Shown one piece after another: positions 1 to 64,000 of a stretch of 64,000 bases of DNA. The DNA lies in contig PHAA01000024.1 in the NCBI GenBank assembly GCA_002840245.1, forward strand, positions 1-64,000, in the 5' to 3' direction. A program made the translations under genes and the position numbers. Each line of letters opens with the position of its first letter. Positions within the stretch are counted from its first letter, which is position 1. The notes beneath the pieces were generated by a model that worked only from the letters and a program-made list of their open reading frames with translations, was not told where the DNA came from and did not search any database. This DNA is from Firmicutes bacterium HGW-Firmicutes-15 (lineage in GTDB: Bacteria > Bacillota > Syntrophomonadia > Syntrophomonadales > Syntrophomonadaceae).

Positions 1-638
1 GCCCCCAGTGTCAGGGAGCCGGTCAGGTTCGTTCCGTACAGAGCACACCATTTGGACGTTTTGAGACGGTTCGGCCGTGCGGCCAATGTAACGGCGAAGG
101 TAAAATAATTGAGAAACCCTGTACAGCCTGTAAAGGCCAAGGGAAAGTTAAAAAGAAACGTCATATTAGTGTGCGTATTCCAGCGGGGATTGATACCGGT
201 TCTCGCCTGAGAATCCAGTCTGAGGGAGAAGTAGGGTTAATGGGTGGGCCACCGGGGGATTTGTTCATTGTTATTGTAGTAAAACCCCATGCCAGGTTCC
301 AAAGAGATGGCTATACCCTAATATGCAGCCAGGAAATTGATTTTATTCAGGCAACCTTGGGGGCGGAGATAGACATACCGCTGCTGGGAGGGAGCGAACA
401 TAAGCTGATTGTTCCTGAAGGTACTCAGCCCGGCGACATTATTACTGTTAAAAATAAAGGAATACCTCACCTTCATAGTCATCGCAGTGGTGATTTAAAG
501 GTACTAATAAATGTTAAAATTCCTACTCGTCTTAGTAAGAGACAAAAAGAACTACTAGCCGGGTTCTTTAATGAGAGCGAAGATAAGGAAGCCAACAAAA
601 AAGGCTTGTTTGATAAGTTGAAGGATGCAATGGGCTAA
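1..638 (+). CDS. dnaJ: Chaperone protein DnaJ, C-terminal part (5' end outside window)
   Basis: Hsp40 co-chaperone that delivers unfolded proteins to DnaK and stimulates its ATPase. The reading frame is open from base 3, so the gene is cut by the window edge. The first residues are the second half of the DnaJ zinc-finger region: CQGAGQV, then CGQCNGEG and CTACKGQG, three of the four CxxCxGxG repeats being partly or wholly visible. The substrate-binding C-terminal domains follow (GDLFIVIVVKPH, RSGDLKVLINVKIP). The J domain and G/F region are not in the window. Followed 14 bases later by prmA, the usual Firmicutes order. Confidence 0.97.
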   Translation, partial: PQCQGAGQVRSVQSTPFGRFETVRPCGQCNGEGKIIEKPCTACKGQGKVKKKRHISVRIPAGIDTGSRLRIQSEGEVGLMGGPPGDLFIVIVVKPHARFQRDGYTLICSQEIDFIQATLGAEIDIPLLGGSEHKLIVPEGTQPGDIITVKNKGIPHLHSHRSGDLKVLINVKIPTRLSKRQKELLAGFFNESEDKEANKKGLFDKLKDAMG

Positions 639-652
639 GAGGAGATGCATTG

Positions 653-1576
653 ATGGAGTGGAAAGAGTATAGTGTCTTAACTGATGGAATATGTGTTGAA
701 GCAATTGCCGGGGTACTTCATAGTATGGGCTCAGGTGGGGTTGTGATTGAAGATCCCCAGGCAGCTAGGAAGTATGTCAATAAGGATGGCTGGAAGCCGG
801 AATCGGTTTCCCCTGATTTTCTTAACCATGAATTTGTAGTGGTTAAGGCTTATTTTCTGGCTGACAAACAAATAATGGAGGAGCTTAACAAATCCATTAA
901 ACTAGTGGAAAACACCTTTGGGGTTAAGTGTAAGGTCTTTGTGGAAGAGATGAGAAGCGAGGACTGGGAAGACACTTGGAAAAAGTATTATCATACCTTT
1001 AAGATAGGGGAAAGACTAATAATTAAACCCTCGTGGGAGGAATACGTGCCAATTGAACATGAAGTGGTCGTTAATATCGATCCAGGTATGGCATTTGGTA
1101 CGGGCATACACGCCTCGACTCGTTTTTGTCTAAGATTTATAGACCAGTACGTTAAGGGTGGAGAGAGAATTGTTGATGCCGGCTGTGGATCGGGAATACT
1201 ATCTATAGCCGCGGCTAAACTGGGTGCTGCCTCAATATTCGCGATGGATGTCGATGACCTAGCGGTTCGTATCGCCCATGAAAATGTCACTTTAAATAAG
1301 TTGAATGATGTAATCCAGGTAGAAGAGGGCGATATTGTAGAAGCAATGCAGGGCCGGGAAGTCGATATTGTGCTGGCTAATATCACCGCCGATGTGGTTG
1401 TTATGCTGATACCTGAGGCAGCCAAAGTACTTTGTACTGGGGGTTACCTGTTCGGGTCCGGCATAGTTGACAGCCGTTGGCCAGGGGTCAAAAAGCAGTT
1501 GGAAGCACATGGTTTTGAGATTGAACAAGTCTTGCAGGATGTCGACTGGATAGGCGTAGCCGCGCGCAAATTATAA
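653..1576 (+). CDS. prmA: Ribosomal protein L11 methyltransferase
   Basis: Trimethylates ribosomal protein L11 using S-adenosylmethionine. The N-terminal L11-recognition domain (about residues 1-110) is followed by the Rossmann methyltransferase domain with PGMAFGTGIHAST and the SAM-binding DAGCGSGILSIAAA, then NITAD (the NPPY-like catalytic loop of this family). Length of 307 aa fits the family. A TTG lies just before the ATG; the ATG at 653 is preferred because GGAG at 641-644 is 8 bases upstream and it gives the conserved MEWKEYSV start. Co-directional with dnaJ and mtaB. The rsmE gene that often sits between prmA and mtaB in Firmicutes is absent: only 63 bases separate the two. Confidence 0.95.
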   Translation: MEWKEYSVLTDGICVEAIAGVLHSMGSGGVVIEDPQAARKYVNKDGWKPESVSPDFLNHEFVVVKAYFLADKQIMEELNKSIKLVENTFGVKCKVFVEEMRSEDWEDTWKKYYHTFKIGERLIIKPSWEEYVPIEHEVVVNIDPGMAFGTGIHASTRFCLRFIDQYVKGGERIVDAGCGSGILSIAAAKLGAASIFAMDVDDLAVRIAHENVTLNKLNDVIQVEEGDIVEAMQGREVDIVLANITADVVVMLIPEAAKVLCTGGYLFGSGIVDSRWPGVKKQLEAHGFEIEQVLQDVDWIGVAARKL

Positions 1577-1639
1577 GCGTGACAAAAGAAATCTTCTCAT
1601 GTCAATCTTATTATTTATTAATGAGTAAGGAAGTAAACT

Positions 1640-2953
1640 GTGAGAAAAATAGCATTTCATACCCTGGGCTGTAAGGTCAATCAGGTAGAAACTGAACAAA
1701 TGATAGAGGAATTTACCAAGCGGGGTTACCGGATTGTAGAATTTGGTGACCCTGCTGATGTTTGTATCATAAATACTTGCACTGTAACCCATATTAGCGA
1801 CCGTAAATCACGAGCTATGCTCAGGAGAGCTGTCAGGGCTAATCCAGATGCGCTGGTCGTAGCAACTGGTTGCGTGGCTCAGGTGGATGCAGATCAACTT
1901 ACTAAAATTGAAGGCATTGGTCTGATTGTAGGTAACCATGATAAAGATCATATTGCGGATATAGTTGATGATTTCATTATGGAAAAAGAAGCAGGCCAAC
2001 AGGTTTGGGTAGAGCCAATATGCTTGACCGATAGCTTGCGGCCAGTCCTGTATTCTCAATCGCACCTGCGAACCCGTGCTTTTGTTAAAATACAGGATGG
2101 GTGCCAGAGTTTTTGTTCCTATTGTATCGTACCTTTCGCTCGGGGGCCAGTTCGTAGTAAGGCTCCTGATGACGTGATAGCTGAGATAAGTCAATTAATC
2201 TGTTTGGGCTACCGAGAGATAGTTTTGACCGGGATTCATACTGGTTTATATGGAGTGGATTTACCAGGGTGGAATATCACCAGACTTTTAGAAAAAATCC
2301 TCTGGAATATCTCTGGAGATTATCGCATTCGCCTCAGCTCCATAGAACCGCTGGAATTAAATGATCAACTAATTGCGCTGATGGCAGGTGATAAGCGCCT
2401 CTGCCGGCATTTTCATATACCCTTACAGAGTGGCAGTGATCGTATTCTTACCTCCATGCGCCGGAGATATAACCGAGAATACTACCGGGATCTGGTTCTC
2501 AAAACTGCTGCATTAATTCCGGGCGCAGCCTTTACTGCAGATGTTATGGTAGGCTATCCTACTGAAACCGAATTGGATTTCCAGGATACCTATGATCTGA
2601 TTAAGGACTTGCCCCTCTATGAATTGCACGTATTTAAGTATTCCCCGCGTGCCGGCACCAGTGCCGCCATCTTGGTTCCCCAGATAGCACCAGCGGAAAA
2701 ACAGAGCCGAAGTGAAGCCTTGTTGGATTTGGGAAGGAAGAAGAAAAAACATTTCCTGCAAGAATTCGTAGGACAAGATTTGTCGGTACTGGTGGAACGG
2801 AAATTATCCCGTGGCATCTATGCCGGGATCAGTGACAATTATATCGAAGTGCATTTTTCCTCTTCGGAGGAATTAATAGGGGAGTTTGTGCAAGTCACAC
2901 TTAGCGAAGTAGGAGAGAATCATGGGAATGGTGTTATGCATTCTAGGGACTAG
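1640..2953 (+). CDS. mtaB: tRNA (N6-L-threonylcarbamoyladenosine(37)-C2)-methylthiotransferase MtaB
   Basis: Radical-SAM enzyme that methylthiolates t6A37 to ms2t6A in tRNAs reading ANN codons. The N-terminal UPF0004 domain carries the extra cluster cysteines (FHTLGCKVNQ, NTCTVT, TGCVAQ). The radical-SAM motif CxxxCxxC is at C155, C159 and C162 within DGCQSFCSYCIVP. A C-terminal TRAM-like domain follows. Length of 437 aa is typical (B. subtilis YqeV class). GTG start at 1640 is supported by AAGGA about 8 bases upstream. It ends the housekeeping block; the accessory island begins just after it. Confidence 0.94.
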   Translation: MRKIAFHTLGCKVNQVETEQMIEEFTKRGYRIVEFGDPADVCIINTCTVTHISDRKSRAMLRRAVRANPDALVVATGCVAQVDADQLTKIEGIGLIVGNHDKDHIADIVDDFIMEKEAGQQVWVEPICLTDSLRPVLYSQSHLRTRAFVKIQDGCQSFCSYCIVPFARGPVRSKAPDDVIAEISQLICLGYREIVLTGIHTGLYGVDLPGWNITRLLEKILWNISGDYRIRLSSIEPLELNDQLIALMAGDKRLCRHFHIPLQSGSDRILTSMRRRYNREYYRDLVLKTAALIPGAAFTADVMVGYPTETELDFQDTYDLIKDLPLYELHVFKYSPRAGTSAAILVPQIAPAEKQSRSEALLDLGRKKKKHFLQEFVGQDLSVLVERKLSRGIYAGISDNYIEVHFSSSEELIGEFVQVTLSEVGENHGNGVMHSRD

Positions 2954-3083
2954 ATTAAACCAAGGGACAGCCCATTTACTCCTATCGGTTGACAAACACA
3001 TAGGATTTTTTATAATTAAAACAAGGAAACAAAGAAAGCGGTATATCTTTGCGAACGAATGCATATGATAAGGAGGGAACAGT

Positions 3084-3461
3084 ATGGAACGGGTTACCGT
3101 AAGGAGTGAAGCGAATATGAAAAGAAAGATTATTAGTGTTTCCATCAAACGGCAAGTGACAATTCCGCAGAAGTATTTTGAAGCCCTCGGCTTTCATAAT
3201 GAAGCAGAATGCATTCTTCAGGAAGACGGCATCCTGATCAGACCAGTTCGGGATATAAACAGCGGAGAATTCTCCGAGCAAATACTGGCCGATCTCATTT
3301 CTCAGGGACTTTCGGGTCAGGAACTACTGGAACACTTCAAGGAGCAGAGCAAAAAGGTACGTCCCGCCGTAAAGAAACTCATTGCACAAGCGGATGCCCT
3401 GGTAAAAAGCGGTGAGGGTAAGATATCGCTGGATGAGGTGTTTGGAGCGGAGGATCATTAG
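3084..3461 (+). CDS. AbrB/SpoVT-type antitoxin of a type II toxin-antitoxin pair
   Basis: A 125-aa protein whose N-terminal half matches the swapped-hairpin AbrB fold: VSIKRQVTIPQKYFEALGF followed by an acidic strand and ILIRPV. AbrB-type antitoxins bind their own promoter through this fold and bind the toxin through the C-terminal tail, here helical and charged (residues about 55-125). A strong Shine-Dalgarno AAGGAGG lies at 3071-3077. ATG at 3117 is a possible internal start. The next gene begins one base after this stop codon and is a RelE/ParE-type toxin, which fixes the interpretation. First gene of the accessory island after mtaB. Confidence 0.75.
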   Translation: MERVTVRSEANMKRKIISVSIKRQVTIPQKYFEALGFHNEAECILQEDGILIRPVRDINSGEFSEQILADLISQGLSGQELLEHFKEQSKKVRPAVKKLIAQADALVKSGEGKISLDEVFGAEDH

Positions 3462-3754
3462 ATGTATGAACTCCGCTTCACCAAAGCAGCAGAAAAGTAT
3501 TTCAAAAAGATCAGAGAAAAGAGGTTGAAATCGGCATTTCGGAGTGCTCTCTAAGTGCAATCAGCCGTGACCCGTATGCCGGAGGTCTTAAAACAGGGGA
3601 TCTAGCAGGAATCTATTGTTATGATGTTTATTACAACGGGACAAATTACGAAATTGCCTATCGGATCTATGAGGATGACGATAAAATCATAGTGATTATT
3701 CTTGCCGGAACAAGGGAAAATTTCTATGTTGAACTTAAACGCTATATGAAGTAA
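3462..3754 (+). pseudogene. RelE/ParE-family toxin, frameshifted by a CT-repeat expansion
   Basis: The frame opened at ATG 3462 reads MYELRFTKAAEKYFKK and ends early at TAA 3552-3554. The rest of the toxin is in the -1 frame: AISRDPYAGGLKTGDLAGIY through ILAGTRENFYVELKRYMK, stop 3752-3754. Removing one CT from the CTCTCT tract at 3547-3552 joins the halves as FRSALSAISRDPY and gives a 96-aa protein, the normal length of this family of ribosome-dependent mRNases. As written the toxin is inactive while the antitoxin upstream is intact. A recent two-base expansion or a sequencing error are both possible; the rest of the frame is undamaged, which argues for a recent event. Confidence 0.8.
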
Positions 3755-3974
3755 GAATCGAGTCGAAAAGGAAGCAAAAGCCGTCACTGCTGTTATAATA
3801 TCGCCAGAAGAAAAGTTGAGGACTACTGAAACAAGCGTGAACGCATTTGTGAATTCTTAAAGTATAATATTAGCTCTGAATCCATCGGAAATATGTCATG
3901 TTGGAATGAACAAGCAGGGTTGGCGAATATATTAAAGGAATTGGCTTTCAGAAATCATTGAAATATCATGTCTA

Positions 3975-4055
3975 GGTGAACTGAACCAACAAAAATGGAC
4001 ATTGAGAAAATACCCCCAATCGTAGGATAATAAAACAAAGATTGGGGGTATCATT
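3975..4055 (+). mobile_element. Probable IS-end remnant with a C5/G5 hairpin
   Basis: TGAACTGAACCAACAAAAATG at about 3977 resembles the terminal repeat of IS3-type elements. It is followed by a perfect 12-bp inverted repeat, ATACCCCCAATC at 4010-4021 and GATTGGGGGTAT at 4040-4051, around an 18-base loop. An ATG at 4056 opens only 43 codons that match no transposase I recognise. The rest of 3755-4214 holds no gene: a 27-codon open stretch at about 3776-3860 is unrecognised. Assignment to an IS family is inference from end similarity. Confidence 0.35.
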
Positions 4056-4223
4056 ATGTCGATTTATAGCATGCTTAAAATGGTTTTATGTATGTATTTA
4101 TCAACTTTGTTTTGCAGCCAATACAACCAACCAAATAAAAACCTCACTATTATAAATGCTAAGAGAAACTCCATCTTTCACGCGTAGTAGTTTATGAAAG
4201 GGATTTGAAGGGAGGTGGAGGCT

Positions 4224-4769
4224 TTGGAATATTCTCAGGTTGAGTTTGTTCGGGGGATAAGAAACAAGGATTCAGCCGCTTATGAGTACATGATAGGCAA
4301 GTATACGAAGACGATTTACTGCCTGGCGTACAATATTCTGTCGGAATCGCACAGCAAGGAAGACATAGAGGAATGCGTAGCCGATGTTTTTCTCGATGCC
4401 TGGATTAAGATTGCCGAGTTCAATGAAGAGCGGGCGAACTTCAGAACATGGCTGCTTATTTTGACTAAGTACAAGGCACTAACATACAGACGCAAGAAAC
4501 GCCTGGGCAATATCGTAGATATGGCGGATGTCGAGATAAAGGACGACATTAATCTGGAAAAGCAGGTAATTCTGAGACAGGATCAGGAACAGGTGATGGA
4601 AATAATTAGTTCCTTTCAAAAGACCGACCGGGAGATATTTGTCAGAAGATTTTTTCTGGGTGAAAAGATCAATGACCTCGCGAGAGTCTTCAATCTATCC
4701 CGGGCTGCCATCGATAACAGGCTGCACCGGGGAAGAAAGATCATAAAGGAGGGTTTGCACTATGAATGA
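4224..4769 (+). CDS. ECF-type RNA polymerase sigma factor
   Basis: Sigma-70 family, extracytoplasmic-function group: directs RNA polymerase to a small regulon in response to a signal passed through a membrane anti-sigma factor. Region 2 is seen as AYEYMIGKYTKTIYCLAYNILS...DIEECVADVFLDAW and FRTWLLILTKYKALTYRRKK; region 4 as EIFVRRFFLGEKINDLARVFNLSRAAIDNRLHRGRK. About 181 aa, normal for the group. An upstream GTG at 4215 lies inside the Shine-Dalgarno GGGAGGTG, so the TTG at 4224, 7 bases downstream, is the better start. The stop overlaps the start of the next gene by 8 bases, the usual sigma/anti-sigma arrangement. Confidence 0.85.
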   Translation: MEYSQVEFVRGIRNKDSAAYEYMIGKYTKTIYCLAYNILSESHSKEDIEECVADVFLDAWIKIAEFNEERANFRTWLLILTKYKALTYRRKKRLGNIVDMADVEIKDDINLEKQVILRQDQEQVMEIISSFQKTDREIFVRRFFLGEKINDLARVFNLSRAAIDNRLHRGRKIIKEGLHYE

Positions 4770-6105
4770 AGACAAAATGATCGTTATGCTGAGCAATCTT
4801 GACGATGATCTGATAGAGAAGGAGATAGACAATCTGATGGACGGAGTTGAATGCGATATGGAATCGATAAACAGAAAAGCAAATCAAAAACTTGAAAAGT
4901 ACAACAGGAAAATGAAATTCAGAAAGATCCTGCCGTATGCAGCAGCGGTTTGCTTATGCTTCATATGTATCAATACGGTGTATGCAGATGAGATATCCCA
5001 GGCGCTTAGGAGCTTTTTCAACAAGACCCCTGTATATTCAACCATGGTGGACGGCGGGGCATATTACCTGAAGGGTAGCCTGGTACTGGATGACAACCTG
5101 GCTATCGATAGCTTTATGGTTTCCGAAGGCAGACTCGATATGGAATTAGCTTCGAAGCTAGGCATTGAAGTCCTTGACGATATGAAAATAATACCGAAGG
5201 ATGTTCCGGATGCTCAATATGTCATGGGCGGCTATTCTGAGGATGGCAACAACAAGTATTTTTTCAGTTTTATGAATGGCAAGGAAAACAACAATAATAT
5301 CAAACCATTCAAAGCCTTTGATTTGCTGGTGGGCGGCAAAACATATGCGGTCACTCTTGATGAGGCAAAGAGCCTTGACCGCGCCCAAAAGCTGTCAGCC
5401 AGCGAAGCAACATCAAACAACATTGACATGGTCACTGTTGGTGCGAATAGCATAGAGAAAAATGGCAAGCAGGCTGTTCAGCTAATTGCATCTTTCAAGA
5501 ATAAAGATATGAAACTCAGTAGATTCGGCCAGCCGGTCGATACAACCGTCAAGAATGTAGTTGAGAATGTGGGTAACGGCATTGAAGCGACCGGAACCGG
5601 ATCAAGGACAGAAGATATCTATGCGACTGATAAAAGCGGTACCAAGTACAAATTGGAAGTTCCGGCTGATGCCAAGGCTGCGCCCGTAACTACCTTTGAG
5701 ACAGGCGCGTCAAAAGACAGCCAGCTTACGATTAATCTGCCTGCTCTGCTGGCGACTTATCAAAAGTCCGTCGATAATTTTAGAGTAGACATTCCCAAGG
5801 ATGGCGAAACAATCCTCAATCATGAGGTGGATCTAATCGCTCAGAAGGCAGTAGCCAAGAGCATTAAAAGGCTTTCTCCGAAATCCGCAGAGCTCGTATT
5901 CCAGCTCAACACAGGAGACGAGAAATATGTCGGCATCAGATCCTTCCAGGTGCACGACAAGGACATGAAGAAGATTTCTTCAGAATTTAGCGGTGACACG
6001 GCTGTCATGACTATTGAGTTCGACAAGGCTGTCGATGCTCTTGATCTGGAAATATCCTGGCCCAGTTTCGTTATGAACGGTAACTGGACGATCAATATGA
6101 AATAA
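4762..6105 (+). CDS. Membrane-anchored anti-sigma-like protein (DUF4179-like)
   Basis: A 447-aa protein with a cytoplasmic N-terminus of about 55 acidic/basic residues, one transmembrane helix (ILPYAAAVCLCFICINTVYA, about 56-75) and a large outer domain of about 370 residues. This is the layout of anti-sigma factors partnered with ECF sigmas in Clostridia, many with a DUF4179 outer domain. Translationally coupled to the sigma gene (8-base overlap, ATG within GCACTATGAATG). Likely sequesters the sigma factor at the membrane and senses an envelope signal; this role is inferred from layout. No catalytic motif is visible in the outer domain. Confidence 0.65.
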   Translation: MNEDKMIVMLSNLDDDLIEKEIDNLMDGVECDMESINRKANQKLEKYNRKMKFRKILPYAAAVCLCFICINTVYADEISQALRSFFNKTPVYSTMVDGGAYYLKGSLVLDDNLAIDSFMVSEGRLDMELASKLGIEVLDDMKIIPKDVPDAQYVMGGYSEDGNNKYFFSFMNGKENNNNIKPFKAFDLLVGGKTYAVTLDEAKSLDRAQKLSASEATSNNIDMVTVGANSIEKNGKQAVQLIASFKNKDMKLSRFGQPVDTTVKNVVENVGNGIEATGTGSRTEDIYATDKSGTKYKLEVPADAKAAPVTTFETGASKDSQLTINLPALLATYQKSVDNFRVDIPKDGETILNHEVDLIAQKAVAKSIKRLSPKSAELVFQLNTGDEKYVGIRSFQVHDKDMKKISSEFSGDTAVMTIEFDKAVDALDLEISWPSFVMNGNWTINMK

Positions 6106-6222
6106 ACGATAAGGGAAGCAGGAGGAAGTAAGGCAGTGTGAAAAGCCTTGGTACTAGAAACTACAAATATTGATTTTAAATTGGTTCAAAAACAATAAAT
6201 AGCGGGCTGGATTCGGCTTTAA

Positions 6223-6284
6223 TATGCTCCCCCTTAAAATAGACAGGTAATTAGAATTATAACTGTTACGGAAGGGGGAGCATA
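6223..6284 (+). repeat. C5/G5 inverted repeat, possible IS-end or MITE remnant
   Basis: Perfect 13-bp inverted repeat, TATGCTCCCCCTT at 6223-6235 and AAGGGGGAGCATA at 6272-6284, 36 bases apart. The inner sequence TTAAAATAGACAGG resembles IS3-family left ends, and AAGGGGGAG could have served as the Shine-Dalgarno of a lost orfA. The remaining sequence 6106-6448 has no gene I can support. A similar hairpin at 4010-4051 stands on the other side of the sigma/anti-sigma pair. Confidence 0.4.
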
Positions 6285-6448
6285 TCAATATTAACTGATT
6301 CAGTTCAAATTTATAGGAGGGCTACTTTTACTGGCCTTTTAAATAAAAAAGCACATCATAGTCGAGAGCTGACAGAGGAATGTTCATTTTGTGGGCTCTT
6401 TTTGATTAGTTTGATATAATGGTAAAAAATAACTGGAGTATTTGTAAG

Positions 6449-6865
6449 ATGAGGTTACCTAGAGAGAAGAATAAAAGTGGATTGCCACTTTGTTTTATGA
6501 GAAATCAAACGGCAGGAAACGTAATATATTATTTTCCTTTATGTATCCTGCTAATCGGGATTATAATACATATTGTAGGTTTGTTTAATTTAATAAATAA
6601 AGAAATTTATTCATTGTGGAATGTCTGGGTGGATGTTTCGATGTTATTCATCGACATTTCAGCTTTTTATGGCCTCTTGACTAATAAAAAGTGGGGTTAT
6701 TATGAATCAATTGCAATTTTTATAATTTTCGGGTTAGTACAGTTGTTCCTAGGTGTTTTTTCTATTGCAACGCGGGGTAATATACCCTTTGAGATTCAGA
6801 ATCTGGGAGCCCTTATTGTTTGTGTTATTGCAGCCATATGTTTATGTTTAAATAACGATAAATAG
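6449..6865 (+). CDS. Hypothetical integral membrane protein
   Basis: About 138 aa with four predicted hydrophobic segments: YYFPLCILLIGIIIHIVGLF, a VWVDVSMLFIDISAFYGLL stretch, SIAIFIIFGLVQLFLGVF and GALIVCVIAAICLCL. No recognised domain. The upstream ATG at 6419 overlaps a TATAAT (6415-6420), so the ATG at 6449, preceded by GGAG at 6435-6438, is the likelier start. Base composition is more AT-rich than the housekeeping genes, consistent with acquired DNA. Function unknown. Confidence 0.55.
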   Translation: MRLPREKNKSGLPLCFMRNQTAGNVIYYFPLCILLIGIIIHIVGLFNLINKEIYSLWNVWVDVSMLFIDISAFYGLLTNKKWGYYESIAIFIIFGLVQLFLGVFSIATRGNIPFEIQNLGALIVCVIAAICLCLNNDK

Positions 6866-6916
6866 GTTAATAGGTCATTTGATAAGGAAATAATTTAGTA
6901 TTTGGGGTTTAATAAA

Positions 6917-7651
6917 ATGAATAGAACAGTATTAATAACTGGCGGGGCCAAAGGAATAGGAAAAGCAATATCGGAGGTTTTTGCCCAAAATCACTACAAT
7001 GTAGTGATAAACTATTTTAGCTCAGAGAAAGCTGCCCAAAAGTTAGAAAAAGATCTGCTAGAACGAGGGTTTTCTGCGCTTGCAATTTGTGCTGATGTAA
7101 CCAAAAGAGGTGAAATAGAGAAACTGATTGATACTGTTCATTGGGCTTTTGGTTCAATTGATGTTTTAGTAAATAATGCAGGTATCTCTCAAAATAAACT
7201 TTTCACTGATACTACTGAGGAAGAATGGGACTCAATGATAAATGTCCATTTGAAAGGTATGTATAATTGCAGTCAAATGGTTGTTCCTGAAATGGTTAGA
7301 AAAAAGCAAGGCAAAATCATTAATATTTCATCCATATGGGGTATGGTGGGTGCTTCATGCGAGGTCAGCTATTCAACTGCAAAAGCCGGAATGATTGGTT
7401 TCACTAAAGCTTTAGCAAAAGAATTAGGCCCTTCAAATATTCAAGTAAATTGTGTTGCACCAGGTGTAATTGAAACTGAAATGATGGATTCCTTCACAGA
7501 AGAAGAGAAGGGCATGATGATAGAACAAACACCACTAATGAGGTTTGGTAAAGCCGAAGAAATAGCAAATTTGGTATTCTATCTGGCCCAACCTGGAGCT
7601 GATTTCATTACCGGTCAAGTGATTAGCTCGAATGGAGGATTAGTTATTTAA
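6917..7651 (+). CDS. Short-chain dehydrogenase/reductase, FabG-like
   Basis: Classical SDR of about 244 aa that reduces a carbonyl with NAD(P)H. Cofactor motif TGGAKGIGKA near the N-terminus, NNAG in the fold-stabilising position, catalytic Ser in INISSIWG, and Tyr/Lys in YSTAKAG. The C-terminal FITGQVISSNGG is typical of 3-oxoacyl-ACP reductases, but the substrate cannot be set from sequence. The ATG at 6917 is preferred over the TTG at 6902. It stands alone, not next to other fatty-acid genes, between a membrane protein and a terminator hairpin, so a role in primary FASII is doubtful. Confidence 0.8.
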   Translation: MNRTVLITGGAKGIGKAISEVFAQNHYNVVINYFSSEKAAQKLEKDLLERGFSALAICADVTKRGEIEKLIDTVHWAFGSIDVLVNNAGISQNKLFTDTTEEEWDSMINVHLKGMYNCSQMVVPEMVRKKQGKIINISSIWGMVGASCEVSYSTAKAGMIGFTKALAKELGPSNIQVNCVAPGVIETEMMDSFTEEEKGMMIEQTPLMRFGKAEEIANLVFYLAQPGADFITGQVISSNGGLVI

Positions 7652-7747
7652 ATGTCTTATATATTGATATTTTAACGGCGACTTTTTGGTAGGCTGGTTG
7701 AAAATGTGATTATCAGGTCATTGATTGATACGAAAATGTAATAAAAA

Positions 7748-7797
7748 ACCTCCGATCAAGGTGTAGATTACCTCTTGGCTGGAGGTATTTTAATTTT
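7748..7797 (+). terminator. Intrinsic terminator after the SDR gene
   Basis: ACCTCC at 7748-7753 pairs with GGAGGT at 7781-7786, with an inner CAAG/CTTG extension, followed by ATTTTAATTTT. It separates the SDR gene from the blaI promoter. Confidence 0.6.
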
Positions 7798-7818
7798 GTA
7801 AATAAAAGTAAATATCTG

Positions 7819-7868
7819 TTGACACTTGGAGGTTACAGATGTAAACTGTAGCAAGGTTACATCTGTAA
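7819..7868 (+). promoter_or_regulatory. Promoter with twin BlaI/MecI-type operator
   Basis: TTGACA at 7819-7824 and, 17 bases on, TAAACT at 7842-7847 form a sigma-A promoter. Two copies of the TACAnnTGTA operator of the BlaI/MecI family, TACAGATGTA at 7834-7843 and TACATCTGTA at 7858-7867, have centres 24 bases apart and are reverse complements of each other. The first covers the -10 box and the second lies downstream of it, so repressor binding should block the promoter and the downstream pair is predicted to be autoregulated. Confidence 0.75.
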
Positions 7869-7888
7869 CTTTAAAGGAGGGGTTAGAT

Positions 7889-8272
7889 ATGAAGTTGTTA
7901 ATTTCAAAGATAACTGATTCGGAAGTTGAAGTATTGCGTGTATTATGGGAAGCAGGCCGTGAGCTTCCTATTGCTGATATTAGAAAAACACTGGAGCGGA
8001 CAAGCAATTGGGAAACCTCTACAATAAAAACCTTGCTGCGCAGACTCTGTGAAAAGGGTGTGGTTTTAGCGACTAAAAAAGAAGTGTTCTATTACCGACC
8101 TGCGGTTAGCGAGGCAGAGTATAACGATCATACTACCCAAAACTTAATTGACCGTTTGTACTCTGGCAGTGCCAAAAATCTTGTGGCGTCTCTCTTAGGG
8201 AGTAAAAAGCTTAATGATCTAGACATTGAAGAACTGCGTACTCTATTTAAGGTAGGTGATAGAGATGAATGA
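7889..8272 (+). CDS. BlaI/MecI-family transcriptional repressor
   Basis: About 127 aa winged-helix repressor: ITDSEVEVLRVLWEAG (helix 1), PIADIRKTLE, then the recognition region NWETSTIKTLLRRLCEKGVV and a beta wing, ending in a dimerisation helix. Family members are inactivated when a partner M56 membrane protease is triggered by beta-lactam or another wall signal. ATG at 7889 follows AAAGGAGGGG; the longer frame from TTG 7826 would run through the operator and is rejected. Overlaps the M56 gene by 8 bases. The operator pair directly upstream supports self-repression. Confidence 0.88.
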   Translation: MKLLISKITDSEVEVLRVLWEAGRELPIADIRKTLERTSNWETSTIKTLLRRLCEKGVVLATKKEVFYYRPAVSEAEYNDHTTQNLIDRLYSGSAKNLVASLLGSKKLNDLDIEELRTLFKVGDRDE

Positions 8273-10526
8273 AACGATTAAGCTAATACTTTCGCTTTCC
8301 TTGTCAGGCAGTATTCTAGCGGTATTGATATTTGCTCTGAAGCCTCTTATAAGGCACGAATTATCCAAGTCGATACAATACTACATATGGATTGTGGTCT
8401 TACTAAGATTTATAATCCCCTTTTCCTTTGAAGGGAGCATTATGAACGATGTGTTTTATAGCAGCAGTCCGGTGGAGATAAGCTCTCCAGGAAATATTCA
8501 GCTAATGCCTGGTGCAGGGGAGAATGCTAAAAGTTCATTTATATTGCCGAATGTTCGGAAAAACGTAACTAATGGTGACTATAATGGTGATGTTGACCAC
8601 AGTAGATATTTCACAGACTTATTATATCAGTATGCTTTATACCTTTGGCTGCTTGGCATAATAATAGCGTTTACTGCTAATTTAATTGGATATGTTCGGT
8701 TTTTAAAATACCTAAAACCGGCCAATAAGCCTGCAACTGATGAACAAAACAGAGTTTTAACTGCTCTGTTGAATGGGCGAAATAATGTGAGACTGGTACG
8801 TAATCGTTTTGTCACCACCCCAATGCTTATAGGAATACTAAAGCCTTTCATCATAATTCCAGATATTAATTTTGATGGAGAGCAGCTTAAAAACATTTTG
8901 CTTCATGAGGTTTCACATCTTAGACGATTTGATATAGCGGTAAAATGGCTGACGATGTTAGCTGCATCAATCCACTGGTTTAACCCAATTATGTATTTTG
9001 TTAAAAAAGAAATTAATCATGCGTGTGAATTGTCTTGTGATGAAGCGATTATTAAAAACTTTAATCCAGCAGAAAAACAAGCTTATGGTAATACATTAAT
9101 AGCTGTTGTAGCAGAGCATAAATATCCTGTTGGGGTGTTGCAGGCAACAATGTGTGAAGAGAAAGAAACTCTTACAGAAAGGCTTTTGGCTATTATGAAG
9201 TATAGTAAAAAGTCTAAAGCTATTATGCTAATGTCAATAGCGCTAGTTGTTGCAGTAATCAGTGGCGCTGTAATGCTGGGCGGATATAATGGTAAAATCA
9301 ACTCAAAGGTTTCTAACGAGCAGGAACATATCAGGGATAATTTTTATCAATCGATAAATTATGATTCCGGCCAAGATTTACTAAGCTTCACCATACCTAA
9401 AACAATACCGGAAGGCTATAAGTTCTATCTCCACGTTAGCGGACGTATGTTCATGGGAGATAAATCTAACGGTATGAGCTTTCATGCTTTTGATGAAGAA
9501 ACTCAAAACTACAGCTGGGAAGAGGGAAAAACCTATACCTACTCTTTGAAATCGGAAAATTTGGATGAGTGCATGTTGGTCTTTGGTTTAATAGACGTGA
9601 ATAATCAGGAGTTTTTATATGCTATACATATTTCTCCTGATGGAACAAAAAGACTTGATAACACAGCTACATCGAACCTTAAAATTAATGATTTGCTTTC
9701 TCAAATAATGTCCTCGCCCAAGGAATCTTCAAATCCTGCAGACTATATTGATGCACATAAAGTGGAATATGAGCTTATTTTAAAAATGGATATAGAAGCA
9801 CTGCCGTATCTTTTTTCGGAGTTTGAAAAAGGCGGCCAAACGGGGCTGAAAGGTCATATAATGGAAAACCTATGCAGAAATATTTTAGGAGAAGAAGACA
9901 TAAAATATGCCAGCCAAGATCCACAGGACTGGTATGATACTTACAAGGCGAATATAATAAGAGGTCTAGAGGAAAACTCTTCTGAATTTGTGAAGAAAAA
10001 CAATCCCAAGGGCTCGATTGTGCTGGATTTAAAATCAAACTACGAAGTAGTGAACTTTGCCGACGGGCAGGTGGAAATTACAGGTCGAAAGCTTGCGTAT
10101 AAGGCCACGAATATATCTCCTGTACATATAAAAGTAGGTACATCACTAGATGAACAAATGATGTACCGTGCAGTTGTTTTTTACGAAGCAGTGTTTGCCC
10201 GAGATCTTGACACCGTAAATAGAATGGCAAATGAGCGATTAAATGATCAGCTGAAAAGATGGGCAGATAATGCGCCTGAAAAGGATGATTATTCGGCAAT
10301 GACTATAATGAAGCTTGACACCTATACAGGTGTTGCCTTCCCAACTGGAATCTCAGCGCCCAAGCCGCATCCTGAAAAGTCCGGTAAATATATGGTTGCG
10401 CTTATTATATCAAAGGATATCGAGGTTGAAGTATATTTTGATATATCCTCAGACGGGAATCCACTTGTAGAAGGATTTACACTAGTCAAGGGAGGAATAG
10501 TTCAAAATATTGTTCCTAGCTATTAA
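8265..10526 (+). CDS. BlaR1-like M56-family membrane metallopeptidase with large outer domain
   Basis: Integral membrane zinc protease, about 753 aa. Transmembrane segments appear near residues 5-25, 33-53 and 120-140, and another after the protease domain (IMLMSIALVVAVISGAVML). The zinc motif is H214-E-V-S-H218 (LLHEVSHLRRFD) with the downstream CELSCDEA glutamate. In the family, signal-induced cleavage relieves BlaI repression. The outer C-terminal region of about 400 residues does not look like a penicillin-binding (SxxK/KTG) sensor; it contains two beta-rich stretches and a domain around FYEAVFARDLDTVNRMAN, so the inducer need not be a beta-lactam. Start ATG 8265 lies inside the end of blaI (translational coupling). 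Confidence 0.82.
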   Translation: MNETIKLILSLSLSGSILAVLIFALKPLIRHELSKSIQYYIWIVVLLRFIIPFSFEGSIMNDVFYSSSPVEISSPGNIQLMPGAGENAKSSFILPNVRKNVTNGDYNGDVDHSRYFTDLLYQYALYLWLLGIIIAFTANLIGYVRFLKYLKPANKPATDEQNRVLTALLNGRNNVRLVRNRFVTTPMLIGILKPFIIIPDINFDGEQLKNILLHEVSHLRRFDIAVKWLTMLAASIHWFNPIMYFVKKEINHACELSCDEAIIKNFNPAEKQAYGNTLIAVVAEHKYPVGVLQATMCEEKETLTERLLAIMKYSKKSKAIMLMSIALVVAVISGAVMLGGYNGKINSKVSNEQEHIRDNFYQSINYDSGQDLLSFTIPKTIPEGYKFYLHVSGRMFMGDKSNGMSFHAFDEETQNYSWEEGKTYTYSLKSENLDECMLVFGLIDVNNQEFLYAIHISPDGTKRLDNTATSNLKINDLLSQIMSSPKESSNPADYIDAHKVEYELILKMDIEALPYLFSEFEKGGQTGLKGHIMENLCRNILGEEDIKYASQDPQDWYDTYKANIIRGLEENSSEFVKKNNPKGSIVLDLKSNYEVVNFADGQVEITGRKLAYKATNISPVHIKVGTSLDEQMMYRAVVFYEAVFARDLDTVNRMANERLNDQLKRWADNAPEKDDYSAMTIMKLDTYTGVAFPTGISAPKPHPEKSGKYMVALIISKDIEVEVYFDISSDGNPLVEGFTLVKGGIVQNIVPSY

Positions 10527-10639
10527 CGGAAAAGAAGTTATGAAATTCCTTGAGGAGAAGGGTTTGTAATATAGAATGTGGAGCGAAATTTATATACCCA
10601 GCTTTTGGTGTAATATTAAGACAAAACCAGAGGTTACGA

Positions 10640-10666
10640 GTCCGGCTTTCTATCCGGGCTTTTTTA
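10640..10666 (+). terminator. Intrinsic terminator after the M56 gene
   Basis: GTCCGG at 10640-10645 pairs with CCGGGC at 10654-10659 (one G-T pair) around an 8-base loop, followed by a run of T. The remainder of 10527-10871 holds only a 9-codon fragment (from 10544) and the leader of the next gene; no other gene is seen. Confidence 0.75.
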
Positions 10667-10871
10667 TTGGATTGAATAGGTATTTGAAATGGTTGCTGTG
10701 GTAAATTAACTAGCAAACATTAGTTCTGGTTTCTTGATGACAAATTCTCATTTATGGAATAAAATAGGAGGAAAGGTTTGGGGAGGGTAGTAAATGCAAC
10801 GGAAGGAGTATCTTGGCCTGTAGGTAATTGGGAAATAATGCAAATAGGTGCAATAAGGAGGGGCATTTTAA

Positions 10872-11111
10872 ATGGCTGATATTAAATTTACTATTACCAA
10901 ACCCCTGGGTGTTTTATCTGAAGGTTCCAAGGGATGGCAGAAGGAAATCAACATGGTAAGCTGGAACGACCGCAAGCCTAAGATAGACATCCGCGACTGG
11001 GGACCGGATCATGAAAAAATGGGTAAGGGTATTACCTTGAATAATGAAGAGTTGAAGAATCTGAAAGAGCTTTTGGACGGCATTAATATGGAGACCTTGG
11101 AAATTGAGTAA
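10872..11111 (+). CDS. YdbC-like PC4-fold single-stranded-nucleic-acid-binding protein
   Basis: A 79-aa protein matching the bacterial YdbC/PC4 family: KFTITKPLGVLSEGSKGWQK, then NMVSWNDRKPKIDIRDW, HEKMGKGITL and a C-terminal helix. The PC4 fold dimer binds single-stranded DNA and is linked to transcription or repair; the cell role of this family in Firmicutes is not settled. Start ATG is preceded by AAGGAGGGG. Monocistronic: a terminator lies before it and a hairpin after it. Confidence 0.8.
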   Translation: MADIKFTITKPLGVLSEGSKGWQKEINMVSWNDRKPKIDIRDWGPDHEKMGKGITLNNEELKNLKELLDGINMETLEIE

Positions 11112-11193
11112 CTCTAAGAAGGAGTTTGAAGACTTAATTAGTTTGGCAGTAGTCACGAAGTTAAAGCTGAATGAGATTTAATAGAAGTTGCCA

Positions 11194-11225
11194 AAGGCCA
11201 GTGAGGAATAATCCTTACTGGCCTT
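11194..11225. terminator. Hairpin between convergent genes, probable bidirectional terminator
   Basis: AAGGCCAGTGAGGA at 11194-11207 pairs over its full 14 bases (one G-T) with TCCTTACTGGCCTT at 11212-11225 around a 4-base loop. It lies between ydbC (+) and the small minus-strand gene ending at 11282. The T tract is poor on the + strand (CGTATTT), so efficiency is uncertain. Confidence 0.6.
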
Positions 11226-11281
11226 CGTATTTAGGTAGCACTTTTTCTGTAGGTTGACCAACCCATTAAAGAATATAATGG

Positions 11282-11449
11282 TCAGTATCCCGTGGCTGCA
11301 GTTAATAGCATGATAGCAGCTACGACCCAGACTAATCCCTGCCATAAGGGCGGTAAGGCGACTAATAGACTTAGCCCCACTAGAAACAGCCCGAATACCA
11401 GTCTGACTATGCGATCAGTTTCTCCCAGGTTTTTGGCAATTGTTGGCAC
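11282..11449 (-). CDS. Small membrane protein, DUF2892/YgaP-like
   Basis: A 55-aa frame on the minus strand from GTG at 11449 to TGA at 11284-11282. The protein starts VPTIAKNLGETDRIVRLVFG, then two hydrophobic segments, LFLVGLSLLVALPP and LVWVVAAIMLLTAATGY. The pattern N-x-G-x-x-D-R-x-x-R-x-x-x-G followed by two helices and LLTAxTG is that of DUF2892 inner-membrane proteins, though the usual C-terminal FCPLY is cut to GY. The ribosome-binding site is weak. Convergent with ydbC. No other gene is visible in 11112-11627. Confidence 0.6.
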   Translation of the reverse strand: MPTIAKNLGETDRIVRLVFGLFLVGLSLLVALPPLWQGLVWVVAAIMLLTAATGY

Positions 11450-11627
11450 TAGTTAACACCACCATTTCGTTAAAACTATTTGCAGGTTTACCATTGGCAA
11501 GTTTGAGAAAATGCAAAAACACTATTTGTATTAGTTCTATTATTTGATAAAATAGAAAATATATTGCTAAATATAATTTTAACTCTTAAATCGTCGTTGT
11601 AGATATACCATTGAGGAGGTGAACGTT

Positions 11628-11978
11628 GTGATCGTATCCGATTGCTTATTTTGTAAAATCATCTCTAAAGAAATAAAATCAGACATAATATACGAAGATG
11701 ATAGTCTATTAGCCATAAAAGATATTAATCCGGCAGCACCGGTACATCTACTAATTATTCCTAAGATTCATGTAGCTTCGCTAAATGAAGTTGCTATAGG
11801 GGATGTAGAAATATTGGGGCATATACAGCTCTTGGCGTCGCGTTTGGCCGAAGAATCAGGTGTTAGCGAGCGGGGTTATCGACTAGTGAATAACTGCGGA
11901 GAATGGGGAGGACAGTCTGTTTTTCACCTGCATTATCATTTGCTAGGCGGAAAACAAATGGGTTGGCCCCCCGAATAA
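11628..11978 (+). CDS. HIT-family hydrolase (HinT-like)
   Basis: Histidine-triad nucleotide hydrolase, likely acting on AMP-phosphoramidates or adenylated lysine. Motif HLHYHLLGG near the C-terminus is HxHxHxx; CLFCKI at the N-terminus is the usual zinc-binding pair. 116 aa. GTG at 11628 lies 7 bases after AGGAGGT (11614-11620), which rules against the in-frame GTG at 11619 inside that site. Starts the housekeeping block that continues with rpsU. Confidence 0.9.
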
Positions 11979-12054
11979 TCTTGACTTGGAGCTATTAGGA
12001 ATTGTACAATATAATGGTGTTTATACAGCCCGGTCAGGTGAGGGGAGGGATATA

Positions 12055-12231
12055 ATGAGCGAAGTGAAAGTAGGAAAAAACGAATCCCTGGACAGTGCTC
12101 TGAAGAGGTTTAAGCGTACCTGTCAGAAATCTGGGGTTATGCAGGATATTAGAAAACATGATCACTATGAAAAACCCAGTATAAAAAAGAAGAAGAAATC
12201 AGAAGCTGCCCGTAAAAAGAAAAAGTTTTAA
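12055..12231 (+). CDS. rpsU: 30S ribosomal protein S21
   Basis: 58-aa S21, [20 protein letters not shown] with a Lys/Arg-rich tail ([16 protein letters not shown]). Binds the 30S platform near the anti-Shine-Dalgarno and helps initiation. ATG at 12055 follows AGGGGAGGG; the longer frame from 11986 is not used because it lacks a ribosome-binding site and exceeds family length. Confidence 0.96.
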
Positions 12232-12253
12232 CTTAAGGTAGGGGTGTTATCAG

Positions 12254-12370
12254 ATGACTTTTATGAACCGAGGCATGCAGAATAAAAGGCAAAGAATAAC
12301 CGTTCTCATAATTATAGGGGTTGTTCTGGGAACATTCTTGGTTAGTATCGTAGCTCTGTCCATAGGCTAG
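12254..12370 (+). CDS. 38-aa single-span membrane protein
   Basis: MTFMNRGMQNKRQRITVLII continuing into a hydrophobic helix (IGVVLGTFLVSIVALSIG). Basic N-terminus then one transmembrane segment. AGGGGTG lies 8 bases before the ATG, and the gene directly follows rpsU, ahead of a set of hairpins. Function unknown; too short for usual gene callers. Real translation is likely but not certain. Confidence 0.5.
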   Translation: MTFMNRGMQNKRQRITVLIIIGVVLGTFLVSIVALSIG

Positions 12371-12412
12371 CATAACCTGATCCCATAATATCATTATAAA
12401 TCAAATGAATGA

Positions 12413-12519
12413 AAATGACGTGCGAAAGCACGTCATTTATCTTGTCGGCAAAGTCGGCAAGATACCAGGCTGATGAGAGAAGTCAGCGGTCTGAGACGTG
12501 CGAGAGCAGGTCTTTTTTT
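12413..12519 (+). terminator. Three consecutive hairpins ending in a T-run terminator
   Basis: (1) AAATGACGTGC-GAAA-GCACGTCATTT at 12413-12438, a perfect 11-bp stem with a GNRA tetraloop but no T tract. (2) TATCTTG/CAAGATA at 12438-12464. (3) AGACGTGC-GAGA-GCAGGTCT at 12494-12513 with one mismatch, then seven T: an intrinsic terminator. Together they end the HIT-rpsU transcript before yqfC. The loops GAAA and GAGA and the shared GACGTGC core suggest duplicated stems. Confidence 0.65.
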
Positions 12520-12611
12520 ATGCCCAGGTGTGTGACCAGGGGATGTGTTACGGAGCAACGTACCCTATCACAGCTGGTCTCGTCCATATTTGCGAATGCA
12601 GTGGGGATATT

Positions 12612-12643
12612 GTGCATATATTTGAACAGCAAGGGATTACAGT
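12612..12643 (+). promoter_or_regulatory. Candidate sigma-E-type sporulation promoter for yqfCD
   Basis: GTGCATAT at 12612-12619 resembles the sigma-E -35 and ATTACAGT at 12636-12643 partly resembles its CATACAAT -10, with a 16-base spacer. yqfC and yqfD are sigma-E dependent in B. subtilis, so a mother-cell promoter is expected here. The match is partial; treat as a candidate. Confidence 0.3.
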
Positions 12644-12669
12644 ATTTTTCGTGGCGGGAGGGGCTGGAT

Positions 12670-12948
12670 ATGAATAAACGAAGAGAGATCATAAGCAAGG
12701 CAATGGCTGACTTTTTAGAGATCCCTGGGGATCTGGTTCTGGATATCCCTAAGCTGACCATAACCGGTAGGGACGAACTATATCTGGAAAACCACAAGGG
12801 AATTATCGAGTATTCAACTGTGCGGATGCGCATAAATCTTAGTCGGGGCTTTCTGGAAATTATCGGAGACAACCTGGAAATACAAGCTCTGATGCCCGAT
12901 GAGATGAGGGTGTTAGGTGATATTAACAGCATAAAATTTATCGATTAG
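12670..12948 (+). CDS. yqfC: Sporulation protein YqfC
   Basis: 92 aa, MNKRREIISKAMADFLEIPG...LTITGRDELYLENHKGIIEYS, typical of YqfC (YabP/YqfC family), made in the mother cell and needed for full sporulation in B. subtilis. Start ATG 12670 follows GGAGGGG; a longer frame back to 12409 crosses terminator hairpins and is rejected. The stop is 13 bases before yqfD, with which it forms the conserved pair. Its presence indicates a spore former. Confidence 0.92.
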   Translation: MNKRREIISKAMADFLEIPGDLVLDIPKLTITGRDELYLENHKGIIEYSTVRMRINLSRGFLEIIGDNLEIQALMPDEMRVLGDINSIKFID

Positions 12949-12961
12949 ACCGGAGGTAAGT

Positions 12962-14182
12962 ATGGCTAATAAGTTTTCGGATCAGATGGGTGGATTTATT
13001 TCTCTAAGCCTCAAAGGTGAAAACTATGAAAAAGTAATCAACCTGGCACTGGCCCGAGGCATCTATATCTGGGACATAAAACGAAATAATAATTTAATCT
13101 ATTTAAAGGTGAGAACTAGTGGCTATGAGGCCTTTAAAAGCATTGCTGACGAGAATAATTATGAAATAAAGCTGCTGAAAAGGCAGGGTATGCCCTTTTG
13201 GAAAACGGTTATGAAGAGACGTATAGGCCTCTTGGGAGGAGCGCTTATATTTATCGCTGCGCTGTATCTGATGTCATCTTTCGTGTGGTTGGTTCAGGTG
13301 AGCGGAAATAATAAGGTGGATCAAAAAAGGATATTGATGACCGCAGCCATCCATGGAATTTACCCTGGGGCTGCTAAATGGAATTTTAGTCGTATTGAGG
13401 TTGAAGAAGCTATGCTCAGGGATATGAGCGAACTGTCCTACATTCAATGTGATGTTAGGGGAGTTAAAGTTCATATTAAGGTCGTGGAGAAAATATTGCC
13501 TGACAAGGAGATTACAGGTCCTTGTCATATTGTAGCGGCTCAGGACGGCGTGGTGGAAGAGGTTCTGGTTCTGGAAGGCCAAGCCAACGTTAAGTCTGGC
13601 AGCGTGGTGGCCAAGGGTGATATTCTTATATCAGGGATTGTTTTTCCGCCTGTGCCGTATGCAATGGCAGAAAACCCAGTCCCAAGCGGAGAGCCTTACC
13701 ATGTCAGGGCACGGGGTAAAGTTATGGCTCGAACCTGGTATGAAGGATATGGTGAATGCAGTCTAATATCGGAAAAAAAGGTTTTTACGGAAAAAGAACT
13801 TAATAAGTTATATCTAATTACTCCATGGAAAAATCTCTTATTAAAAGGTTGGGGTGATAATAAGTTTATCTTTTATGAAGAGAATGCTAAGGAGCAGGTG
13901 TGGCATAGCCCGATTGGAAATTGGGGCTTATCCAGCTTAAGTATAAAAGAACAACAAATAAATACAACTAAATATAGCGAGAAAGAGGCGGTAGAAATCG
14001 CCCGGGAAAAAGCTTTGCAAAGCCTGAATCAAAAAATGGAGGCAAATCTTAAAGTAAGCGACTCTCATTTTGTCGTCTTATCTTCGCCCAGTGATTCTAT
14101 CGTAAGAATTAAAGTTTCTGTGGAAAGCATCCAAGATATTTCCCAAGTACATCCGATTAATGCGGGTGAAATTAGCAATTAG
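12962..14182 (+). CDS. yqfD: Sporulation protein YqfD
   Basis: 406-aa mother-cell sporulation protein. One transmembrane helix (RIGLLGGALIFIAALYLMSSFVWL, about 83-106) divides a cytoplasmic domain from a long outer domain containing VSGNNKVDQKRILMTAAIHGI (POTRA-like) and repeated beta segments. Ribosome-binding site GGAGG before the ATG. Follows yqfC, precedes phoH, the standard order. Confidence 0.93.
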   Translation: MANKFSDQMGGFISLSLKGENYEKVINLALARGIYIWDIKRNNNLIYLKVRTSGYEAFKSIADENNYEIKLLKRQGMPFWKTVMKRRIGLLGGALIFIAALYLMSSFVWLVQVSGNNKVDQKRILMTAAIHGIYPGAAKWNFSRIEVEEAMLRDMSELSYIQCDVRGVKVHIKVVEKILPDKEITGPCHIVAAQDGVVEEVLVLEGQANVKSGSVVAKGDILISGIVFPPVPYAMAENPVPSGEPYHVRARGKVMARTWYEGYGECSLISEKKVFTEKELNKLYLITPWKNLLLKGWGDNKFIFYEENAKEQVWHSPIGNWGLSSLSIKEQQINTTKYSEKEAVEIAREKALQSLNQKMEANLKVSDSHFVVLSSPSDSIVRIKVSVESIQDISQVHPINAGEISN

Positions 14183-14239
14183 AGCATTTATTATGCTATA
14201 ATTAGCGGAAATCGTGTTCGGAATGGAGAGTATTGATTT

Positions 14240-15202
14240 TTGGCCGTAAAAGAAAGCAAAGTTGAAATTAAGGATAACCAGAAAGCAGCAGTATTGTTTG
14301 GCGCTGGGGATGATAATTTCCGTTATTTGCAGGGAATTTGTGACGCTGAAATTTCGGCTCGGGGGGCCGATATTTATATTCGTGGCGAGGAAGAACAAGT
14401 AAATTACGCCGCACAGCTAATCCAGGATTTGATGGTGATTGTAGAAGCCGAAGGGTTTTTAAACATCAATGATATCACCTACATGGACAAACTCCTTAAA
14501 AAGGGAGATAGACCGGGATACCAGGACATTGTATCCGGAACCCTTTTGACCACATTCCACGGAAAGGCAATCAAGGCTAGAACGATGGGTCAAAAAAGGT
14601 ATGTTGAATCTATATTGCGGGATGATGTGGTTTTTGGCATTGGCCCGGCGGGAACGGGCAAAACTTACCTGGCAGTGGTGATGGCGGTTAGAGCCTTACG
14701 TAATAAAGAGGTGGAACGTATTATATTGGTACGACCGGCAGTAGAGGCCGGAGAGAAGTTGGGTTTTCTTCCGGGAGATTTTATCGAAAAGGTAAACCCC
14801 TATTTAAGGCCCTTATATGACAGTCTTTTTGATATATTAGGTGTAGATGTAACGCAACGTTATTTAGAAAAGAATACTATTGAAATTGCTCCCTTGGCTT
14901 ATATGCGGGGCAGAACCTTAAATAGCGCCTTTATTATTCTGGATGAGGCTCAAAATACTACACCCCAACAGATGAAGATGTTTTTAACCCGTCTGGGGTT
15001 TGGTTCTCAGGCGGTTATTACCGGTGATGTTACTCAAGTAGATTTGCCCAGGGAAGATCATTCCGGCTTGATTGAGATTCAGAAGATACTAGGTATCATC
15101 AAGGGTATTTCCTTTGAGTATATGACTAAGGAAGATGTCGTTCGGCATCCTTTGGTACAGAAAATCATAAACGCTTACGAAGTTTTCCTGGCTCAACAAT
15201 AA
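14240..15202 (+). CDS. phoH: PhoH-family ATPase
   Basis: 320-aa PhoH-like P-loop ATPase linked to RNA metabolism. An N-terminal KH-like segment precedes the Walker A motif GPAGTGKT at residues 135-142; Walker B is IILDEAQN, followed by the sensor GDVTQVDLP. TTG start at 14240, about 10 bases after GGAGAG. The spacing to yqfF (27 bases) suggests one operon running through era. Confidence 0.93.
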   Translation: MAVKESKVEIKDNQKAAVLFGAGDDNFRYLQGICDAEISARGADIYIRGEEEQVNYAAQLIQDLMVIVEAEGFLNINDITYMDKLLKKGDRPGYQDIVSGTLLTTFHGKAIKARTMGQKRYVESILRDDVVFGIGPAGTGKTYLAVVMAVRALRNKEVERIILVRPAVEAGEKLGFLPGDFIEKVNPYLRPLYDSLFDILGVDVTQRYLEKNTIEIAPLAYMRGRTLNSAFIILDEAQNTTPQQMKMFLTRLGFGSQAVITGDVTQVDLPREDHSGLIEIQKILGIIKGISFEYMTKEDVVRHPLVQKIINAYEVFLAQQ

Positions 15203-15229
15203 ACAATGTACTCTTTAAGGAGATTGAAT

Positions 15230-17428
15230 ATGAGACTGGCAAATATCCTCCAATACTTTTGGGGGGAAAGAATGCGCCGTTTCTGGAAAGATTCTCACAC
15301 GAAAAAAATACTGGCGGCATTTTCTTTTTTCGCTATAATAATAGCCATTATATTTAGTAATATTAGCCCGCAGCAGGTTATGCTGCGCACCGATGAAGTG
15401 GCTAAACGTAATATTGTGTCCAATATTACTGCAGTGGTCGTAGACGAAAAACAGACCGCGGATCTTAAGCAACAGGCTACTGCCCGCGTACAGAAGGTAT
15501 TTCTGGCGGATAAATATGCTTTAGCAAATGCTCAGACTGAAGTTAATAATTTTTATATGAATTTAAGAGGTATTTTGCAGTCCACCAGCACTGATAAAAA
15601 GACACCCATAACAGTTTTGTTAAATGATACGGTTCGTCAGAAAAATATCAGCCCGGGCATTAATAGTACATCATCGGCCAATTACCTACTGGTTACTAAA
15701 CCCCAGGATATAGATAAGATGGAGATGGCTACCTTAAGCATGGTGGAATTGGCTATGAGCAAACCCATTACAGAAGAGGCCATGGTGGGAGTCTACAATG
15801 ATGTAAGTCAACAGGTCACTAAGCTTGGTTTTATCTCTTCAGCGGAGGAGATAATTAAAACGGTAACCATAAACGCGATTCGTCCCAATATGATTTATAA
15901 TCAGGATGCTACTACCAGGGCTATTAAGGAGGCTCAGGATGCAGTTGAACCGGTACATAAAACTGTAAAAACAGGGGAAATAATTGTGCGGGAAGGAGAT
16001 CGCGTAACCGCAGAACAGATATCTGTCCTAGAACAACTAGGTATCCAGAGAACCAAGAGCTATCCTATCACCCTGGTTGGGGCGGCGGCCTTTGTTCTCA
16101 TCAGTTTCTGGCTAATGTTGGAATATCTGAGACGCTATCATAAAGACCTCTATGAAAATGATATGCAAATGTTACTGCTGGGAATTATTATTATTATAGT
16201 TCTGTTGCTGGCCAGGTTTGTAACGATCATTCAAATCGCTGACCGGCCAGAGATAAATGCCATGTCTGGATACCTCGCGCCTGTAGCCGCAGGTTCTATG
16301 TTGATTGCCATTTTACTTGATAATAGGTTGGCGTATTTTATCACCATGGTTATGGCTTTATATGTAGGCCTGTTGAATGGCGGCAACCAATTAGCCTTTG
16401 TCATTGTTGCTTTTATCAGTGGTACTGTAGGGGTCTATAGGGTATCGCGATTAAGTCAGACTTCAGATTTAGCTATATCTGGATTATATATTGCCGGGGC
16501 TAATGTAGCAACAATATTGGCGATGGCCTTTATTTATAGCAGCAATATAACCATCAGTATTGTTCTGGTTGGAACAATGATTGGGGTTATTAGCGGAATA
16601 TTATCTGCGGTTTTAATGATTGGAGCATTACCTTACCTGGAAAACGGCTTTTACATAACCAGTATGATAAAATTATTGGAGCTATCGAATCCTAACCATG
16701 AGCTCCTTAAAAAGTTACTGATTGAGGCGCCAGGAACTTATCATCATAGTTTAATGGTCGGGAACTTGGCTGAGGCCTCTGCACAGTCTATAGGCGCTAA
16801 TCCCTTACTGGTAAGGGTAGGCGCTTATTATCATGATATTGGTAAGATCAAAAGATCGGAATATTTCGTGGAAAATCAGCGTGGCTTTGATGATCCGCAT
16901 GATAAGATTGCTCCGGCTCTAAGCGCTTTAATTATTATTTCTCATGTCAAGGAGGGCCTGGAACTAGCTCGGGATGCCCGCCTGCCTCAAGTTATTATTG
17001 ATTTTATTGCTGAGCATCATGGCACCAGTCTGGCTAAGTATTTTTACAGCCGAGCCTTGGAGGAAGAAGGCGAGGGAATGGTTAACGAAGATAGTTTCAG
17101 GTACGAAGGACCCAAACCTCATAGCAAGGAAGTGGCATTAGTGATGCTGGCTGATTCTGTGGAGGCTGCAGTTCGATCATTGTCTGCTCCCAGCCTGGAA
17201 AAAATTCGTACCATGGTTCGCAAAATATTGCGTGATAAGTTAAATGATCGGCAATTGGAGGAATGCGACCTAACTTTTAAGGATGTGGATGTGATTGCCA
17301 ATACCTTCTGCAGGGTTTTGGAAGGAGTTTATCATAAAAGGATTGAATACCCGGATATAGTACAAGAGCTTACAAAAAGGAGTGGGCACTATGGAGACGA
17401 TGATAATAGATCAACAAAACAAGGTTAG
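15230..17428 (+). CDS. Cyclic-di-AMP phosphodiesterase, 7TM-HD family (YqfF/PgpH-like)
   Basis: About 732 aa. An N-terminal signal-anchor (TKKILAAFSFFAIIIAIIF) is followed by an outer 7TMR-HDED domain to about residue 270, seven membrane helices, then a cytoplasmic HD domain: EAPGTYHHSLMVGNLAEAS, YHDIGK, EHHGTSL. Family members (PgpH) hydrolyse c-di-AMP. ATG 15230 follows AAGGAG by 7 bases and is better than the ATG at 15206. Overlaps ybeY by 38 bases. Confidence 0.9.
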   Translation: MRLANILQYFWGERMRRFWKDSHTKKILAAFSFFAIIIAIIFSNISPQQVMLRTDEVAKRNIVSNITAVVVDEKQTADLKQQATARVQKVFLADKYALANAQTEVNNFYMNLRGILQSTSTDKKTPITVLLNDTVRQKNISPGINSTSSANYLLVTKPQDIDKMEMATLSMVELAMSKPITEEAMVGVYNDVSQQVTKLGFISSAEEIIKTVTINAIRPNMIYNQDATTRAIKEAQDAVEPVHKTVKTGEIIVREGDRVTAEQISVLEQLGIQRTKSYPITLVGAAAFVLISFWLMLEYLRRYHKDLYENDMQMLLLGIIIIIVLLLARFVTIIQIADRPEINAMSGYLAPVAAGSMLIAILLDNRLAYFITMVMALYVGLLNGGNQLAFVIVAFISGTVGVYRVSRLSQTSDLAISGLYIAGANVATILAMAFIYSSNITISIVLVGTMIGVISGILSAVLMIGALPYLENGFYITSMIKLLELSNPNHELLKKLLIEAPGTYHHSLMVGNLAEASAQSIGANPLLVRVGAYYHDIGKIKRSEYFVENQRGFDDPHDKIAPALSALIIISHVKEGLELARDARLPQVIIDFIAEHHGTSLAKYFYSRALEEEGEGMVNEDSFRYEGPKPHSKEVALVMLADSVEAAVRSLSAPSLEKIRTMVRKILRDKLNDRQLEECDLTFKDVDVIANTFCRVLEGVYHKRIEYPDIVQELTKRSGHYGDDDNRSTKQG

Positions 17429-17861
17429 CTACAATAAAGAATTGCAAAAGATAATCACTAGCGTGGCTAGCGCTGCCGCGAAGATGCAAAACTTGCCTAA
17501 AAAGTCGGAGGTAAGTTTTCTGCTAGTTGACGATAGTTATATACAGGAATTGAATATGATTTATCGAAATCAAAACAAGGCCACGGACGTTTTATCCTTT
17601 GCCATGAACGAATTATCCGAGGATGAACCCGATTTTGACTTTTCCAATGAACTTAACGTTCTGGGAGACATCGTGATTTCTCTTCAGAGAGCTCAGTCCC
17701 AAAGTGAGGAATACGGCCACAGTATTAACCGGGAGCTTGGTTTCCTGGTAGCCCATGGGATGCTTCATTTAATGGGATTTGACCATGATACTGAGGCCGA
17801 GGAAAAAGTGATGCGCGAATTGGAAGAAAAGATATTGCAGAGTGTGAAACTGGAAAGGTAG
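17391..17861 (+). CDS. ybeY: Endoribonuclease YbeY / 16S rRNA maturation factor
   Basis: Zinc-dependent RNase for 16S rRNA 3' processing and 70S quality control. The metal motif HGMLHLMGFDH is HxxxHxxxxxH. About 156 aa, normal. ATG 17391 lies 9 bases after AAGGAG (17376-17381), inside the 3' end of the preceding gene, so translation is coupled. Ends 9 bases before dgkA. Confidence 0.95.
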   Translation: METMIIDQQNKVSYNKELQKIITSVASAAAKMQNLPKKSEVSFLLVDDSYIQELNMIYRNQNKATDVLSFAMNELSEDEPDFDFSNELNVLGDIVISLQRAQSQSEEYGHSINRELGFLVAHGMLHLMGFDHDTEAEEKVMRELEEKILQSVKLER

Positions 17862-17870
17862 AATGTCCAG

Positions 17871-18227
17871 ATGGAGAGGTTCAGGCGGAGTTTCTCCTGC
17901 GCGATACAGGGGATAGTCTACTCGATAACCAGCGGCAGAAATATGAAGATTCACCTGCTGGCAGCAATAATTGCGATAAGCATAGCTTTTGTCCTGGGGG
18001 TAAATAGGATAGAATGGACTTTATTAATGCTTGCGATATTTATGGTTCTATCCGCAGAAACCATTAATACTGCCATCGAGAGAACCGTAGACCTGATTAC
18101 CGAAGAGAATCATCCGCTGGCTAAGCTGGCCAAAGACCTAGCTGCTGGAGGCGTGCTCCTGACGGCCATCAACGCTGTTGTTATTGCGGTACTGGTTTTT
18201 GGCCCTTATCTGATAAAATTAATCTAA
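17871..18227 (+). CDS. dgkA: Diacylglycerol/undecaprenol kinase family protein
   Basis: 118-aa small integral kinase. Motif SAETINTAIERTVD (the E-x-x-NTA-x-E active site of this family) and KLAKDLAAGGVLL. Three membrane helices. In Gram-positives this enzyme phosphorylates undecaprenol for wall synthesis rather than diacylglycerol. Located between ybeY and cdd as in B. subtilis. Confidence 0.92.
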   Translation: MERFRRSFSCAIQGIVYSITSGRNMKIHLLAAIIAISIAFVLGVNRIEWTLLMLAIFMVLSAETINTAIERTVDLITEENHPLAKLAKDLAAGGVLLTAINAVVIAVLVFGPYLIKLI

Positions 18228-18251
18228 TTATTAATGAGGGGAAATGCGGAT

Positions 18252-18656
18252 ATGAACCTGGTTGATCTGGTTACGATGGCTAGGGAAGCACAAAGATTGG
18301 CTTATGCTCCTTATTCTGGGTTCAGAGTGGGAGCCGCCTTGTTAACCGAAGAGGGGCACATTTATACCGGGGCTAATGTGGAAAATGCCTCCTACGGCCT
18401 AACGGTTTGTGCTGAACGAATTGCTGTATTTAAGGCCGTTACTGCCGGTGAATGCCGATTTCAATCTATTGCAATAGCAGGTAGCGGGCTAGATTATATA
18501 TATCCATGTGGAGCTTGTCTGCAGGTCTTGGCCGAATTCTCCACTAATATTAAAATAATTGCTGTCAATGAAAATGATGATTTAAGGGAATATTATCTGG
18601 GTGAGATGCTGCCACAGGTTTTTTCTTTAGACACTTCGAGCAGGAGGGTAAAATAA
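18252..18656 (+). CDS. cdd: Cytidine deaminase
   Basis: Hydrolytically deaminates cytidine/deoxycytidine to uridine forms. Motifs NVENASYGLTVCAER (catalytic CAE) and PCGACLQVL (zinc cysteines) are those of the tetrameric class. About 134 aa. ATG 18252 is preferred over the ATG at 18234, which overlaps the ribosome-binding site GAGGGG. The stop is 2 bases from era. Confidence 0.94.
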   Translation: MNLVDLVTMAREAQRLAYAPYSGFRVGAALLTEEGHIYTGANVENASYGLTVCAERIAVFKAVTAGECRFQSIAIAGSGLDYIYPCGACLQVLAEFSTNIKIIAVNENDDLREYYLGEMLPQVFSLDTSSRRVK

Positions 18657-18658
18657 TA

Positions 18659-19540
18659 GTGAAATCTGGATTTGTAAGTATTGTGGGTAGGCCCAATGTG
18701 GGCAAATCCACTTTAATTAATACACTTGTTGGCGCAAAAATAGCCATCGTTTCGGAAAAACCCCAGACCACCAGAACTAGAATCCAGGGGATTATTACTT
18801 CTGAAGAGGGGCAGATTATTTTTGTGGATACTCCTGGTATGCACAAGCCCAAACACTTATTGGGCGAGTATATGTTGAAAGTCTCAACCCGTAGTATGAA
18901 TGAAGTCGACATTATCTATTATATGACCGATGCCACCAAGCCTTTTGGCGGGGGGGAGCAGTTCATCATTGAACAGTTGAGGAAGTCTGAAGTTCCGGTA
19001 TTCCTGATAGTAAACAAGATTGATCTGGTTGGGGAAAAAGAGATTAAGGAATTTATTCAACCTTTTTATAACCAGATGAATTTTACTGAACTTATACCTA
19101 TTTCAGCAGCTCAGGGTACTAATCTGGATGGGTTGCTGGATAAAACCTTTAAGTATTTACCGGAAGGGCCGCTTTATTACTCCGAAGACGACCTCACCGA
19201 CCAGCCGGTATCATTTATTGTGGCTGAGTTAATAAGAGAAAAAGCCTTGATCCTTACCCGTGATGAAGTCCCGCATTCAATAGCGGTGGAAGTTGAAGAG
19301 TTTAAAAATCAGGGGACAGGCAAGGTATATGTCAGAGCCGTTATTTATACCGAGAGGGATTCCCAGAAAGGTATTATAATCGGTAAAAGCGGGTCGATGC
19401 TTAAACAGATTGGCGAGCAATCGCGAGTTGATATAGAAAAAATGCTTGATGCTTCGGTTTATTTAGATTTGTGGGTCAAAGTAAAAAAGAACTGGCGTGA
19501 CAGCGAATCCAACCTCAGCCAACTAGGCTATCACCTATAA
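18659..19540 (+). CDS. era: GTPase Era
   Basis: Essential GTPase that binds 16S rRNA during 30S maturation. G1 GRPNVGKST, G3 DTPG, G4 NKID, then a C-terminal KH domain with IIGKSGSMLKQIGEQSR. 293 aa, standard. GTG start with CAGGAGGG upstream. Followed by a nested hairpin repeat instead of running straight into recO; deoC is inserted between era and recO. Confidence 0.96.
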   Translation: MKSGFVSIVGRPNVGKSTLINTLVGAKIAIVSEKPQTTRTRIQGIITSEEGQIIFVDTPGMHKPKHLLGEYMLKVSTRSMNEVDIIYYMTDATKPFGGGEQFIIEQLRKSEVPVFLIVNKIDLVGEKEIKEFIQPFYNQMNFTELIPISAAQGTNLDGLLDKTFKYLPEGPLYYSEDDLTDQPVSFIVAELIREKALILTRDEVPHSIAVEVEEFKNQGTGKVYVRAVIYTERDSQKGIIIGKSGSMLKQIGEQSRVDIEKMLDASVYLDLWVKVKKNWRDSESNLSQLGYHL

Positions 19541-19552
19541 AACAGGGGGACA

Positions 19553-19617
19553 TTGCTTCATACCCAGGGACATTCCTCGCAGAAGGTGTGTCCCTGTACC
19601 TTGCCGGTGTGTCCCCT
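19553..19617 (+). repeat. Nested GGGGACA...TGTCCCC inverted repeat
   Basis: Outer arms GGGGACATTG (about 19546) and GGTGTGTCCCC (to 19617) enclose inner arms CAGGGACATTCC and GTGTGTCCCTG. The two hairpins are nested. Same family as the elements at 36570, 53171, 57458 and 63833. It lies between era and deoC and contains no gene. Confidence 0.7.
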
Positions 19618-19637
19618 GAGTGTACCTTGGATGGAGC

Positions 19638-20306
19638 GTGAAAACCATAGATATAGCTTCCTATTTAGACAGCACAAACTTAAGGCCGGAGGCCAGTGAA
19701 AGTGATATACGGCATTTATGCATGGAGGCAGCCAGGTACAAAATGGCTGCCGTTTGTGTTAATCCAGCGCGACTGTCCCTGGCGGAGAAATTGCTATCTG
19801 GCAGTGAGGTGAATCTTTGTACTGTGATAGGGTTTCCACTAGGTGCAGATGGCTTATCGAGGAAAATATATTCTGCCGCGAAAGCATTGGATGATAGTGC
19901 GGATGAACTTGATATGGTCATCAACATAGGGGCTGTAAAAGACCAGGATCTGATAACGGTAGGCCGAGAAATTGATGGACTGCTGGCTCTTAAAAAGGAA
20001 CGAGATTTCATAGCTAAGATTATAGTTGAGACTGCCTTACTGACCGTCAATGAGCTAATTATGCTAATTCGGTTAATAAATGATTCTGGGGCGGATTTTA
20101 TCAAAACGTCTACCGGGTTTTCTACTCGGGGGGTAAATTTAGAGGATATACATATTATAAATGCTCATAAATCTAAGGAATTGAAGGTGAAAGCTTCCGG
20201 TGGCATAAAAAGCCTTGGTTTTGCCTTGGAATTACTTGGCTTAGGTGTAAATCGACTGGGTACCAGTAGTGCGGGGATGCTGATAGATGAGTATAAGGAG
20301 AATTAA
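19638..20306 (+). CDS. deoC: Deoxyribose-phosphate aldolase
   Basis: Class I aldolase splitting 2-deoxyribose-5-phosphate into glyceraldehyde-3-phosphate and acetaldehyde, a step of deoxynucleoside catabolism (cdd is close by). Schiff-base lysine lies in FIKTSTGF; DMVINIGAVKD and KASGGIKS are the other phosphate/active-site segments. About 222 aa from GTG 19638, 3 bases after GGATGG. Stop TAA shares its last base with the ATG of recO (TAATG). Confidence 0.92.
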   Translation: MKTIDIASYLDSTNLRPEASESDIRHLCMEAARYKMAAVCVNPARLSLAEKLLSGSEVNLCTVIGFPLGADGLSRKIYSAAKALDDSADELDMVINIGAVKDQDLITVGREIDGLLALKKERDFIAKIIVETALLTVNELIMLIRLINDSGADFIKTSTGFSTRGVNLEDIHIINAHKSKELKVKASGGIKSLGFALELLGLGVNRLGTSSAGMLIDEYKEN

Positions 20307-21064
20307 TGTATTACCAAAGTCGTTCTATCATATTAAAAAATAGGGATTTGCGCGAAAGCGACCAATTGCTTACGATATTTTCTGAAAAAGAGGGCAAAAT
20401 AACGGCAGTTGCCAAAGGGGTAAAAAAGGCTAAGAGCAGCCTGCGGGGTTGTGTCCAACCCTTCTGTCATTCTTTATTGTTTTTTAACCAGGGCCGGGAC
20501 ATGGATTTAATCACCCAGGGAAAAATAATTGAATTTTTCGGGAATTCGCGGGAGGATATCAATAGGACCCTGTACTCGATGTATATGATGGAACTGATAG
20601 ATAAAAGCCTGCTGGAACGGGCACCCCTGCCGAATTTGTACGCTACGCTGGTAGCGGTTCTGGAACTTATTAATGAGCAGGGATTAAATCTGATGCTGGT
20701 TAGGTATTTTGAAAGCAGGCTGTTGGTAAACCTAGGCTACAAACCGGTTATGGATCATTGCGTCCTTTGCGGTTCCCAAGAATTGAGCAAATTCAAATTC
20801 AGTCTCTCTGAAGGCGGTTTGTTATGCAGCTCTTGTGCAGGAGCAGGAGATTCAGTGATATTACTGGGGGGAGAAAGCGTAGCTCTTATCAAATTACTTT
20901 GTAATGGCAAGCTTCAGACTGTGCAGCGGGTTAAGGCTTCGCCCATAGCTATGCAGCAGGTAGAGTTTTTCTTGGAAAGATACCTGGAATACCACTTGGA
21001 AAGACGGTTTAAGGTGAAGAATACTATCCGTTGGTTGAAACAAGTTGTACTGCTTTCCAATTGA
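20306..21064 (+). CDS. recO: DNA repair protein RecO
   Basis: Loads RecA with RecR in gap repair. N-terminal OB fold (SIILKNRDLRESDQLLTIFS...GCVQPF), then a helical domain with a four-cysteine zinc site CVLCG...CSSC. 252 aa. Overlaps deoC by one base, so the two are translated together. Followed by about 290 bases of repeat and the glyQ T-box leader. Confidence 0.94.
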   Translation: MYYQSRSIILKNRDLRESDQLLTIFSEKEGKITAVAKGVKKAKSSLRGCVQPFCHSLLFFNQGRDMDLITQGKIIEFFGNSREDINRTLYSMYMMELIDKSLLERAPLPNLYATLVAVLELINEQGLNLMLVRYFESRLLVNLGYKPVMDHCVLCGSQELSKFKFSLSEGGLLCSSCAGAGDSVILLGGESVALIKLLCNGKLQTVQRVKASPIAMQQVEFFLERYLEYHLERRFKVKNTIRWLKQVVLLSN

Positions 21065-21145
21065 CAAGGCCCGGTTGGGTTGCTAAACTAACTATGAATT
21101 TCATAACTAAACAATGATGAAGAGTAGTAAGATAAATCGCCTTTT

Positions 21146-21355
21146 AGGGACTGTAAAGGAATGAATAAGGCAGAATACGCCGAGGATATTTTGTGTTAGA
21201 CAAGGCGTCACCCTTCGGGTACTACTAGTGCTCCCTAGCGGTCGCCAATAATGTTGCAAAACGTGGTAATACTGGGGTACTACAGCGTTTTGAGAACGAA
21301 GTATAACGCGAAAAAGATCGGTGTAAATGACTAGATTTATTTCTTTACAGTCCCT
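21146..21355 (+). repeat. Palindromic MITE-like repeat, copy 1
   Basis: Terminal arms AGGGACTGTAAAG (21146-21158) and CTTTACAGTCCCT (21343-21355) are perfect inverted repeats. Inner sequence GAATAAGGCAGAATACGCCG and GGTGTAAATGACTAG are shared with copy 2 at 42794-42952, which has the opposite orientation. The centre carries the 50-bp module (21209-21257, CACCCTTCGGGTACT...AATAATGTTGC). No open frame of note. The right end directly touches the T-box leader of glyQ. Confidence 0.75.
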
Positions 21356-21504
21356 GACAGAGAGCTGGGAGGATGGGAACCGGTAAAGGTAATGTCTGAA
21401 GGCGCTTCGGAGTATAAAGGTATTCAAGAGGTGGGCTACGTGCCAATCAGGGTGGAACCGCGGGTTAATCCCGTCCCTGTTAGGTTACGGGCTTTTTTTA
21501 TTTT
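21356..21504 (+). promoter_or_regulatory. T-box leader controlling glyQS
   Basis: T-box sequence AATCAGGGTGGAACCGCG at 21445-21462 matches the tRNA-acceptor-binding bulge. It is followed by the terminator CCCGT (21470-21474) / ACGGG (21487-21491) and a T run. Upstream AGAGAGCTGGG...GGGAACCGG is a typical distal stem I segment. Uncharged tRNA-Gly should stabilise the antiterminator and allow glyQS expression. The specifier codon is not fixed (GGC and GGT triplets are both present), and the 5' strand of stem I is not obvious because the repeat abuts it. Confidence 0.85.
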
Positions 21505-21523
21505 AAATAGGAGGTTGGTTGAG

Positions 21524-22438
21524 ATGAATTTTCAAGAAATGTTAATGAACCTGCAGGAATTTTGGAGCAAACAGGGTTGTATTATTCAACAGCCCTATGA
21601 TATGGAGAAAGGCGCAGGAACCATGAATCCAGCCACATTTTTACGTTCCCTGGGTCCGGAACCATGGAAAGTAGCTTATGTAGAGCCTTCGCGTCGTCCC
21701 ACGGACGGCAGGTACGGGGAAAATCCCAACCGCTTGCAGCATTATTATCAGTTCCAGGTGATACTTAAGCCCTCCCCGGATAATGTGATTGAGCTTTATC
21801 TGGAAAGCTTGCGTAATCTGGGTATTGAACCGGAAAAACATGATATAAGGTTGGTAGAGGATAACTGGGAATCACCCACCCTGGGTGCATGGGGATTGGG
21901 TTGGGAAGTATGGCTGGATGGGATGGAAATCACCCAGTTCACCTATTTCCAGCAGTGCGGAAGCTTTGATTGCTATCCGGTCAGTGCAGAAATTACTTAT
22001 GGTATTGAGCGCATTGCCATGTATATTCAGAATAAGGAAAGCATCTATGACGTTGAATGGGTAGATGGTATTAGTTATGCTGACGTTCACCACCAATCTG
22101 AGGTGGATTATTCGCACTATAATTTTACAGTAGCCGATGTAGCTACTTTGACCACCATGTTTAACCTCTGTGAGGAGGAAGCCCGGAGAGTAGCAGCCCT
22201 GCAACTGCCACAACCGGCTTACGATTATGTGTTGAAATGCTCGCATCTTTTTAATCTCCTGGATGCCAGGGGAGCTATAAGTGTTACAGAACGTACTGGG
22301 TATATTGGCAGGGTGCGTAACCTGGCCCGTACAGTTGCAAAGGAGTACCTGGATCAAAGGGAAAGACTGGGATATCCTCTAATAAAGGATGATAACTTGA
22401 GAAAAGAACTCTTAAAAGCTGAGGAGGTAGAGGGATAA
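21524..22438 (+). CDS. glyQ: Glycyl-tRNA synthetase alpha subunit
   Basis: Catalytic subunit of the alpha2-beta2 bacterial GlyRS; carries class II synthetase motifs ([44 protein letters not shown]). 304 aa from ATG 21524, which follows AGGAGGTTGG. The frame extends upstream through the T-box, which is not coding. Stop overlaps the glyS start by one base (TAATG). Confidence 0.96.
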
Positions 22439-24507
22439 TGAACAAAGATTTTCTTTTGGAAATAGGCGTGGAAGAAATGCCTTCAGCTTTCATGGGTAGG
22501 TCACTGGAGGATTTCAAAACGATTACCGCTCAAAAATTACAGGAGAAGAGAATTAAATATATAAGTGTTGATACTCTGGGAACTCCTCGTCGTTTGGTCT
22601 TGCATATTAAGGGTCTAGAGGAGAATCAAGATGATGCTTTGATTGAAAACAAGGGACCCAAAAAGAGCAGTGCTTTTGATCAAGATGGTAGCCCCAGCAA
22701 AGCTGCCATGGGGTTTGCACGTGGTCAAGGAATAGAAGTATCGGATTTGGAAATCCGGGAAGTAGCCGGGGTGGAATATGTATTTGCCATTAAGAAAGAA
22801 GTCGGAGGCCAAACCGAGGACTTATTATCCGGTATTTTGCTGGATATTATTAATTCCTTGAGCTTTCCTAAATCCATGCGCTGGGGTTATTATCATACCC
22901 GCTTTGCCCGTCCCATAAGGTGGCTTCTGGCTTTGTACGGGGATAAAGCTATAAACCTGCAGGTGGAAAATGTGCTGAGCTCAAATTACACTTCCGGGCA
23001 CCGCTTTCTGGCCCCCGAGCCGATTTTAGTAGAAAGTATAGATGGTTATTTTACCGCACTGCGTGATCATTATGTGATAGTCGATCAAGTTGAGAGAAAA
23101 AAAATGATTTGGCAGCAGGTTCAGGATGTGGCCAAGAATGCAGGCGGCAGGGCTATGGACAATGAGGACTTATTAAATGAAGTTAGCTTTTTGCTGGAAT
23201 ACCCGACTGCCTTTTATGGTGAATTTTCCGTGTCTTACCTGGATGTTCCCCCTGAGGTTTTGACTACCAGTATGATTGAGCACCAGCGGTATTTCCCGCT
23301 TTTTGATGATGAGAACAAGTTGCTGCCTGCATTTATTGGAGTCAGAAATGGCACCGATTTTCGACTGGATCTGGTTAAAGCCGGTAATGAAAGGGTTCTG
23401 AAGGCTCGCCTTGAGGATGCCCTGTTTTTCTGGAAGGAAGATACCCAGAAGCCTTTAGCAGAAATGGTGCCGGGTCTTAAAGAAGTCTTGTTCCATGAAC
23501 GCCTAGGTAGTCTTCTGGATAAAGTTGGAAGGCTGCGGGATATGGCAGTTTACGTTGGTCAAGAGAACGGGCTGTCTACTCCTGAAAAGCTGGATCGGGC
23601 GGCTTTCCTATGCAAAGCTGACCTGCGCAGCAACATGGTATACGAGTTCCCTGAGCTACAGGGAATTATGGGCCGTTATTATGCCAATGAGGGTGGAGAA
23701 GACAGCGAGGTTGCCGATGCCATTCTGGAACATTATCTACCCAGATTTGCGGGTGACAGTTTACCTGCTTCGGAAACGGGGATAGTTCTGTCCCTGGCAG
23801 AAAAGCTCTGTAATCTGACAGCATTTTTTGCTATTGGCATTAAACCATCCGGTTCTCAGGACCCTTATGCTTTAAGGCGTCAGGCCCTGGGGATTGTTAA
23901 TATTATCATAGATCTTGGTTTGAAATCTGATTTGCGCCAATTGATAGGGCAGGCTTATGAAGGTCTGCAAATGTTGAGTCCGGACAGAAATCGCGAAGAT
24001 ACAGTTAATGATCTGATGGATTTTATCCTGCAAAGAATGCGGGGAATAATGTTGGATCGGGGTCTGTCGTATGATGTAATAGATGGGGTACTATATCAGG
24101 CCGGGGGCGATTTGAGCGAAATTATGCTAAGAGCTGAAGTGCTCCGTAAGTTCAAAATGGCTTCCCAGTGGGAAGATTTCCAGGTAGTATTTAACCGCTC
24201 CTATAATCTCTCCCGGAAGTGGGAAAGCGCAGCAGTGCGGACTGAACTTTTGGAGGATGCCAGCGAAAAAGCTCTCTACCAGCACTATCTTCAGTTAAGG
24301 CCCATGGTAGAGATTGCGGTTAAGGAAAAGCGTTATGAAGCAGCCCTGGAAATGCTGGCAGGCATGCGAACGGATATTGATCAATTCTTCGAGGCGGTAA
24401 TGGTAATGGTCGAAGATGAAGAACTGAAAGCGGCTCGGCTTGGAATATTAAAGGCCATTGTCGGTTTATGTAATTTCCTGGCAGATTTCAGTAAAGTTAT
24501 GCCATAA
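22438..24507 (+). CDS. glyS: Glycyl-tRNA synthetase beta subunit
   Basis: 689-aa beta subunit that provides tRNA recognition. N-terminal LLEIGVEEMPS signature, GPKKSSAFDQDGSPSKAAMGFARGQG, MRWG, HD-type central segment, and C-terminal anticodon-binding domain of the ArgS type. Coupled to glyQ. Confidence 0.96.
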   Translation: MNKDFLLEIGVEEMPSAFMGRSLEDFKTITAQKLQEKRIKYISVDTLGTPRRLVLHIKGLEENQDDALIENKGPKKSSAFDQDGSPSKAAMGFARGQGIEVSDLEIREVAGVEYVFAIKKEVGGQTEDLLSGILLDIINSLSFPKSMRWGYYHTRFARPIRWLLALYGDKAINLQVENVLSSNYTSGHRFLAPEPILVESIDGYFTALRDHYVIVDQVERKKMIWQQVQDVAKNAGGRAMDNEDLLNEVSFLLEYPTAFYGEFSVSYLDVPPEVLTTSMIEHQRYFPLFDDENKLLPAFIGVRNGTDFRLDLVKAGNERVLKARLEDALFFWKEDTQKPLAEMVPGLKEVLFHERLGSLLDKVGRLRDMAVYVGQENGLSTPEKLDRAAFLCKADLRSNMVYEFPELQGIMGRYYANEGGEDSEVADAILEHYLPRFAGDSLPASETGIVLSLAEKLCNLTAFFAIGIKPSGSQDPYALRRQALGIVNIIIDLGLKSDLRQLIGQAYEGLQMLSPDRNREDTVNDLMDFILQRMRGIMLDRGLSYDVIDGVLYQAGGDLSEIMLRAEVLRKFKMASQWEDFQVVFNRSYNLSRKWESAAVRTELLEDASEKALYQHYLQLRPMVEIAVKEKRYEAALEMLAGMRTDIDQFFEAVMVMVEDEELKAARLGILKAIVGLCNFLADFSKVMP

Positions 24508-24536
24508 AAATCTTTTTTCCCAATAGGATTTTTTTA
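24506..24536 (+). terminator. Weak terminator after glyS
   Basis: AAAAATC at 24506-24512 pairs with GATTTTTTT at 24528-24536. The stem is AT-rich, so strength is doubtful. Confidence 0.4.
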
Positions 24537-24546
24537 GTGTATATAG

Positions 24547-24593
24547 TATAATAATTAGAGCTATTTTACCCAAATAGTATAGCATAATTGGGT
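24547..24593 (+). promoter_or_regulatory. Promoter -10 and ACCCAA/TTGGGT palindrome ahead of ccpN
   Basis: TATAAT at 24547-24552 is a good -10, but no clear -35 is seen. Downstream, ACCCAA (24568-24573) and TTGGGT (24588-24593) form an inverted repeat that ends at the start codon of the repressor gene, a plausible autoregulatory operator. Confidence 0.35.
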
Positions 24594-25239
24594 GGTGAAA
24601 ATAATCGAACTAAATGAACGCCAGGGAAAGATACTAGATATCGTCAAAAACCAGGGGCCTATTACCGGTGAAAATATAGCTGATTTGTTAGAAGTCACTC
24701 GGGCAGCTCTACGTCCTGATTTGGCTGTTTTAACTATGTCAGGTTACTTGGAAGCTAAACCGCGGGTGGGTTATACTTACAAAAATGATGGAACTCACAA
24801 TGAAATCAAGAAAATTCTGAACCATTATCGGGTTAAGGATATCATGTCAATGGCCGTGGTGGTGAAGGAAAAGTGCAGCATTTATGATGCGATTGTAACA
24901 TTGTTTATGGAGGACACCGGAACGATTTTTGTGGTTGATAATGATAATTACTTAGCAGGTCTGGTATCAAGAAAAGATTTATTGAAGACCACTCTGGGGC
25001 AAGCCGACATCCATAAAGTACCGGTAAGCGTTATAATGACTCGTATGCCTAATGTAATTACTGCTGCCGGAGAGGATACTGTAGTAGCAGCAGTGAAGAC
25101 GATTGTGGAGCATGAGGTTGATTGCCTGCCGGTTGTAAAATGCTTCATAGGTGTTCCAGGCGACGAAAAGTTCGAGGTGGTGGGCAGAATTACCAAGACG
25201 AACATTGCCAGGCTGTTTTTAGATCTGGCCCATAAATAG
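24592..25239 (+). CDS. CcpN-like transcriptional repressor with HTH and paired CBS domains
   Basis: 215 aa. N-terminal winged helix (NERQGKILDIVKNQGPITGENIADLLEVTRAALRPDLAVLT) and two CBS domains (MSMAVVVKEKCSIYDAIVTL; VIMTRMPNVITAAGEDTVVAA) that sense nucleotides. CcpN in B. subtilis represses gluconeogenic genes; here the neighbours are the PPDK regulator and PPDK, suggesting local control of PEP/pyruvate interconversion. GTG at 24592 or 24595; the ribosome-binding site is weak. Confidence 0.85.
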   Translation: MVKIIELNERQGKILDIVKNQGPITGENIADLLEVTRAALRPDLAVLTMSGYLEAKPRVGYTYKNDGTHNEIKKILNHYRVKDIMSMAVVVKEKCSIYDAIVTLFMEDTGTIFVVDNDNYLAGLVSRKDLLKTTLGQADIHKVPVSVIMTRMPNVITAAGEDTVVAAVKTIVEHEVDCLPVVKCFIGVPGDEKFEVVGRITKTNIARLFLDLAHK

Positions 25240-25260
25240 ACTAAAGGGGGTTTTTAGATT

Positions 25261-26082
25261 TTGACAAATCATTTACCAGGAGTTTTTATTGTATCTGATT
25301 CTATTGGCGAGACGGCAGAGATGGTGGTTAGAGCCGCAGCCAGTCAGTTTAACTCCGGGGCTATGGAGATAAGGCAAATTCCTAATATATCTGATGAAGC
25401 CACTTTAGAAGAAGTTGTACACCAGGCAGTAGAGAACCATTTTATGATTGCCTATACCCTGGTTCTAGATGACCTGGCACTATTTCTTAGACAGGAGGCT
25501 GCCAAGGCGGGGGTAGTCTGTGTTGATATATTAGGACCCATTATTTCTGCTTTTGAGCAGGCTAGCCATTTGGTGCCAAAACGAGAGCCCGGGTTGTTGC
25601 GAAAAGTTGATGAGATGTATTATCGCCGGGTTGAGGCGGTAGAATTTGCAGTACGTTATGACGATGGCAAAGACCCGCGGGGAATTGTCCAGGCGGATAT
25701 TGTGCTAGTAGGTGTTTCGAGAACTTCCAAAACGCCGCTATCCATGTACCTGGCCCACAAGCGAATAAAAGTAGCTAATGTACCTCTGGTACCTGAAGTT
25801 GCACCTCCGGAGGAGCTTTTCAAGGTGGAGCGAGGCAAGGTAATTGGGCTGGTTATTAAGCCGGAGTTATTAAATAATATCCGTACCGAACGTCTAAAAA
25901 CTTTGGGTTTAACTGGACAGGCAAATTATGCTAATTTTGAACGCATCTTGGAAGAGTTGGAATTTGCAGACAAATTGATGAAGAGACTTGGTTGTCCCGT
26001 TATTGATGTAACTAATCGTGCTGTTGAAGAGACGGCCAGCAAAATACTTGAAATCTACTATAGGAGGTTAAGCAATGTCTAA
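25261..26082 (+). CDS. PPDK regulatory protein (bifunctional kinase/phosphotransferase, DUF299)
   Basis: 273 aa. Phosphorylates PPDK using ADP (inactivation) and removes the phosphate using Pi (activation). The P-loop-like GVSRTSKTPLSMYLAHK and LVPEVAPPEELF are diagnostic. TTG start 10 bases after AAAGGGGG. Overlaps ppdK by 8 bases, the expected enzyme-regulator pair. Confidence 0.93.
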   Translation: MTNHLPGVFIVSDSIGETAEMVVRAAASQFNSGAMEIRQIPNISDEATLEEVVHQAVENHFMIAYTLVLDDLALFLRQEAAKAGVVCVDILGPIISAFEQASHLVPKREPGLLRKVDEMYYRRVEAVEFAVRYDDGKDPRGIVQADIVLVGVSRTSKTPLSMYLAHKRIKVANVPLVPEVAPPEELFKVERGKVIGLVIKPELLNNIRTERLKTLGLTGQANYANFERILEELEFADKLMKRLGCPVIDVTNRAVEETASKILEIYYRRLSNV

Positions 26083-28720
26083 AAAGAAATTTATTTATTT
26101 GTTCGAAGAAGGAAGTTCAGACATGCGTATGGTCTTGGGAGGTAAGGGAGCTAATCTGGCTGAAATGACCAGAATAGGATTGCCCGTTCCTCCTGGCTTT
26201 ACCATAACCGCCGAAGCTTGTAATGAATATTTGGCTCTAAACCAGGAGTTCCCACCCGGAATGCTGGAAGACACATTTAGCGCTTTAGATCAAGTGGAGC
26301 AAAAAACCGGCAAGAAATTTGGGGATAAAGATAACCCCTTACTGGTTTCAGTAAGGTCTGGAGCTGCTGTTTCCATGCCAGGCATGATGGATACAGTATT
26401 AAACTTGGGTCTGAATGATGAATCTGTGCAGGGATTGGCCAATCTATCAGGAGATGAAAGATTCGCGTACGATTGCTATCGCCGCTTTATCCAGATGTTT
26501 GGCAATGTAGTTCTAGACATGGAACATTCCAGCTTTGAAGAAATCGTTGAAAAATACAAACGCAAATTAGGATTAATATTTGATTATGAAATACCGGCTG
26601 CTGAGCTCAGAGAAATTATCAGAGAATACAAGGCCTTAGTGGAGCACGAGAAAGGTTTTAACTTTCCTCAGGATGTGAGAGAACAACTCATCATGGCTAT
26701 TAAGGCAGTGTTTAGTTCTTGGAATAACCAGAGGGCTATCGTTTACCGGCGCATAAGTAAAATACCAGACGATCTGGGGACAGCGGTAAACATTCAATGT
26801 ATGGCCTTTGGAAATCTAGGAGAAGATTGCGGAACCGGCGTGGCTTTCACTCGCAGTCCCTCAACCGGGGAACGGGAATTATATGGAGAGTTTTTGGTTA
26901 ACGCCCAGGGCGAGGATGTAGTAGCGGGAATTAGAACCCCCTTACCGATTTATCAATTAAAAGAAGGCTTGCCTGCGGTGTATCAACAGTTTGTGGATAC
27001 ATGTAACAACCTGGAGAATCACTACCGGGATATGCAAGATATTGAGTTTACTGTTGAAAAGAGCAAACTGTATATGCTGCAGACCAGAACTGGAAAAAGG
27101 ACTGCCAAAGCGGCCGTTAAAATCGCGGTGGACATGGTAAACGAAGGGCTGATTAGTAAAGAAGAAGCTTTAATGCGAGTTGACCCCGAGCAGATTGATC
27201 AGCTTTTACATAGACAAATTGATAATTCAGTCCAATTAAAGCCTATTGCTCAGGGCTTGCCTGCTTCTCCAGGGGCAGCTTGCGGCAAAGTGGTGTTTGA
27301 ATCTGATTTGGCTGAAAAGATGGCAGAAGCCGGGGAAAAAGTGGTCTTGGTGCGCAATGAGACTGCTCCTGATGATATACATGGAATTGTACACTCGCAA
27401 GGGGTGCTTACCGCTCGGGGGGGCATGACTTCTCATGCTGCTGTCGTTGCTCGAGGTATGGGCAAGCCTTGTGTTTGTGGCTGCGAAAGCATTAAGATAG
27501 ATTCCGCTGGCAAAACGTTCAGTGTAAACGGGGTGTTAGTTAAAGAAGGTGATATTATAACCTTGGACGGAGCTACTGGTAAAGTAATGCTAGGCGAAGT
27601 AGCCATGATAGAACCTACTCTGTCAGATGAATTTGAGACCCTTCTTATCTGGGCCAATGATATAAAGAGGTTGGCGGTGAGGGCCAATGCGGATACACCT
27701 GAGGATGCAGTCAAGGCTAGGGAGTTTGGAGCGGAAGGTATCGGCCTATGCCGTACCGAGCATATGTTTATGGCTCAAGAACGCTTGCCTATCATGCAGG
27801 AAATGATATTGGCAGAAAATCTGGCTGACCGGGAAATTGCCCTAGCCAAACTCTTGCCCTTCCAGCGGGACGATTTTTATGGAATATTAAAAGCGATGGC
27901 GCCATTCCCTGTTACCATCCGTCTACTGGATCCTCCTCTGCATGAATTCTTACCTGATCATGAAGCATTAATGCTGGAAATTGCAGAAATGAAACATCGT
28001 AATTCCAACAAATACGATATGTTTGAAAAAGAAGAACTTCTTAAGAAGATAAATAAACTTTCGGAAGCTAACCCCATGCTTGGTCATCGTGGATGTCGTC
28101 TAGGTTTAACCTACCCAGAGATATATATCATGCAGGCTCGGGCGATCTTTGAAGCGATGTGTCTTTTAAAAGCTGAAGGAGTAGAAGCTTTTGCAGAAAT
28201 TGAAATTCCATTAGTAATGGATCTGATGGAATTCTCCTTGCTCAGAGAAGATATTTTGGCGGTCTATGAAGACGTCAAGAAAACCTGTGGGCATGAACTG
28301 GATTTTGTTCTGGGAACGATGCTGGAACTTCCCCGAGCCTGTGTTATGGCGGATGAAATTGCCCAGCAGGCTGAATTCTTTTCCTTTGGAACCAATGATT
28401 TAACCCAAACCACACTGGGTTTCAGCCGGGATGATGCTGAAAGCAAGTTTATTCCCGTTTATTTAGAAAAAAAGGTCATAAAAGATAATCCCTTTGCAGT
28501 ACTTGACCGCAAGGGTGTGGGGTACTTAATGAAAATGGCCGTAGAAAAGGCACGGGGGACGAAACCGGGTATACTTATGGGAATATGCGGGGAGCATGGG
28601 GGTGAGCCCAGCTCGATAGAATTCTGTCATCTACTAGGCTTGGATTATGTAAGTTGTTCCCCATATAGAATTCCCATTGCTCGCCTGGCAGCAGCCCAAG
28701 CACAAATTAAAAACCGCTAG
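26075..28720 (+). CDS. ppdK: Pyruvate, phosphate dikinase
   Basis: 881 aa. Interconverts pyruvate + ATP + Pi and PEP + AMP + PPi. N-terminal ATP-grasp domain (MVLGGKGANLAEMTRIGLPVPPGF; VRSGAAVSMPGMMDTVLNLG), central phosphohistidine domain GGMTSHAAVVARGMGKPC (catalytic His, with the Thr target of the regulator just before it), and C-terminal TIM barrel with GHRGCRLG, EIEIPLV, SFGTNDLTQTTLG and GICGEHGG. Ribosome-binding site AGGAGG. In anaerobes it can run in either direction. Confidence 0.97.
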   Translation: MSKKKFIYLFEEGSSDMRMVLGGKGANLAEMTRIGLPVPPGFTITAEACNEYLALNQEFPPGMLEDTFSALDQVEQKTGKKFGDKDNPLLVSVRSGAAVSMPGMMDTVLNLGLNDESVQGLANLSGDERFAYDCYRRFIQMFGNVVLDMEHSSFEEIVEKYKRKLGLIFDYEIPAAELREIIREYKALVEHEKGFNFPQDVREQLIMAIKAVFSSWNNQRAIVYRRISKIPDDLGTAVNIQCMAFGNLGEDCGTGVAFTRSPSTGERELYGEFLVNAQGEDVVAGIRTPLPIYQLKEGLPAVYQQFVDTCNNLENHYRDMQDIEFTVEKSKLYMLQTRTGKRTAKAAVKIAVDMVNEGLISKEEALMRVDPEQIDQLLHRQIDNSVQLKPIAQGLPASPGAACGKVVFESDLAEKMAEAGEKVVLVRNETAPDDIHGIVHSQGVLTARGGMTSHAAVVARGMGKPCVCGCESIKIDSAGKTFSVNGVLVKEGDIITLDGATGKVMLGEVAMIEPTLSDEFETLLIWANDIKRLAVRANADTPEDAVKAREFGAEGIGLCRTEHMFMAQERLPIMQEMILAENLADREIALAKLLPFQRDDFYGILKAMAPFPVTIRLLDPPLHEFLPDHEALMLEIAEMKHRNSNKYDMFEKEELLKKINKLSEANPMLGHRGCRLGLTYPEIYIMQARAIFEAMCLLKAEGVEAFAEIEIPLVMDLMEFSLLREDILAVYEDVKKTCGHELDFVLGTMLELPRACVMADEIAQQAEFFSFGTNDLTQTTLGFSRDDAESKFIPVYLEKKVIKDNPFAVLDRKGVGYLMKMAVEKARGTKPGILMGICGEHGGEPSSIEFCHLLGLDYVSCSPYRIPIARLAAAQAQIKNR

Positions 28721-28742
28721 TCAATTATTTAGGGAATTATTG

Positions 28743-28778
28743 AGGAGCTCTGTAAAAACAGGGCTCCTTTATTTTTTG
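28743..28778 (+). terminator. Intrinsic terminator after ppdK
   Basis: GGAGCTCTGT at 28744-28753 pairs with ACAGGGCTCC just downstream (one mismatch), followed by TTTATTTTTTG. Region 28779-28981 shows no gene; it holds the leader of the next gene. Confidence 0.75.
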
Positions 28779-28981
28779 ATAGCCCCTTCTGCCCGGGAAT
28801 AATATGCCATCTATGTTTAACTGGAAAGAATTAAACCAAATCTTATGAGGACTACCAGCTAATGCTTAATTAGGTAGGGACAAGCCGGGGAAACGCTACA
28901 TAGGCAATTTGTCTATTGATTGTCGAAAAAGATAAACTTTAACTGGGAGAAATTATATTTTGGAAGGGAAGTGATTTATAG

Positions 28982-29878
28982 GTGAGAATTAAAAGAGGCA
29001 AGGGGTCAGCCTTTATATTGCTGGCAGCTGCAATTTTATGTCTAAGCATAGTCGCCATGGGTGGTGATTTGATGGCTAGCAGCGCTAGAAACCTGGATTG
29101 GGGCTGTAGGGGAGACGATGTAAGAAGTCTACAGGCGGATTTGGGCACTCTGGGTTATGACACATATGGTTTAGATGGCATTTTTGGTCAGAATACATAC
29201 AATGCCGTGCTGGGGTTTCAAAAGGCTAAAGGGCTTCCTGCGGATGGGGTCGTAGGGGAAAGTACCAGAATAGTTCTGAATGAAGAACTAAACGGGGTTA
29301 GTTATGTGCTCCAATGGGGAGATAGCCTTGAGGCTGTAGCCTTAAAGTATGACACGACAGTACAGGCTATTATGCAAAAAAACGGAATTAGCTCTTGGAT
29401 CTTGCCGCCCGGTCTTCGCTTGCTCATTCCTGATAGAGTTAATGCAGTAGAGCCTTCCAGGGGGAGCAATCGTTATGGAGAGATGGCCGATTGGTGGACG
29501 GTAGCAAGTAAGGTATTTGCGCTTGGTGACGTGGCTACTATAACTGATCTGGATACGGGTTTGAAATACCAGGTAGTCCGCAAAGGAGGCAGCAGTCATG
29601 CTGATTGTCAGCCCTTAACAGCTGCTGATACCGCCACTATGCTGAAGATTTATGGGGGAGAATGGAGTTGGGCTCGCAGAGCTATTCTGGTATCAGTTAA
29701 CGGTCGGGTGTTTGCAGCTTCGCAAAATGGTATGCCTCATGGAGGCCAGAGCATTTGGGACAACAATTTCCCGGGGCATTTTTGCATTCATTTTCTTAAC
29801 AGTAGAACTCACGGAACTGACAATCTCGACCCTGCTCATCAGGCAGCGGTTCATAAAGCGGCAGGTTTAGCGAAATAG
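28982..29878 (+). CDS. Secreted peptidoglycan-binding protein with PG_binding_1 and LysM domains
   Basis: 298 aa. Signal peptide (FILLAAAILCLSIVAMGGDLMA), a PG_binding_1 domain (GCRGDDVRSLQADLGTLGYD...GIFGQNTYNAVLGFQKAKGL, about 37-100), a LysM (YVLQWGDSLEAVALKYDTTVQAIMQKN...LLIP, about 105-150), then a C-terminal domain of about 140 residues with HADCQPLTAADT, WSWARRAI and GHFCIHFLNSRTHGT. Similar domains follow LysM in clostridial spore or wall proteins; the catalytic nature of this part is not known. GTG start preceded by GGAAGGGA. Monocistronic, flanked by terminators. Confidence 0.82.
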   Translation: MRIKRGKGSAFILLAAAILCLSIVAMGGDLMASSARNLDWGCRGDDVRSLQADLGTLGYDTYGLDGIFGQNTYNAVLGFQKAKGLPADGVVGESTRIVLNEELNGVSYVLQWGDSLEAVALKYDTTVQAIMQKNGISSWILPPGLRLLIPDRVNAVEPSRGSNRYGEMADWWTVASKVFALGDVATITDLDTGLKYQVVRKGGSSHADCQPLTAADTATMLKIYGGEWSWARRAILVSVNGRVFAASQNGMPHGGQSIWDNNFPGHFCIHFLNSRTHGTDNLDPAHQAAVHKAAGLAK

Positions 29879-29905
29879 AATAATAGGTCTGCACAAGAAT
29901 ATTAC

Positions 29906-29936
29906 GCCCGGTACTTTTTAGGTACCGGGTTTTTTG
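29906..29936 (+). terminator. Intrinsic terminator
   Basis: CCCGGTA/TACCGGG stem (29907-29929) with six T: a strong terminator for the LysM-protein gene. Confidence 0.85.
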
Positions 29937-30070
29937 CGGTGTAAATAGAATTTTTAATATTTATTTGATATTTAGAGGAATTAAGGGGTGCGTTGTAGTA
30001 TAAGAATACAATAAGGAATTCTTAACCTTACAGGCTAAGGATTTTTTTATTCATAGGCGAGGTGATGAAG

Positions 30071-31144
30071 ATGACGATCCGGGAAGAAATTGAAGCGAGA
30101 GAAATAGCAGCACTTAATCCCCAGGCTACTCTGGCCAGCAAGTCCAAGGGGAGGCAGGTGAGAGAAGAAGCAGATCTTATCCGTACCTGTTTTATGATCG
30201 ATAGGGATAGGGTGGTTCATTCTAAGTCTTTTCGCCGACTTAAACATAAGACCCAGGTTTTCGTAGCTCCACCGGGGGATCATTACCGTACTCGACTTAC
30301 CCATACCCTGGAAGTCAACCAAATAGCTAAAACGATTGGAGCAGGGTTGAATTTAAATCTTGATCTGATTGAGGCAATAGCCCTTGCTCATGATGTGGGT
30401 CATACCCCTTTTGCCCATGCTGGTGAACAAATACTAGATGAATTGACTTCAGGTCATTTCCGTCACAATGAAAACAGCATCCGGGTTTTGACCCGGGTTG
30501 AACAACACCGGGTTAGAAGTGGCTTAAATCTTAGTGCCGAGGTTTTAGATGGGGTCTTGCATCATAGCGGCTATGGAAAAGGAGAACAGCGCGCGTATAC
30601 TCTGGAAGGGCAAGTCATTCGTATAAGTGACAAAATTGCTTATGTTCAACATGATATCGATGATTCCATTCGCGCCGGACTGTTAACCCTAGAACAAATT
30701 CCCCGAGAATTCCTTGATATTTTAGGGGATACCCATAGTCAGCGAATTACAACCCTGGTAACCGATACTATTTATCATACCCGCCAACTAATGGCAGTCA
30801 GCTCGGTTCCTATGGTAGAGCCGGGCCCGGAAATAGAACGAGCCTTATGGGGGTTGCGGGAGTTCATGTTTGAAAACATCTATCGAGGTTCGGTTTGTCA
30901 GGCCGAGAGAACCCGGGCCATGTTTATTATTGAGCATCTTTTTGACTACTATAAGAAATTTCCGGACAAGATGAGTCCGGTGTATCAGCAAATTGCAGCG
31001 GAAGAAGGCCTTGAAAGAGCTGTGGTTGACTATATCTCCGGGATGAGTGATGCCTATTGTGTAACTCTCTTTAAAGATATATTCATTCCTAAATCCCTGG
31101 TACCGGATGCTGGCAGGATATTTGGGGCATCTGAAGATGTGTGA
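30071..31144 (+). CDS. dgt: dGTP triphosphohydrolase-like HD protein
   Basis: About 357 aa. Deoxyguanosinetriphosphate triphosphohydrolase-like family: FRRLKHKTQVF, GDHYRTRLTHTLEV (first His), then HDVGHTPFAHAGE (HD motif), and HHSGYGKG. Cleaves dNTPs to nucleoside and tripolyphosphate. Start codons GTG 30062, ATG 30065 and ATG 30071 are in frame; 30071 has the best spacing to GAGGTG. Precedes dnaG and sigA, the usual clostridial order. Confidence 0.9.
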   Translation: MTIREEIEAREIAALNPQATLASKSKGRQVREEADLIRTCFMIDRDRVVHSKSFRRLKHKTQVFVAPPGDHYRTRLTHTLEVNQIAKTIGAGLNLNLDLIEAIALAHDVGHTPFAHAGEQILDELTSGHFRHNENSIRVLTRVEQHRVRSGLNLSAEVLDGVLHHSGYGKGEQRAYTLEGQVIRISDKIAYVQHDIDDSIRAGLLTLEQIPREFLDILGDTHSQRITTLVTDTIYHTRQLMAVSSVPMVEPGPEIERALWGLREFMFENIYRGSVCQAERTRAMFIIEHLFDYYKKFPDKMSPVYQQIAAEEGLERAVVDYISGMSDAYCVTLFKDIFIPKSLVPDAGRIFGASEDV

Positions 31145-31228
31145 CTAGATAAAAATAAAAGTTATTTAGACATTTTTTGTGAATTAAAAAGGGATTTTCC
31201 AATCAATATAGAATAGTAGGTGGAAGCC

Positions 31229-33013
31229 ATGGCAAAATATGAGGATGAACAGAATATTCGTGAGATTGAGTCCCGGATTGATATTGTGGAACTCGTCTCC
31301 GAGACTGTTAACCTCAGCCGTAAAGGCAATAATTACTGGGGCTTATGCCCGTTTCACCAGGAAAAAACCCCTTCTTTCAGCGTGAATCAGGACAAGCAGA
31401 TGTATTATTGTTTTGGCTGCCATGTTGGCGGCAATATTTTTTCATTTCTTATGAAAAAGGATGGCTTGGAATTCAAGGAGGCCTTGGAAATACTGGCTGC
31501 AAAAGCTGGAATTGAAATTGCGCGTCCCCAGGACAGGAAAATAATTGACCAGCGCAAACAGATTATTGCGGTTAACAATGCCGCCACCCAATACTACCAA
31601 GAGATGCTTATAAGTCCGCAGGGAAAGACCGCCCGTGATTATTTGGAAAAACGGGGGATGATAGCAGAAACTATAAGCAATTTTAAGCTGGGTTATGCCC
31701 CGGACGAGTGGAACAGCATTGAAGAGTACTTGCTTAAAAAGGGTTTTACTGCCGAAATAGTGAAATTATCTGGGTTGATCAAGCGTAGTGATAATCAGAA
31801 TCGGTTCTATGATTTGTTTCGAAACCGGATTATTTTTCCAATATTTCAATATCGGCAGGATGTTGTGGGATTCGGAGGCAGAAGCCTCGGAGAAGCTCTT
31901 CCCAAATACCTAAATACTGCTGAAACCGAATTATTTTCTAAAAGGAAAAACCTTTATGGTTTGTCTCAAGCACGTGAAAGTATTAGAGAGGCTAACACTG
32001 CTTATCTGGTAGAAGGTTATATGGACTGCATAAAACTACAACAGTCAGGAATAAAAAATGTGGTGGCTTCACTTGGAACCGCTCTAACAGAAGACCAGGC
32101 CCACATATTACGCAGATATACGGAAAAAGTAATAGTGCTATATGATGGTGATGAGGCCGGTCAACGTGAAACCATACGCGCCATAAACGTTCTTTTGGGT
32201 GCGAATTTGAAAGCAGAGGTGGTTAGCCTACCCGCGGGGAAGGACCCTGACGAATATTTGGACAATTATGGAAAAGAGGGATTTTTACAGTTTATACAGA
32301 ATAATAAATATAGTGATATAGAATTCAAATTAAATCGGCATCTATTAGCAACTCCGACACTTGATTTGGATTCAAAGATAAATATCATTAATCGGCTCAA
32401 AGACGAAATTATGGGTTTAGCTAGCGCAATGGAAAAAGATTTCTATATAAAGCTCCTGGCGCAAAAGCTTAAGGTGGAGGAAAACATAGTTTACCAGGAA
32501 TTACAACCAAGGCATAATCATCAGCATATAAGCCACAATAGGAATAATATTGAAATATTACGGGATAATAATAAGTACGGTAAATATGGTATCCAGGAGA
32601 AAATTTTAGCGGCGATGCTAAAGGATGATGAAGTGTTTACTACGATAAAAAATAGAATTGGGATAAAATTCTTTGTTAACCCCGATTACCAAGCTTTGGT
32701 GGAGATTTATGACCAATTACTGGGGGAGCAGGCAGAAAAGGCGCGCGACATACGGTATATGGCCTCCTCTGAAGGTTTAGATGCAGCTTATGCCCGGGTA
32801 GCCATGCTTATGGATGAAGCTAATCTCGACGAGGCTAGGGAAGTGGAAGAATTTATTAGGCGGGTGGAGCAAAAAAAAGCAGAGGCCCTCTGGCAAAGAG
32901 TTTTTGAACAATTAGATATTCTTGGTGATACAGGAGATTTTGATTCTGTACTATCCTTTATCCTCAAGTTAGATAAATTTACTAATGCAACCCGGGAAGG
33001 GGGGATACAATGA
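31229..33013 (+). CDS. dnaG: DNA primase
   Basis: About 594 aa. CHC2 zinc finger ([29 protein letters not shown]), RNA polymerase core with Toprim motifs ([29 protein letters not shown]), and C-terminal helicase-binding domain. ATG 31229 is favoured over GTG 31220 because AGGTGGA sits between. Overlaps sigA by 4 bases (ATGA), the macromolecular synthesis operon. Confidence 0.96.
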
Positions 33014-34095
33014 AACTAGATCGTAAAATGGCTGAAACTATTGGCGCTTTGGCTGAAAAAGGCAAGAAGAAGAAAAATTTGACCTATGACGAAATCATAG
33101 AAGAACTTCAGATGTACAATCTGGAACCTGATGCTATAGAGGATATTTTCGAGCATTTACAGAGCTTGGGCATTACTGTGGGGCCTGATGGGGAAGGCGA
33201 TGGTGAGCTTGACGAAAGTGAACCTGAAACTATAGAAACCGAAAAAATTGTCGTTCCTGATGGCGTGGAAATAGATGACCCGGTAAGGATGTATCTGAAA
33301 GAAATAGGCCGGGTAAGATTACTTACGGCGGACGAAGAAATAGCATTAGCTCAGCAAATTGAAGCTGGCGAAGAAGAAGCTAAAAGGAAATTGGTTGAGG
33401 CGAATCTTAGGCTAGTTGTCAGTATAGCCAAGAGGTATGTTGGTAGGGGAATGCTTTTTCTGGATTTGATTCAAGAAGGCAATCTGGGCTTAATGAAAGC
33501 AGTGGAAAAGTTTGACTATCGTAAGGGGTATAAATTCAGTACCTATGCTACATGGTGGATCAGACAGGCCATTACTAGAGCGATTGCAGACCAGGCCCGC
33601 ACTATAAGGATACCGGTACACATGGTAGAGACCATAAATAAGCTCTCCAGGGTGCAGCGCAGCCTTCTGCAAACGTTGGGAAAGGAGCCTACCCCTAGCG
33701 AAGTAGCTCAAGAGATGGATATTCCAGTGGAACGAGTTATTGAAATAATGAAGGTGGCTCAGGAACCGGTTTCTCTTGAGACTCCTATCGGTGAAGAAGA
33801 TGACAGTCATCTGGGTGATTTTATTACTGATGAGGATGCCGAATCACCGGAAGAATCAGCCTCCTTTGTACTCTTGCGTGAGCACATGGACGGTATATTG
33901 AATACCTTGACAGAGAGAGAAGAGAAGGTGCTGCGATTAAGGTTTGGCTTGGATGATGGAAGGCCTAGAACTCTGGAAGAAGTAGGCCAAGAATTTGGAG
34001 TTACCAGGGAAAGAATCAGGCAGATTGAAGCTAAAGCTCTGCGAAAGTTACGGCATCCATCTCGAAGCAAAAAACTTAAAGACTATATTGAGTAA
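33010..34095 (+). CDS. sigA: Primary RNA polymerase sigma factor (sigma-A/RpoD)
   Basis: 361 aa. Region 1.1-like N-terminus, then 1.2 ([22 protein letters not shown]), 2 ([53 protein letters not shown]), 3 and 4 ([42 protein letters not shown]). The acidic stretch between about 55 and 80 is usual. Coupled to dnaG. Confidence 0.97.
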
Positions 34096-34146
34096 GAAGC
34101 CATGACTTAGCTTAGTAAACAGATGCCTCAAATAACAAAAGGGTTA

Positions 34147-34175
34147 TTGACAGGAGTTCCTAATGAATATATAAT
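34147..34175 (+). promoter_or_regulatory. Consensus sigma-A promoter for tRNA-Asn
   Basis: TTGACA at 34147-34152 and TATAAT at 34170-34175, both perfect, separated by exactly 17 bases. Drives tRNA-Asn starting at 34193. Confidence 0.9.
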
Positions 34176-34192
34176 AAGTTTCGTTGAGTCTT

Positions 34193-34267
34193 TCCTCGAT
34201 AGCTCAATGGTAGAGCATCCGGCTGTTAACCGGAGGGTTGTAGGTTCGAGTCCTACTCGGGGAGCCA
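34193..34267 (+). tRNA. tRNA-Asn (anticodon GTT)
   Basis: Cloverleaf with acceptor TCCTCGA/TCGGGGA, D arm GCTCAATGGTAGAGC, anticodon stem TCCGG/CCGGA with loop CTGTTAA (GTT), T arm GGTTCGAGTCC, encoded CCA. 75 nt. Has its own promoter and terminator. Confidence 0.96.
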
Positions 34268-34276
34268 TTGATAATA

Positions 34277-34312
34277 AAAGCGGTAATTAATCGTTTTACC
34301 GCTTTTTTATTT
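34277..34312 (+). terminator. Terminator after tRNA-Asn
   Basis: AAAAGCGGTAA pairs with TTACCGCTTTT, followed by a T tract. Separates tRNA-Asn from the other three tRNAs. Confidence 0.8.
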
Positions 34313-34394
34313 TGCAAGAAATAAAATGCTTTTACTATTGATTTTTAAAGGCATTTTATATATACTAACTCTTGCGGGGTTTTCAAAGAACTCC

Positions 34395-34470
34395 GGGCCT
34401 ATAGCTCAGTTGGTAGAGCTACCGGCTCATAACCGGTTGGTCCCAGGTTCGAGTCCTGGTAGGCCCACCA
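34395..34470 (+). tRNA. tRNA-Met (anticodon CAT), non-initiator
   Basis: Acceptor GGGCCTA/TAGGCCC is fully paired, including G1-C72, so it is not an initiator tRNA. Anticodon stem ACCGG/CCGGT with loop CTCATAA; encoded CCA. An Ile2 tRNA (CAT modified to lysidine) cannot be excluded by eye. Confidence 0.88.
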
Positions 34471-34475
34471 TATTT

Positions 34476-34551
34476 GGCCCCTTGGTCAAGCGGTCTAAGA
34501 CACCGCCCTTTCACGGCGGTAACAGGGGTTCGAGTCCCCTAGGGGTCACCA
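34476..34551 (+). tRNA. tRNA-Glu (anticodon TTC)
   Basis: Acceptor GGCCCCT/AGGGGTC (one G-T), anticodon stem CCGCC/GGCGG with loop CTTTCAC, T arm GGGTTCGAGTCCC, CCA encoded. Six bases after tRNA-Met. Confidence 0.95.
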
Positions 34552-34557
34552 TAATTA

Positions 34558-34633
<76 letters not shown>

Positions 34634-34640
34634 GAATATC

Positions 34641-34674
34641 AGGGGTTCCGATTTTCGGAACCCTTTTTATTTTT
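34641..34674 (+). terminator. Terminator after tRNA cluster
   Basis: GGGTTCCGA-TTTT-CGGAACCC stem followed by TTTTTATTTTT. Confidence 0.88.
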
Positions 34675-34713
34675 ATAAAATAATTACCATTAGTATAGCC
34701 GTGGTGCAATAGG

Positions 34714-34743
34714 GATTCCCAATTATATGGGAGTCTTTTTTTG
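34714..34743 (+). terminator. Second terminator-like hairpin
   Basis: GATTCCC at 34714-34720 pairs with GGGAGTC (one G-T pair), followed by seven or more T. Backs up the terminator 40 bases upstream. Confidence 0.6.
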
Positions 34744-34835
34744 TGTGGAAGTCGTTTTTATTTTCATTACTAAAGTATAATTAAACCATATATAAATAAA
34801 GAAGGTAATAATACTGCGATAAGGAGAGGTGAATT

Positions 34836-35717
34836 ATGATCAAGCTAACAGAAAACGTTATGCGACTAGGTAATCGACATTTTAATTTTTTTGTAGTGGG
34901 CCAAAAAGAAGCAGCTATAGTTGAATGCGGTGTTACCGGCGGCGTTACCAGTTTAAGTAAGCAATGGCTTCAAATGGAGGGAAAGCCTGCTATTCGTTAT
35001 CTAATCACTTCTCACGCTCATTTTGACCACGTCTGTGGTATTCCTGCTTTACGTGATTTATATCCTCAGGCGCAGGTCTTAGCCAGTAAAGAAGCCCAAA
35101 AAGTATTGAGCAAAACCAAAATAATAAACAATTTCTTTCAGCAGGATGAAAAGATGTCTGCTGTTTTACTTGCAGAAGGATTGGTAGCAGACAAAATTAC
35201 ATCTCCGTCGATAGAAGCAATTGTAGTTGATCAAACTCTTGAGGAAGGGGATTCTATTGATTTGCGAGATGGTTTGCGACTGCAGGTTATTGCTTCTCCA
35301 GGTCATAGCCCCTGTAGTTTGGCATACTATTTTCCGACTGACCAGGTTATGTTTTTGTCTGATGCTGGCGGTTTTCAAATATCAGATGAGGATTTGTTTC
35401 CAGTGTTTTTTCAGGGATATGAGATGTATATTGAAACGATAAAAAGGCTAATGGGTTTCCCGACTCGAATTTTAGGTATTGCTCATGAGAGATTATGCGT
35501 GAAATCTGAAATAGAGAGCTTTTATATGCGTGCTTTGGAATCTGCCCGATCTGCTTTTAGGAATATTGAGACCATGCTGAATAATGGAATGAATGAAGAT
35601 GAGATGAAACAGGTATTGTTTTCTACTTATTACCAGGGAAACCTGAGGATTTATACTCCTGAAAATATTAATGCCTGCATAGAACTACTCATTCGCAGGG
35701 TAAAGGAGTCTTTGTAG
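34836..35717 (+). CDS. Metallo-beta-lactamase-fold hydrolase
   Basis: 293 aa. Metal motif SHAHFDH (HxHxDH), then SPGHSP (third His), LSDAGG (bridging Asp) and GIAHE (last His) in family order. The C-terminal helical region of about 80 residues is unlike glyoxalase II. Substrate unknown; proteins of this type are often annotated as generic MBL hydrolases. AGGAGAGG before the ATG. Convergent with the secreted-protein gene that follows. Confidence 0.82.
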   Translation: MIKLTENVMRLGNRHFNFFVVGQKEAAIVECGVTGGVTSLSKQWLQMEGKPAIRYLITSHAHFDHVCGIPALRDLYPQAQVLASKEAQKVLSKTKIINNFFQQDEKMSAVLLAEGLVADKITSPSIEAIVVDQTLEEGDSIDLRDGLRLQVIASPGHSPCSLAYYFPTDQVMFLSDAGGFQISDEDLFPVFFQGYEMYIETIKRLMGFPTRILGIAHERLCVKSEIESFYMRALESARSAFRNIETMLNNGMNEDEMKQVLFSTYYQGNLRIYTPENINACIELLIRRVKESL

Positions 35718-35730
35718 GCTTAGATTTTAT

Positions 35731-36252
35731 TCATAAGCAATCTAGCTGCAAATCAATAATTATCCAATGTCCTCCTTTTTGTTCTGCGCTAATAAGATAG
35801 AGGTACTGGTCGCCCATCTCATAACAATCTGTATATATCCGCTTCAGTAAAACTTTGTTTGTGGATTGCCACTCGATATTCAGGTATGGTTTATCTGCCT
35901 CGGTTATTATCGGAATTGAATCTGTAGGGATAACTGACATTTTGTTGAACTCCGGCAGCCACTGCAGGTAACAAGCAGTTATCGTACTGGCAAGGGGCTT
36001 ATCAAATCCCTCTGAGAGATAGGCAATAGCGGAATCAGGGCTGTTTGCGTGTGTCGATACCCGATATTGGTTCAAGGGATATATATCGTATAACAATGAT
36101 GTGTATAGGGCATAATCAGCAACGATGTCGGTAATTACTTGGTCAGAGGCATACTGACTCGTATTGCCAGTCCTAGTTGGTGCCAGGACTGGTGCTGATA
36201 GGAGAAGCACAATTAAAATAGAACTTAGCAGGATGGAGGTGGTTTTGAGCAT
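35731..36252 (-). CDS. Secreted or membrane-anchored protein of unknown function
   Basis: 173 aa. Clear N-terminal signal sequence (ILLSSILIVLLLSAPVLA) followed by an outer domain with no motif I recognise (SQYASDQVITDIVADYALYT...GDQYLYLISAEQKGGHWIII). Shine-Dalgarno AAGGAGA lies upstream on the minus strand. The end is 13 bases from the MBL gene end. Could be a small sensor or wall-associated protein; no function proposed. Confidence 0.65.
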   Translation of the reverse strand: MLKTTSILLSSILIVLLLSAPVLAPTRTGNTSQYASDQVITDIVADYALYTSLLYDIYPLNQYRVSTHANSPDSAIAYLSEGFDKPLASTITACYLQWLPEFNKMSVIPTDSIPIITEADKPYLNIEWQSTNKVLLKRIYTDCYEMGDQYLYLISAEQKGGHWIIIDLQLDCL

Positions 36253-36403
36253 TTGTTGGTCTCCTTATACTTAATGAGACCATTATAACAAAATGGTAAA
36301 TAAATACAAACAAAAAAATCCCCTTTCTTCCGCGTTTACTGGCCTTCGAGCGGCAAATGGGCATAAAAAAAGACAGGTTTCCCGTCTAGCCCGATGAAAA
36401 AAG

Positions 36404-36722
36404 CACCCTTCGGGCACCACTGATGTTCGCTTGCTGACCAATAATGTTGCGAATCGCAGCTCTTTGCCGTCCATGGCACTGCTGCACTAGCCCATCCCTG
36501 GACGTCGAAGCCCTGGTTGCACTTATACTGAAAGTGCAAAAAGCCCGTTCAATCGACGTACATTATATGGGGACATTCCCGGTAAGGGGTGTGTCCCCAT
36601 ACATTATGCCGGGGACGTGGCCTTACTGCGGAGCAGACGGTCCGTCCCCATACCTTAGTCGCCTCAATCACCCTACGGGTACTCCCGATGTTCACTTCGT
36701 TCACATAATAATGTTGCACGGG
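36404..36722 (+). repeat. Composite intergenic repeat field (two 50-bp modules, GGGGACA hairpins)
   Basis: Two copies of the CACCC-CGGG...AATAATGTTGC module (36404-36450; 36669-36717) flank TCGCAGCTCTTTGCCGTCCA, GGTTGCACTTATACT and two hairpins of the GGGGACA family (about 36570-36600, and GGGGACG...CGTCCCC after it). The block from about 36453 is repeated at 63683-64000. Short frames here on both strands are products of repeats, not genes. The gap 36253-36770 has no other content I can support. Confidence 0.75.
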
Positions 36723-36770
36723 CTTTTCTCATGCCTTGATCTTCACTTCTGTCATCAGCCTGGTAGCTGG

Positions 36771-37616
36771 TTATACTTCGTGGAAACAAAGTGCAATCAA
36801 ACCTGGTCCGGTGTGGACTCCCAAAACCGGGCTGATGTCGGAAAAAATGAGTTCCCTGACATTAGGCAGTTTGCTCAGCTTGGCAAATACTTTTTCGCCT
36901 TCAACTTTTGCTCCGCCATGCAAAACCGCCAAGTTGAAGGGTTTATTGGCAACTTGTTCTTCGATAACCCCCATTAGTCGATCAATTGACTTGTGGTATC
37001 CTCTTACTTTGGCATAGGTATAGTATATTCCTTCTGTATTTACAGATATAATCGGTTTTAAATTAAGTAAGTCCCCTAACATTCCAGCTACTTTGCCAAT
37101 TCGGCCACCCTTGCGCAGGTATTCCAGGGTTTCAATTACATAGAAGGCTTTTACGCGGGGTTGCAAGCTTGCAAGTTTTTTCATGACGCTGTCAAAACTG
37201 AGTCCATTGGCAATATTGCGAGCGGCATCTAGGACCATCCAGCCGGTACCCATACATAAGGTGAGAGAGTCAAAGACTTCAATGACTATATCATCAAAAT
37301 CTTTAGCGGCCAGTTTCATGGCCTGGTAGGTGCCGGATAAGCCGCTAGATAAGGTTATAGCCAGCACGTGGGTAAAACCTTCTTGGCGTGCACTTTCCAT
37401 AGCATCCTTTATTTCTTGCAGGTTAGGCATGGACGTAGTGGGAATCTCTGCGGGCATACGATTATAGACATCCATAGGCTGTATGTCTATACGATCAGAA
37501 TACTGCCGATCTGGGTAAATTACTTTCAGGGGCAGGATTCTAATGCCCAGTTCATTAATAAAGCTCTGAGGAAGGTCACATGCGCTGTCGGCAATTAAAG
37601 CAATTTTTTCTTTCAA
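36771..37616 (-). CDS. DegV-family fatty-acid-binding protein
   Basis: About 281 aa. EDD-fold DegV protein that binds a fatty acid and passes it to fatty-acid kinase (FakB role). N-terminal IALIADSACDLP, TTSMPN (Thr-Ser acyl-head contacts), TLSSGLSGTYQ, GGRIGK and GPGLIALCF are family motifs. The frame opens at GTG 37625, but AAAGGAG overlaps it; TTG 37616 has about 9-base spacing and gives the usual MKEKIALI start. Divergent from the ylxM-ffh operon. Confidence 0.88.
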   Translation of the reverse strand: MKEKIALIADSACDLPQSFINELGIRILPLKVIYPDRQYSDRIDIQPMDVYNRMPAEIPTTSMPNLQEIKDAMESARQEGFTHVLAITLSSGLSGTYQAMKLAAKDFDDIVIEVFDSLTLCMGTGWMVLDAARNIANGLSFDSVMKKLASLQPRVKAFYVIETLEYLRKGGRIGKVAGMLGDLLNLKPIISVNTEGIYYTYAKVRGYHKSIDRLMGVIEEQVANKPFNLAVLHGGAKVEGEKVFAKLSKLPNVRELIFSDISPVLGVHTGPGLIALCFHEV

Positions 37617-37760
37617 TATCAACACTCCTTTGTAAACAAGGTGTTGTTAAAGGATTAACAACATCAATTATCATTTTAGAGGATTAACCTTGATTAGGCA
37701 AAAAAAATTAACGTTTATAAACTCAAGTGTCGCAGTTAATGGATACTGCGACATAAGAGT

Positions 37761-37820
37761 TGTCATTCTGAACGAAGTGAAGAATCTTCCCCACGCTTAG
37801 GGGAAAGATCCTTCGCTGAT
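37761..37820 (+). repeat. TGTCATTCTGA-type palindromic repeat
   Basis: TGTCATTCTGAACGAAGTGA with GAAGAATCTTCCCC ... GGGGAAAGATCCTTCG forms an imperfect palindrome. Repeats of this type (TGTCATTCTGAGCGAAGCGAA) are dispersed in many bacterial genomes. In the degV-ylxM divergent gap. Confidence 0.55.
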
Positions 37821-37877
37821 CCTCACCGTCAACTGCGAACATTGGGTTAAAAATTACTTCGAAAAATTGCTAATGCA

Positions 37878-37932
37878 TTGACAAGGTCGATTGGAACAGA
37901 TACAATAGCCATGTAAAGTAAATATACTTTAC
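37878..37932 (+). promoter_or_regulatory. Promoter of the ylxM-ffh operon with a downstream palindrome
   Basis: TTGACA at 37878-37883 and TACAAT at 37901-37906 with a 17-base spacer. Immediately downstream, GTAAAGTA (37913-37920) and TACTTTAC (37925-37932) are a perfect inverted repeat around AATA, covering the expected start of transcription, a natural place for an operator. Confidence 0.75.
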
Positions 37933-37951
37933 GCGAGGAGAATGAACTGCT

Positions 37952-38293
37952 ATGCTGGAGAAAATAAGCCGTGTAGTATTGCTTAAGGATTTTTATGGAC
38001 CCTTGCTTACTGAGAAACAGCAGAATGTTCTAAACTTGCATTATGAAAATGATTTATCTCTTTCCGAAATTGCTGATGATATGAATACTAGTCGGCAGGC
38101 GGTTTATGATATGGTAAAAAAGGCGGAAAGTCTTTTAGAGCAATATGAGCAAAAGCTGGGCTTAGTGGAGAGGTTTCAAATAATGCGTGAGCGTTTAAAT
38201 GAATTATCCTCACTGCTAGAGGGAACAGAAGTTAATCAGCGTACGGTAAGCCAGTCAGTGGAAATTTTACGAGAGCTTTCCCGGCTGCTGTAA
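37952..38293 (+). CDS. ylxM: YlxM/p13-like DNA-binding protein (SRP-associated)
   Basis: 113 aa with a sigma-region-4-like HTH: LTEKQQNVLNLHYENDLSLSEIADDMNTSRQAVYDMVKKAE. Conserved immediately upstream of ffh in Firmicutes. GAGGAG precedes the ATG. Function is linked to SRP but not firmly known. The palindrome at its promoter might be its own operator. Confidence 0.9.
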   Translation: MLEKISRVVLLKDFYGPLLTEKQQNVLNLHYENDLSLSEIADDMNTSRQAVYDMVKKAESLLEQYEQKLGLVERFQIMRERLNELSSLLEGTEVNQRTVSQSVEILRELSRLL

Positions 38294-38309
38294 GAAAAGG
38301 AGAGGTATT

Positions 38310-39656
38310 GTGGCGTTTGAAGGATTGTCAGACCGACTGCAAGAGGTCTTTAGAAAACTGCGCGGTAAAGGTAAAATATCAGAAGATGATGTGAAAGTTG
38401 CCATGCGTGAAGTCAGGCTGGCTCTATTGGAGGCAGACGTTAATTATAAGGTTGTTAAAAAGTTTGTTGCGACTGTCAGTGATAGAGCGATAGGCCAGGA
38501 AGTACTGCAGAGTGTGACCCCTGGGCAGCAGATTGTCAAGATAGTTTACGACGAGATGAGCAACCTGATGGGAGAATCTGAAAATAAATTACTTATGTCA
38601 TCCAAGCCACCCACTGTTTTTATGGCAGTGGGGTTGCAGGGTGCCGGTAAGACTACAACCGTAGCTAAGCTAGCCAAGAGCTTAATTAAGCTTGGAAGGC
38701 GTCCCCTGCTGGTGGCATGTGATGTTTATCGACCCGCGGCTATTAAACAACTGCAGGTGCTGGGGGAGCAGGTAGGTGTCCCGGTATTTTCCCAGGGTCA
38801 GGTCAATCCAGTTGATATTGCCCGCGACTCTTTGGAGTTTGCAAGGATGAATAACCGGGATGTTGTGATAATAGATACAGCTGGTAGACTGCATATCAAT
38901 GAAGAGTTAATGGGTGAATTAAAGCAGATTAAAACATCGGTAGAACCACATGAAATACTTCTGGTGGTGGATGCCATGACCGGTCAGGATGCGGTTAATG
39001 TGGCAGAGGCTTTCAACAATGATCTGGGTTTGACCGGAGTTATACTAACCAAGCTTGATGGTGACACTCGAGGTGGAGCAGCCCTGTCGGTCAAGGCGGT
39101 TACCGGTTGCCCAATTAAAATGGTGGGCATGGGGGAGAAGTTGGATGCTCTGGAGACCTTTCACCCAGAAAGAATGGCCTCGCGTATACTAGGCATGGGA
39201 GATATTTTGACTTTGGTGGAAAAAGCCCAGTCTAGTTTTGACCAGAAGCAAGCTAAGGAAATGGAAAGGAAGATCCGCCAGCAAGAGTTTACTTTGGAAG
39301 ATTTTCTGGAACAAATGCAGAAGGTCAGATCTATGGGTCCGCTGGAAGATTTGCTGGGCATGATACCAGGTATGGGGAAACAAATGAAGGCAATGAAGGG
39401 CGAGATAGATGAGAAAGAACTCGGCCATGTGGAAGCCATAATTAAGTCCATGACCTTGGAGGAAAGACGTAATCCGGTCATATTGAACGGCAGCCGCAAG
39501 AAAAGGATTGCCCGGGGGAGTGGAACCAAAGTTCAGGAAGTAAATAGATTACTTAAACAATTTGAAGATTCTCGGAAGCTAATGAAGCAGTTTGCCGATA
39601 TGGGTGGCAAAAAGGGTAAACGGGGCGGGATGCCCAATATGAAACTGCCGTTTTAA
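38310..39656 (+). CDS. ffh: Signal recognition particle GTPase Ffh
   Basis: 448 aa. N and G domains with GLQGAGKTTTVAKLA (G1, about residue 108), DTAGR (G3) and TKLDGDTRGG (G4), then the methionine-rich M domain (MIPGMGKQMKAMKG, SRKKRIARGSGT) that binds 4.5S RNA and signal peptides. GTG start after AAGGAGAGG. The scRNA gene is not in this window. Confidence 0.97.
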   Translation: MAFEGLSDRLQEVFRKLRGKGKISEDDVKVAMREVRLALLEADVNYKVVKKFVATVSDRAIGQEVLQSVTPGQQIVKIVYDEMSNLMGESENKLLMSSKPPTVFMAVGLQGAGKTTTVAKLAKSLIKLGRRPLLVACDVYRPAAIKQLQVLGEQVGVPVFSQGQVNPVDIARDSLEFARMNNRDVVIIDTAGRLHINEELMGELKQIKTSVEPHEILLVVDAMTGQDAVNVAEAFNNDLGLTGVILTKLDGDTRGGAALSVKAVTGCPIKMVGMGEKLDALETFHPERMASRILGMGDILTLVEKAQSSFDQKQAKEMERKIRQQEFTLEDFLEQMQKVRSMGPLEDLLGMIPGMGKQMKAMKGEIDEKELGHVEAIIKSMTLEERRNPVILNGSRKKRIARGSGTKVQEVNRLLKQFEDSRKLMKQFADMGGKKGKRGGMPNMKLPF

Positions 39657-39745
39657 TTAGTTGAGACTTACATCACCTGTACTTGCCGTGAGTGACAAAA
39701 TAACCATCCCCTTGACACGGTGCAGGTTAATATAAGTGGATATTT

Positions 39746-39812
39746 AGGGTCTATCAAGGAATATACAAGACAGAATACACTGAAGGTTTTACTTGAATTT
39801 TTGATAGTCTCT
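39746..39812 (+). repeat. Palindromic MITE-like repeat, copy 3 (short)
   Basis: AGGGTCTATCAAGGAATATAC, then ACAGAATACACTGAAGG and the inverted end TTGATAGTCTCT. Arms GGGTCTATCAA/TTGATAGTCTC pair internally (one G-T). The interior is deleted relative to copies 1 and 2. Located between ffh and rpsP; 39657-39745 has no gene. Confidence 0.65.
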
Positions 39813-39831
39813 TAAACAAGGAGGTGACAAT

Positions 39832-40098
39832 ATGGCAACAAAGATCAGGCTAAAAAGGATGGGAGCTAAGAAAAATCCTTTCTACAGAGTAGTGGTAGCA
39901 GATTCCAGAGCACCAAGAGATGGTCGTTTTATTGAGGAAATAGGTTATTATGACCCCGCGACCAATCCCGCAACTATTAAAATAGATGAAGAAAAAGCGC
40001 TCAAATGGTTGACGACCGGTGCTAAACCTTCTGATACGGCAAAATCTCTCTTGCAGAAACAAGGGATCATGAGTAAATTCGCGGAAAGCCGCAAGTAG
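39832..40098 (+). CDS. rpsP: 30S ribosomal protein S16
   Basis: 88 aa, [31 protein letters not shown]..., standard S16. Shine-Dalgarno AAGGAGGTGA. First gene of the rpsP-khpA-rimM-trmD cluster. Confidence 0.98.
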
Positions 40099-40119
40099 AG
40101 GCTTGGGGGTGAAACATAA

Positions 40120-40350
40120 GTGAAAAAACTAGTTGAAATGATCGCCCGCTCACTGGTAGATAATCCGGATGAAGTTCAAGTTAATGAGACCGAGAATGAA
40201 ACATCAGTATTGCTTGAACTCCGGGTAGCTCCCGACGATATGGGTAAGGTAATAGGCAAGCAAGGCAAAATTGCCAAATCGATTCGTACCCTTACCAAGG
40301 CTGCAGCCGCTAAGGAAGGCAAAAGAGTAGCAGTGGAGATCATGAGATAG
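40120..40350 (+). CDS. khpA: KH-domain RNA-binding protein KhpA (YlqC)
   Basis: 76 aa KH protein: VNETENETSVLLELRVAPDDMGKVIGKQGKIAKSIRTL, with the GxxG loop GKQG. Partner of KhpB/EloR in small-RNA and division control in Gram-positives. GTG start. Confidence 0.94.
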   Translation: MKKLVEMIARSLVDNPDEVQVNETENETSVLLELRVAPDDMGKVIGKQGKIAKSIRTLTKAAAAKEGKRVAVEIMR

Positions 40351-40369
40351 GCCAACTTGGAGGTATTAA

Positions 40370-40903
40370 TTGGTGGAGTCCCAGGAATTAATTAAAATTG
40401 GAAAAATAAACGGTACCCATGGTTACAAAGGGGCAGTCAAGGTAGAATTGTTGACTGATTTTCCTCAACGTTTTAAGAATTTGCAGAAGGTAAAGATAAG
40501 TCAGAAGAATACCGTGGTAGAGTTGACGATTGAGTCCTGCAATTCGCACCAGGGAAAACTTTTGATTAAATTCAAAGGCATAGATAGTATCGAAGAGGCG
40601 GTTAAATACCGAAACGCCTATTTAAATGTTTCTGCTGATGAAATATACCCTTTGCCCGAAGGTTCATTTTATCATTTCCAGTTGATTGGTATGAAGGTAT
40701 ATGATTTGGAAATAGGATATCTGGGGCAATTGATCGATATCATTGAAACTGGAGCCAATGATGTATATGTGATAAAGTCGGATGTTTACGAAGAAATCCT
40801 CATACCTGCCATCAAAGAGGTAATTCGTGAGGTTGATTTGGCTAGTATGAGCATGCATGTCAAACTGCTGCCTGGATTGTTAGAAGTTAAACGGGAAAGG
40901 TGA
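40370..40903 (+). CDS. rimM: Ribosome maturation factor RimM
   Basis: 177 aa. IGKINGTHGYKGAVKVELLTDFP is the RimM N-terminal signature; the C-terminal PRC-barrel is PEGSFYHFQLIGMKVYD...LIPAIKEVI. Assists 30S head assembly by binding S19. TTG at 40370 or GTG at 40373 follow CTTGGAGG; both are possible. Confidence 0.95.
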   Translation: MVESQELIKIGKINGTHGYKGAVKVELLTDFPQRFKNLQKVKISQKNTVVELTIESCNSHQGKLLIKFKGIDSIEEAVKYRNAYLNVSADEIYPLPEGSFYHFQLIGMKVYDLEIGYLGQLIDIIETGANDVYVIKSDVYEEILIPAIKEVIREVDLASMSMHVKLLPGLLEVKRER

Positions 40904-40914
40904 GCGTAGGATCA

Positions 40915-41652
40915 ATGAAAATCGATATACTGACGCTTTTTCCTGCCATGTTTGCTTCGCCTTTTAACGAGAGCATCATTGAAAGGGCGCGGACCCGAAA
41001 GCTTGTGGAAATAAACACTGTAAATATTAGAGATTATGCCTTGGGCAGGCACCAACAGGTGGATGATTACCCTTATGGGGGCGGAGCAGGGATGGTTATG
41101 AAGTTTGATGTGCTATCCCGAGCTATAGGAAGCCTAAAAGGGGAAAATTCACGCGTTATTTACCTATCACCCCAAGGGAAACCACTCGATCAGGATACCG
41201 TTGTTCGTGTGGCCAGGCAGGAGCATTTAATATTGCTCTGTGGGCACTACGAAGGCATTGACGAACGGATAATGAATCTTGTGGATGAAGAGCTTTCCAT
41301 AGGTGATTATGTATTGAGCGGAGGAGAATTAGCCGCTATGGTGGTTGTGGACGCGGTTACTCGCTTAATTCCCGGAGTGTTGGGTGATGATAATTCTTCT
41401 CAAGAGGAATCTTTCGTCGGTGGCCTGCTGGAATATCCGCATTACACCCGACCCAGGATTTATCAGGGCGAGGAAGTGCCGGAAACACTTCTCTCGGGAC
41501 ACCATGAGCAGATACGTTTATGGCGAAAAAAGCTGAGTTTAAAGCGTACCCTTATAAAAAGACCAGATCTGTTGTTGAAAAGAGAATACGATCAAGAAGA
41601 AAGAAAACTGCTTGAGGAAATTCTATTTAACGGGGAGAAAAAAACTAAGTGA
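40915..41652 (+). CDS. trmD: tRNA (guanine-N1-)-methyltransferase TrmD
   Basis: About 245 aa SPOUT enzyme making m1G37. MKIDILTLFPAMF start, DYPYGGGAGMVMK, YLSPQGKPLDQ, LLCGHYEGIDER, SIGDYVLSGGELA (trefoil knot). The frame opens at GTG 40900, but ATG 40915 gives the conserved start. The stop overlaps the next GTG (GTGA). Confidence 0.96.
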   Translation: MKIDILTLFPAMFASPFNESIIERARTRKLVEINTVNIRDYALGRHQQVDDYPYGGGAGMVMKFDVLSRAIGSLKGENSRVIYLSPQGKPLDQDTVVRVARQEHLILLCGHYEGIDERIMNLVDEELSIGDYVLSGGELAAMVVVDAVTRLIPGVLGDDNSSQEESFVGGLLEYPHYTRPRIYQGEEVPETLLSGHHEQIRLWRKKLSLKRTLIKRPDLLLKREYDQEERKLLEEILFNGEKKTK

Positions 41653-42227
41653 GAAAAGCCCGAGTATACATAGCACTGCTACATTATCCTATGTATAATA
41701 AAAGAATGGACACAGTAACCACCTCGATTACCAACCTGGACTTGCATGATATTGCTCGTGCTGCGCGGACCTACAATGTGGACGGCTTTTATGTAGTTCA
41801 TCCATCCGCCAACCAGCAGAAGTTGATCGGGGAGATTCTGGCCTACTGGCAGGAGGGCTATGGAGGACGTTATAATCCCGACCGACAGGAAGCTTTTAAG
41901 CAACTCAAACTTGTGGAAAATCTTAGTGAGGTAGTTGATGGGATTGAGCAAGAAACCGGACAGAGGGTCTATACGGTTGCTACGGATGCCCGCCTCTATC
42001 CGAATACCATAAGTTACAGCCAGTTAAAAACGGAAATATTTAATGACAATAGGATTTATTTGTTGCTTTTTGGTACTGGCTGGGGTATGGTGCAGGAGTT
42101 GGTGGATGGATGTGATTATATCTTGGAACCTGTAGCTGGGGCCGGCGATTATAACCACCTATCCGTTCGAAGTGCGGTTTCCATAATTTTGGATCGCTTA
42201 TTGGGCGAATTCTGGTTTAATAGATAG
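41649..42227 (+). CDS. SPOUT-type RNA methyltransferase family protein (DUF2168-like)
   Basis: 192 aa. VYIALLHYPMYNKRMDTVTTSITNLDLHDIARAARTY and LLFGTGWGM match a small family found next to trmD in Clostridia and Thermotogae, with a SPOUT knot fold. RNA target unknown. Coupled to trmD by a 4-base overlap, suggesting a ribosome- or tRNA-related role. Confidence 0.85.
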   Translation: MRKARVYIALLHYPMYNKRMDTVTTSITNLDLHDIARAARTYNVDGFYVVHPSANQQKLIGEILAYWQEGYGGRYNPDRQEAFKQLKLVENLSEVVDGIEQETGQRVYTVATDARLYPNTISYSQLKTEIFNDNRIYLLLFGTGWGMVQELVDGCDYILEPVAGAGDYNHLSVRSAVSIILDRLLGEFWFNR

Positions 42228-42234
42228 TTTTTTC

Positions 42235-42263
42235 TTGAGCTTGCTTATGTGCTGTGGTAAAAT
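42235..42263 (+). promoter_or_regulatory. Promoter for rplS
   Basis: TTGAGC at 42235-42240, 17-base spacer, TAAAAT at 42258-42263. It leaves an untranslated leader of about 70 bases before rplS, where an autogenous L19 leader could fold; I cannot confirm a structure. Confidence 0.6.
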
Positions 42264-42338
42264 AGGCTTGTTCTGTAATAAAGGTGGTAGTTACATTTTT
42301 ATGGATGTATCTCTGCCTGCTGGAAGGAGGTAGGAATC

Positions 42339-42692
42339 ATGCAAGACATAATCAGGTCAGTTGAAGAAGAACATTACAAAAAAGACATACCGGTTTTTGG
42401 ACCTGGGGACACACTCAAAGTTCACTGTAAGGTGGTTGAGGGAACCAGAGAAAGAATTCAGGTATATGAAGGAATTGTTATGAAGGTCAGAGGCGGCGGT
42501 CTTTCTAAGAACTTTACCGTAAGAAGAGTAACTTACGGGGTTGCCGTTGAAAGGACATTCCTTATAAATTCACCGAAAATAGCTCGGATTGAAGTTACCA
42601 GGAAGGGTAAAGTTCGCAGAGCCAGGCTCTTCTACCTACGGGGCTTAACTGGTAAAAAAGCTCGGGTTAAGGAAAAGAGCAGATTTAGATAA
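42339..42692 (+). CDS. rplS: 50S ribosomal protein L19
   Basis: 117 aa: [35 protein letters not shown]...[19 protein letters not shown] type; here [20 protein letters not shown]. Shine-Dalgarno GGAAGGAGG. Own promoter and terminator. Confidence 0.98.
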
Positions 42693-42699
42693 AGATTTA

Positions 42700-42730
42700 A
42701 GGGGATACCGAGGGGTATTCTCTTTTTTTC
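42700..42730 (+). terminator. Terminator after rplS
   Basis: GGGATACC/GGTATTCT stem (G-T pairs included) around GAG, followed by seven T. Confidence 0.7.
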
Positions 42731-42758
42731 TATTGGTACGGATGCGACTGGGGGAGGG

Positions 42759-42952
42759 GGTGCGACAGAGGACGGTTCAGGGTGTCGCACCTTAGGGACC
42801 ATCTAAAAATAAACAAGTCATTTACACCGGGATTTTTCGCACTAGACTGCGTTGTCGTCAATCGCAATACGTCGAGTATTACTCATTCCTCCGCCTTGTC
42901 TAGCACGAAAAATCCTCGGCGTATTCTGCCTTATTTATTCCTTGATGGTCCC
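42759..42952 (+). repeat. Hairpin plus palindromic MITE-like repeat, copy 2
   Basis: GGTGCGACA (42759-42767) pairs with TGTCGCACC (42783-42791). Then copy 2 of the palindromic family runs 42794-42952: ends AGGGACCATCTA and GATGGTCCC are inverted repeats. On the reverse strand it reads GAATAAATAAGGCAGAATACG then CGAGGATTTTTCGTGCTAGA, collinear with copy 1 at 21146. No gene in 42731-42996. Confidence 0.75.
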
Positions 42953-42996
42953 CATTGTCGTGTTGTCTAAGAAAATGTTCGAAGGAGGTAGCAATC

Positions 42997-43833
42997 GTGG
43001 CGATTAACTGGTATCCCGGTCATATGGTGAAGGCCAAACGGGAAATAGAAGAGAATATGAAGCTCGTTGATATTGTGGCTATGCTGCTTGATGCCCGAGC
43101 TCCCTTTTCCTGCCGTAATTCTGATCTGGAAAAGATATGTAGAAGAAAACAGCTGCTATTTGTGTTAAATAAAATAGATCTGGCTTCGCCGGATGCCACT
43201 CAGTATTACCTTTCTCGATTGCGGAAGGAAGGTGAAATGGTAACCTCCATTGATTCCACCAGCGGTAAAGGGCTGACAGAAGTAATCCAGGCTATTAAAG
43301 CCGCCTATCAGCCGCAGGTGGAAGAGATGCTGCGTAAAGGCCGCAGAATTAGACCCGCCCGAGTTATGGTCGTAGGGGTTCCCAACATAGGCAAATCTAC
43401 TTTTTTAAACTGCTTGGTGGGTAAAAAGATGGCTCAAACCGGTGCTAAGCCAGGTATTACTAGGGGTAAACAGTGGGTGCGGGTAAGAGAAGATATAGAA
43501 TTAATGGATACCCCCGGTCTTATGTGGCCCAAAGTCGAAGCAGAGGAGCAGGGCTTGAAACTAGCTCTTTTAAATATAGTAGGAGAAAATGCCTATAATG
43601 AGGAAGAGGTAGCCATGTACTTGTTAAAAACCCTGCAAGAAAAATCTCCGGAAACTCTTACTGAGAAACTAAAAGTAAGCAGCCCAGACCAAAGTACTGA
43701 GGAACTTTTGGGAGAAATTGCTCTTAGGCGAGGACACCTTCTAAAGGCTGGAGCGCTCGATACCGGCAAAACTTGCACCTCGCTTCTACACGATTTTCGC
43801 AAGGGCAAACTTTGCCGCATCAGCTTGGATTGA
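42997..43833 (+). CDS. rbgA: Ribosome biogenesis GTPase RbgA (YlqF)
   Basis: About 278 aa. Circularly permuted GTPase: G4 LNKIDL comes first, then G1 GVPNIGKST, then G3 DTPGLMWPK. NWYPGHMVKAKREI is the family N-terminus. Needed for late 50S assembly (L16 incorporation). GTG 42997 follows GAAGGAGG; the longer frame from 42955 runs into the repeat. Convergent with the CoA-disulfide reductase gene (7 bases apart). Confidence 0.95.
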   Translation: MAINWYPGHMVKAKREIEENMKLVDIVAMLLDARAPFSCRNSDLEKICRRKQLLFVLNKIDLASPDATQYYLSRLRKEGEMVTSIDSTSGKGLTEVIQAIKAAYQPQVEEMLRKGRRIRPARVMVVGVPNIGKSTFLNCLVGKKMAQTGAKPGITRGKQWVRVREDIELMDTPGLMWPKVEAEEQGLKLALLNIVGENAYNEEEVAMYLLKTLQEKSPETLTEKLKVSSPDQSTEELLGEIALRRGHLLKAGALDTGKTCTSLLHDFRKGKLCRISLD

Positions 43834-43840
43834 GATAATT

Positions 43841-45487
43841 CTATAACTGATATTTGTAGAGCTCGTAACCGCCACTGATATTTTTCGCATTATAGCCCTT
43901 CTGGCGAAGAATGCGGTTGACGATATAACTTCGCAGCCCTTGCCCGCAGTAGACCAGGATTTCTTGATCTTGTGGAATTTCATCAAGGCGGTCACGAATT
44001 TCATCCACTGGAATATTATAAGCGCTGTATGCAGCACCATGTTTGAACTCCTGAGGAGTTCGGGCATCGATCAGGAAAGCTCCCTGGGCCAAGTGCTCAG
44101 GTACTTCGGGCCAGTGAACTATTTCTATATCTTTTAGGACAACATTGGAAGCGGCGTAGGCAAGCATGTTAACCGGATCCTTGGCAGAAGAAAATGGTGG
44201 AGCGTAAGCCAGTTCTAATTCCTGTAGGTCAAAAACTGTCATTCCTGCCCGAATAGCAGTAGCAAGCACATCGATTCGTTTGTCTACTCCATCCCAACCT
44301 ACAATCTGAGCGCCAAAGACTTTGCCATCCTCTGGAGAAAAAATTAATTTTGCCATCATCTGAGTAGCTCCCGGGTAATAAGTTGCATGAGAATTAGGCT
44401 GAGCATGACAAGTCTGGTAAACCCAACCCAACTTGCGAAGAGCCTTTTCATTCTTGCCGGTTACGGCTACTGTCATATCCATAATCTTTACTATCGCTGT
44501 ACCTTGAGCACCGCTATATTTACTGGGACGTCCACAAAGGTTATTGGCGATTAACCACCCCTGACGATTGGCTGGGGACGCTAGGGGCAACAGTATATCC
44601 TGCCCAGTGATGAAATCCTTTACTTGTATGGCATCTCCCGCAGCATATATATAGGGGTCAGAAGTTCTCAGGTACTCGTCTACAAGGATACCCCCAGTGG
44701 AACCAATGGCTAGACCTGCCTCTGCTGCCAACCAGGCTTCAGGCTTAACTCCGATTCCCAGCACCACCATATCAGTTTGAATTGACTTGCCACTATCCAG
44801 AATGACTGTCTCCACGCTGGAAGAGCCTTCAAAGGATACGGCTCGATCCGACAGGCATAGCTCGATACCTTGGTTCTGCAAATAATTATGGACAATTGCT
44901 GCCATTTCCGAATCCAATACCCCAATTAACTGATTGGAAGCTTCAACTAAGGTAACCTTGATATCCCTTTTGTTAAGCATTTCCGCCATTTCCAGACCGA
45001 TAAACCCCCCGCCCAGGATTACTGCAGCAGCCGGTCGCTTTACTTCTATATGTTGTTTGATCACATCACTGTCGGGCACGTTTCTTACTGTAAATACATT
45101 AGGCTGGTGTACGCCCGGGATGTCAGGGATGATCGGGGAGGCACCAGGACAAAGCACTAGGTAATCATAGCTTTCCCGGTAGCTTTGATCTGAGAGGGTA
45201 TTATTGATAATGACTACTTTCTCGTCAGGGATAATGCGCTGAACCTCGCTATTAGTTTTTACATCGATATTGAAACGACGATGCATGGAGGTTGGCGTCT
45301 GTACTAGCAGGCGCTTTCTTTGCTCAATAACGCCTCCCACATAGTAGGGCAGACCGCAATTAGCAAAGGAGATATATTCACCGCGTTCCACCATAATGAT
45401 TTCAGCTTCTTCATCCATTCTCCTTAAACGGGCTGCGGTACTGGCGCCTGCGGCAACGCCCCCAACAATTATGATCTTTTTACCCAT
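43841..45487 (-). CDS. CoA-disulfide reductase-like FAD enzyme with C-terminal rhodanese domain
   Basis: 548 aa. Pyridine-nucleotide disulfide reductase: FAD motif IIIVGGVAAGASTAARLRR, single redox cysteine C44 in SFANCGLPYY, NAD(P) motif AVILGGGFIGLEMAE, then a dimerisation domain. C-terminal rhodanese domain (about 455-548) with active-site C514 in YCGQGLRS. Family fusions reduce CoA disulfide, persulfides or polysulfides with NADH. Divergent from the CoA-transferase gene. Useful in anaerobes for CoA-thiol upkeep or sulfur reduction; the substrate is not decided. Confidence 0.88.
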   Translation of the reverse strand: MGKKIIIVGGVAAGASTAARLRRMDEEAEIIMVERGEYISFANCGLPYYVGGVIEQRKRLLVQTPTSMHRRFNIDVKTNSEVQRIIPDEKVVIINNTLSDQSYRESYDYLVLCPGASPIIPDIPGVHQPNVFTVRNVPDSDVIKQHIEVKRPAAAVILGGGFIGLEMAEMLNKRDIKVTLVEASNQLIGVLDSEMAAIVHNYLQNQGIELCLSDRAVSFEGSSSVETVILDSGKSIQTDMVVLGIGVKPEAWLAAEAGLAIGSTGGILVDEYLRTSDPYIYAAGDAIQVKDFITGQDILLPLASPANRQGWLIANNLCGRPSKYSGAQGTAIVKIMDMTVAVTGKNEKALRKLGWVYQTCHAQPNSHATYYPGATQMMAKLIFSPEDGKVFGAQIVGWDGVDKRIDVLATAIRAGMTVFDLQELELAYAPPFSSAKDPVNMLAYAASNVVLKDIEIVHWPEVPEHLAQGAFLIDARTPQEFKHGAAYSAYNIPVDEIRDRLDEIPQDQEILVYCGQGLRSYIVNRILRQKGYNAKNISGGYELYKYQL

Positions 45488-45673
45488 TATTACCAGCCTG
45501 CCTTTCTTAATTAATATAGGGTTCAGTTCTCAGTGTGCAATGCATAAACACATTAAAATTGATGCAAAAATGCATCGTAATGCTATTGATATTATAATCC
45601 GAATCTAATACTAATATTAATGCATGTTGGTCTTTGGGGATTTGCTGCCTTTCCCAGCAAAATACAAAACTCA

Positions 45674-45687
45674 GGCACGTTTCTTGC
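45674..45687 (+). promoter_or_regulatory. Sigma-54-type (-24/-12) promoter for the CoA-transferase gene
   Basis: GGCAC-GTTTC-TTGC at 45674-45687 fits the GGCAC-N5-TTGC consensus exactly. Transcription would start near 45699, leaving a leader of about 280 bases. Upstream (45535-45630) are repeated TGCAT/ATGCA elements, including GATGCAAAAATGCATC, possible enhancer-binding-protein sites. The rest of 45488-45976 has no gene. Confidence 0.65.
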
Positions 45688-45976
45688 GTATTTTTTTTAA
45701 TATTATTCATCTATTATAATCGCTTATGTCTCTCCTAATCTTATTTTACAGTATTTTCAGTTTGGATACGACCTTAAACAGTTGGCCTAGATATGGAAAT
45801 AAATATTGCTTATATAACCATGCTGTTTTAAAGTTTTATCCAAATACTTTTTTATAGAGGAAATGGACCAGTAGTCTTTGAGGACAGACAAGAAAGGAGG
45901 TGTTTGGGAAACAGGGGGAATAAGATCAGTAACAAAAGCAAACTATATAGAGAAATAATATTGAGGAGGCTATTTC

Positions 45977-47314
45977 GTGAGTTATTTAGAAGATTATAAA
46001 GGTAAATTAATATCTGCGGCAGAGGCAGCTAAGAAAGTTAATTCCGGAGATTGGGTCGATTACGGCTGGTGCGCTGCCCATACCGTGGCTTTTGACAAAG
46101 CTCTGGCGGCCAGAGCCAGTGAACTAACCGATGTTAAAATCAGAGGCGGCGTGGCCCTGTGGATGCCGGCAGTATTCCAAGTCGAAAATCCTGGGGATCA
46201 CTTCAGCTGGCATTCCTGGCATATGACCGGTGCAGGCCGGAAATTAGCCGAAGCAGGCATAGGATATTATGCTTCCATCCGTTATTCGGAAGTGCCCAGA
46301 TATTATAGAGAAAATGTTGATCCGATTGGCGTTGCAGTTTGCCAGGTTACTCCGATGGATAAGCATGGTTATTTCAACTTTGGCCCATCGCCTTCACACG
46401 CTCGGGCTACTTTTGAAGTGTCCAAGATAAAGATAGTAGAAGTCAACCAGAACCAGCCCGTATGCCTGGGTGGTACTGAAAACACTATCCATATTTCTGA
46501 GGTGGACTTTGTAATCGAAGGAGAAAATCCTCCTATGGCTCAATTGGGAGCCGCTGCACCCAACGATGTAGATGCAGCCGTAGCTAAATTGATTGTGGAT
46601 GAAATCCCCAATGGCGCCTGCCTCCAGCTCGGTATCGGCGGAATGCCGAATGCCGTTGGCATGATGATAGCTCAATCCGACCTCAAAGACTTGGGTGTAC
46701 ATACAGAAATGTATGTAGATGCTTTTGTTGATATCTCCAATCAGGGCAAGATCAATGGCTCGAAGAAAAATATAGATAAGGGCCGCCAGAGTTTTGCCTT
46801 TGCTGCCGGCACTAATAAAACCTACGAATTCCTCGACAACAATCCAGGCTGTATGGCGTGCACGGTTGACTATACCAATGACCCCTGTGTAGTGGGACAG
46901 ATAGACAACTTCATGTCCATCAACAATGGGGTCGAGATCGACCTGTTCGGCCAGATTAACTCCGAGTCGGCCGGATACAGACATATCAGCGGCACTGGCG
47001 GACAGCTGGACTTCGTCATGGGCGCTTATCGTTCTAAAGGCGGCAAGAGTTTTATGTGTATGTCCTCGACTTATGGCAAAGCCGGTGCACCTAAATCCCG
47101 TATTATTCCTACATTGGAACCTGGCACCATAGTAACCGACTCCCGTTCCGTTGTACAATGGGTCGTTACTGAATATGGCAAGGTCAATCTGAAAGGTATG
47201 ACCTCCTGGGAGAGAGCTGAGAAGCTCATCTCTATTGCTAATCCAATTTTCCAAGATGAATTGATCAAAGCAGCGGATTCGATGAGAATTTGGCGCAAGA
47301 GCAACAAGAAATAG
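45977..47314 (+). CDS. Acyl-CoA:acetate CoA-transferase (butyryl-CoA:acetate / 4-hydroxybutyrate CoA-transferase family)
   Basis: 445 aa. Family I CoA-transferase of the acetyl-CoA hydrolase/transferase type. [13 protein letters not shown], then the catalytic glutamate in [11 protein letters not shown], and [21 protein letters not shown] are signatures of the butyrate branch. Probable reaction: butyrate (or another short acid) + acetyl-CoA to acyl-CoA + acetate, reversible, as used by butyrate producers and by syntrophic butyrate oxidisers for activation. GAGGAGG before GTG 45977. Codon use is rich in GC-ending codons compared with neighbours, suggesting high expression. Ends at a strong terminator; monocistronic. 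Confidence 0.85.
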
Positions 47315-47371
47315 AGAACATTGAAATATTGAACCAAGAGCTTTCACTATATTAATTAATATATATTTAAT

Positions 47372-47403
47372 AAAAACGGCGGATGACTTTCCGCCGTTTT
47401 TTT
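47372..47403 (+). terminator. Terminator after CoA-transferase gene
   Basis: AAAACGGCGGA-TGAC-TTTCCGCCGTTTT with a long T run. Strong. Confidence 0.9.
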
Positions 47404-47520
47404 GTCTGGGAATAGGTTTCGTGCTCCATTCACGTTCAAGTTCTAAACAGTCGTAATGGGATTCGTACTTCTTTCCCTTATGATATAATAAAGAGAACTA
47501 TTAAAAAGGTGGTTTAAAAT

Positions 47521-49470
47521 ATGAATGATTATTTTCCTGAACTTTTTAGACCTGGTTATATTGGCAACCTTTGGGTGCGGAACCGAATTGTAATGGCACC
47601 TATGGCTACCCATTTGGCCTATATTAATGGTGAAGTAAGTGAAGCCCTTATCGCTCACTACGCTGCCCGGGCGCGGGGAGGAGTGGGATTGGTGATAGTC
47701 GAAGCGGCCTGCGTAGCTCCATTGGTTGCTAACGAGGGTTTTGGGCAGTTGTACATATCTCATCCTCGCTTTGTTTTGGGTTTGAATAGACTTAACGAAG
47801 CTATCCGGGCCAATGGCAGCCGGACTTTTATTCAGCTTTTCCATGCTGGCAGGCAGACCTCTCGCCTGGTATGTGGAGGTGAACAGCCCGTAGCACCCTC
47901 TGCAATTCCCTGTACTATTATGAAGGAAATGCCCCGTGAGTTGACTAATCTGGAAGTAAAACAGGTTATAAATGAATTCATAGCATCAGCTCAGTATGCC
48001 CACTTAGCAGGATTTGATGGGATTGAACTACATGCAGCCCATGGATATTTGATAAACCAGTTTCTATCACCCCATACCAACCTACGCAGCGATGAATACG
48101 GGGGCAGCCTGCAAAATCGGCAGCGCTTCTTGATGGAGATAGTTACCGAAATTAAAGAGGTTTTACCTGAATTGACTATTTCAGTTCGCCTTAATATTGA
48201 TGATTTCATTCAGGGAGGATTGGAATTAGAAGAAAGTCTAGAGATTTGCAAGTGCTTGGAAAAATCCGGGGTAGATATTATAAACTGTTCCAGCGGTACC
48301 TATGAGTCAGGTTTGAAAAGTATAGAGCCAGCTTCTTATGAGGAAGGTTGGCGGGTATACCTGGCAGAAGCGGTGAAAAAGGTTGTTGAAATTCCAGTCA
48401 TTTCTGGAGGAATGATACGTAATCCCGATTTTGCTAATCAGGTACTGGTAGATAAGAAAGCTGATTTTATATTTCTGGGTCGCAGCCTGTTGGCGGATCC
48501 TGAATGGGTTAATAAAGTGCGCCACAATGAATTGGCAGATATTCGTCCGTGTATAAGTTGTAACAACTGTATAGCTAACGGTTTTAAAGGTCTGGGGATT
48601 CGCTGTACGGTGAATCCATTTAGCGGTCGTGAAACTATGTTAAACCAAGAAAAAATGGTTGAGAAGCAGGCCAGAGTGGTGATAGTTGGCGGCGGACCAG
48701 CTGGAATGCAGGCTGCCGTATCGCTGCGGCGGCATGGGCTTGAAGTGATTCTATATGAAAAAGAAGCTGAACTAGGAGGATTCATGGGTTTAGCCGGAGT
48801 TCCACCCCATAAGGAGCAGGTTTTGGCTTTGCGCAATCATATGGTTAGAGAGTTATATAAATCGGAAGTCGAGCTGGTACTTAACCATGAATTTACGCGG
48901 GATATTCTTGGGGCAACCAAGCCCGATGTTTTGGTCCTGGCAACCGGATCAAAAGCGATCCGGCCCGCACTTGCAGGCAGTAATCAGAGCAATTGCGTAG
49001 AGGCAGTTGAGGTTCTGGGGGGAAAGGTAGAGATATCTGGGCAGAAGGTAGTGGTAATCGGAGGTGGCACTACCGGGTGTGAGGTAGCGGATTATTTACT
49101 GCCTAGAGGTAATCAGGTGACTATCCTGGAAGCGGGGTCCTCTATGGCTGCGGAAATGGAGAGGAAAAACCGCCGTGCCTTGATGAACAGCTTGGAGGAT
49201 GCCGGGGTAGAGAAGAGAACTGGAGCCCGAGTGGTGGAGATTATGCCGGACAGTGTGCGGATAGAAGTTGCTGGAGTTGAAGAACGATTATCTGCTGACT
49301 GGGTGGTTTGGGCTACTGGTTTTAAACCGCAGAATGAACTTTTTAGTATGGTTCAGGAAGAGGTACCTTTTGTTTTTCTCATCGGTGATGCCTTAAAAGT
49401 TAGGGGATTTAAAGAAGCCATACTGGAAGGCGAAATGTTAGGTAATACTATCGCCGGGTTAATGAAATAA
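47521..49470 (+). CDS. FMN/Fe-S/FAD oxidoreductase, 2,4-dienoyl-CoA reductase / enoate reductase family
   Basis: 649 aa. N-terminal old-yellow-enzyme barrel (RNRIVMAPMATH, FIQLFHAGRQ, GFDGIELHAAHGYLINQFLSP with catalytic His/Tyr region, SVRLN), then a 4Fe-4S site with C344, C347, C350 and C362 (CISCNNCI...RC), then FAD/NAD halves (VVIVGGGPAGMQAA; VVVIGGGTTGCEVADYL). The C-x2-C-x2-C spacing resembles trimethylamine dehydrogenase and enoate reductases rather than E. coli FadH. Probably reduces an enoyl- or dienoyl-type substrate with NADH. Follows the CoA-transferase, but with its own leader. Confidence 0.85.
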   Translation: MNDYFPELFRPGYIGNLWVRNRIVMAPMATHLAYINGEVSEALIAHYAARARGGVGLVIVEAACVAPLVANEGFGQLYISHPRFVLGLNRLNEAIRANGSRTFIQLFHAGRQTSRLVCGGEQPVAPSAIPCTIMKEMPRELTNLEVKQVINEFIASAQYAHLAGFDGIELHAAHGYLINQFLSPHTNLRSDEYGGSLQNRQRFLMEIVTEIKEVLPELTISVRLNIDDFIQGGLELEESLEICKCLEKSGVDIINCSSGTYESGLKSIEPASYEEGWRVYLAEAVKKVVEIPVISGGMIRNPDFANQVLVDKKADFIFLGRSLLADPEWVNKVRHNELADIRPCISCNNCIANGFKGLGIRCTVNPFSGRETMLNQEKMVEKQARVVIVGGGPAGMQAAVSLRRHGLEVILYEKEAELGGFMGLAGVPPHKEQVLALRNHMVRELYKSEVELVLNHEFTRDILGATKPDVLVLATGSKAIRPALAGSNQSNCVEAVEVLGGKVEISGQKVVVIGGGTTGCEVADYLLPRGNQVTILEAGSSMAAEMERKNRRALMNSLEDAGVEKRTGARVVEIMPDSVRIEVAGVEERLSADWVVWATGFKPQNELFSMVQEEVPFVFLIGDALKVRGFKEAILEGEMLGNTIAGLMK

Positions 49471-49514
49471 AGGGTTATTTTATGATAGTTCCTAAGTTGG
49501 GTGGTGGGACATAA

Positions 49515-50198
49515 ATGGGGTTGAAAAATCCTTCACTGGACGTGGAAAGGGATCGTATCGAAAAGCTGAAATGTTTCGAAAAAGAAGCCTACCAGGAGGG
49601 TTACAAACAGGTCGCAGGAATCGACGAAGTGGGCCGGGGTTGTATCGCTGGACCGGTAGCGGCAGCAGCGGTTATTTTGCCCCGGGATTTTTTTCTGGCA
49701 GGTGTAAACGACTCCAAGTTGCTTAGTGAGAAAAAAAGGCTAAAAATGGTGGTGGAAATTAAGCGGGAGGCTTTGGCTTGGTCAGTAGTGATGATTTCTC
49801 CTCAGCGCATTGACCAGCAAAATATTCTGCTGGTGACCAAAGAGGCTATGCGTACTGCTGTAAATGAGCTCCTGCCAGTTCCTGATTTTCTACTCATTGA
49901 TGCTGTGAAAATCCCCGATATAAATATTAGACAATATCCCATTATTAGGGGTGATAGCTTGAGTATTTCGATTGCCTGTGCATCCATCCTAGCTAAGGTG
50001 GAGAGGGATCAGTCTATGCAGGCGTATGATAGCATGTATCCTGGTTATGGTTTTGCCAGGCACAAAGGCTATGCTACTCGTGAGCATATCATAGCTCTGG
50101 ATAATATTGGAGTTAGTCCTATTCACCGATGCAGTTTTGAACCAGTCAAATCAATACTTGGAGGTGCTTATGGAGCCCAGCCAAATCTCTTTAAATAA
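49515..50198 (+). CDS. rnhB: Ribonuclease HII
   Basis: 227 aa. AGIDEVGRGCIAGPVAAAAV (DE metal residues), NDSKLLSEKKR, LLIDAVKIP, ACASILAKVERDQ (second Asp) are type II RNase H motifs. Removes RNA from RNA-DNA hybrids and single ribonucleotides. Overlaps the next gene by 29 bases. Confidence 0.95.
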   Translation: MGLKNPSLDVERDRIEKLKCFEKEAYQEGYKQVAGIDEVGRGCIAGPVAAAAVILPRDFFLAGVNDSKLLSEKKRLKMVVEIKREALAWSVVMISPQRIDQQNILLVTKEAMRTAVNELLPVPDFLLIDAVKIPDINIRQYPIIRGDSLSISIACASILAKVERDQSMQAYDSMYPGYGFARHKGYATREHIIALDNIGVSPIHRCSFEPVKSILGGAYGAQPNLFK

Positions 50199-52380
50199 AG
50201 TCACCCTAAATGTCAGTTCTCCCAAAGATGGCGGGGTCAGCCTGAACAAGGGGGAAATGGTTAAAGGAACGGTGCAAGAGGTAAGACCGGATGGCCTGGT
50301 AATGATAGTTATTAAGGGCAAACTAGTCGAAGCGGTGGCTGAAGTACCGGTCAAGCCTGGTCAGGAGTTGTATCTCATGGTGGATGATTTTCGCAATGGC
50401 AAGACCTATCTAAAGCTAGTAAGCCCAGAAATGATGGGGAAGATAGAAAATGCCAATATAAAGGCTAATCTTCAACAAATGGGTATAACGGCCAAGGAGG
50501 AAACCGTTCTCTTGGCTAGTAAACTGGTACAGCATAATCTGCCGGTAACCCCTGATAGCCTCAATGAGCTAGCCCGAGTCGTAAAACTAATAGGTGGAAG
50601 CAACCCCAGAAATCTTGAAATAGCAGCTTTCGCTCTTTCTCGGGGAATAGTAACCCGGGAAGCACTTACAGCTCTAGCCAGCTTTTTAGCGCCAGAAACG
50701 AATAAGGCTCAACTAATGACAGTGCTCAATCGATTGCTGAATATATTAACAATCCAGCTTACTCCATCATTGTCGGCAGAAACGTTGCCGCTTCAAATGT
50801 CGTCAACTTCGGCTATACCTTCTGCCCTCAATATTGCTGCTGAATCAGTGCTCTCTGGGAATATACCGACTGCATCGACAATAGTAGCATCCGGTCCGGA
50901 ATCCTTGCTAAGCTCAGTGAAAGGGGAAGCCGCTCCGATTGCCAGTAATGCCCAGGAGACCGTCGCAGCCACCCCGGTAAAGGGCGAAGTAGCTCAGTCA
51001 GCAACTCCGACCGCATCGGGTAGAGGGGAACTAACACAACAGGCAGCTAGCCTCAGTCCGGAGGGGGCTCCAGTAGCCCCAGTGAAAGCTGAGCCAGTGT
51101 CTTTGGCATTGAATATTGCTAAGGAGGTTGCTGCGGCGAATCAAGTGAAGAGTGAAGCAGCTCTTACCGCATCGGGCAGAGGGGAACTCGCATCGCAGGC
51201 AACTAGTGTTAGTCTGGAGGGGACTCCAGCAGCCCCGCTGAAAGCGGATCCAGTGCTTATAGCATCGAATACTGCTAAGGAGATGGTTAACCCTAATCAA
51301 GGTAAAGGGGAGCCAACAGCTACCAATACCAGTCTTAATCAAGAGACAGTCCTGGCTGCCCCCGTAAAGGGCGAAGCAGCATCTCATGCGAGTAATGCTG
51401 CACCGGGTACCAATACAGTCAGTCCAGCGAGGGATGTGAGTACAGGTATTTATCAGCACATCCTACCTGATGGTGAGGCAGAAGTTCCAGCTCAGAATGC
51501 TGCGAGAGCAACTGGTTCCGAAACACAGCGGGTTATGATGGAAAACCTTTTAAAGCTTTTGCCTGCTAGTGCTGGAACAGCTGAACCGGACGGGAATGTC
51601 GCTCTGAAAACAGGCGAAACCGATAGGAGCCAGGTTTTGTCAGGACAAACCCCTTTGGTTCAAACCCATAATGATTCCGGACTACCCCAGGATAACCTGA
51701 CTCAACGGGTCGTGAATCTTTTGCAGACATTAGTAGACATCGTGGAGCTTGACCTCGCCACTTCTCCTGATAAAATCGCTGAGAAAATTCAGAACAGCAC
51801 CCAGTCGGAACGAGAAATTATAAAGGCCTTACTTTTGTTGGAAGATCTGACCTCCGATCAGCGAGTAGGGGATAAAATTGGCTCGGTAAAAGATTTTTCG
51901 CTAAGATTAGAAAATATGGAGAAAGAAATATCCGGTCAGAGATTGTTTAATCTGTCATCTCGGACCCCAGGCGAGAATATAACCAGTTATTATTTTTCCT
52001 TTCCGGTGAAAATGGATAATGGGTACAGTATGTGCCAGTTGAAGATAAACAAAGATAGCCGCCAAAAGCTGAAAGATTTAGATAACCTTAATTTTGTGGT
52101 CTCGCTGAACACAAGTAAATTGGGGATCGTTCTTTTTCATGTAAACTGGCATCGTCAGGGGACTCTTAAGCTGCAGGGAGTTGTAGAAAGTCAGTCTACC
52201 TGCAATTACATGAACAAGAACATTGGCGAACTGGTGGCTAAACTTCAAGGACTGGGTTTCAAAGTGTCCAATCTGGGAGTCAAGGTAAGCATATCCCCAG
52301 TGGAGATTAACTGTGTAAAACCTGTATTTGAGGATGTATCCCAAAAGATTAGACCTCTTGGAATAGATGTAACCGTTTAG
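50170..52380 (+). CDS. YlqG-like large protein with FliK-type C-terminal domain and internal repeats
   Basis: 736 aa. N-terminal beta domain (about 1-85), helical region, then a low-complexity Ala/Pro/Lys-rich section (about 260-430) built on KGEVA/KAEPV motifs with one 52-aa repeat (DNA 51010-51321), and a C-terminal domain (TSYYFSFPVKMDNGYSMCQLKINK..., about 595-736) resembling the flagellar hook-length FliK C-terminus. Position between rnhB and the FlhB-like gene matches B. subtilis ylqG. ATG 50170 follows TTGGAGG; the frame from 50107 is inside rnhB. The FliK-FlhB pairing suggests a shared ancestry with secretion-substrate switching. Confidence 0.78.
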   Translation: MEPSQISLNKVTLNVSSPKDGGVSLNKGEMVKGTVQEVRPDGLVMIVIKGKLVEAVAEVPVKPGQELYLMVDDFRNGKTYLKLVSPEMMGKIENANIKANLQQMGITAKEETVLLASKLVQHNLPVTPDSLNELARVVKLIGGSNPRNLEIAAFALSRGIVTREALTALASFLAPETNKAQLMTVLNRLLNILTIQLTPSLSAETLPLQMSSTSAIPSALNIAAESVLSGNIPTASTIVASGPESLLSSVKGEAAPIASNAQETVAATPVKGEVAQSATPTASGRGELTQQAASLSPEGAPVAPVKAEPVSLALNIAKEVAAANQVKSEAALTASGRGELASQATSVSLEGTPAAPLKADPVLIASNTAKEMVNPNQGKGEPTATNTSLNQETVLAAPVKGEAASHASNAAPGTNTVSPARDVSTGIYQHILPDGEAEVPAQNAARATGSETQRVMMENLLKLLPASAGTAEPDGNVALKTGETDRSQVLSGQTPLVQTHNDSGLPQDNLTQRVVNLLQTLVDIVELDLATSPDKIAEKIQNSTQSEREIIKALLLLEDLTSDQRVGDKIGSVKDFSLRLENMEKEISGQRLFNLSSRTPGENITSYYFSFPVKMDNGYSMCQLKINKDSRQKLKDLDNLNFVVSLNTSKLGIVLFHVNWHRQGTLKLQGVVESQSTCNYMNKNIGELVAKLQGLGFKVSNLGVKVSISPVEINCVKPVFEDVSQKIRPLGIDVTV
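51010..51321 (+). repeat. Tandem 156-bp coding repeat
   Basis: Two consecutive 156-bp units, each opening ACCGCATCGGG-AGAGGGGAACT (51010 and 51166), encode TASGRGEL...EG-P-AP-KA-PV segments in the linker of the FliK-like protein. Divergence between units is moderate, so the duplication is not very recent. Confidence 0.8.
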
Positions 52381-52390
52381 GAGGTTGCAG

Positions 52391-52726
52391 GTGAGTAAGA
52401 ATATTATTTCAATGATTACGATGGAAAGAATTGTAGATTTAGGAGTTTTTATTTTGGATAAGAACATACGCAACCAAAAAGCAGTAGCACTGCGTTACCA
52501 GCGCGACAAGGATGACGTGCCGGTCGTTGTAGCTAAGGGCCGGGGATTGCTGGCTGAGCGGATTCGTGAAGTGGCTGCAGAGAGCGGGGTACCCGTAAAA
52601 GAGGATAAAGAGCTAGCAGATTACCTGATGGCCTTGGACTTATACGAAGAGATACCACCGGAGCTTTATGCGGTAGTGGCGGAGATATTATCGCATATCT
52701 ATAGCATGGATAAAAAGTACATTTAG
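52391..52726 (+). CDS. FlhB C-terminal-domain-like protein (YlqH)
   Basis: About 111 aa, equal to the cytoplasmic domain of the flagellar export switch FlhB after its self-cleavage site: AVALRYQRDKDDVPVVVAKGRGLLAERIREVAAESGVPVKEDKELADYL. No membrane part and no NPTH cleavage motif. GTG 52391 follows TAGGAGG. Conserved as ylqH next to ylqG in Firmicutes; role unknown. Confidence 0.88.
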   Translation: MSKNIISMITMERIVDLGVFILDKNIRNQKAVALRYQRDKDDVPVVVAKGRGLLAERIREVAAESGVPVKEDKELADYLMALDLYEEIPPELYAVVAEILSHIYSMDKKYI

Positions 52727-52734
52727 GAGAAGCT

Positions 52735-53082
52735 ATGAAAAAAGAGCTTGGCAACCGGGGTGAGGAAATAGCCTCTCGCTATCTTAAAGAGCAGGGCTAC
52801 AGGATATTAACCCGCAATTATCGGAGTCGGTACGGCGAAGTGGACATCATCTGCACCTTTGGGGAGAGTATTGTGTTTGTTGAGGTGAAAACCCGCACCA
52901 GTACAAGCTTCGGCTCTCCTGAAGAGTCCATTACCAGAAGCAAGCGAGAACATATCCGTAAAGTTGCCCTCATATATCTTGAGTCGTACCAACATCCCTT
53001 TAAAGAAATGCGCTTTGATGTAATTGGTATTCTTATGAACGGAAATGAGCCCCGCATTAACCACCTGGTGGCTGCGTTTTAA
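52735..53082 (+). CDS. yraN: UPF0102 protein YraN (nuclease-fold)
   Basis: 115 aa. LGNRGEEIASRYLKEQGYRILTRNYRSRYGEVDII...VFVEVKTR is the UPF0102 signature with the E-x(n)-D-x(n)-E-x-K core of the restriction-endonuclease fold. Function unsettled; possibly nucleic-acid processing. Eight bases after ylqH. Confidence 0.92.
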   Translation: MKKELGNRGEEIASRYLKEQGYRILTRNYRSRYGEVDIICTFGESIVFVEVKTRTSTSFGSPEESITRSKREHIRKVALIYLESYQHPFKEMRFDVIGILMNGNEPRINHLVAAF

Positions 53083-53170
53083 TTCGGAAATAAAGGTGCA
53101 TGGAATTCGTTATTCTGATAATATAGCTTTACAGTCATGTAACTTAGGGACATATACGAGGATATTATTA

Positions 53171-53300
53171 TACGGGGACATTATCATACGGGGACATTAT
53201 CATACGGGGACATTCCCCGAAGGGGTGTGTACCCATACCTTAAACGGGGTGTGTACCATACCTAAACGGAGGATATCCCCATACCGTAAAGGGGTTTGTC
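53171..53300 (+). repeat. GGGGACA repeat field with 16-bp tandem units
   Basis: Unit TACGGGGACATTATCA occurs at 53171 and 53187, then TACGGGGACATTCCCC at 53203. The matching downstream arms are GGGGTGTGTACCC, GGGGTGTGTACC and related TATCCCC/TTGTCC copies, so up to three hairpins can nest. No gene in 53083-53344. Confidence 0.75.
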
Positions 53301-53344
53301 CTCGTACATTAAAAGACATATTTTGATTTCTGGGAGGATAATAA

Positions 53345-54172
53345 ATGTTAATTTATGGTAAAGAGATAAGGGAAAGTGTAAAAGAGGAAGTTAAAAGGGC
53401 AGCGCAGGAGCACCAGATGAAAATGACCATTATCCAAGTGGGGGAAGAGGGGCCTTCTGCCGCTTATATAAACGGAATAAGAAACTTTGCCCGGGATGTA
53501 GGAATCGATGTAACAGTACTAAATTTTGCTTCTGAGATAAGTGAAGCTGAGCTTCTAGCAAAGATTGATGACCTAAACCGGGATCCTGGGCTGACTGGAA
53601 TAATGCTTCAAAAACCGTTGCCAGTTCATATCAACGCAGACCTAGTGGTGAATGCCATAGACTATCATAAAGATGTTGAAGGAATTCACCCCTTTAACCT
53701 GGGGCGGCTCTTAACCAAAGAACATGGAGTGAAACCAACTACCCCCAAAGCAGTTATTCGTATGTTAAAGGCGCATGATATTGATATAGAAGGCCAGAAG
53801 GTAACAATTGTAGGGCGTAGTACGATTTTAGGCGGACCGCTGGCGGTTATGATGATTGCTGAGAATGGAACCGTTACCGTGTGCCACACTCGCACTCGCG
53901 ACCTTATCCAGGAGATAAGAAATGCTGATATAGTTGTTGCTGCAATGGGAAAAATGAATTTTATCACTGCCGACATGGTTAAAGAAAACAGCGTCATAAT
54001 AGATGCAGGTATTAATTTTGACGAAAATGGCAAGATGATGGGTGACGTCCATCCCGAGGCCCGGGCTAAAGCCAGAGTAGCCAGCGCGGTTCCGGGAGGG
54101 GTTGGAGTCATTACTGTTGCAGAGCTTTTTGATAACCTGCGGATTTTAGCGGAGCGAAACCAGGGCCGTTAG
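53345..54172 (+). CDS. folD: FolD-like methylenetetrahydrofolate dehydrogenase/cyclohydrolase, divergent
   Basis: 275 aa. Fold and most motifs match FolD: GIMLQKPLPVHI, KDVEGIHPFNLGRL, TPKAVIRML, VTIVGRSTILGGPLAVMM (NAD(P) site), VIDAGINF, VPGGVGVITVAELF. Key residues differ: the active-site YVxxK is Y41-I-N-G-I45, so the lysine needed for cyclohydrolase is replaced; DVDG is DVEG; PGGVGPMT is PGGVGVIT. Dehydrogenase activity may remain, cyclohydrolase is doubtful. GGGAGG precedes the ATG. Whether a standard folD exists elsewhere is not known. Confidence 0.85.
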   Translation: MLIYGKEIRESVKEEVKRAAQEHQMKMTIIQVGEEGPSAAYINGIRNFARDVGIDVTVLNFASEISEAELLAKIDDLNRDPGLTGIMLQKPLPVHINADLVVNAIDYHKDVEGIHPFNLGRLLTKEHGVKPTTPKAVIRMLKAHDIDIEGQKVTIVGRSTILGGPLAVMMIAENGTVTVCHTRTRDLIQEIRNADIVVAAMGKMNFITADMVKENSVIIDAGINFDENGKMMGDVHPEARAKARVASAVPGGVGVITVAELFDNLRILAERNQGR

Positions 54173-54309
54173 TGGCCTTTTTACCCATTATCGTTGGAAT
54201 GGTAACAACTTTAACTTTCCTTGGTATTAGCTCACGGTACTTAGTATTGGCCAAAATCGTGATTTCATAAATATAAACGGCATGAGAGTAATTTTACACA
54301 AATAAATGC

Positions 54310-54315
54310 TATAAT
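54310..54315 (+). promoter_or_regulatory. -10 box for the thiamine operon
   Basis: TATAAT at 54310-54315, about 25 bases before the riboswitch; the -35 is not clear. Confidence 0.5.
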
Positions 54316-54337
54316 AAACAACAACAAATTAAATAGT

Positions 54338-54430
54338 GCATCGGGGAGCTGATTATTTCGGCTGAGAAAGATATTAGATCTGACCCGTTAACCTGATCTG
54401 GGTAATGCCAGCGTAGGAATTGCTTTATGC
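54338..54430 (+). promoter_or_regulatory. TPP riboswitch (THI element)
   Basis: Conserved segments in order: TCGGGGAGCT, CGGCTGAGA, GACCCGTTAACCTGATCTGG and GTAATGCCAGCGTAGGAA. These form the pyrimidine- and pyrophosphate-binding helices. Followed by a terminator at 54445-54481, so TPP should stop transcription of the thi operon. Confidence 0.96.
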
Positions 54431-54444
54431 GAAAGTTCGCTATT

Positions 54445-54481
54445 GCCTTTTTACACCTGTCAGGAGTAAAAAGGCTTTTTT
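54445..54481 (+). terminator. Riboswitch-controlled terminator
   Basis: GCCTTTTTA pairs with TAAAAAGGC around CACCTGTCAGGAG, then a T run. It lies between the aptamer and thiDE. Confidence 0.85.
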
Positions 54482-54547
54482 ATTGTATGATTAATTCCTT
54501 GTCATATATGGAAAAAGCTTAGAAATGAAGTGCGGAGGTGAAAATAG

Positions 54548-56047
54548 ATGATTGTTAGGAAAGCATTAACAATTGCTGGGTCAGATTCGGGAGGTGGAGC
54601 TGGAATTCAAGCTGATCTGAAGACCTTTGCTGCTATGGGTGTCTATGGCAGCAGTGTAATTACGGCGATTACAGCTCAGAATACCCTTGGAGTTTTAAAA
54701 TCCGCCGGAATATCAGCGACATTGGTGGGTGAACAACTAGATGCGGTTCTCAGCGATATTGGTGCTGATGCTATTAAGACAGGGATGTTATACGACGACG
54801 ATATTATTGAGGTTATTACCAACCGGTTGAATTTTTATCAAATTCCCTCATTGGTGGTAGATCCAGTTATGATATCGACCAGTGGAGATACCTTACTGAA
54901 TTACAGCGGTGTAAATACATTACGCGAAATGCTTTTGCCTATGGCAGATTTTATAACCCCCAATATTGATGAAGCTTCGGCTTTATGTGGTTTTAATATT
55001 GAAAAAGAAAGAGACCTCAATAAAGCCGCCAGAGAACTTCACCATTTAGGCGCCGATTTTGTGATTATTACGGGAATACAACGGGATAAACAGTCCATAG
55101 ATTTTTGCTACGATGGTTACGAGTTTCGAGAATTAAAGGTACCGTTTATTGATACCCTTAATACCCATGGAACTGGATGCTCTTTTTCAGCTGCGTTGAC
55201 TGCTTGTATGGCGCGAGGTGCTTCGCCATGGTCTGCGGTAACCATGGCGAAACAATATGTGACTAGTGGACTCCGCTACACGTATCAGGTTGGAAAAGGT
55301 AGAGGCCCGTTAAACCACATGGCTTCTTTCTTTCCGGGTAACTTGGGAGATATGAATATATTGGAGACTCGCACCGACGCTTTTCGAGACTGGGGAAATA
55401 AACCTGAATTAAACCATTTACCCTTGCTTAATGTGATTATTGGCGGTCCTTTGTGTAATGGAAAAGATTATGCGGAACTAGCCAGACTAGCGGTTAAGAA
55501 CGGGGTGCGGTTGATTCAATTTCGGGAGAAAGAGGGCGATACCCGAGAACTGGTTGAAACGGCCCGGAAAATGTGCTCAGTGTGTCATGAGTATGGTGCC
55601 CTTTTTGTTGTTAATGACCGCGTGGATGTAGCTGTAGCATCTGGGGCTGACGGAGTTCATATTGGCCAAGATGATCTAACGCCACAAATGGCCCGTGCAT
55701 TACTGGGCCCTGAGAAAATTATCGGAGTATCGGCAGTAAATATGGCTGAAGCTGAAGCTGCTGTGGAAGCTGGTGCTGACTATTTAGGAGTAGGGCCTGT
55801 TTATCCTACTGTGAGTAAGGAATGTAGAGTTGATGCTTGTGGTTCGGGACTTTTGGCAGAGATTGTGGCGAGGGTTAATATTCCGGTGGTCGCTATCGGT
55901 GGTATAACGCCGGAAAATACCCTTCCAATTCTAAAGGCAGGGGCTTCGGGAGTTGCTGTTATATCGTCCATTTTGGGAGCCCCAGACCCGGCCCAGGTAT
56001 TACGGCAGTTTATGACCGTGTTAACGCAATTTGGGTACGGTTCTTGA
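54548..56047 (+). CDS. thiDE: Bifunctional HMP-P kinase / thiamine-phosphate synthase (ThiD-ThiE fusion)
   Basis: 499 aa. Residues 1-265 are ThiD: ALTIAGSDSGGGAGIQADLKTF, VDPVMISTSG, DTLNTHGTGCSFSAALTA. Residues about 285-499 are ThiE: RLIQFREKEGDTRELVETA, LFVVNDRVDVAVASGADGVHIGQDD, GVSAVNMAEAEAA, GADYLGVGPVYPT, PVVAIGGITPENTLPILKAGASGVAV. The fusion makes HMP-PP and joins it to thiazole phosphate to give thiamine monophosphate. Directly behind the TPP riboswitch. Confidence 0.94.
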   Translation: MIVRKALTIAGSDSGGGAGIQADLKTFAAMGVYGSSVITAITAQNTLGVLKSAGISATLVGEQLDAVLSDIGADAIKTGMLYDDDIIEVITNRLNFYQIPSLVVDPVMISTSGDTLLNYSGVNTLREMLLPMADFITPNIDEASALCGFNIEKERDLNKAARELHHLGADFVIITGIQRDKQSIDFCYDGYEFRELKVPFIDTLNTHGTGCSFSAALTACMARGASPWSAVTMAKQYVTSGLRYTYQVGKGRGPLNHMASFFPGNLGDMNILETRTDAFRDWGNKPELNHLPLLNVIIGGPLCNGKDYAELARLAVKNGVRLIQFREKEGDTRELVETARKMCSVCHEYGALFVVNDRVDVAVASGADGVHIGQDDLTPQMARALLGPEKIIGVSAVNMAEAEAAVEAGADYLGVGPVYPTVSKECRVDACGSGLLAEIVARVNIPVVAIGGITPENTLPILKAGASGVAVISSILGAPDPAQVLRQFMTVLTQFGYGS

Positions 56048-56161
56048 TGTGCCAAAATATCTTGACATGGTGTGGAGAAGGCCCTTTCAGCTGAAAAAGC
56101 GAGTGATTAAGCCATTTTGAGAAAGCCAAAAATATATTTAATATTTAGGGAGGACATTACT

Positions 56162-57457
56162 TTGACCCAATTGGAAAGTGCAAAACGTGGAGAAATAACC
56201 CCGCAAATGCAGGAAGTAGCCTTACATGAAGGAATTCCGGCAGAAACTATTAGGGAGCGGGTAGCCAGCGGATTGGCTGTTATTCCTTTTAATGAACGAC
56301 ATCAGGGACTAAAAGCCTGTGGCATAGGGTTTGGTTTGCGTACTAAGGTAAATGCTAATCTAGGAACTTCTCAAGTTTTTCCCGAATGGGAAAATGAGAT
56401 AGAAAAAATGGAGGCAGCCCTTGGGGCCGGGGCGGATGCCATTATGGACTTAAGTACCGGGGGTGAGCTCAAGGCCTGCCGCCGGGAAGTCCTGGCGAGA
56501 TGTCCCGTACCTGTAGGTACTGTGCCAGTTTATGAAGCTGCTATAAGAACACGTTTAAAGAATAAACTGGTGGTGGAAATGGAAGCCGATGAATTGTTCC
56601 AGGTTATCGAAGAACATGCTGCTGAAGGGGTAGATTTTGTTACGGTTCACTGTGGGGTTACCCGTAATATTGTAGAGAAAATGAAAAAGCGGCCCCGCTT
56701 GTTGGGGATCGTAAGTCGGGGTGGGGCAATGATGGCTGGATGGATGCTTCACCGGGGTGAAGAAAATCCATTATATGCTCAATTCGACCGACTTCTTGAT
56801 ATTTGTAAAACCTATGATGTTACTTTAAGTTTGGGCGATGGTTTGAGACCGGGATGTCTTGCAGATGCAACCGACCGTGCCCAGATTGAGGAATTAATAG
56901 TATTGGGCGAACTGGTTGAGCGTGCTCGGGAGGCTCAGGTACAGGTTATGGTAGAGGGCCCGGGTCATGTTCCCTTTGACCAGATTGAAGCCAATGTTAA
57001 GCTGCAGAAGCGACTTTGTCATAACGCACCCTTTTATGTGCTGGGTCCATTGGTTACTGATATTGCTGCTGGATATGACCACATAGCCGGAGCCATCGGC
57101 GGTACTCTAGCCGCAGTGGCGGGAGCAGATTTCTTATGTTATGTAACGCCATCCGAGCATCTGGGCTTGCCCACCGCAGAAGATGTTCGTGAGGGAACCA
57201 TCGCTTCACGAATAGCGGCTCATGCAGCTGATATAGTTAAAGGGATACCCGGAGCATGGGCACGGGATTTGGCTATGGCTGAAGCACGCAGGGATTTGAA
57301 CTGGGAAAAACAAATGGAGTTAGCTCTAGATCCCCAGAGAGCACGGAAGGTACGAGCAGATCGAAATCCTGTTCTCCAGGAGGTATGCTCTATGTGTGGG
57401 GAGTTTTGTGCTATAGATCTGGTTAATAAATATCTAGGGAATTCAGGTGAAAAATAA
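56162..57457 (+). CDS. thiC: Phosphomethylpyrimidine synthase ThiC
   Basis: About 431 aa. Radical-SAM enzyme turning aminoimidazole ribotide into [61 protein letters not shown] and the C-terminal cluster CSMCGEFCA (CxxCxxxxC) are all present. TTG at 56162 follows AGGGAGG; the longer frame from 56117 is not family-like. Shorter than proteobacterial ThiC, typical of anaerobes. Confidence 0.95.
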
Positions 57458-57590
57458 GGTGTGGAGACACACCATAACTCGCCACATTAAGGTAAGGGTA
57501 CACACCATAACTTGCCAACCCTGGCGGGCGTCAAGTTAAGGAATGTCCCCGTATAAGGTGACGACTTAAGGAATATCCCAGTATGAGGAG
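57458..57590 (+). repeat. Inverted-orientation GGGGACA-family repeats in the thi operon
   Basis: GGTGTG-GAGA-CACACC at 57458-57473 is a perfect tetraloop hairpin starting on the base after thiC's stop. Then GGTACACACCATAAC, AAGGAATGTCCCCGTAT and AAGGAATATCCCAGTAT, which are reverse complements of the family seen elsewhere. Could act as an mRNA-processing or stability element between thiC and the next gene. Confidence 0.6.
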
Positions 57591-57599
57591 GTTTTATTG

Positions 57600-57887
57600 A
57601 TGGCGGAAGCAAATTTAAGCTTGCAGATATTGCCGGTAGTGGATGAAGACAAGATATATGGAATTGTTGACAAAGTTATCAGCGTTATTAAGGATTCACA
57701 GTTAAAATATGTGGTGGGGCCTATGGAAACTACTATAGAAGGTGACTTGGATACCCTTTTAGGTCTGGTCAAGAAGGCCCTAGAGGTCTGTACGGAAGCA
57801 GAAGTGGCGCGAGTCATAGCAGTAGTGAAAATCGATTATAAACCTAGTGGAGTGACTATTGATGAAAAGATTGGCAAGTATCGGTAA
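57600..57887 (+). CDS. Thiamine-binding protein, MTH1187/YkoF family (DUF77)
   Basis: 95 aa ferredoxin-like fold: LSLQILPVVDEDKIYGIVDKVISVIKDSQLKYVVGPMETTIEG, with C-terminal VKIDYKP. The family binds thiamine or its pyrimidine part and commonly accompanies ThiXYZ-type transporters. ATG 57600 after AGGAGG. Overlaps the permease gene by 26 bases. Confidence 0.85.
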   Translation: MAEANLSLQILPVVDEDKIYGIVDKVISVIKDSQLKYVVGPMETTIEGDLDTLLGLVKKALEVCTEAEVARVIAVVKIDYKPSGVTIDEKIGKYR

Positions 57888-58641
57888 TAAGCTGGCTCCG
57901 TATATAACCGCCTTTCTGCTGCTATCAATATGGGAAGTGGCAGTGAGATTAAACCATTTGCCATCATATATATTACCGAGCCCCCTTCAGATTATAAAAA
58001 CGCTGGCGGGAACATTTCCCTTATTGTTAATGCATACTGCCAGCACATTGGAAGAAGCAATGCTGGGATTTATACTGGCCATTCTCATAGCATTCCTGAC
58101 GGCATTTGTGCTTGACTATTTTTATTGGCTAAACCAGGCGGTATACCCCTTACTCATTGTTTCCCAGACAATACCTATTATTACCCTGGCACCGCTGTTT
58201 CTGATATGGTTTGGATGGGGTTTACTTCCGAAAATAATAGTAGTAATTCTGGTTTGCTTTTTCCCTATAGTTATAAGTCTTTTGAATGGCCTTAATTCGG
58301 TTGACCCGGATCTGATCAACCTTTTCCGTTCCATGGGAGCCAGCAGGATAGCAATTTTCAAGATGGTCAAGCTACCCTCGGCCCTGTCGGTATTTTTCTC
58401 GGGTTTGAAGATATCCGCATCGTACAGTATAATGGCCGCGGTAATAGGAGAATGGCTGGGGGCAGAGCAGGGATTAGGATACTTCATGACCATTGCCCAG
58501 AAATCTTTCAGGGTGGATCGCGTTCTGGCAGCGGTGGTGGTTATTGCGTTATTAAGTTTGTTGGTAGTAAAAGCTATAGACTTGGCTGAATGGTTGGTGG
58601 TGCCATGGAAGCGAAAGCAGGAAGAAAGAGAAATCAATTAA
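57862..58641 (+). CDS. ABC transporter permease, thiamine-precursor uptake (ThiX-like)
   Basis: About 259 aa, six membrane helices, BPD_transp_1 of the SsuC/TauC class; EAA-loop-like segment LINLFRSMGASRIAIFKMVKLPSAL. With ThiY and ThiZ downstream it forms an importer for the formylaminopyrimidine/HMP precursor. Two unrelated genes (thiM, HAD) separate it from them. 58642-58767 holds no gene, only a fragment GGTTGCACTTATACT shared with the repeat field at 36512. Confidence 0.87.
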   Translation: MKRLASIGNKLAPYITAFLLLSIWEVAVRLNHLPSYILPSPLQIIKTLAGTFPLLLMHTASTLEEAMLGFILAILIAFLTAFVLDYFYWLNQAVYPLLIVSQTIPIITLAPLFLIWFGWGLLPKIIVVILVCFFPIVISLLNGLNSVDPDLINLFRSMGASRIAIFKMVKLPSALSVFFSGLKISASYSIMAAVIGEWLGAEQGLGYFMTIAQKSFRVDRVLAAVVVIALLSLLVVKAIDLAEWLVVPWKRKQEEREIN

Positions 58642-58767
58642 GAATAAAGAAAAACCGGCTTGCGCCTAGCTTCTGGCGACGGCGGAACCGTGGTTGCACT
58701 TATACTATCCATCTTATAAAAAATTATAATTTCTGATAGTAAAAAATATTTGTGGAGGTAGTAAGTA

Positions 58768-59574
58768 ATGTTAAGAAAATGTGTGGAAATCTGGGATGAG
58801 GTCAGGTTAAAGACTCCATTAGTTCAATGCATAACTAATTATGTAACTATAAATGATGTAGCTAATATTGTTTTAGCTAGTGGCGCCTCACCGGCTATGG
58901 TTGAGAATCCAAAAGAGGCCGGCGATTTTGCCCGTATTAGCAGTGCGCTCTATTTGAATCTAGGTACTCTTACTGGTGAACAAGAACTGGCGATGCTCGA
59001 AGCAGTTAAAGGAGCATCATTCGCAGGGGTGCCGGTAATAGTAGACCCGGTAGCCTGTGGGGTAATACCGCGTAAAGTAGAGATGTTAGAAAGGCTTATT
59101 GAAAATAGCAAGATTGCTTGCATTAAAGGGAATAGCGCCGAGATCAAAAGCCTGGCAGGAGTAGAAGCCAGCGCCCGGGGGGTTGATTCGCTAGATCAGG
59201 GCGAGGGACTAGAACAAGCCTGCCAAGCCCTAGCGAAAAAGGAACAGACGGTAGTAGCTGCTACCGGAGCCGTTGATGTGGTGGCAGATTACCAACGCTT
59301 GGCTTTTATTAAAAATGGAACTTTTTTATATGCCTCGATTACTGGGGCTGGATGCATGGTTGGAGGAGTTGTAGCTGCATGTATCGGAATAGCTCCTCAA
59401 GAACCGTGGCTGGCAACCATAACCGGCTTAATTGCATTTAATATCGCCGGTGAGCGGACAGCCAGAGTATCTGGAGAAAATCCCGGTAGTTTCCGTAGTT
59501 TGTTATTCGATAATTTATATCATATGCGGGGAGAGGATATCCTTAAAGAAGCACAGGTAGAGTGGAGAAGCTAA
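58768..59574 (+). CDS. thiM: Hydroxyethylthiazole kinase
   Basis: 268 aa. VQCITNYVTINDVANIVLASGASPAMVENPKEA, PVIVDPVACGV, IKGNSAEI, VAATGAVDVV, SITGAGCMVGG (catalytic Cys). Phosphorylates the thiazole alcohol for ThiE, i.e. thiazole salvage. Shine-Dalgarno GTGGAGG. Confidence 0.95.
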   Translation: MLRKCVEIWDEVRLKTPLVQCITNYVTINDVANIVLASGASPAMVENPKEAGDFARISSALYLNLGTLTGEQELAMLEAVKGASFAGVPVIVDPVACGVIPRKVEMLERLIENSKIACIKGNSAEIKSLAGVEASARGVDSLDQGEGLEQACQALAKKEQTVVAATGAVDVVADYQRLAFIKNGTFLYASITGAGCMVGGVVAACIGIAPQEPWLATITGLIAFNIAGERTARVSGENPGSFRSLLFDNLYHMRGEDILKEAQVEWRS

Positions 59575-59590
59575 AGCGAGGTGATAAGAC

Positions 59591-60235
59591 TTGTCTAAGA
59601 AAATAATGTTCTTTATTGATTTTGACGGAACCATTTCCAAAGAAGATGTCTGTTCGACTATGGTGAAGAAATTTGCCTTAGAGGGATGGGAGGAAATTAA
59701 CAACTTGTGGGAGGAAGGGGCGCTATCTACCGAAGAATGTGCCAGTCGTACCTTGGAACTTATCGAGGTGAAACCCGAGGAATTGGAAGCGTTTTTTAAA
59801 ACGGTAGATATTGACGACAGTTTTACGCCTTTTGTCAATTGGACGGAGCATAAACAATTTCCACTGTATATACTGAGTGACGGATATGATAATTACATAA
59901 AAGAGGTTCTAATGCGGCATGGACTAAAACTTACCTATTATGCAAATCATCTGGAATATGAAGAGGGCTGGCAGATAAAATGTCTGCATTTGGATAAGGA
60001 GTGTAAAAAATGTGGGGTATGTAAGACTGGGTTGGTTGAAGAATTGCTGAAACCTGGGTATATAAGCGTTTACATAGGTGATGGTTATTCAGATATATGC
60101 CCGGCAGAGTATTGCAATATTGTATTCGCCAAAGATCACCTGGCCCGTTTATGCCAAGAAAAAGGAATACCTTTTTATCATTATGATGATTTTACTGATG
60201 TACAAAGAATGGTAGAGAAACTTATTAGGGGCTAA
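59591..60235 (+). CDS. HAD-superfamily phosphatase (MtnX-like) in the thiamine operon
   Basis: 214 aa. Motif [11 protein letters not shown], motif II ILSDGYD, motif III K in the LVEELLKPG region, motif IV GDGYSD. Cap and a CKKCGVC cysteine cluster at about 138-144. Related to 2,3-diketo-5-methylthiopentyl-phosphate phosphatase (MtnX), but methionine-salvage genes are absent; between thiM and thiY it may dephosphorylate a thiamine-pathway phosphate. TTG start after AAGCGAGG. Confidence 0.82.
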
Positions 60236-60264
60236 GAAAAAATCCAATTGAGAGGATGTTGATT

Positions 60265-61257
60265 ATGAAGAAGATTGTAGTAGTGGCATTGATTATGAGT
60301 ATCTTGGCAATGGGATTGGCAGGTTGCTCAACCAAAACGAGTGTAAAAAATGACGTTCCCTTACAGAAAGTTACAGTAATGTTAGACTGGTTTCCCAATA
60401 CCAACCATAGTGGATTATATGTTGCCAAAGACCAGGGTTATTATGCCGAGGAAGGTCTGGATGTGAACATAATTCAAGCAGCAGAAGGCGGTAATCCTCA
60501 GCTTATTGCCGCGGGCAAAACCGATTTTGCCATCAGCTATCAGGAAGAAGTTACCATAGCCCGTTCACAGGACATTCCGGTTGTTGCCATAGCAGCAGTT
60601 ATCCAGCATAATACTTCCGGTTTTGCATCGCCGGTGAGTAAAAACATAAAAACTCCCAAGGATTTTGAAGGCAAAACATATGGGGGATGGGGTTCCCCAG
60701 CGGAGACAGCTGTATTAAAAGTATTGATGGATAAGTACGGAGCTGATATAAACAAAGTAAAAATGGTGAATGTAGGCTCGGCCGACTTTTTTGCCAGTAT
60801 GGAGAAAGGCATAGATTTTTCCTGGATATTCGAAGGCTGGACAGGAATTGAGGCAAAGACCAAAGGAATAGACTTGAACTTTATAAAACCTAAGGATGTA
60901 TATAATATTCTAGACTATTATACCCCGGTTATCATTGCCGGTGAGAACATAATATCGCAGGATCCAGAATTGGTTAAAAAGTTTATGAAGGCTACTACCA
61001 AAGGTTATAATTTTGCCATAGATAATCCGGATAAAACCGCCGCTATTCTTATAAAGAGCGTTCCAGAGCTAAATAAGGATCTGGTCATTGCGAGTCAAAC
61101 CTATCTCTCTAAAGAATATAAATCAGATGCCCCGCGCTGGGGAGAAATGAAGTCGGAAGTATGGAAGGACTACGCAGTTTTCATGTTTGTTTACAAGTTG
61201 ATTGATAAGAACATTCAGGTTGAGCAGGCTTTTACTAATAAGTTTCTGCCGGAATAG
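60265..61257 (+). CDS. thiY: ABC transporter substrate-binding lipoprotein ThiY (NMT1/THI5-like)
   Basis: About 330 aa. Lipoprotein signal with lipobox LAGC. Domain signature [35 protein letters not shown] and [13 protein letters not shown] of the NMT1/THI5 pyrimidine-binding family. Binds HMP or N-formyl aminopyrimidine outside the membrane. ATG 60265 is preferred over ATG 60256, which overlaps the Shine-Dalgarno AGAGGA. Confidence 0.92.
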
Positions 61258-61268
61258 GAGAAAAGACC

Positions 61269-62006
61269 GTGGCCGGGATAAACGTTTGTAATGTCACTAA
61301 AAGCCTGGACAGGGTAGTTACCCTGTCTAATATCTCATTAAGCGTAGAATGCCACGAATTTGTTGTCATTATTGGTCCGAGCGGTTGTGGTAAGAGTACC
61401 CTCTTAAATATTGTATCGGGATTAATCGTACCAGATCATGGGCGTATTGAGATAGGCAGCGAAGATTGGACGGGGCGTACCGGTAGGATAAGCTATATGC
61501 AGCAAAAGGACCTGCTTTTGCCTTCCCGGAATGTCATGGACAATGTTTGCATCCCTTTACTGCTTAAGGGTATAGATAAAATGCGAGCTAATGAAACCGC
61601 CCAGGCCTATCTTAAAGATTTCGGCCTGGAAGGGTTTGAAAACTACTATCCTCGCCAGCTTTCGGGAGGAATGCGGCAGCGGGCAGCTCTTTTACGTACC
61701 TATTTGTTTACCAGCGACATAATGCTCATGGATGAACCCTTCGCTGGATTGGATGCCATCACCCGGAGGAAGATGCAGTTGTGGTTAAGAGAACTGTGTA
61801 GTACTTACCGACCTTCGGTCCTATTTGTGACCCATGACATTGATGAAGCCTTGCTTCTGGCCGACACCATCTATGTATTTTCACCTCGCCCTGCGCAGAT
61901 AAGCCTTCATATTAAGGTGCAGCCGGGAGTAGGTAGCAAAAACGAAGAATTGAAGCAGGAGATTATGGCAGCTATGGAGGCAGATGAAGATGGAACACAG
62001 TTATGA
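61269..62006 (+). CDS. thiZ: ABC transporter ATP-binding protein ThiZ
   Basis: 245 aa. Walker A GPSGCGKST, signature LSGGMRQRAALLR, Walker B IMLMDEPFAGLDA, switch His in THDIDEAL. SsuB/TauB class. GTG start, 12 bases after thiY. Last gene of the thi operon; no clear terminator before the convergent metallophosphoesterase gene. Confidence 0.92.
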   Translation: MAGINVCNVTKSLDRVVTLSNISLSVECHEFVVIIGPSGCGKSTLLNIVSGLIVPDHGRIEIGSEDWTGRTGRISYMQQKDLLLPSRNVMDNVCIPLLLKGIDKMRANETAQAYLKDFGLEGFENYYPRQLSGGMRQRAALLRTYLFTSDIMLMDEPFAGLDAITRRKMQLWLRELCSTYRPSVLFVTHDIDEALLLADTIYVFSPRPAQISLHIKVQPGVGSKNEELKQEIMAAMEADEDGTQL

Positions 62007-62065
62007 TGGAAGCAAAGTGATAGGCGGGCTCTGAAGATTAGAGAATTGAGAAATCAACTGTTGGT

Positions 62066-63232
62066 TTATTCGGTCGGGGAAAAATGAACCAGAACGTTCA
62101 CTATCTCCGGCCGATTGCCGATACGGATGGGAGGACCCCAGGTTCCGAAACCGCAGGATACGATTGCTTGGAAGTTATTTTTGCGAAGATAGCCCCAATC
62201 TTGTTCGTAAATCGCTCGGGTTATATAATTATTGGGGAATAATTGCCCCAGGTGGGTGTGGCCTGAAAACTGAAGGTCAACACCCTCTTTTTCGGATACA
62301 TCCAGGTTGAAGGGCTCGTGATCCATCAATATGACAGGCAGCTTATGCTTATCAATATCTGCCATTAGGGCGGACAACTCCAGGCGTTCACTCCCATTAA
62401 AACGATGACGGGAAGCGTCGTCTCTTCCTACAACATAAAAACCGTCTCCTACTTCAGTCCATTGATCACGCAGAACCGTAATCCCAGCCCGATTTAGGAA
62501 GCCTATAGTTGCCTCCGCATTGCCGCTAATATATTCGTGGTTGCCCATAGCCGCAAAGGTCCCAAAGCGGGGGTGTAAGCTGCGCAAGGCTTCGGGGAGC
62601 TCTTGCTCTGTTTCCAGGTCTACGCCTTCATCGACAATATCTCCCGGCAGAAGTACCAGGTCTGGTTCCAGAGAGTTAATAATATTGGTCATTTGCTTCA
62701 GGCGATCGATGCCTACAATCCACCCCAGGTGAATATCGGATGCTGCGACTACTCGCATCGTATCCAAAGAGCTGGATTTTTTACTTATAGTAATTTCGTA
62801 ATTGCGAATTACAGGATGCAGGGAGTTCCAGGTACCTACCAGCATTATTATGAAAACCAAGGCCATAACTGCCAGCGTAACGATACTAAAGGAGCCCTGT
62901 AAGCTTGAGGGGAGGAGACCTGTCCATCGATTAATCACACGCAGCAGGTCACAGGCGAGAAGAATTAAAAATAAGTAATACATGGCGGCCAACCAGTAGG
63001 AACCGATGAAGATGACAATCCTGCCCAGGTCATGGGGTAGGAATTGAGCGATAAAACGTCCCAAGGGAAAAGAGAGGGAGAGTAAAACGACTCCCCCGGT
63101 CCAGTACCAGGCCAGTCTCATTGTGATGGGAATATTGTTAAAGGCCTGCCATCCTCTCAAACCGATGTAATAGTTGCATAGGCCGTATAGTAGAAAAAAG
63201 ATGCCGAAAAAAATAGTGAACTTCAGATTCAT
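62066..63232 (-). CDS. Membrane-anchored metallophosphoesterase (YkuE-like)
   Basis: 388 aa. Four to five N-terminal membrane helices (to about residue 140), then a calcineurin-like domain: DIHLGWIVG (DxH), PGDIVDEG (GDxxD), MGNHEY (GNHE), ILMDHEPF, FSGHTHLGQLFP (GHTH). Hydrolyses a phosphoester, possibly lipid-linked (UDP-diacylglucosamine-type family). Minus strand, convergent with thiZ. Confidence 0.88.
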   Translation of the reverse strand: MNLKFTIFFGIFFLLYGLCNYYIGLRGWQAFNNIPITMRLAWYWTGGVVLLSLSFPLGRFIAQFLPHDLGRIVIFIGSYWLAAMYYLFLILLACDLLRVINRWTGLLPSSLQGSFSIVTLAVMALVFIIMLVGTWNSLHPVIRNYEITISKKSSSLDTMRVVAASDIHLGWIVGIDRLKQMTNIINSLEPDLVLLPGDIVDEGVDLETEQELPEALRSLHPRFGTFAAMGNHEYISGNAEATIGFLNRAGITVLRDQWTEVGDGFYVVGRDDASRHRFNGSERLELSALMADIDKHKLPVILMDHEPFNLDVSEKEGVDLQFSGHTHLGQLFPNNYITRAIYEQDWGYLRKNNFQAIVSCGFGTWGPPIRIGNRPEIVNVLVHFSPTE

Positions 63233-63682
63233 AAACTTTATTTTCTCTCCTTGCGGTAGACTTCCGGGAAAAAGACCGTAATTATGGGGATAGCACCCAT
63301 AGCTATTTTACCCCTTGCGCTATGCTTATATTTATCTCAAAACACAATATAATATTGACAATTATTTATCATAATACATCCAATAAATGTGCCCTGTTTC
63401 ATTTTGGACATAAGGAGGATTTTCTTGAAAGGGGGTGAAATAATATAAGTCTTTTCTTCTGCTATACAGGTATTATAATGAGTGTTGATTATTAAATCCA
63501 TAGTTGGGTGAAATTCAGGTTAATTATTGGTGCCAATGCCATGTTTAGTAAACATAACGTGGTAGTATCAATACTGCCTTTCTATTTAGATGATATGAAT
63601 AAGTACAAAGCCAAAATTACTGGCAACGGTAACACAGCAATCCGCCCGTAAGAGGGACTGCTCAAGCCGTTAGAAAAACCAA
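63233..63682. other. Intergenic region without recognised gene
   Basis: AT-rich. A strong Shine-Dalgarno AAGGAGG near 63414 precedes only a seven-codon frame (TTG to TAA), and no longer frame with a plausible start is seen. Ends where the repeat field starts. Confidence 0.5.
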
Positions 63683-64000
63683 ATCGCAGCTCTTTGCCGT
63701 CCATGGCACTGGCAGCTCTTTGCCATCCATGGCACTGCTGCACTAGCCCATCCGTGGGCGTCGCTGCACTAGCACATCCCTGGACGTCGCTCAGCGTTAT
63801 CTCAAAAAGCCCGTTCAATCAACGAATTATACGGGGACATTCCCAGCTAGGGGTGTGTCCCCATACATGTGCCGGGGACATTCCCATTAAAGGGTGTGTC
63901 TCCATACATTATGCCGGGGACGTGACCTTAATGCGAAGCAGAAGGCCGGTTTCCCTACCTTATACGCCTCAATCACCCTACGGGTACTCCCGATGTTCAC
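63683..64000 (+). repeat. Composite repeat field, second copy (cut by window end)
   Basis: Direct-orientation copy of the block at about 36453-36700. Shared order: TCGCAGCTCTTTGCCGTCCA, CTGCACTAGCCCATCC, AAAAAGCCCGTTCAATC, GGGGACATTCCC...GTGTCCCC, CATTATGCCGGGGACGTG, CGCCTCAATCACCCTACGGG. In this copy GCAGCTCTTTGCC-TCCATGG and GCTGCACTAGC-CATCC are each tandemly doubled. The minus-strand frame here is an artefact of the repeat. Confidence 0.75.

Follow-up and report, generated by a model that had tools for sequence, protein, structure and literature searches.

A sigma-54 promoter with a tandem activator site predicted upstream of a butyryl-CoA:acetate CoA-transferase gene in Syntrophomonadales

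What turns on a butyryl-CoA:acetate CoA-transferase gene that stands as a transcription unit of its own, and is it turned on together with the beta-oxidation genes of the same genome? The question is raised by the 64,000-nt stretch of DNA analyzed here (the window), part of contig C64 in a genome of 3.47 Mb from the order Syntrophomonadales. Syntrophic beta-oxidation is central to methanogenic carbon flow and, to our knowledge, little has been established about its regulation in obligate syntrophs because their genetic manipulation is hard. The features of the window that bear on the question are:

43841..45487, − strand: divergent gene for a CoA-disulfide-reductase-like flavoprotein, with an intergenic region in common with the CoA-transferase gene (sequence and profile searches)
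45539..45554, no strand: predicted distal activator site AATGC-ATAAAC-ACATT, 9/10 of RATGC-N6-GCATY, 22 bp 5′ of the proximal site
45561..45576, no strand: predicted proximal activator site GATGC-AAAAAT-GCATC, a perfect palindrome, 10/10, 97 bp 5′ of the −24 GG (pattern searches)
45637..45645, + strand: GGGATTTGC, also in the promoter of the crotonase operon on contig C26 (spacing to promoter 28 vs. 29 bp)
45674..45687, + strand: sigma-54 −24/−12 element GGCAC-GTTTC-TTGC (sequence, genome-wide core count, module search)
45699..45976, + strand: predicted 278-nt 5′ leader, from the predicted +1 to the start codon
45963..45969, + strand: Shine-Dalgarno sequence GAGGAGG of the CoA-transferase gene (sequence)
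45977..47314, + strand: butyryl-CoA:acetate CoA-transferase (TIGR03948), 445 aa, GTG start (profile match, tree)
47521..49470, + strand: FadH/old-yellow-enzyme family oxidoreductase (sequence and profile searches)

The CoA-transferase gene and its promoter element

A preliminary description of this locus had called the enzyme a butyrate-type CoA-transferase, and its score of 733.3 bits against TIGR03948 (curated cut-off 674.8) bears this out; we take its family to be COG0427. Neither a terminator nor a promoter was found between this gene and the oxidoreductase gene at 47521..49470, and the two are possibly co-transcribed.

The same description had proposed a −24/−12 element agreeing with the sigma-54 consensus without mismatch. 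The sequence GGCACGTTTCTTGC (45674-45687, + strand), 289 bp 5′ of the GTG start at 45977, indeed contains the nine-base core GGCAC-N5-TTGC exactly, with the GG at −24 and the GC at −12 that mark a sigma-54 promoter in their correct spacing, and with C45687 as −12 the transcript is predicted to begin at about 45699, as the description had it. Measured against the longer consensus, the element has no T before the GG (−26; CA-GGCAC) and a G instead of A or T at −11 (TTGC-G), and on an approximate weight matrix it scored 13.8, vs. 16–19 for most promoters of relatives. One-mismatch matches to TGGCAC-N5-TTGC occurred four times in the window, vs. 3.2 expected by chance; because near matches are at chance level, the element alone proves nothing, and it is the context that does.

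Genome-wide, the exact core was present in 31 copies, vs. four for a reversed control. Four of the intergenic copies, including that at 45674-45687, lie upstream of CoA-transferase genes, and others precede a thiolase operon or genes for an enhancer-binding protein (EBP), a crotonase and a chemoreceptor-like protein (these names assigned partly by eye). The recurrence at other acyl-CoA genes for which the preliminary description advised a search thus extends to three further CoA-transferases and one crotonase. The genome also has an intact rpoN (a 470-aa open frame) and 15 EBPs scoring >200 bits, both of which the description had named as things to look for; its EBPs carry the sigma-54 interaction domain with GAFTGA or close variants (GAFSGA in the candidate at C9:22424). 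Taken with the tandem site described below, these findings largely support the sigma-54 reading, which was right in substance.

A predicted tandem activator site before beta-oxidation genes

The TGCAT/ATGCA repeats that had been pointed out as potential binding sites of an enhancer protein number seven between 45488 and 45673 (0.6 expected; p about 2e-4) and correspond to a conserved predicted tandem activator site, RATGC-N6-GCATY. The proximal site, GATGCANNNNTGCATC, is single-copy in the genome, and the distal site at 45539-45554 is degenerate, which counts against control by sigma-54 and an EBP. Promoters of related operons, when compared, carried this palindrome too, at a comparable distance. 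We searched 63 genomes of the order, the same 63 that make up the class-level set, with a module pattern consisting of ATGC-N6-GCAT, 80–110 bp, and GGCAY-N5-TTGC, which gave 33 matches in 25 of the genomes, none in the reversed control and none in 100 simulated windows. In 23 of 26 modules a further site matching 9/10 or better lay 19–23 bp to one side or the other (0.27% in a shuffled control). Among 29 distinct module positions, 22 are followed by a gene for a thiolase, a crotonase, a hydroxyacyl-CoA dehydrogenase or a CoA-transferase; of the others, two or more fall within coding sequence and are probably chance matches. The module is also present upstream of genes that, judged by eye, resemble members of the 2-hydroxyacyl-CoA dehydratase and 4-hydroxybutyryl-CoA dehydratase families (L185, L213, L201).

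Within its own genome the module occurs only in the window and on contig C26, where crotonase and thiolase genes follow it and the contig ends in an incomplete frame resembling acyl-CoA dehydrogenase. Both modules have ATGCAAAAATGCAT as their core, and in both a degenerate second site lies 20–22 bp upstream.

The palindrome at 45561-45576 could instead be the operator of the divergent flavoprotein gene, unrelated to the CoA-transferase gene, as a sigma-A-like TTAATA-18-TATAAT on the − strand (45620-45591) just upstream of it might suggest. We regard this as highly improbable, given that in many genomes sigma-54 promoters of unrelated gene sets have this same site at an equal distance; possibly the palindrome serves both genes.

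The CoA-transferase of the window and its orthologues in G031, G009, G016, G034, G038, G040, and G044 formed one clade in the tree (support 1.0). In G009, G016, and G034 the orthologue is part of a beta-oxidation operon headed by a sigma-54 promoter with RATGC-type sites, and in G038 and G040 it lies directly behind such a promoter, so that with the window all six assessable loci have this arrangement (G031 and G044, at contig ends, were left out of the promoter comparison). The −24/−12 site is at −273/−274 from the start codon (strong sites) in the orthologues vs. −304 in the window. Since the orthologues lie in or behind such sigma-54 units, the control would have been kept when the window gene became a separate unit. 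Homologues in Desulfoscipio/Sporotomaculum carry TGGTATAATACTTGCA at −128 to −132, which we interpreted as an extended −10 and left out of the sigma-54 count.

These comparisons also bear on whether the −24/−12 match arose by chance and a sigma-A promoter drives the CoA-transferase gene instead. A core of only nine fixed bases and a score below those of relatives' sites would be in line with this, but no sigma-A-like pair was present on the + strand in 45400-46050, and the conserved spacing between the sigma-54 element and the conserved tandem site, the 33 module matches vs. none in the control, and the strong sites at −273/−274 in the orthologues make such an origin very unlikely. Comparison between genomes shows the predicted promoter and tandem site, their conserved spacing, and their target genes.

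Candidate activators and the proposed switch

The EBPs encoded beside orthologues or modules have a CBS domain, most with PAS domains in addition, and a helix-turn-helix (HTH) ending in Q(S/P)T(V/I)VRKAAKYG. EBPs with this HTH type lie 3.7–6.8 kb from the module in seven genomes and adjoin the orthologues in G031, G034, G038, and G040. The exact motif is found in two proteins of the window's own genome, C69:3209-6064 (weak CBS, several PAS) and C9:22424-23764 (CBS, no PAS), which we put forward tentatively as candidates for the cognate EBP of RATGC-N6-GCATY. The assignment is a weak one because, from genome to genome, the HTH motif does not go along with the module: it is present in 13 of 25 genomes with the module vs. 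15 of 38 without (p = 0.24). The two contigs that carry these candidates also carry near-identical frames (262/287 residues), at the end of C9 (L067:15871-16731) and the start of C69 (L054:2-862), perhaps a transposase.

Some other EBP, such as the CBS-PAS protein at C9:12790-14895 or one on C20, might serve the promoter, a possibility that we consider rather unlikely. The C9:12790-14895 protein, with the HTH KIDASTVVRK, adjoins a thiolase operon preceded by AATGG-N6-CCATT (L067:4392, − strand), and because this site is related to, though distinct from, that of the window, near-cognate binding is conceivable. However, the orthologue-linked EBPs are of the type Q(S/P)TVVRK or QSTIVRK, and the exact motif points in this genome to the two candidates only. 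The pairing of AATGG-N6-CCATT with KIDASTVVRK and of RATGC-N6-GCATY with Q(S/P)TVVRK may represent an EBP specificity code. The genome holds 14 matches to the window CoA-transferase, and many of the paralogues on C84, C69, C39, C68, C61, C78, C20, and C64 (L053-L059, L069) have an EBP gene no more than a few kb away, which suggests one activator per CoA-transferase paralogue.

As a whole, we think it highly probable that the CoA-transferase gene has a sigma-54 promoter served by an EBP on the tandem sites, with an activator common to the C26 operon. We infer as follows which protein binds, what signal it answers to and in which direction it controls the gene. An EBP acting as a dimer or oligomer, its HTH of the Q(S/P)TVVRKAAKYGI type, would occupy the tandem RATGC-N6-GCATY sites, two helical turns apart and about 100 bp upstream, loop to the RNA polymerase–sigma-54 complex at 45674-45687, and open the promoter complex through its ATPase. 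The same activator would drive the crotonase–thiolase–acyl-CoA dehydrogenase operon on C26, so that acid activation and beta-oxidation would come on together. Because the candidates carry CBS and one also PAS domains, the signal could plausibly be an adenine nucleotide or the redox state. As the same switch precedes fatty-acid oxidation genes of many relatives, the entire fatty-acid oxidation pathway is probably switched on by a single dedicated activator. An activator site, a shortlist of candidate EBPs, and a target set together yield directly testable predictions.

In Clostridiales, CrbR, XcgR, and AhcR have been predicted to control butyrate genes through sigma-54 (PMC6615313). The system described here is like these in the pairing of sigma-54 with an EBP upstream of crt-hbd-thl-bcd and CoA-transferase genes and, as reported there for CrbR, in having multiple upstream sites. 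It differs in that the sites of those regulators read TGT-N10-12-ACA, a pattern absent from the tandem RATGC-N6-GCATY at 19–23 bp, and in that those regulators serve butyrate synthesis in fermenters whereas the window system probably serves butyrate oxidation. In a sigma-54 survey across phyla, beta-oxidation enzymes and COG0427 (acetyl-CoA hydrolase) were enriched among Clostridia targets (PMC12316311); unlike here, neither an activator site nor a leader RNA is described in the part of that survey available to us. The name Syntrophomonas is absent from the text of both papers. PAS/sigma-54 regulators (Swol_0456) have been reported from Syntrophomonas wolfei, which is of the same bacterial family as the window genome, one of them seen only on butyrate, and the accessible part of that report assigns them neither target nor site (PMC4324140). 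We found no description of the RATGC-N6-GCATY site or of the leader RNA in the literature searched. Sigma-54 control of butyrate genes being already known in Clostridiales, it is the activating site, its occurrence in the order, and the leader RNA that appear to be new.

The 5′ leader and a hairpin in the leaders of relatives

The preliminary description had put the leader at about 280 bases and called it unusually long. Its length stands (278 nt), but its exceptional character does not, since module leaders of relatives span about 190–590 nt. The fold of the window leader gave a z-score of −0.55, i.e., no significant structure. Two readings were rejected: a known riboswitch, since Rfam searches of the window region and of 18 related loci gave no match, and a leader peptide at GGAGGTG (45896-45902), where no start codon was read at the proper spacing.

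Leaders of relatives contain a terminator-like hairpin with conserved arms, ACUGCUCUAUGAUG...CAUCAUGGARCAGU, with a U tract after it. From eight of these leaders we built a covariance model (R1), which over the 63 genomes matched 20 loci in 16 genomes; adding the G016 leader, matched when that locus was searched, gives 21 loci in 17 genomes, weaker opposite-strand matches at the same loci being left out of the count:

L255-L275, e.g., L266:1501-1607 (− strand) and L262:1501-1642 (+ strand): hairpin loci (R1 model)

At every one of the 21 loci a strong sigma-54 element begins 62–128 bp 5′ of the hairpin, and a beta-oxidation gene lies downstream. Nine of its 17 pairs changed on both sides, which none of 500 shuffles reached, a figure somewhat inflated because the alignment was fitted to the model. 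The window leader was rejected as a copy of the hairpin, having a short resemblance to the 3′ arm only (ATGGACCAGTAG) and a best R1 score of 3.9 bits; over the whole of its own genome R1 gave no match.

We see about an even chance that syntrophic beta-oxidation in Syntrophomonadales is under two-layered control, in which transcription is started by a sigma-54 activator on tandem sites and the hairpin, some 60–130 nt past the promoter element, decides whether it goes on; the hairpin would then represent a new attenuator or riboswitch-like RNA family, and the window CoA-transferase would have retained the activator layer and lost that of the hairpin. For an energy-limited pathway, the relatives' covarying hairpin would be a second and unsuspected layer of control.

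Most hairpin leaders have CCCCCU upstream, and often a G run downstream. In the DNA, CCCCCT before the hairpin and AAGGGG(GGG) after it recur in L206, L207, L214, L199, L202, L192, and L193, and these runs could pair or form alternative structures. Separately, a short frame follows AAAGGGGGGAG in L194 and L195 (the C26 promoter and its G006 counterpart), reading TTG GTC GTA TTG CTA GAC TAA and TTG GCG GTA TTA CTA GAT TAG (M-V/A-VLLD), possibly a conserved leader peptide.
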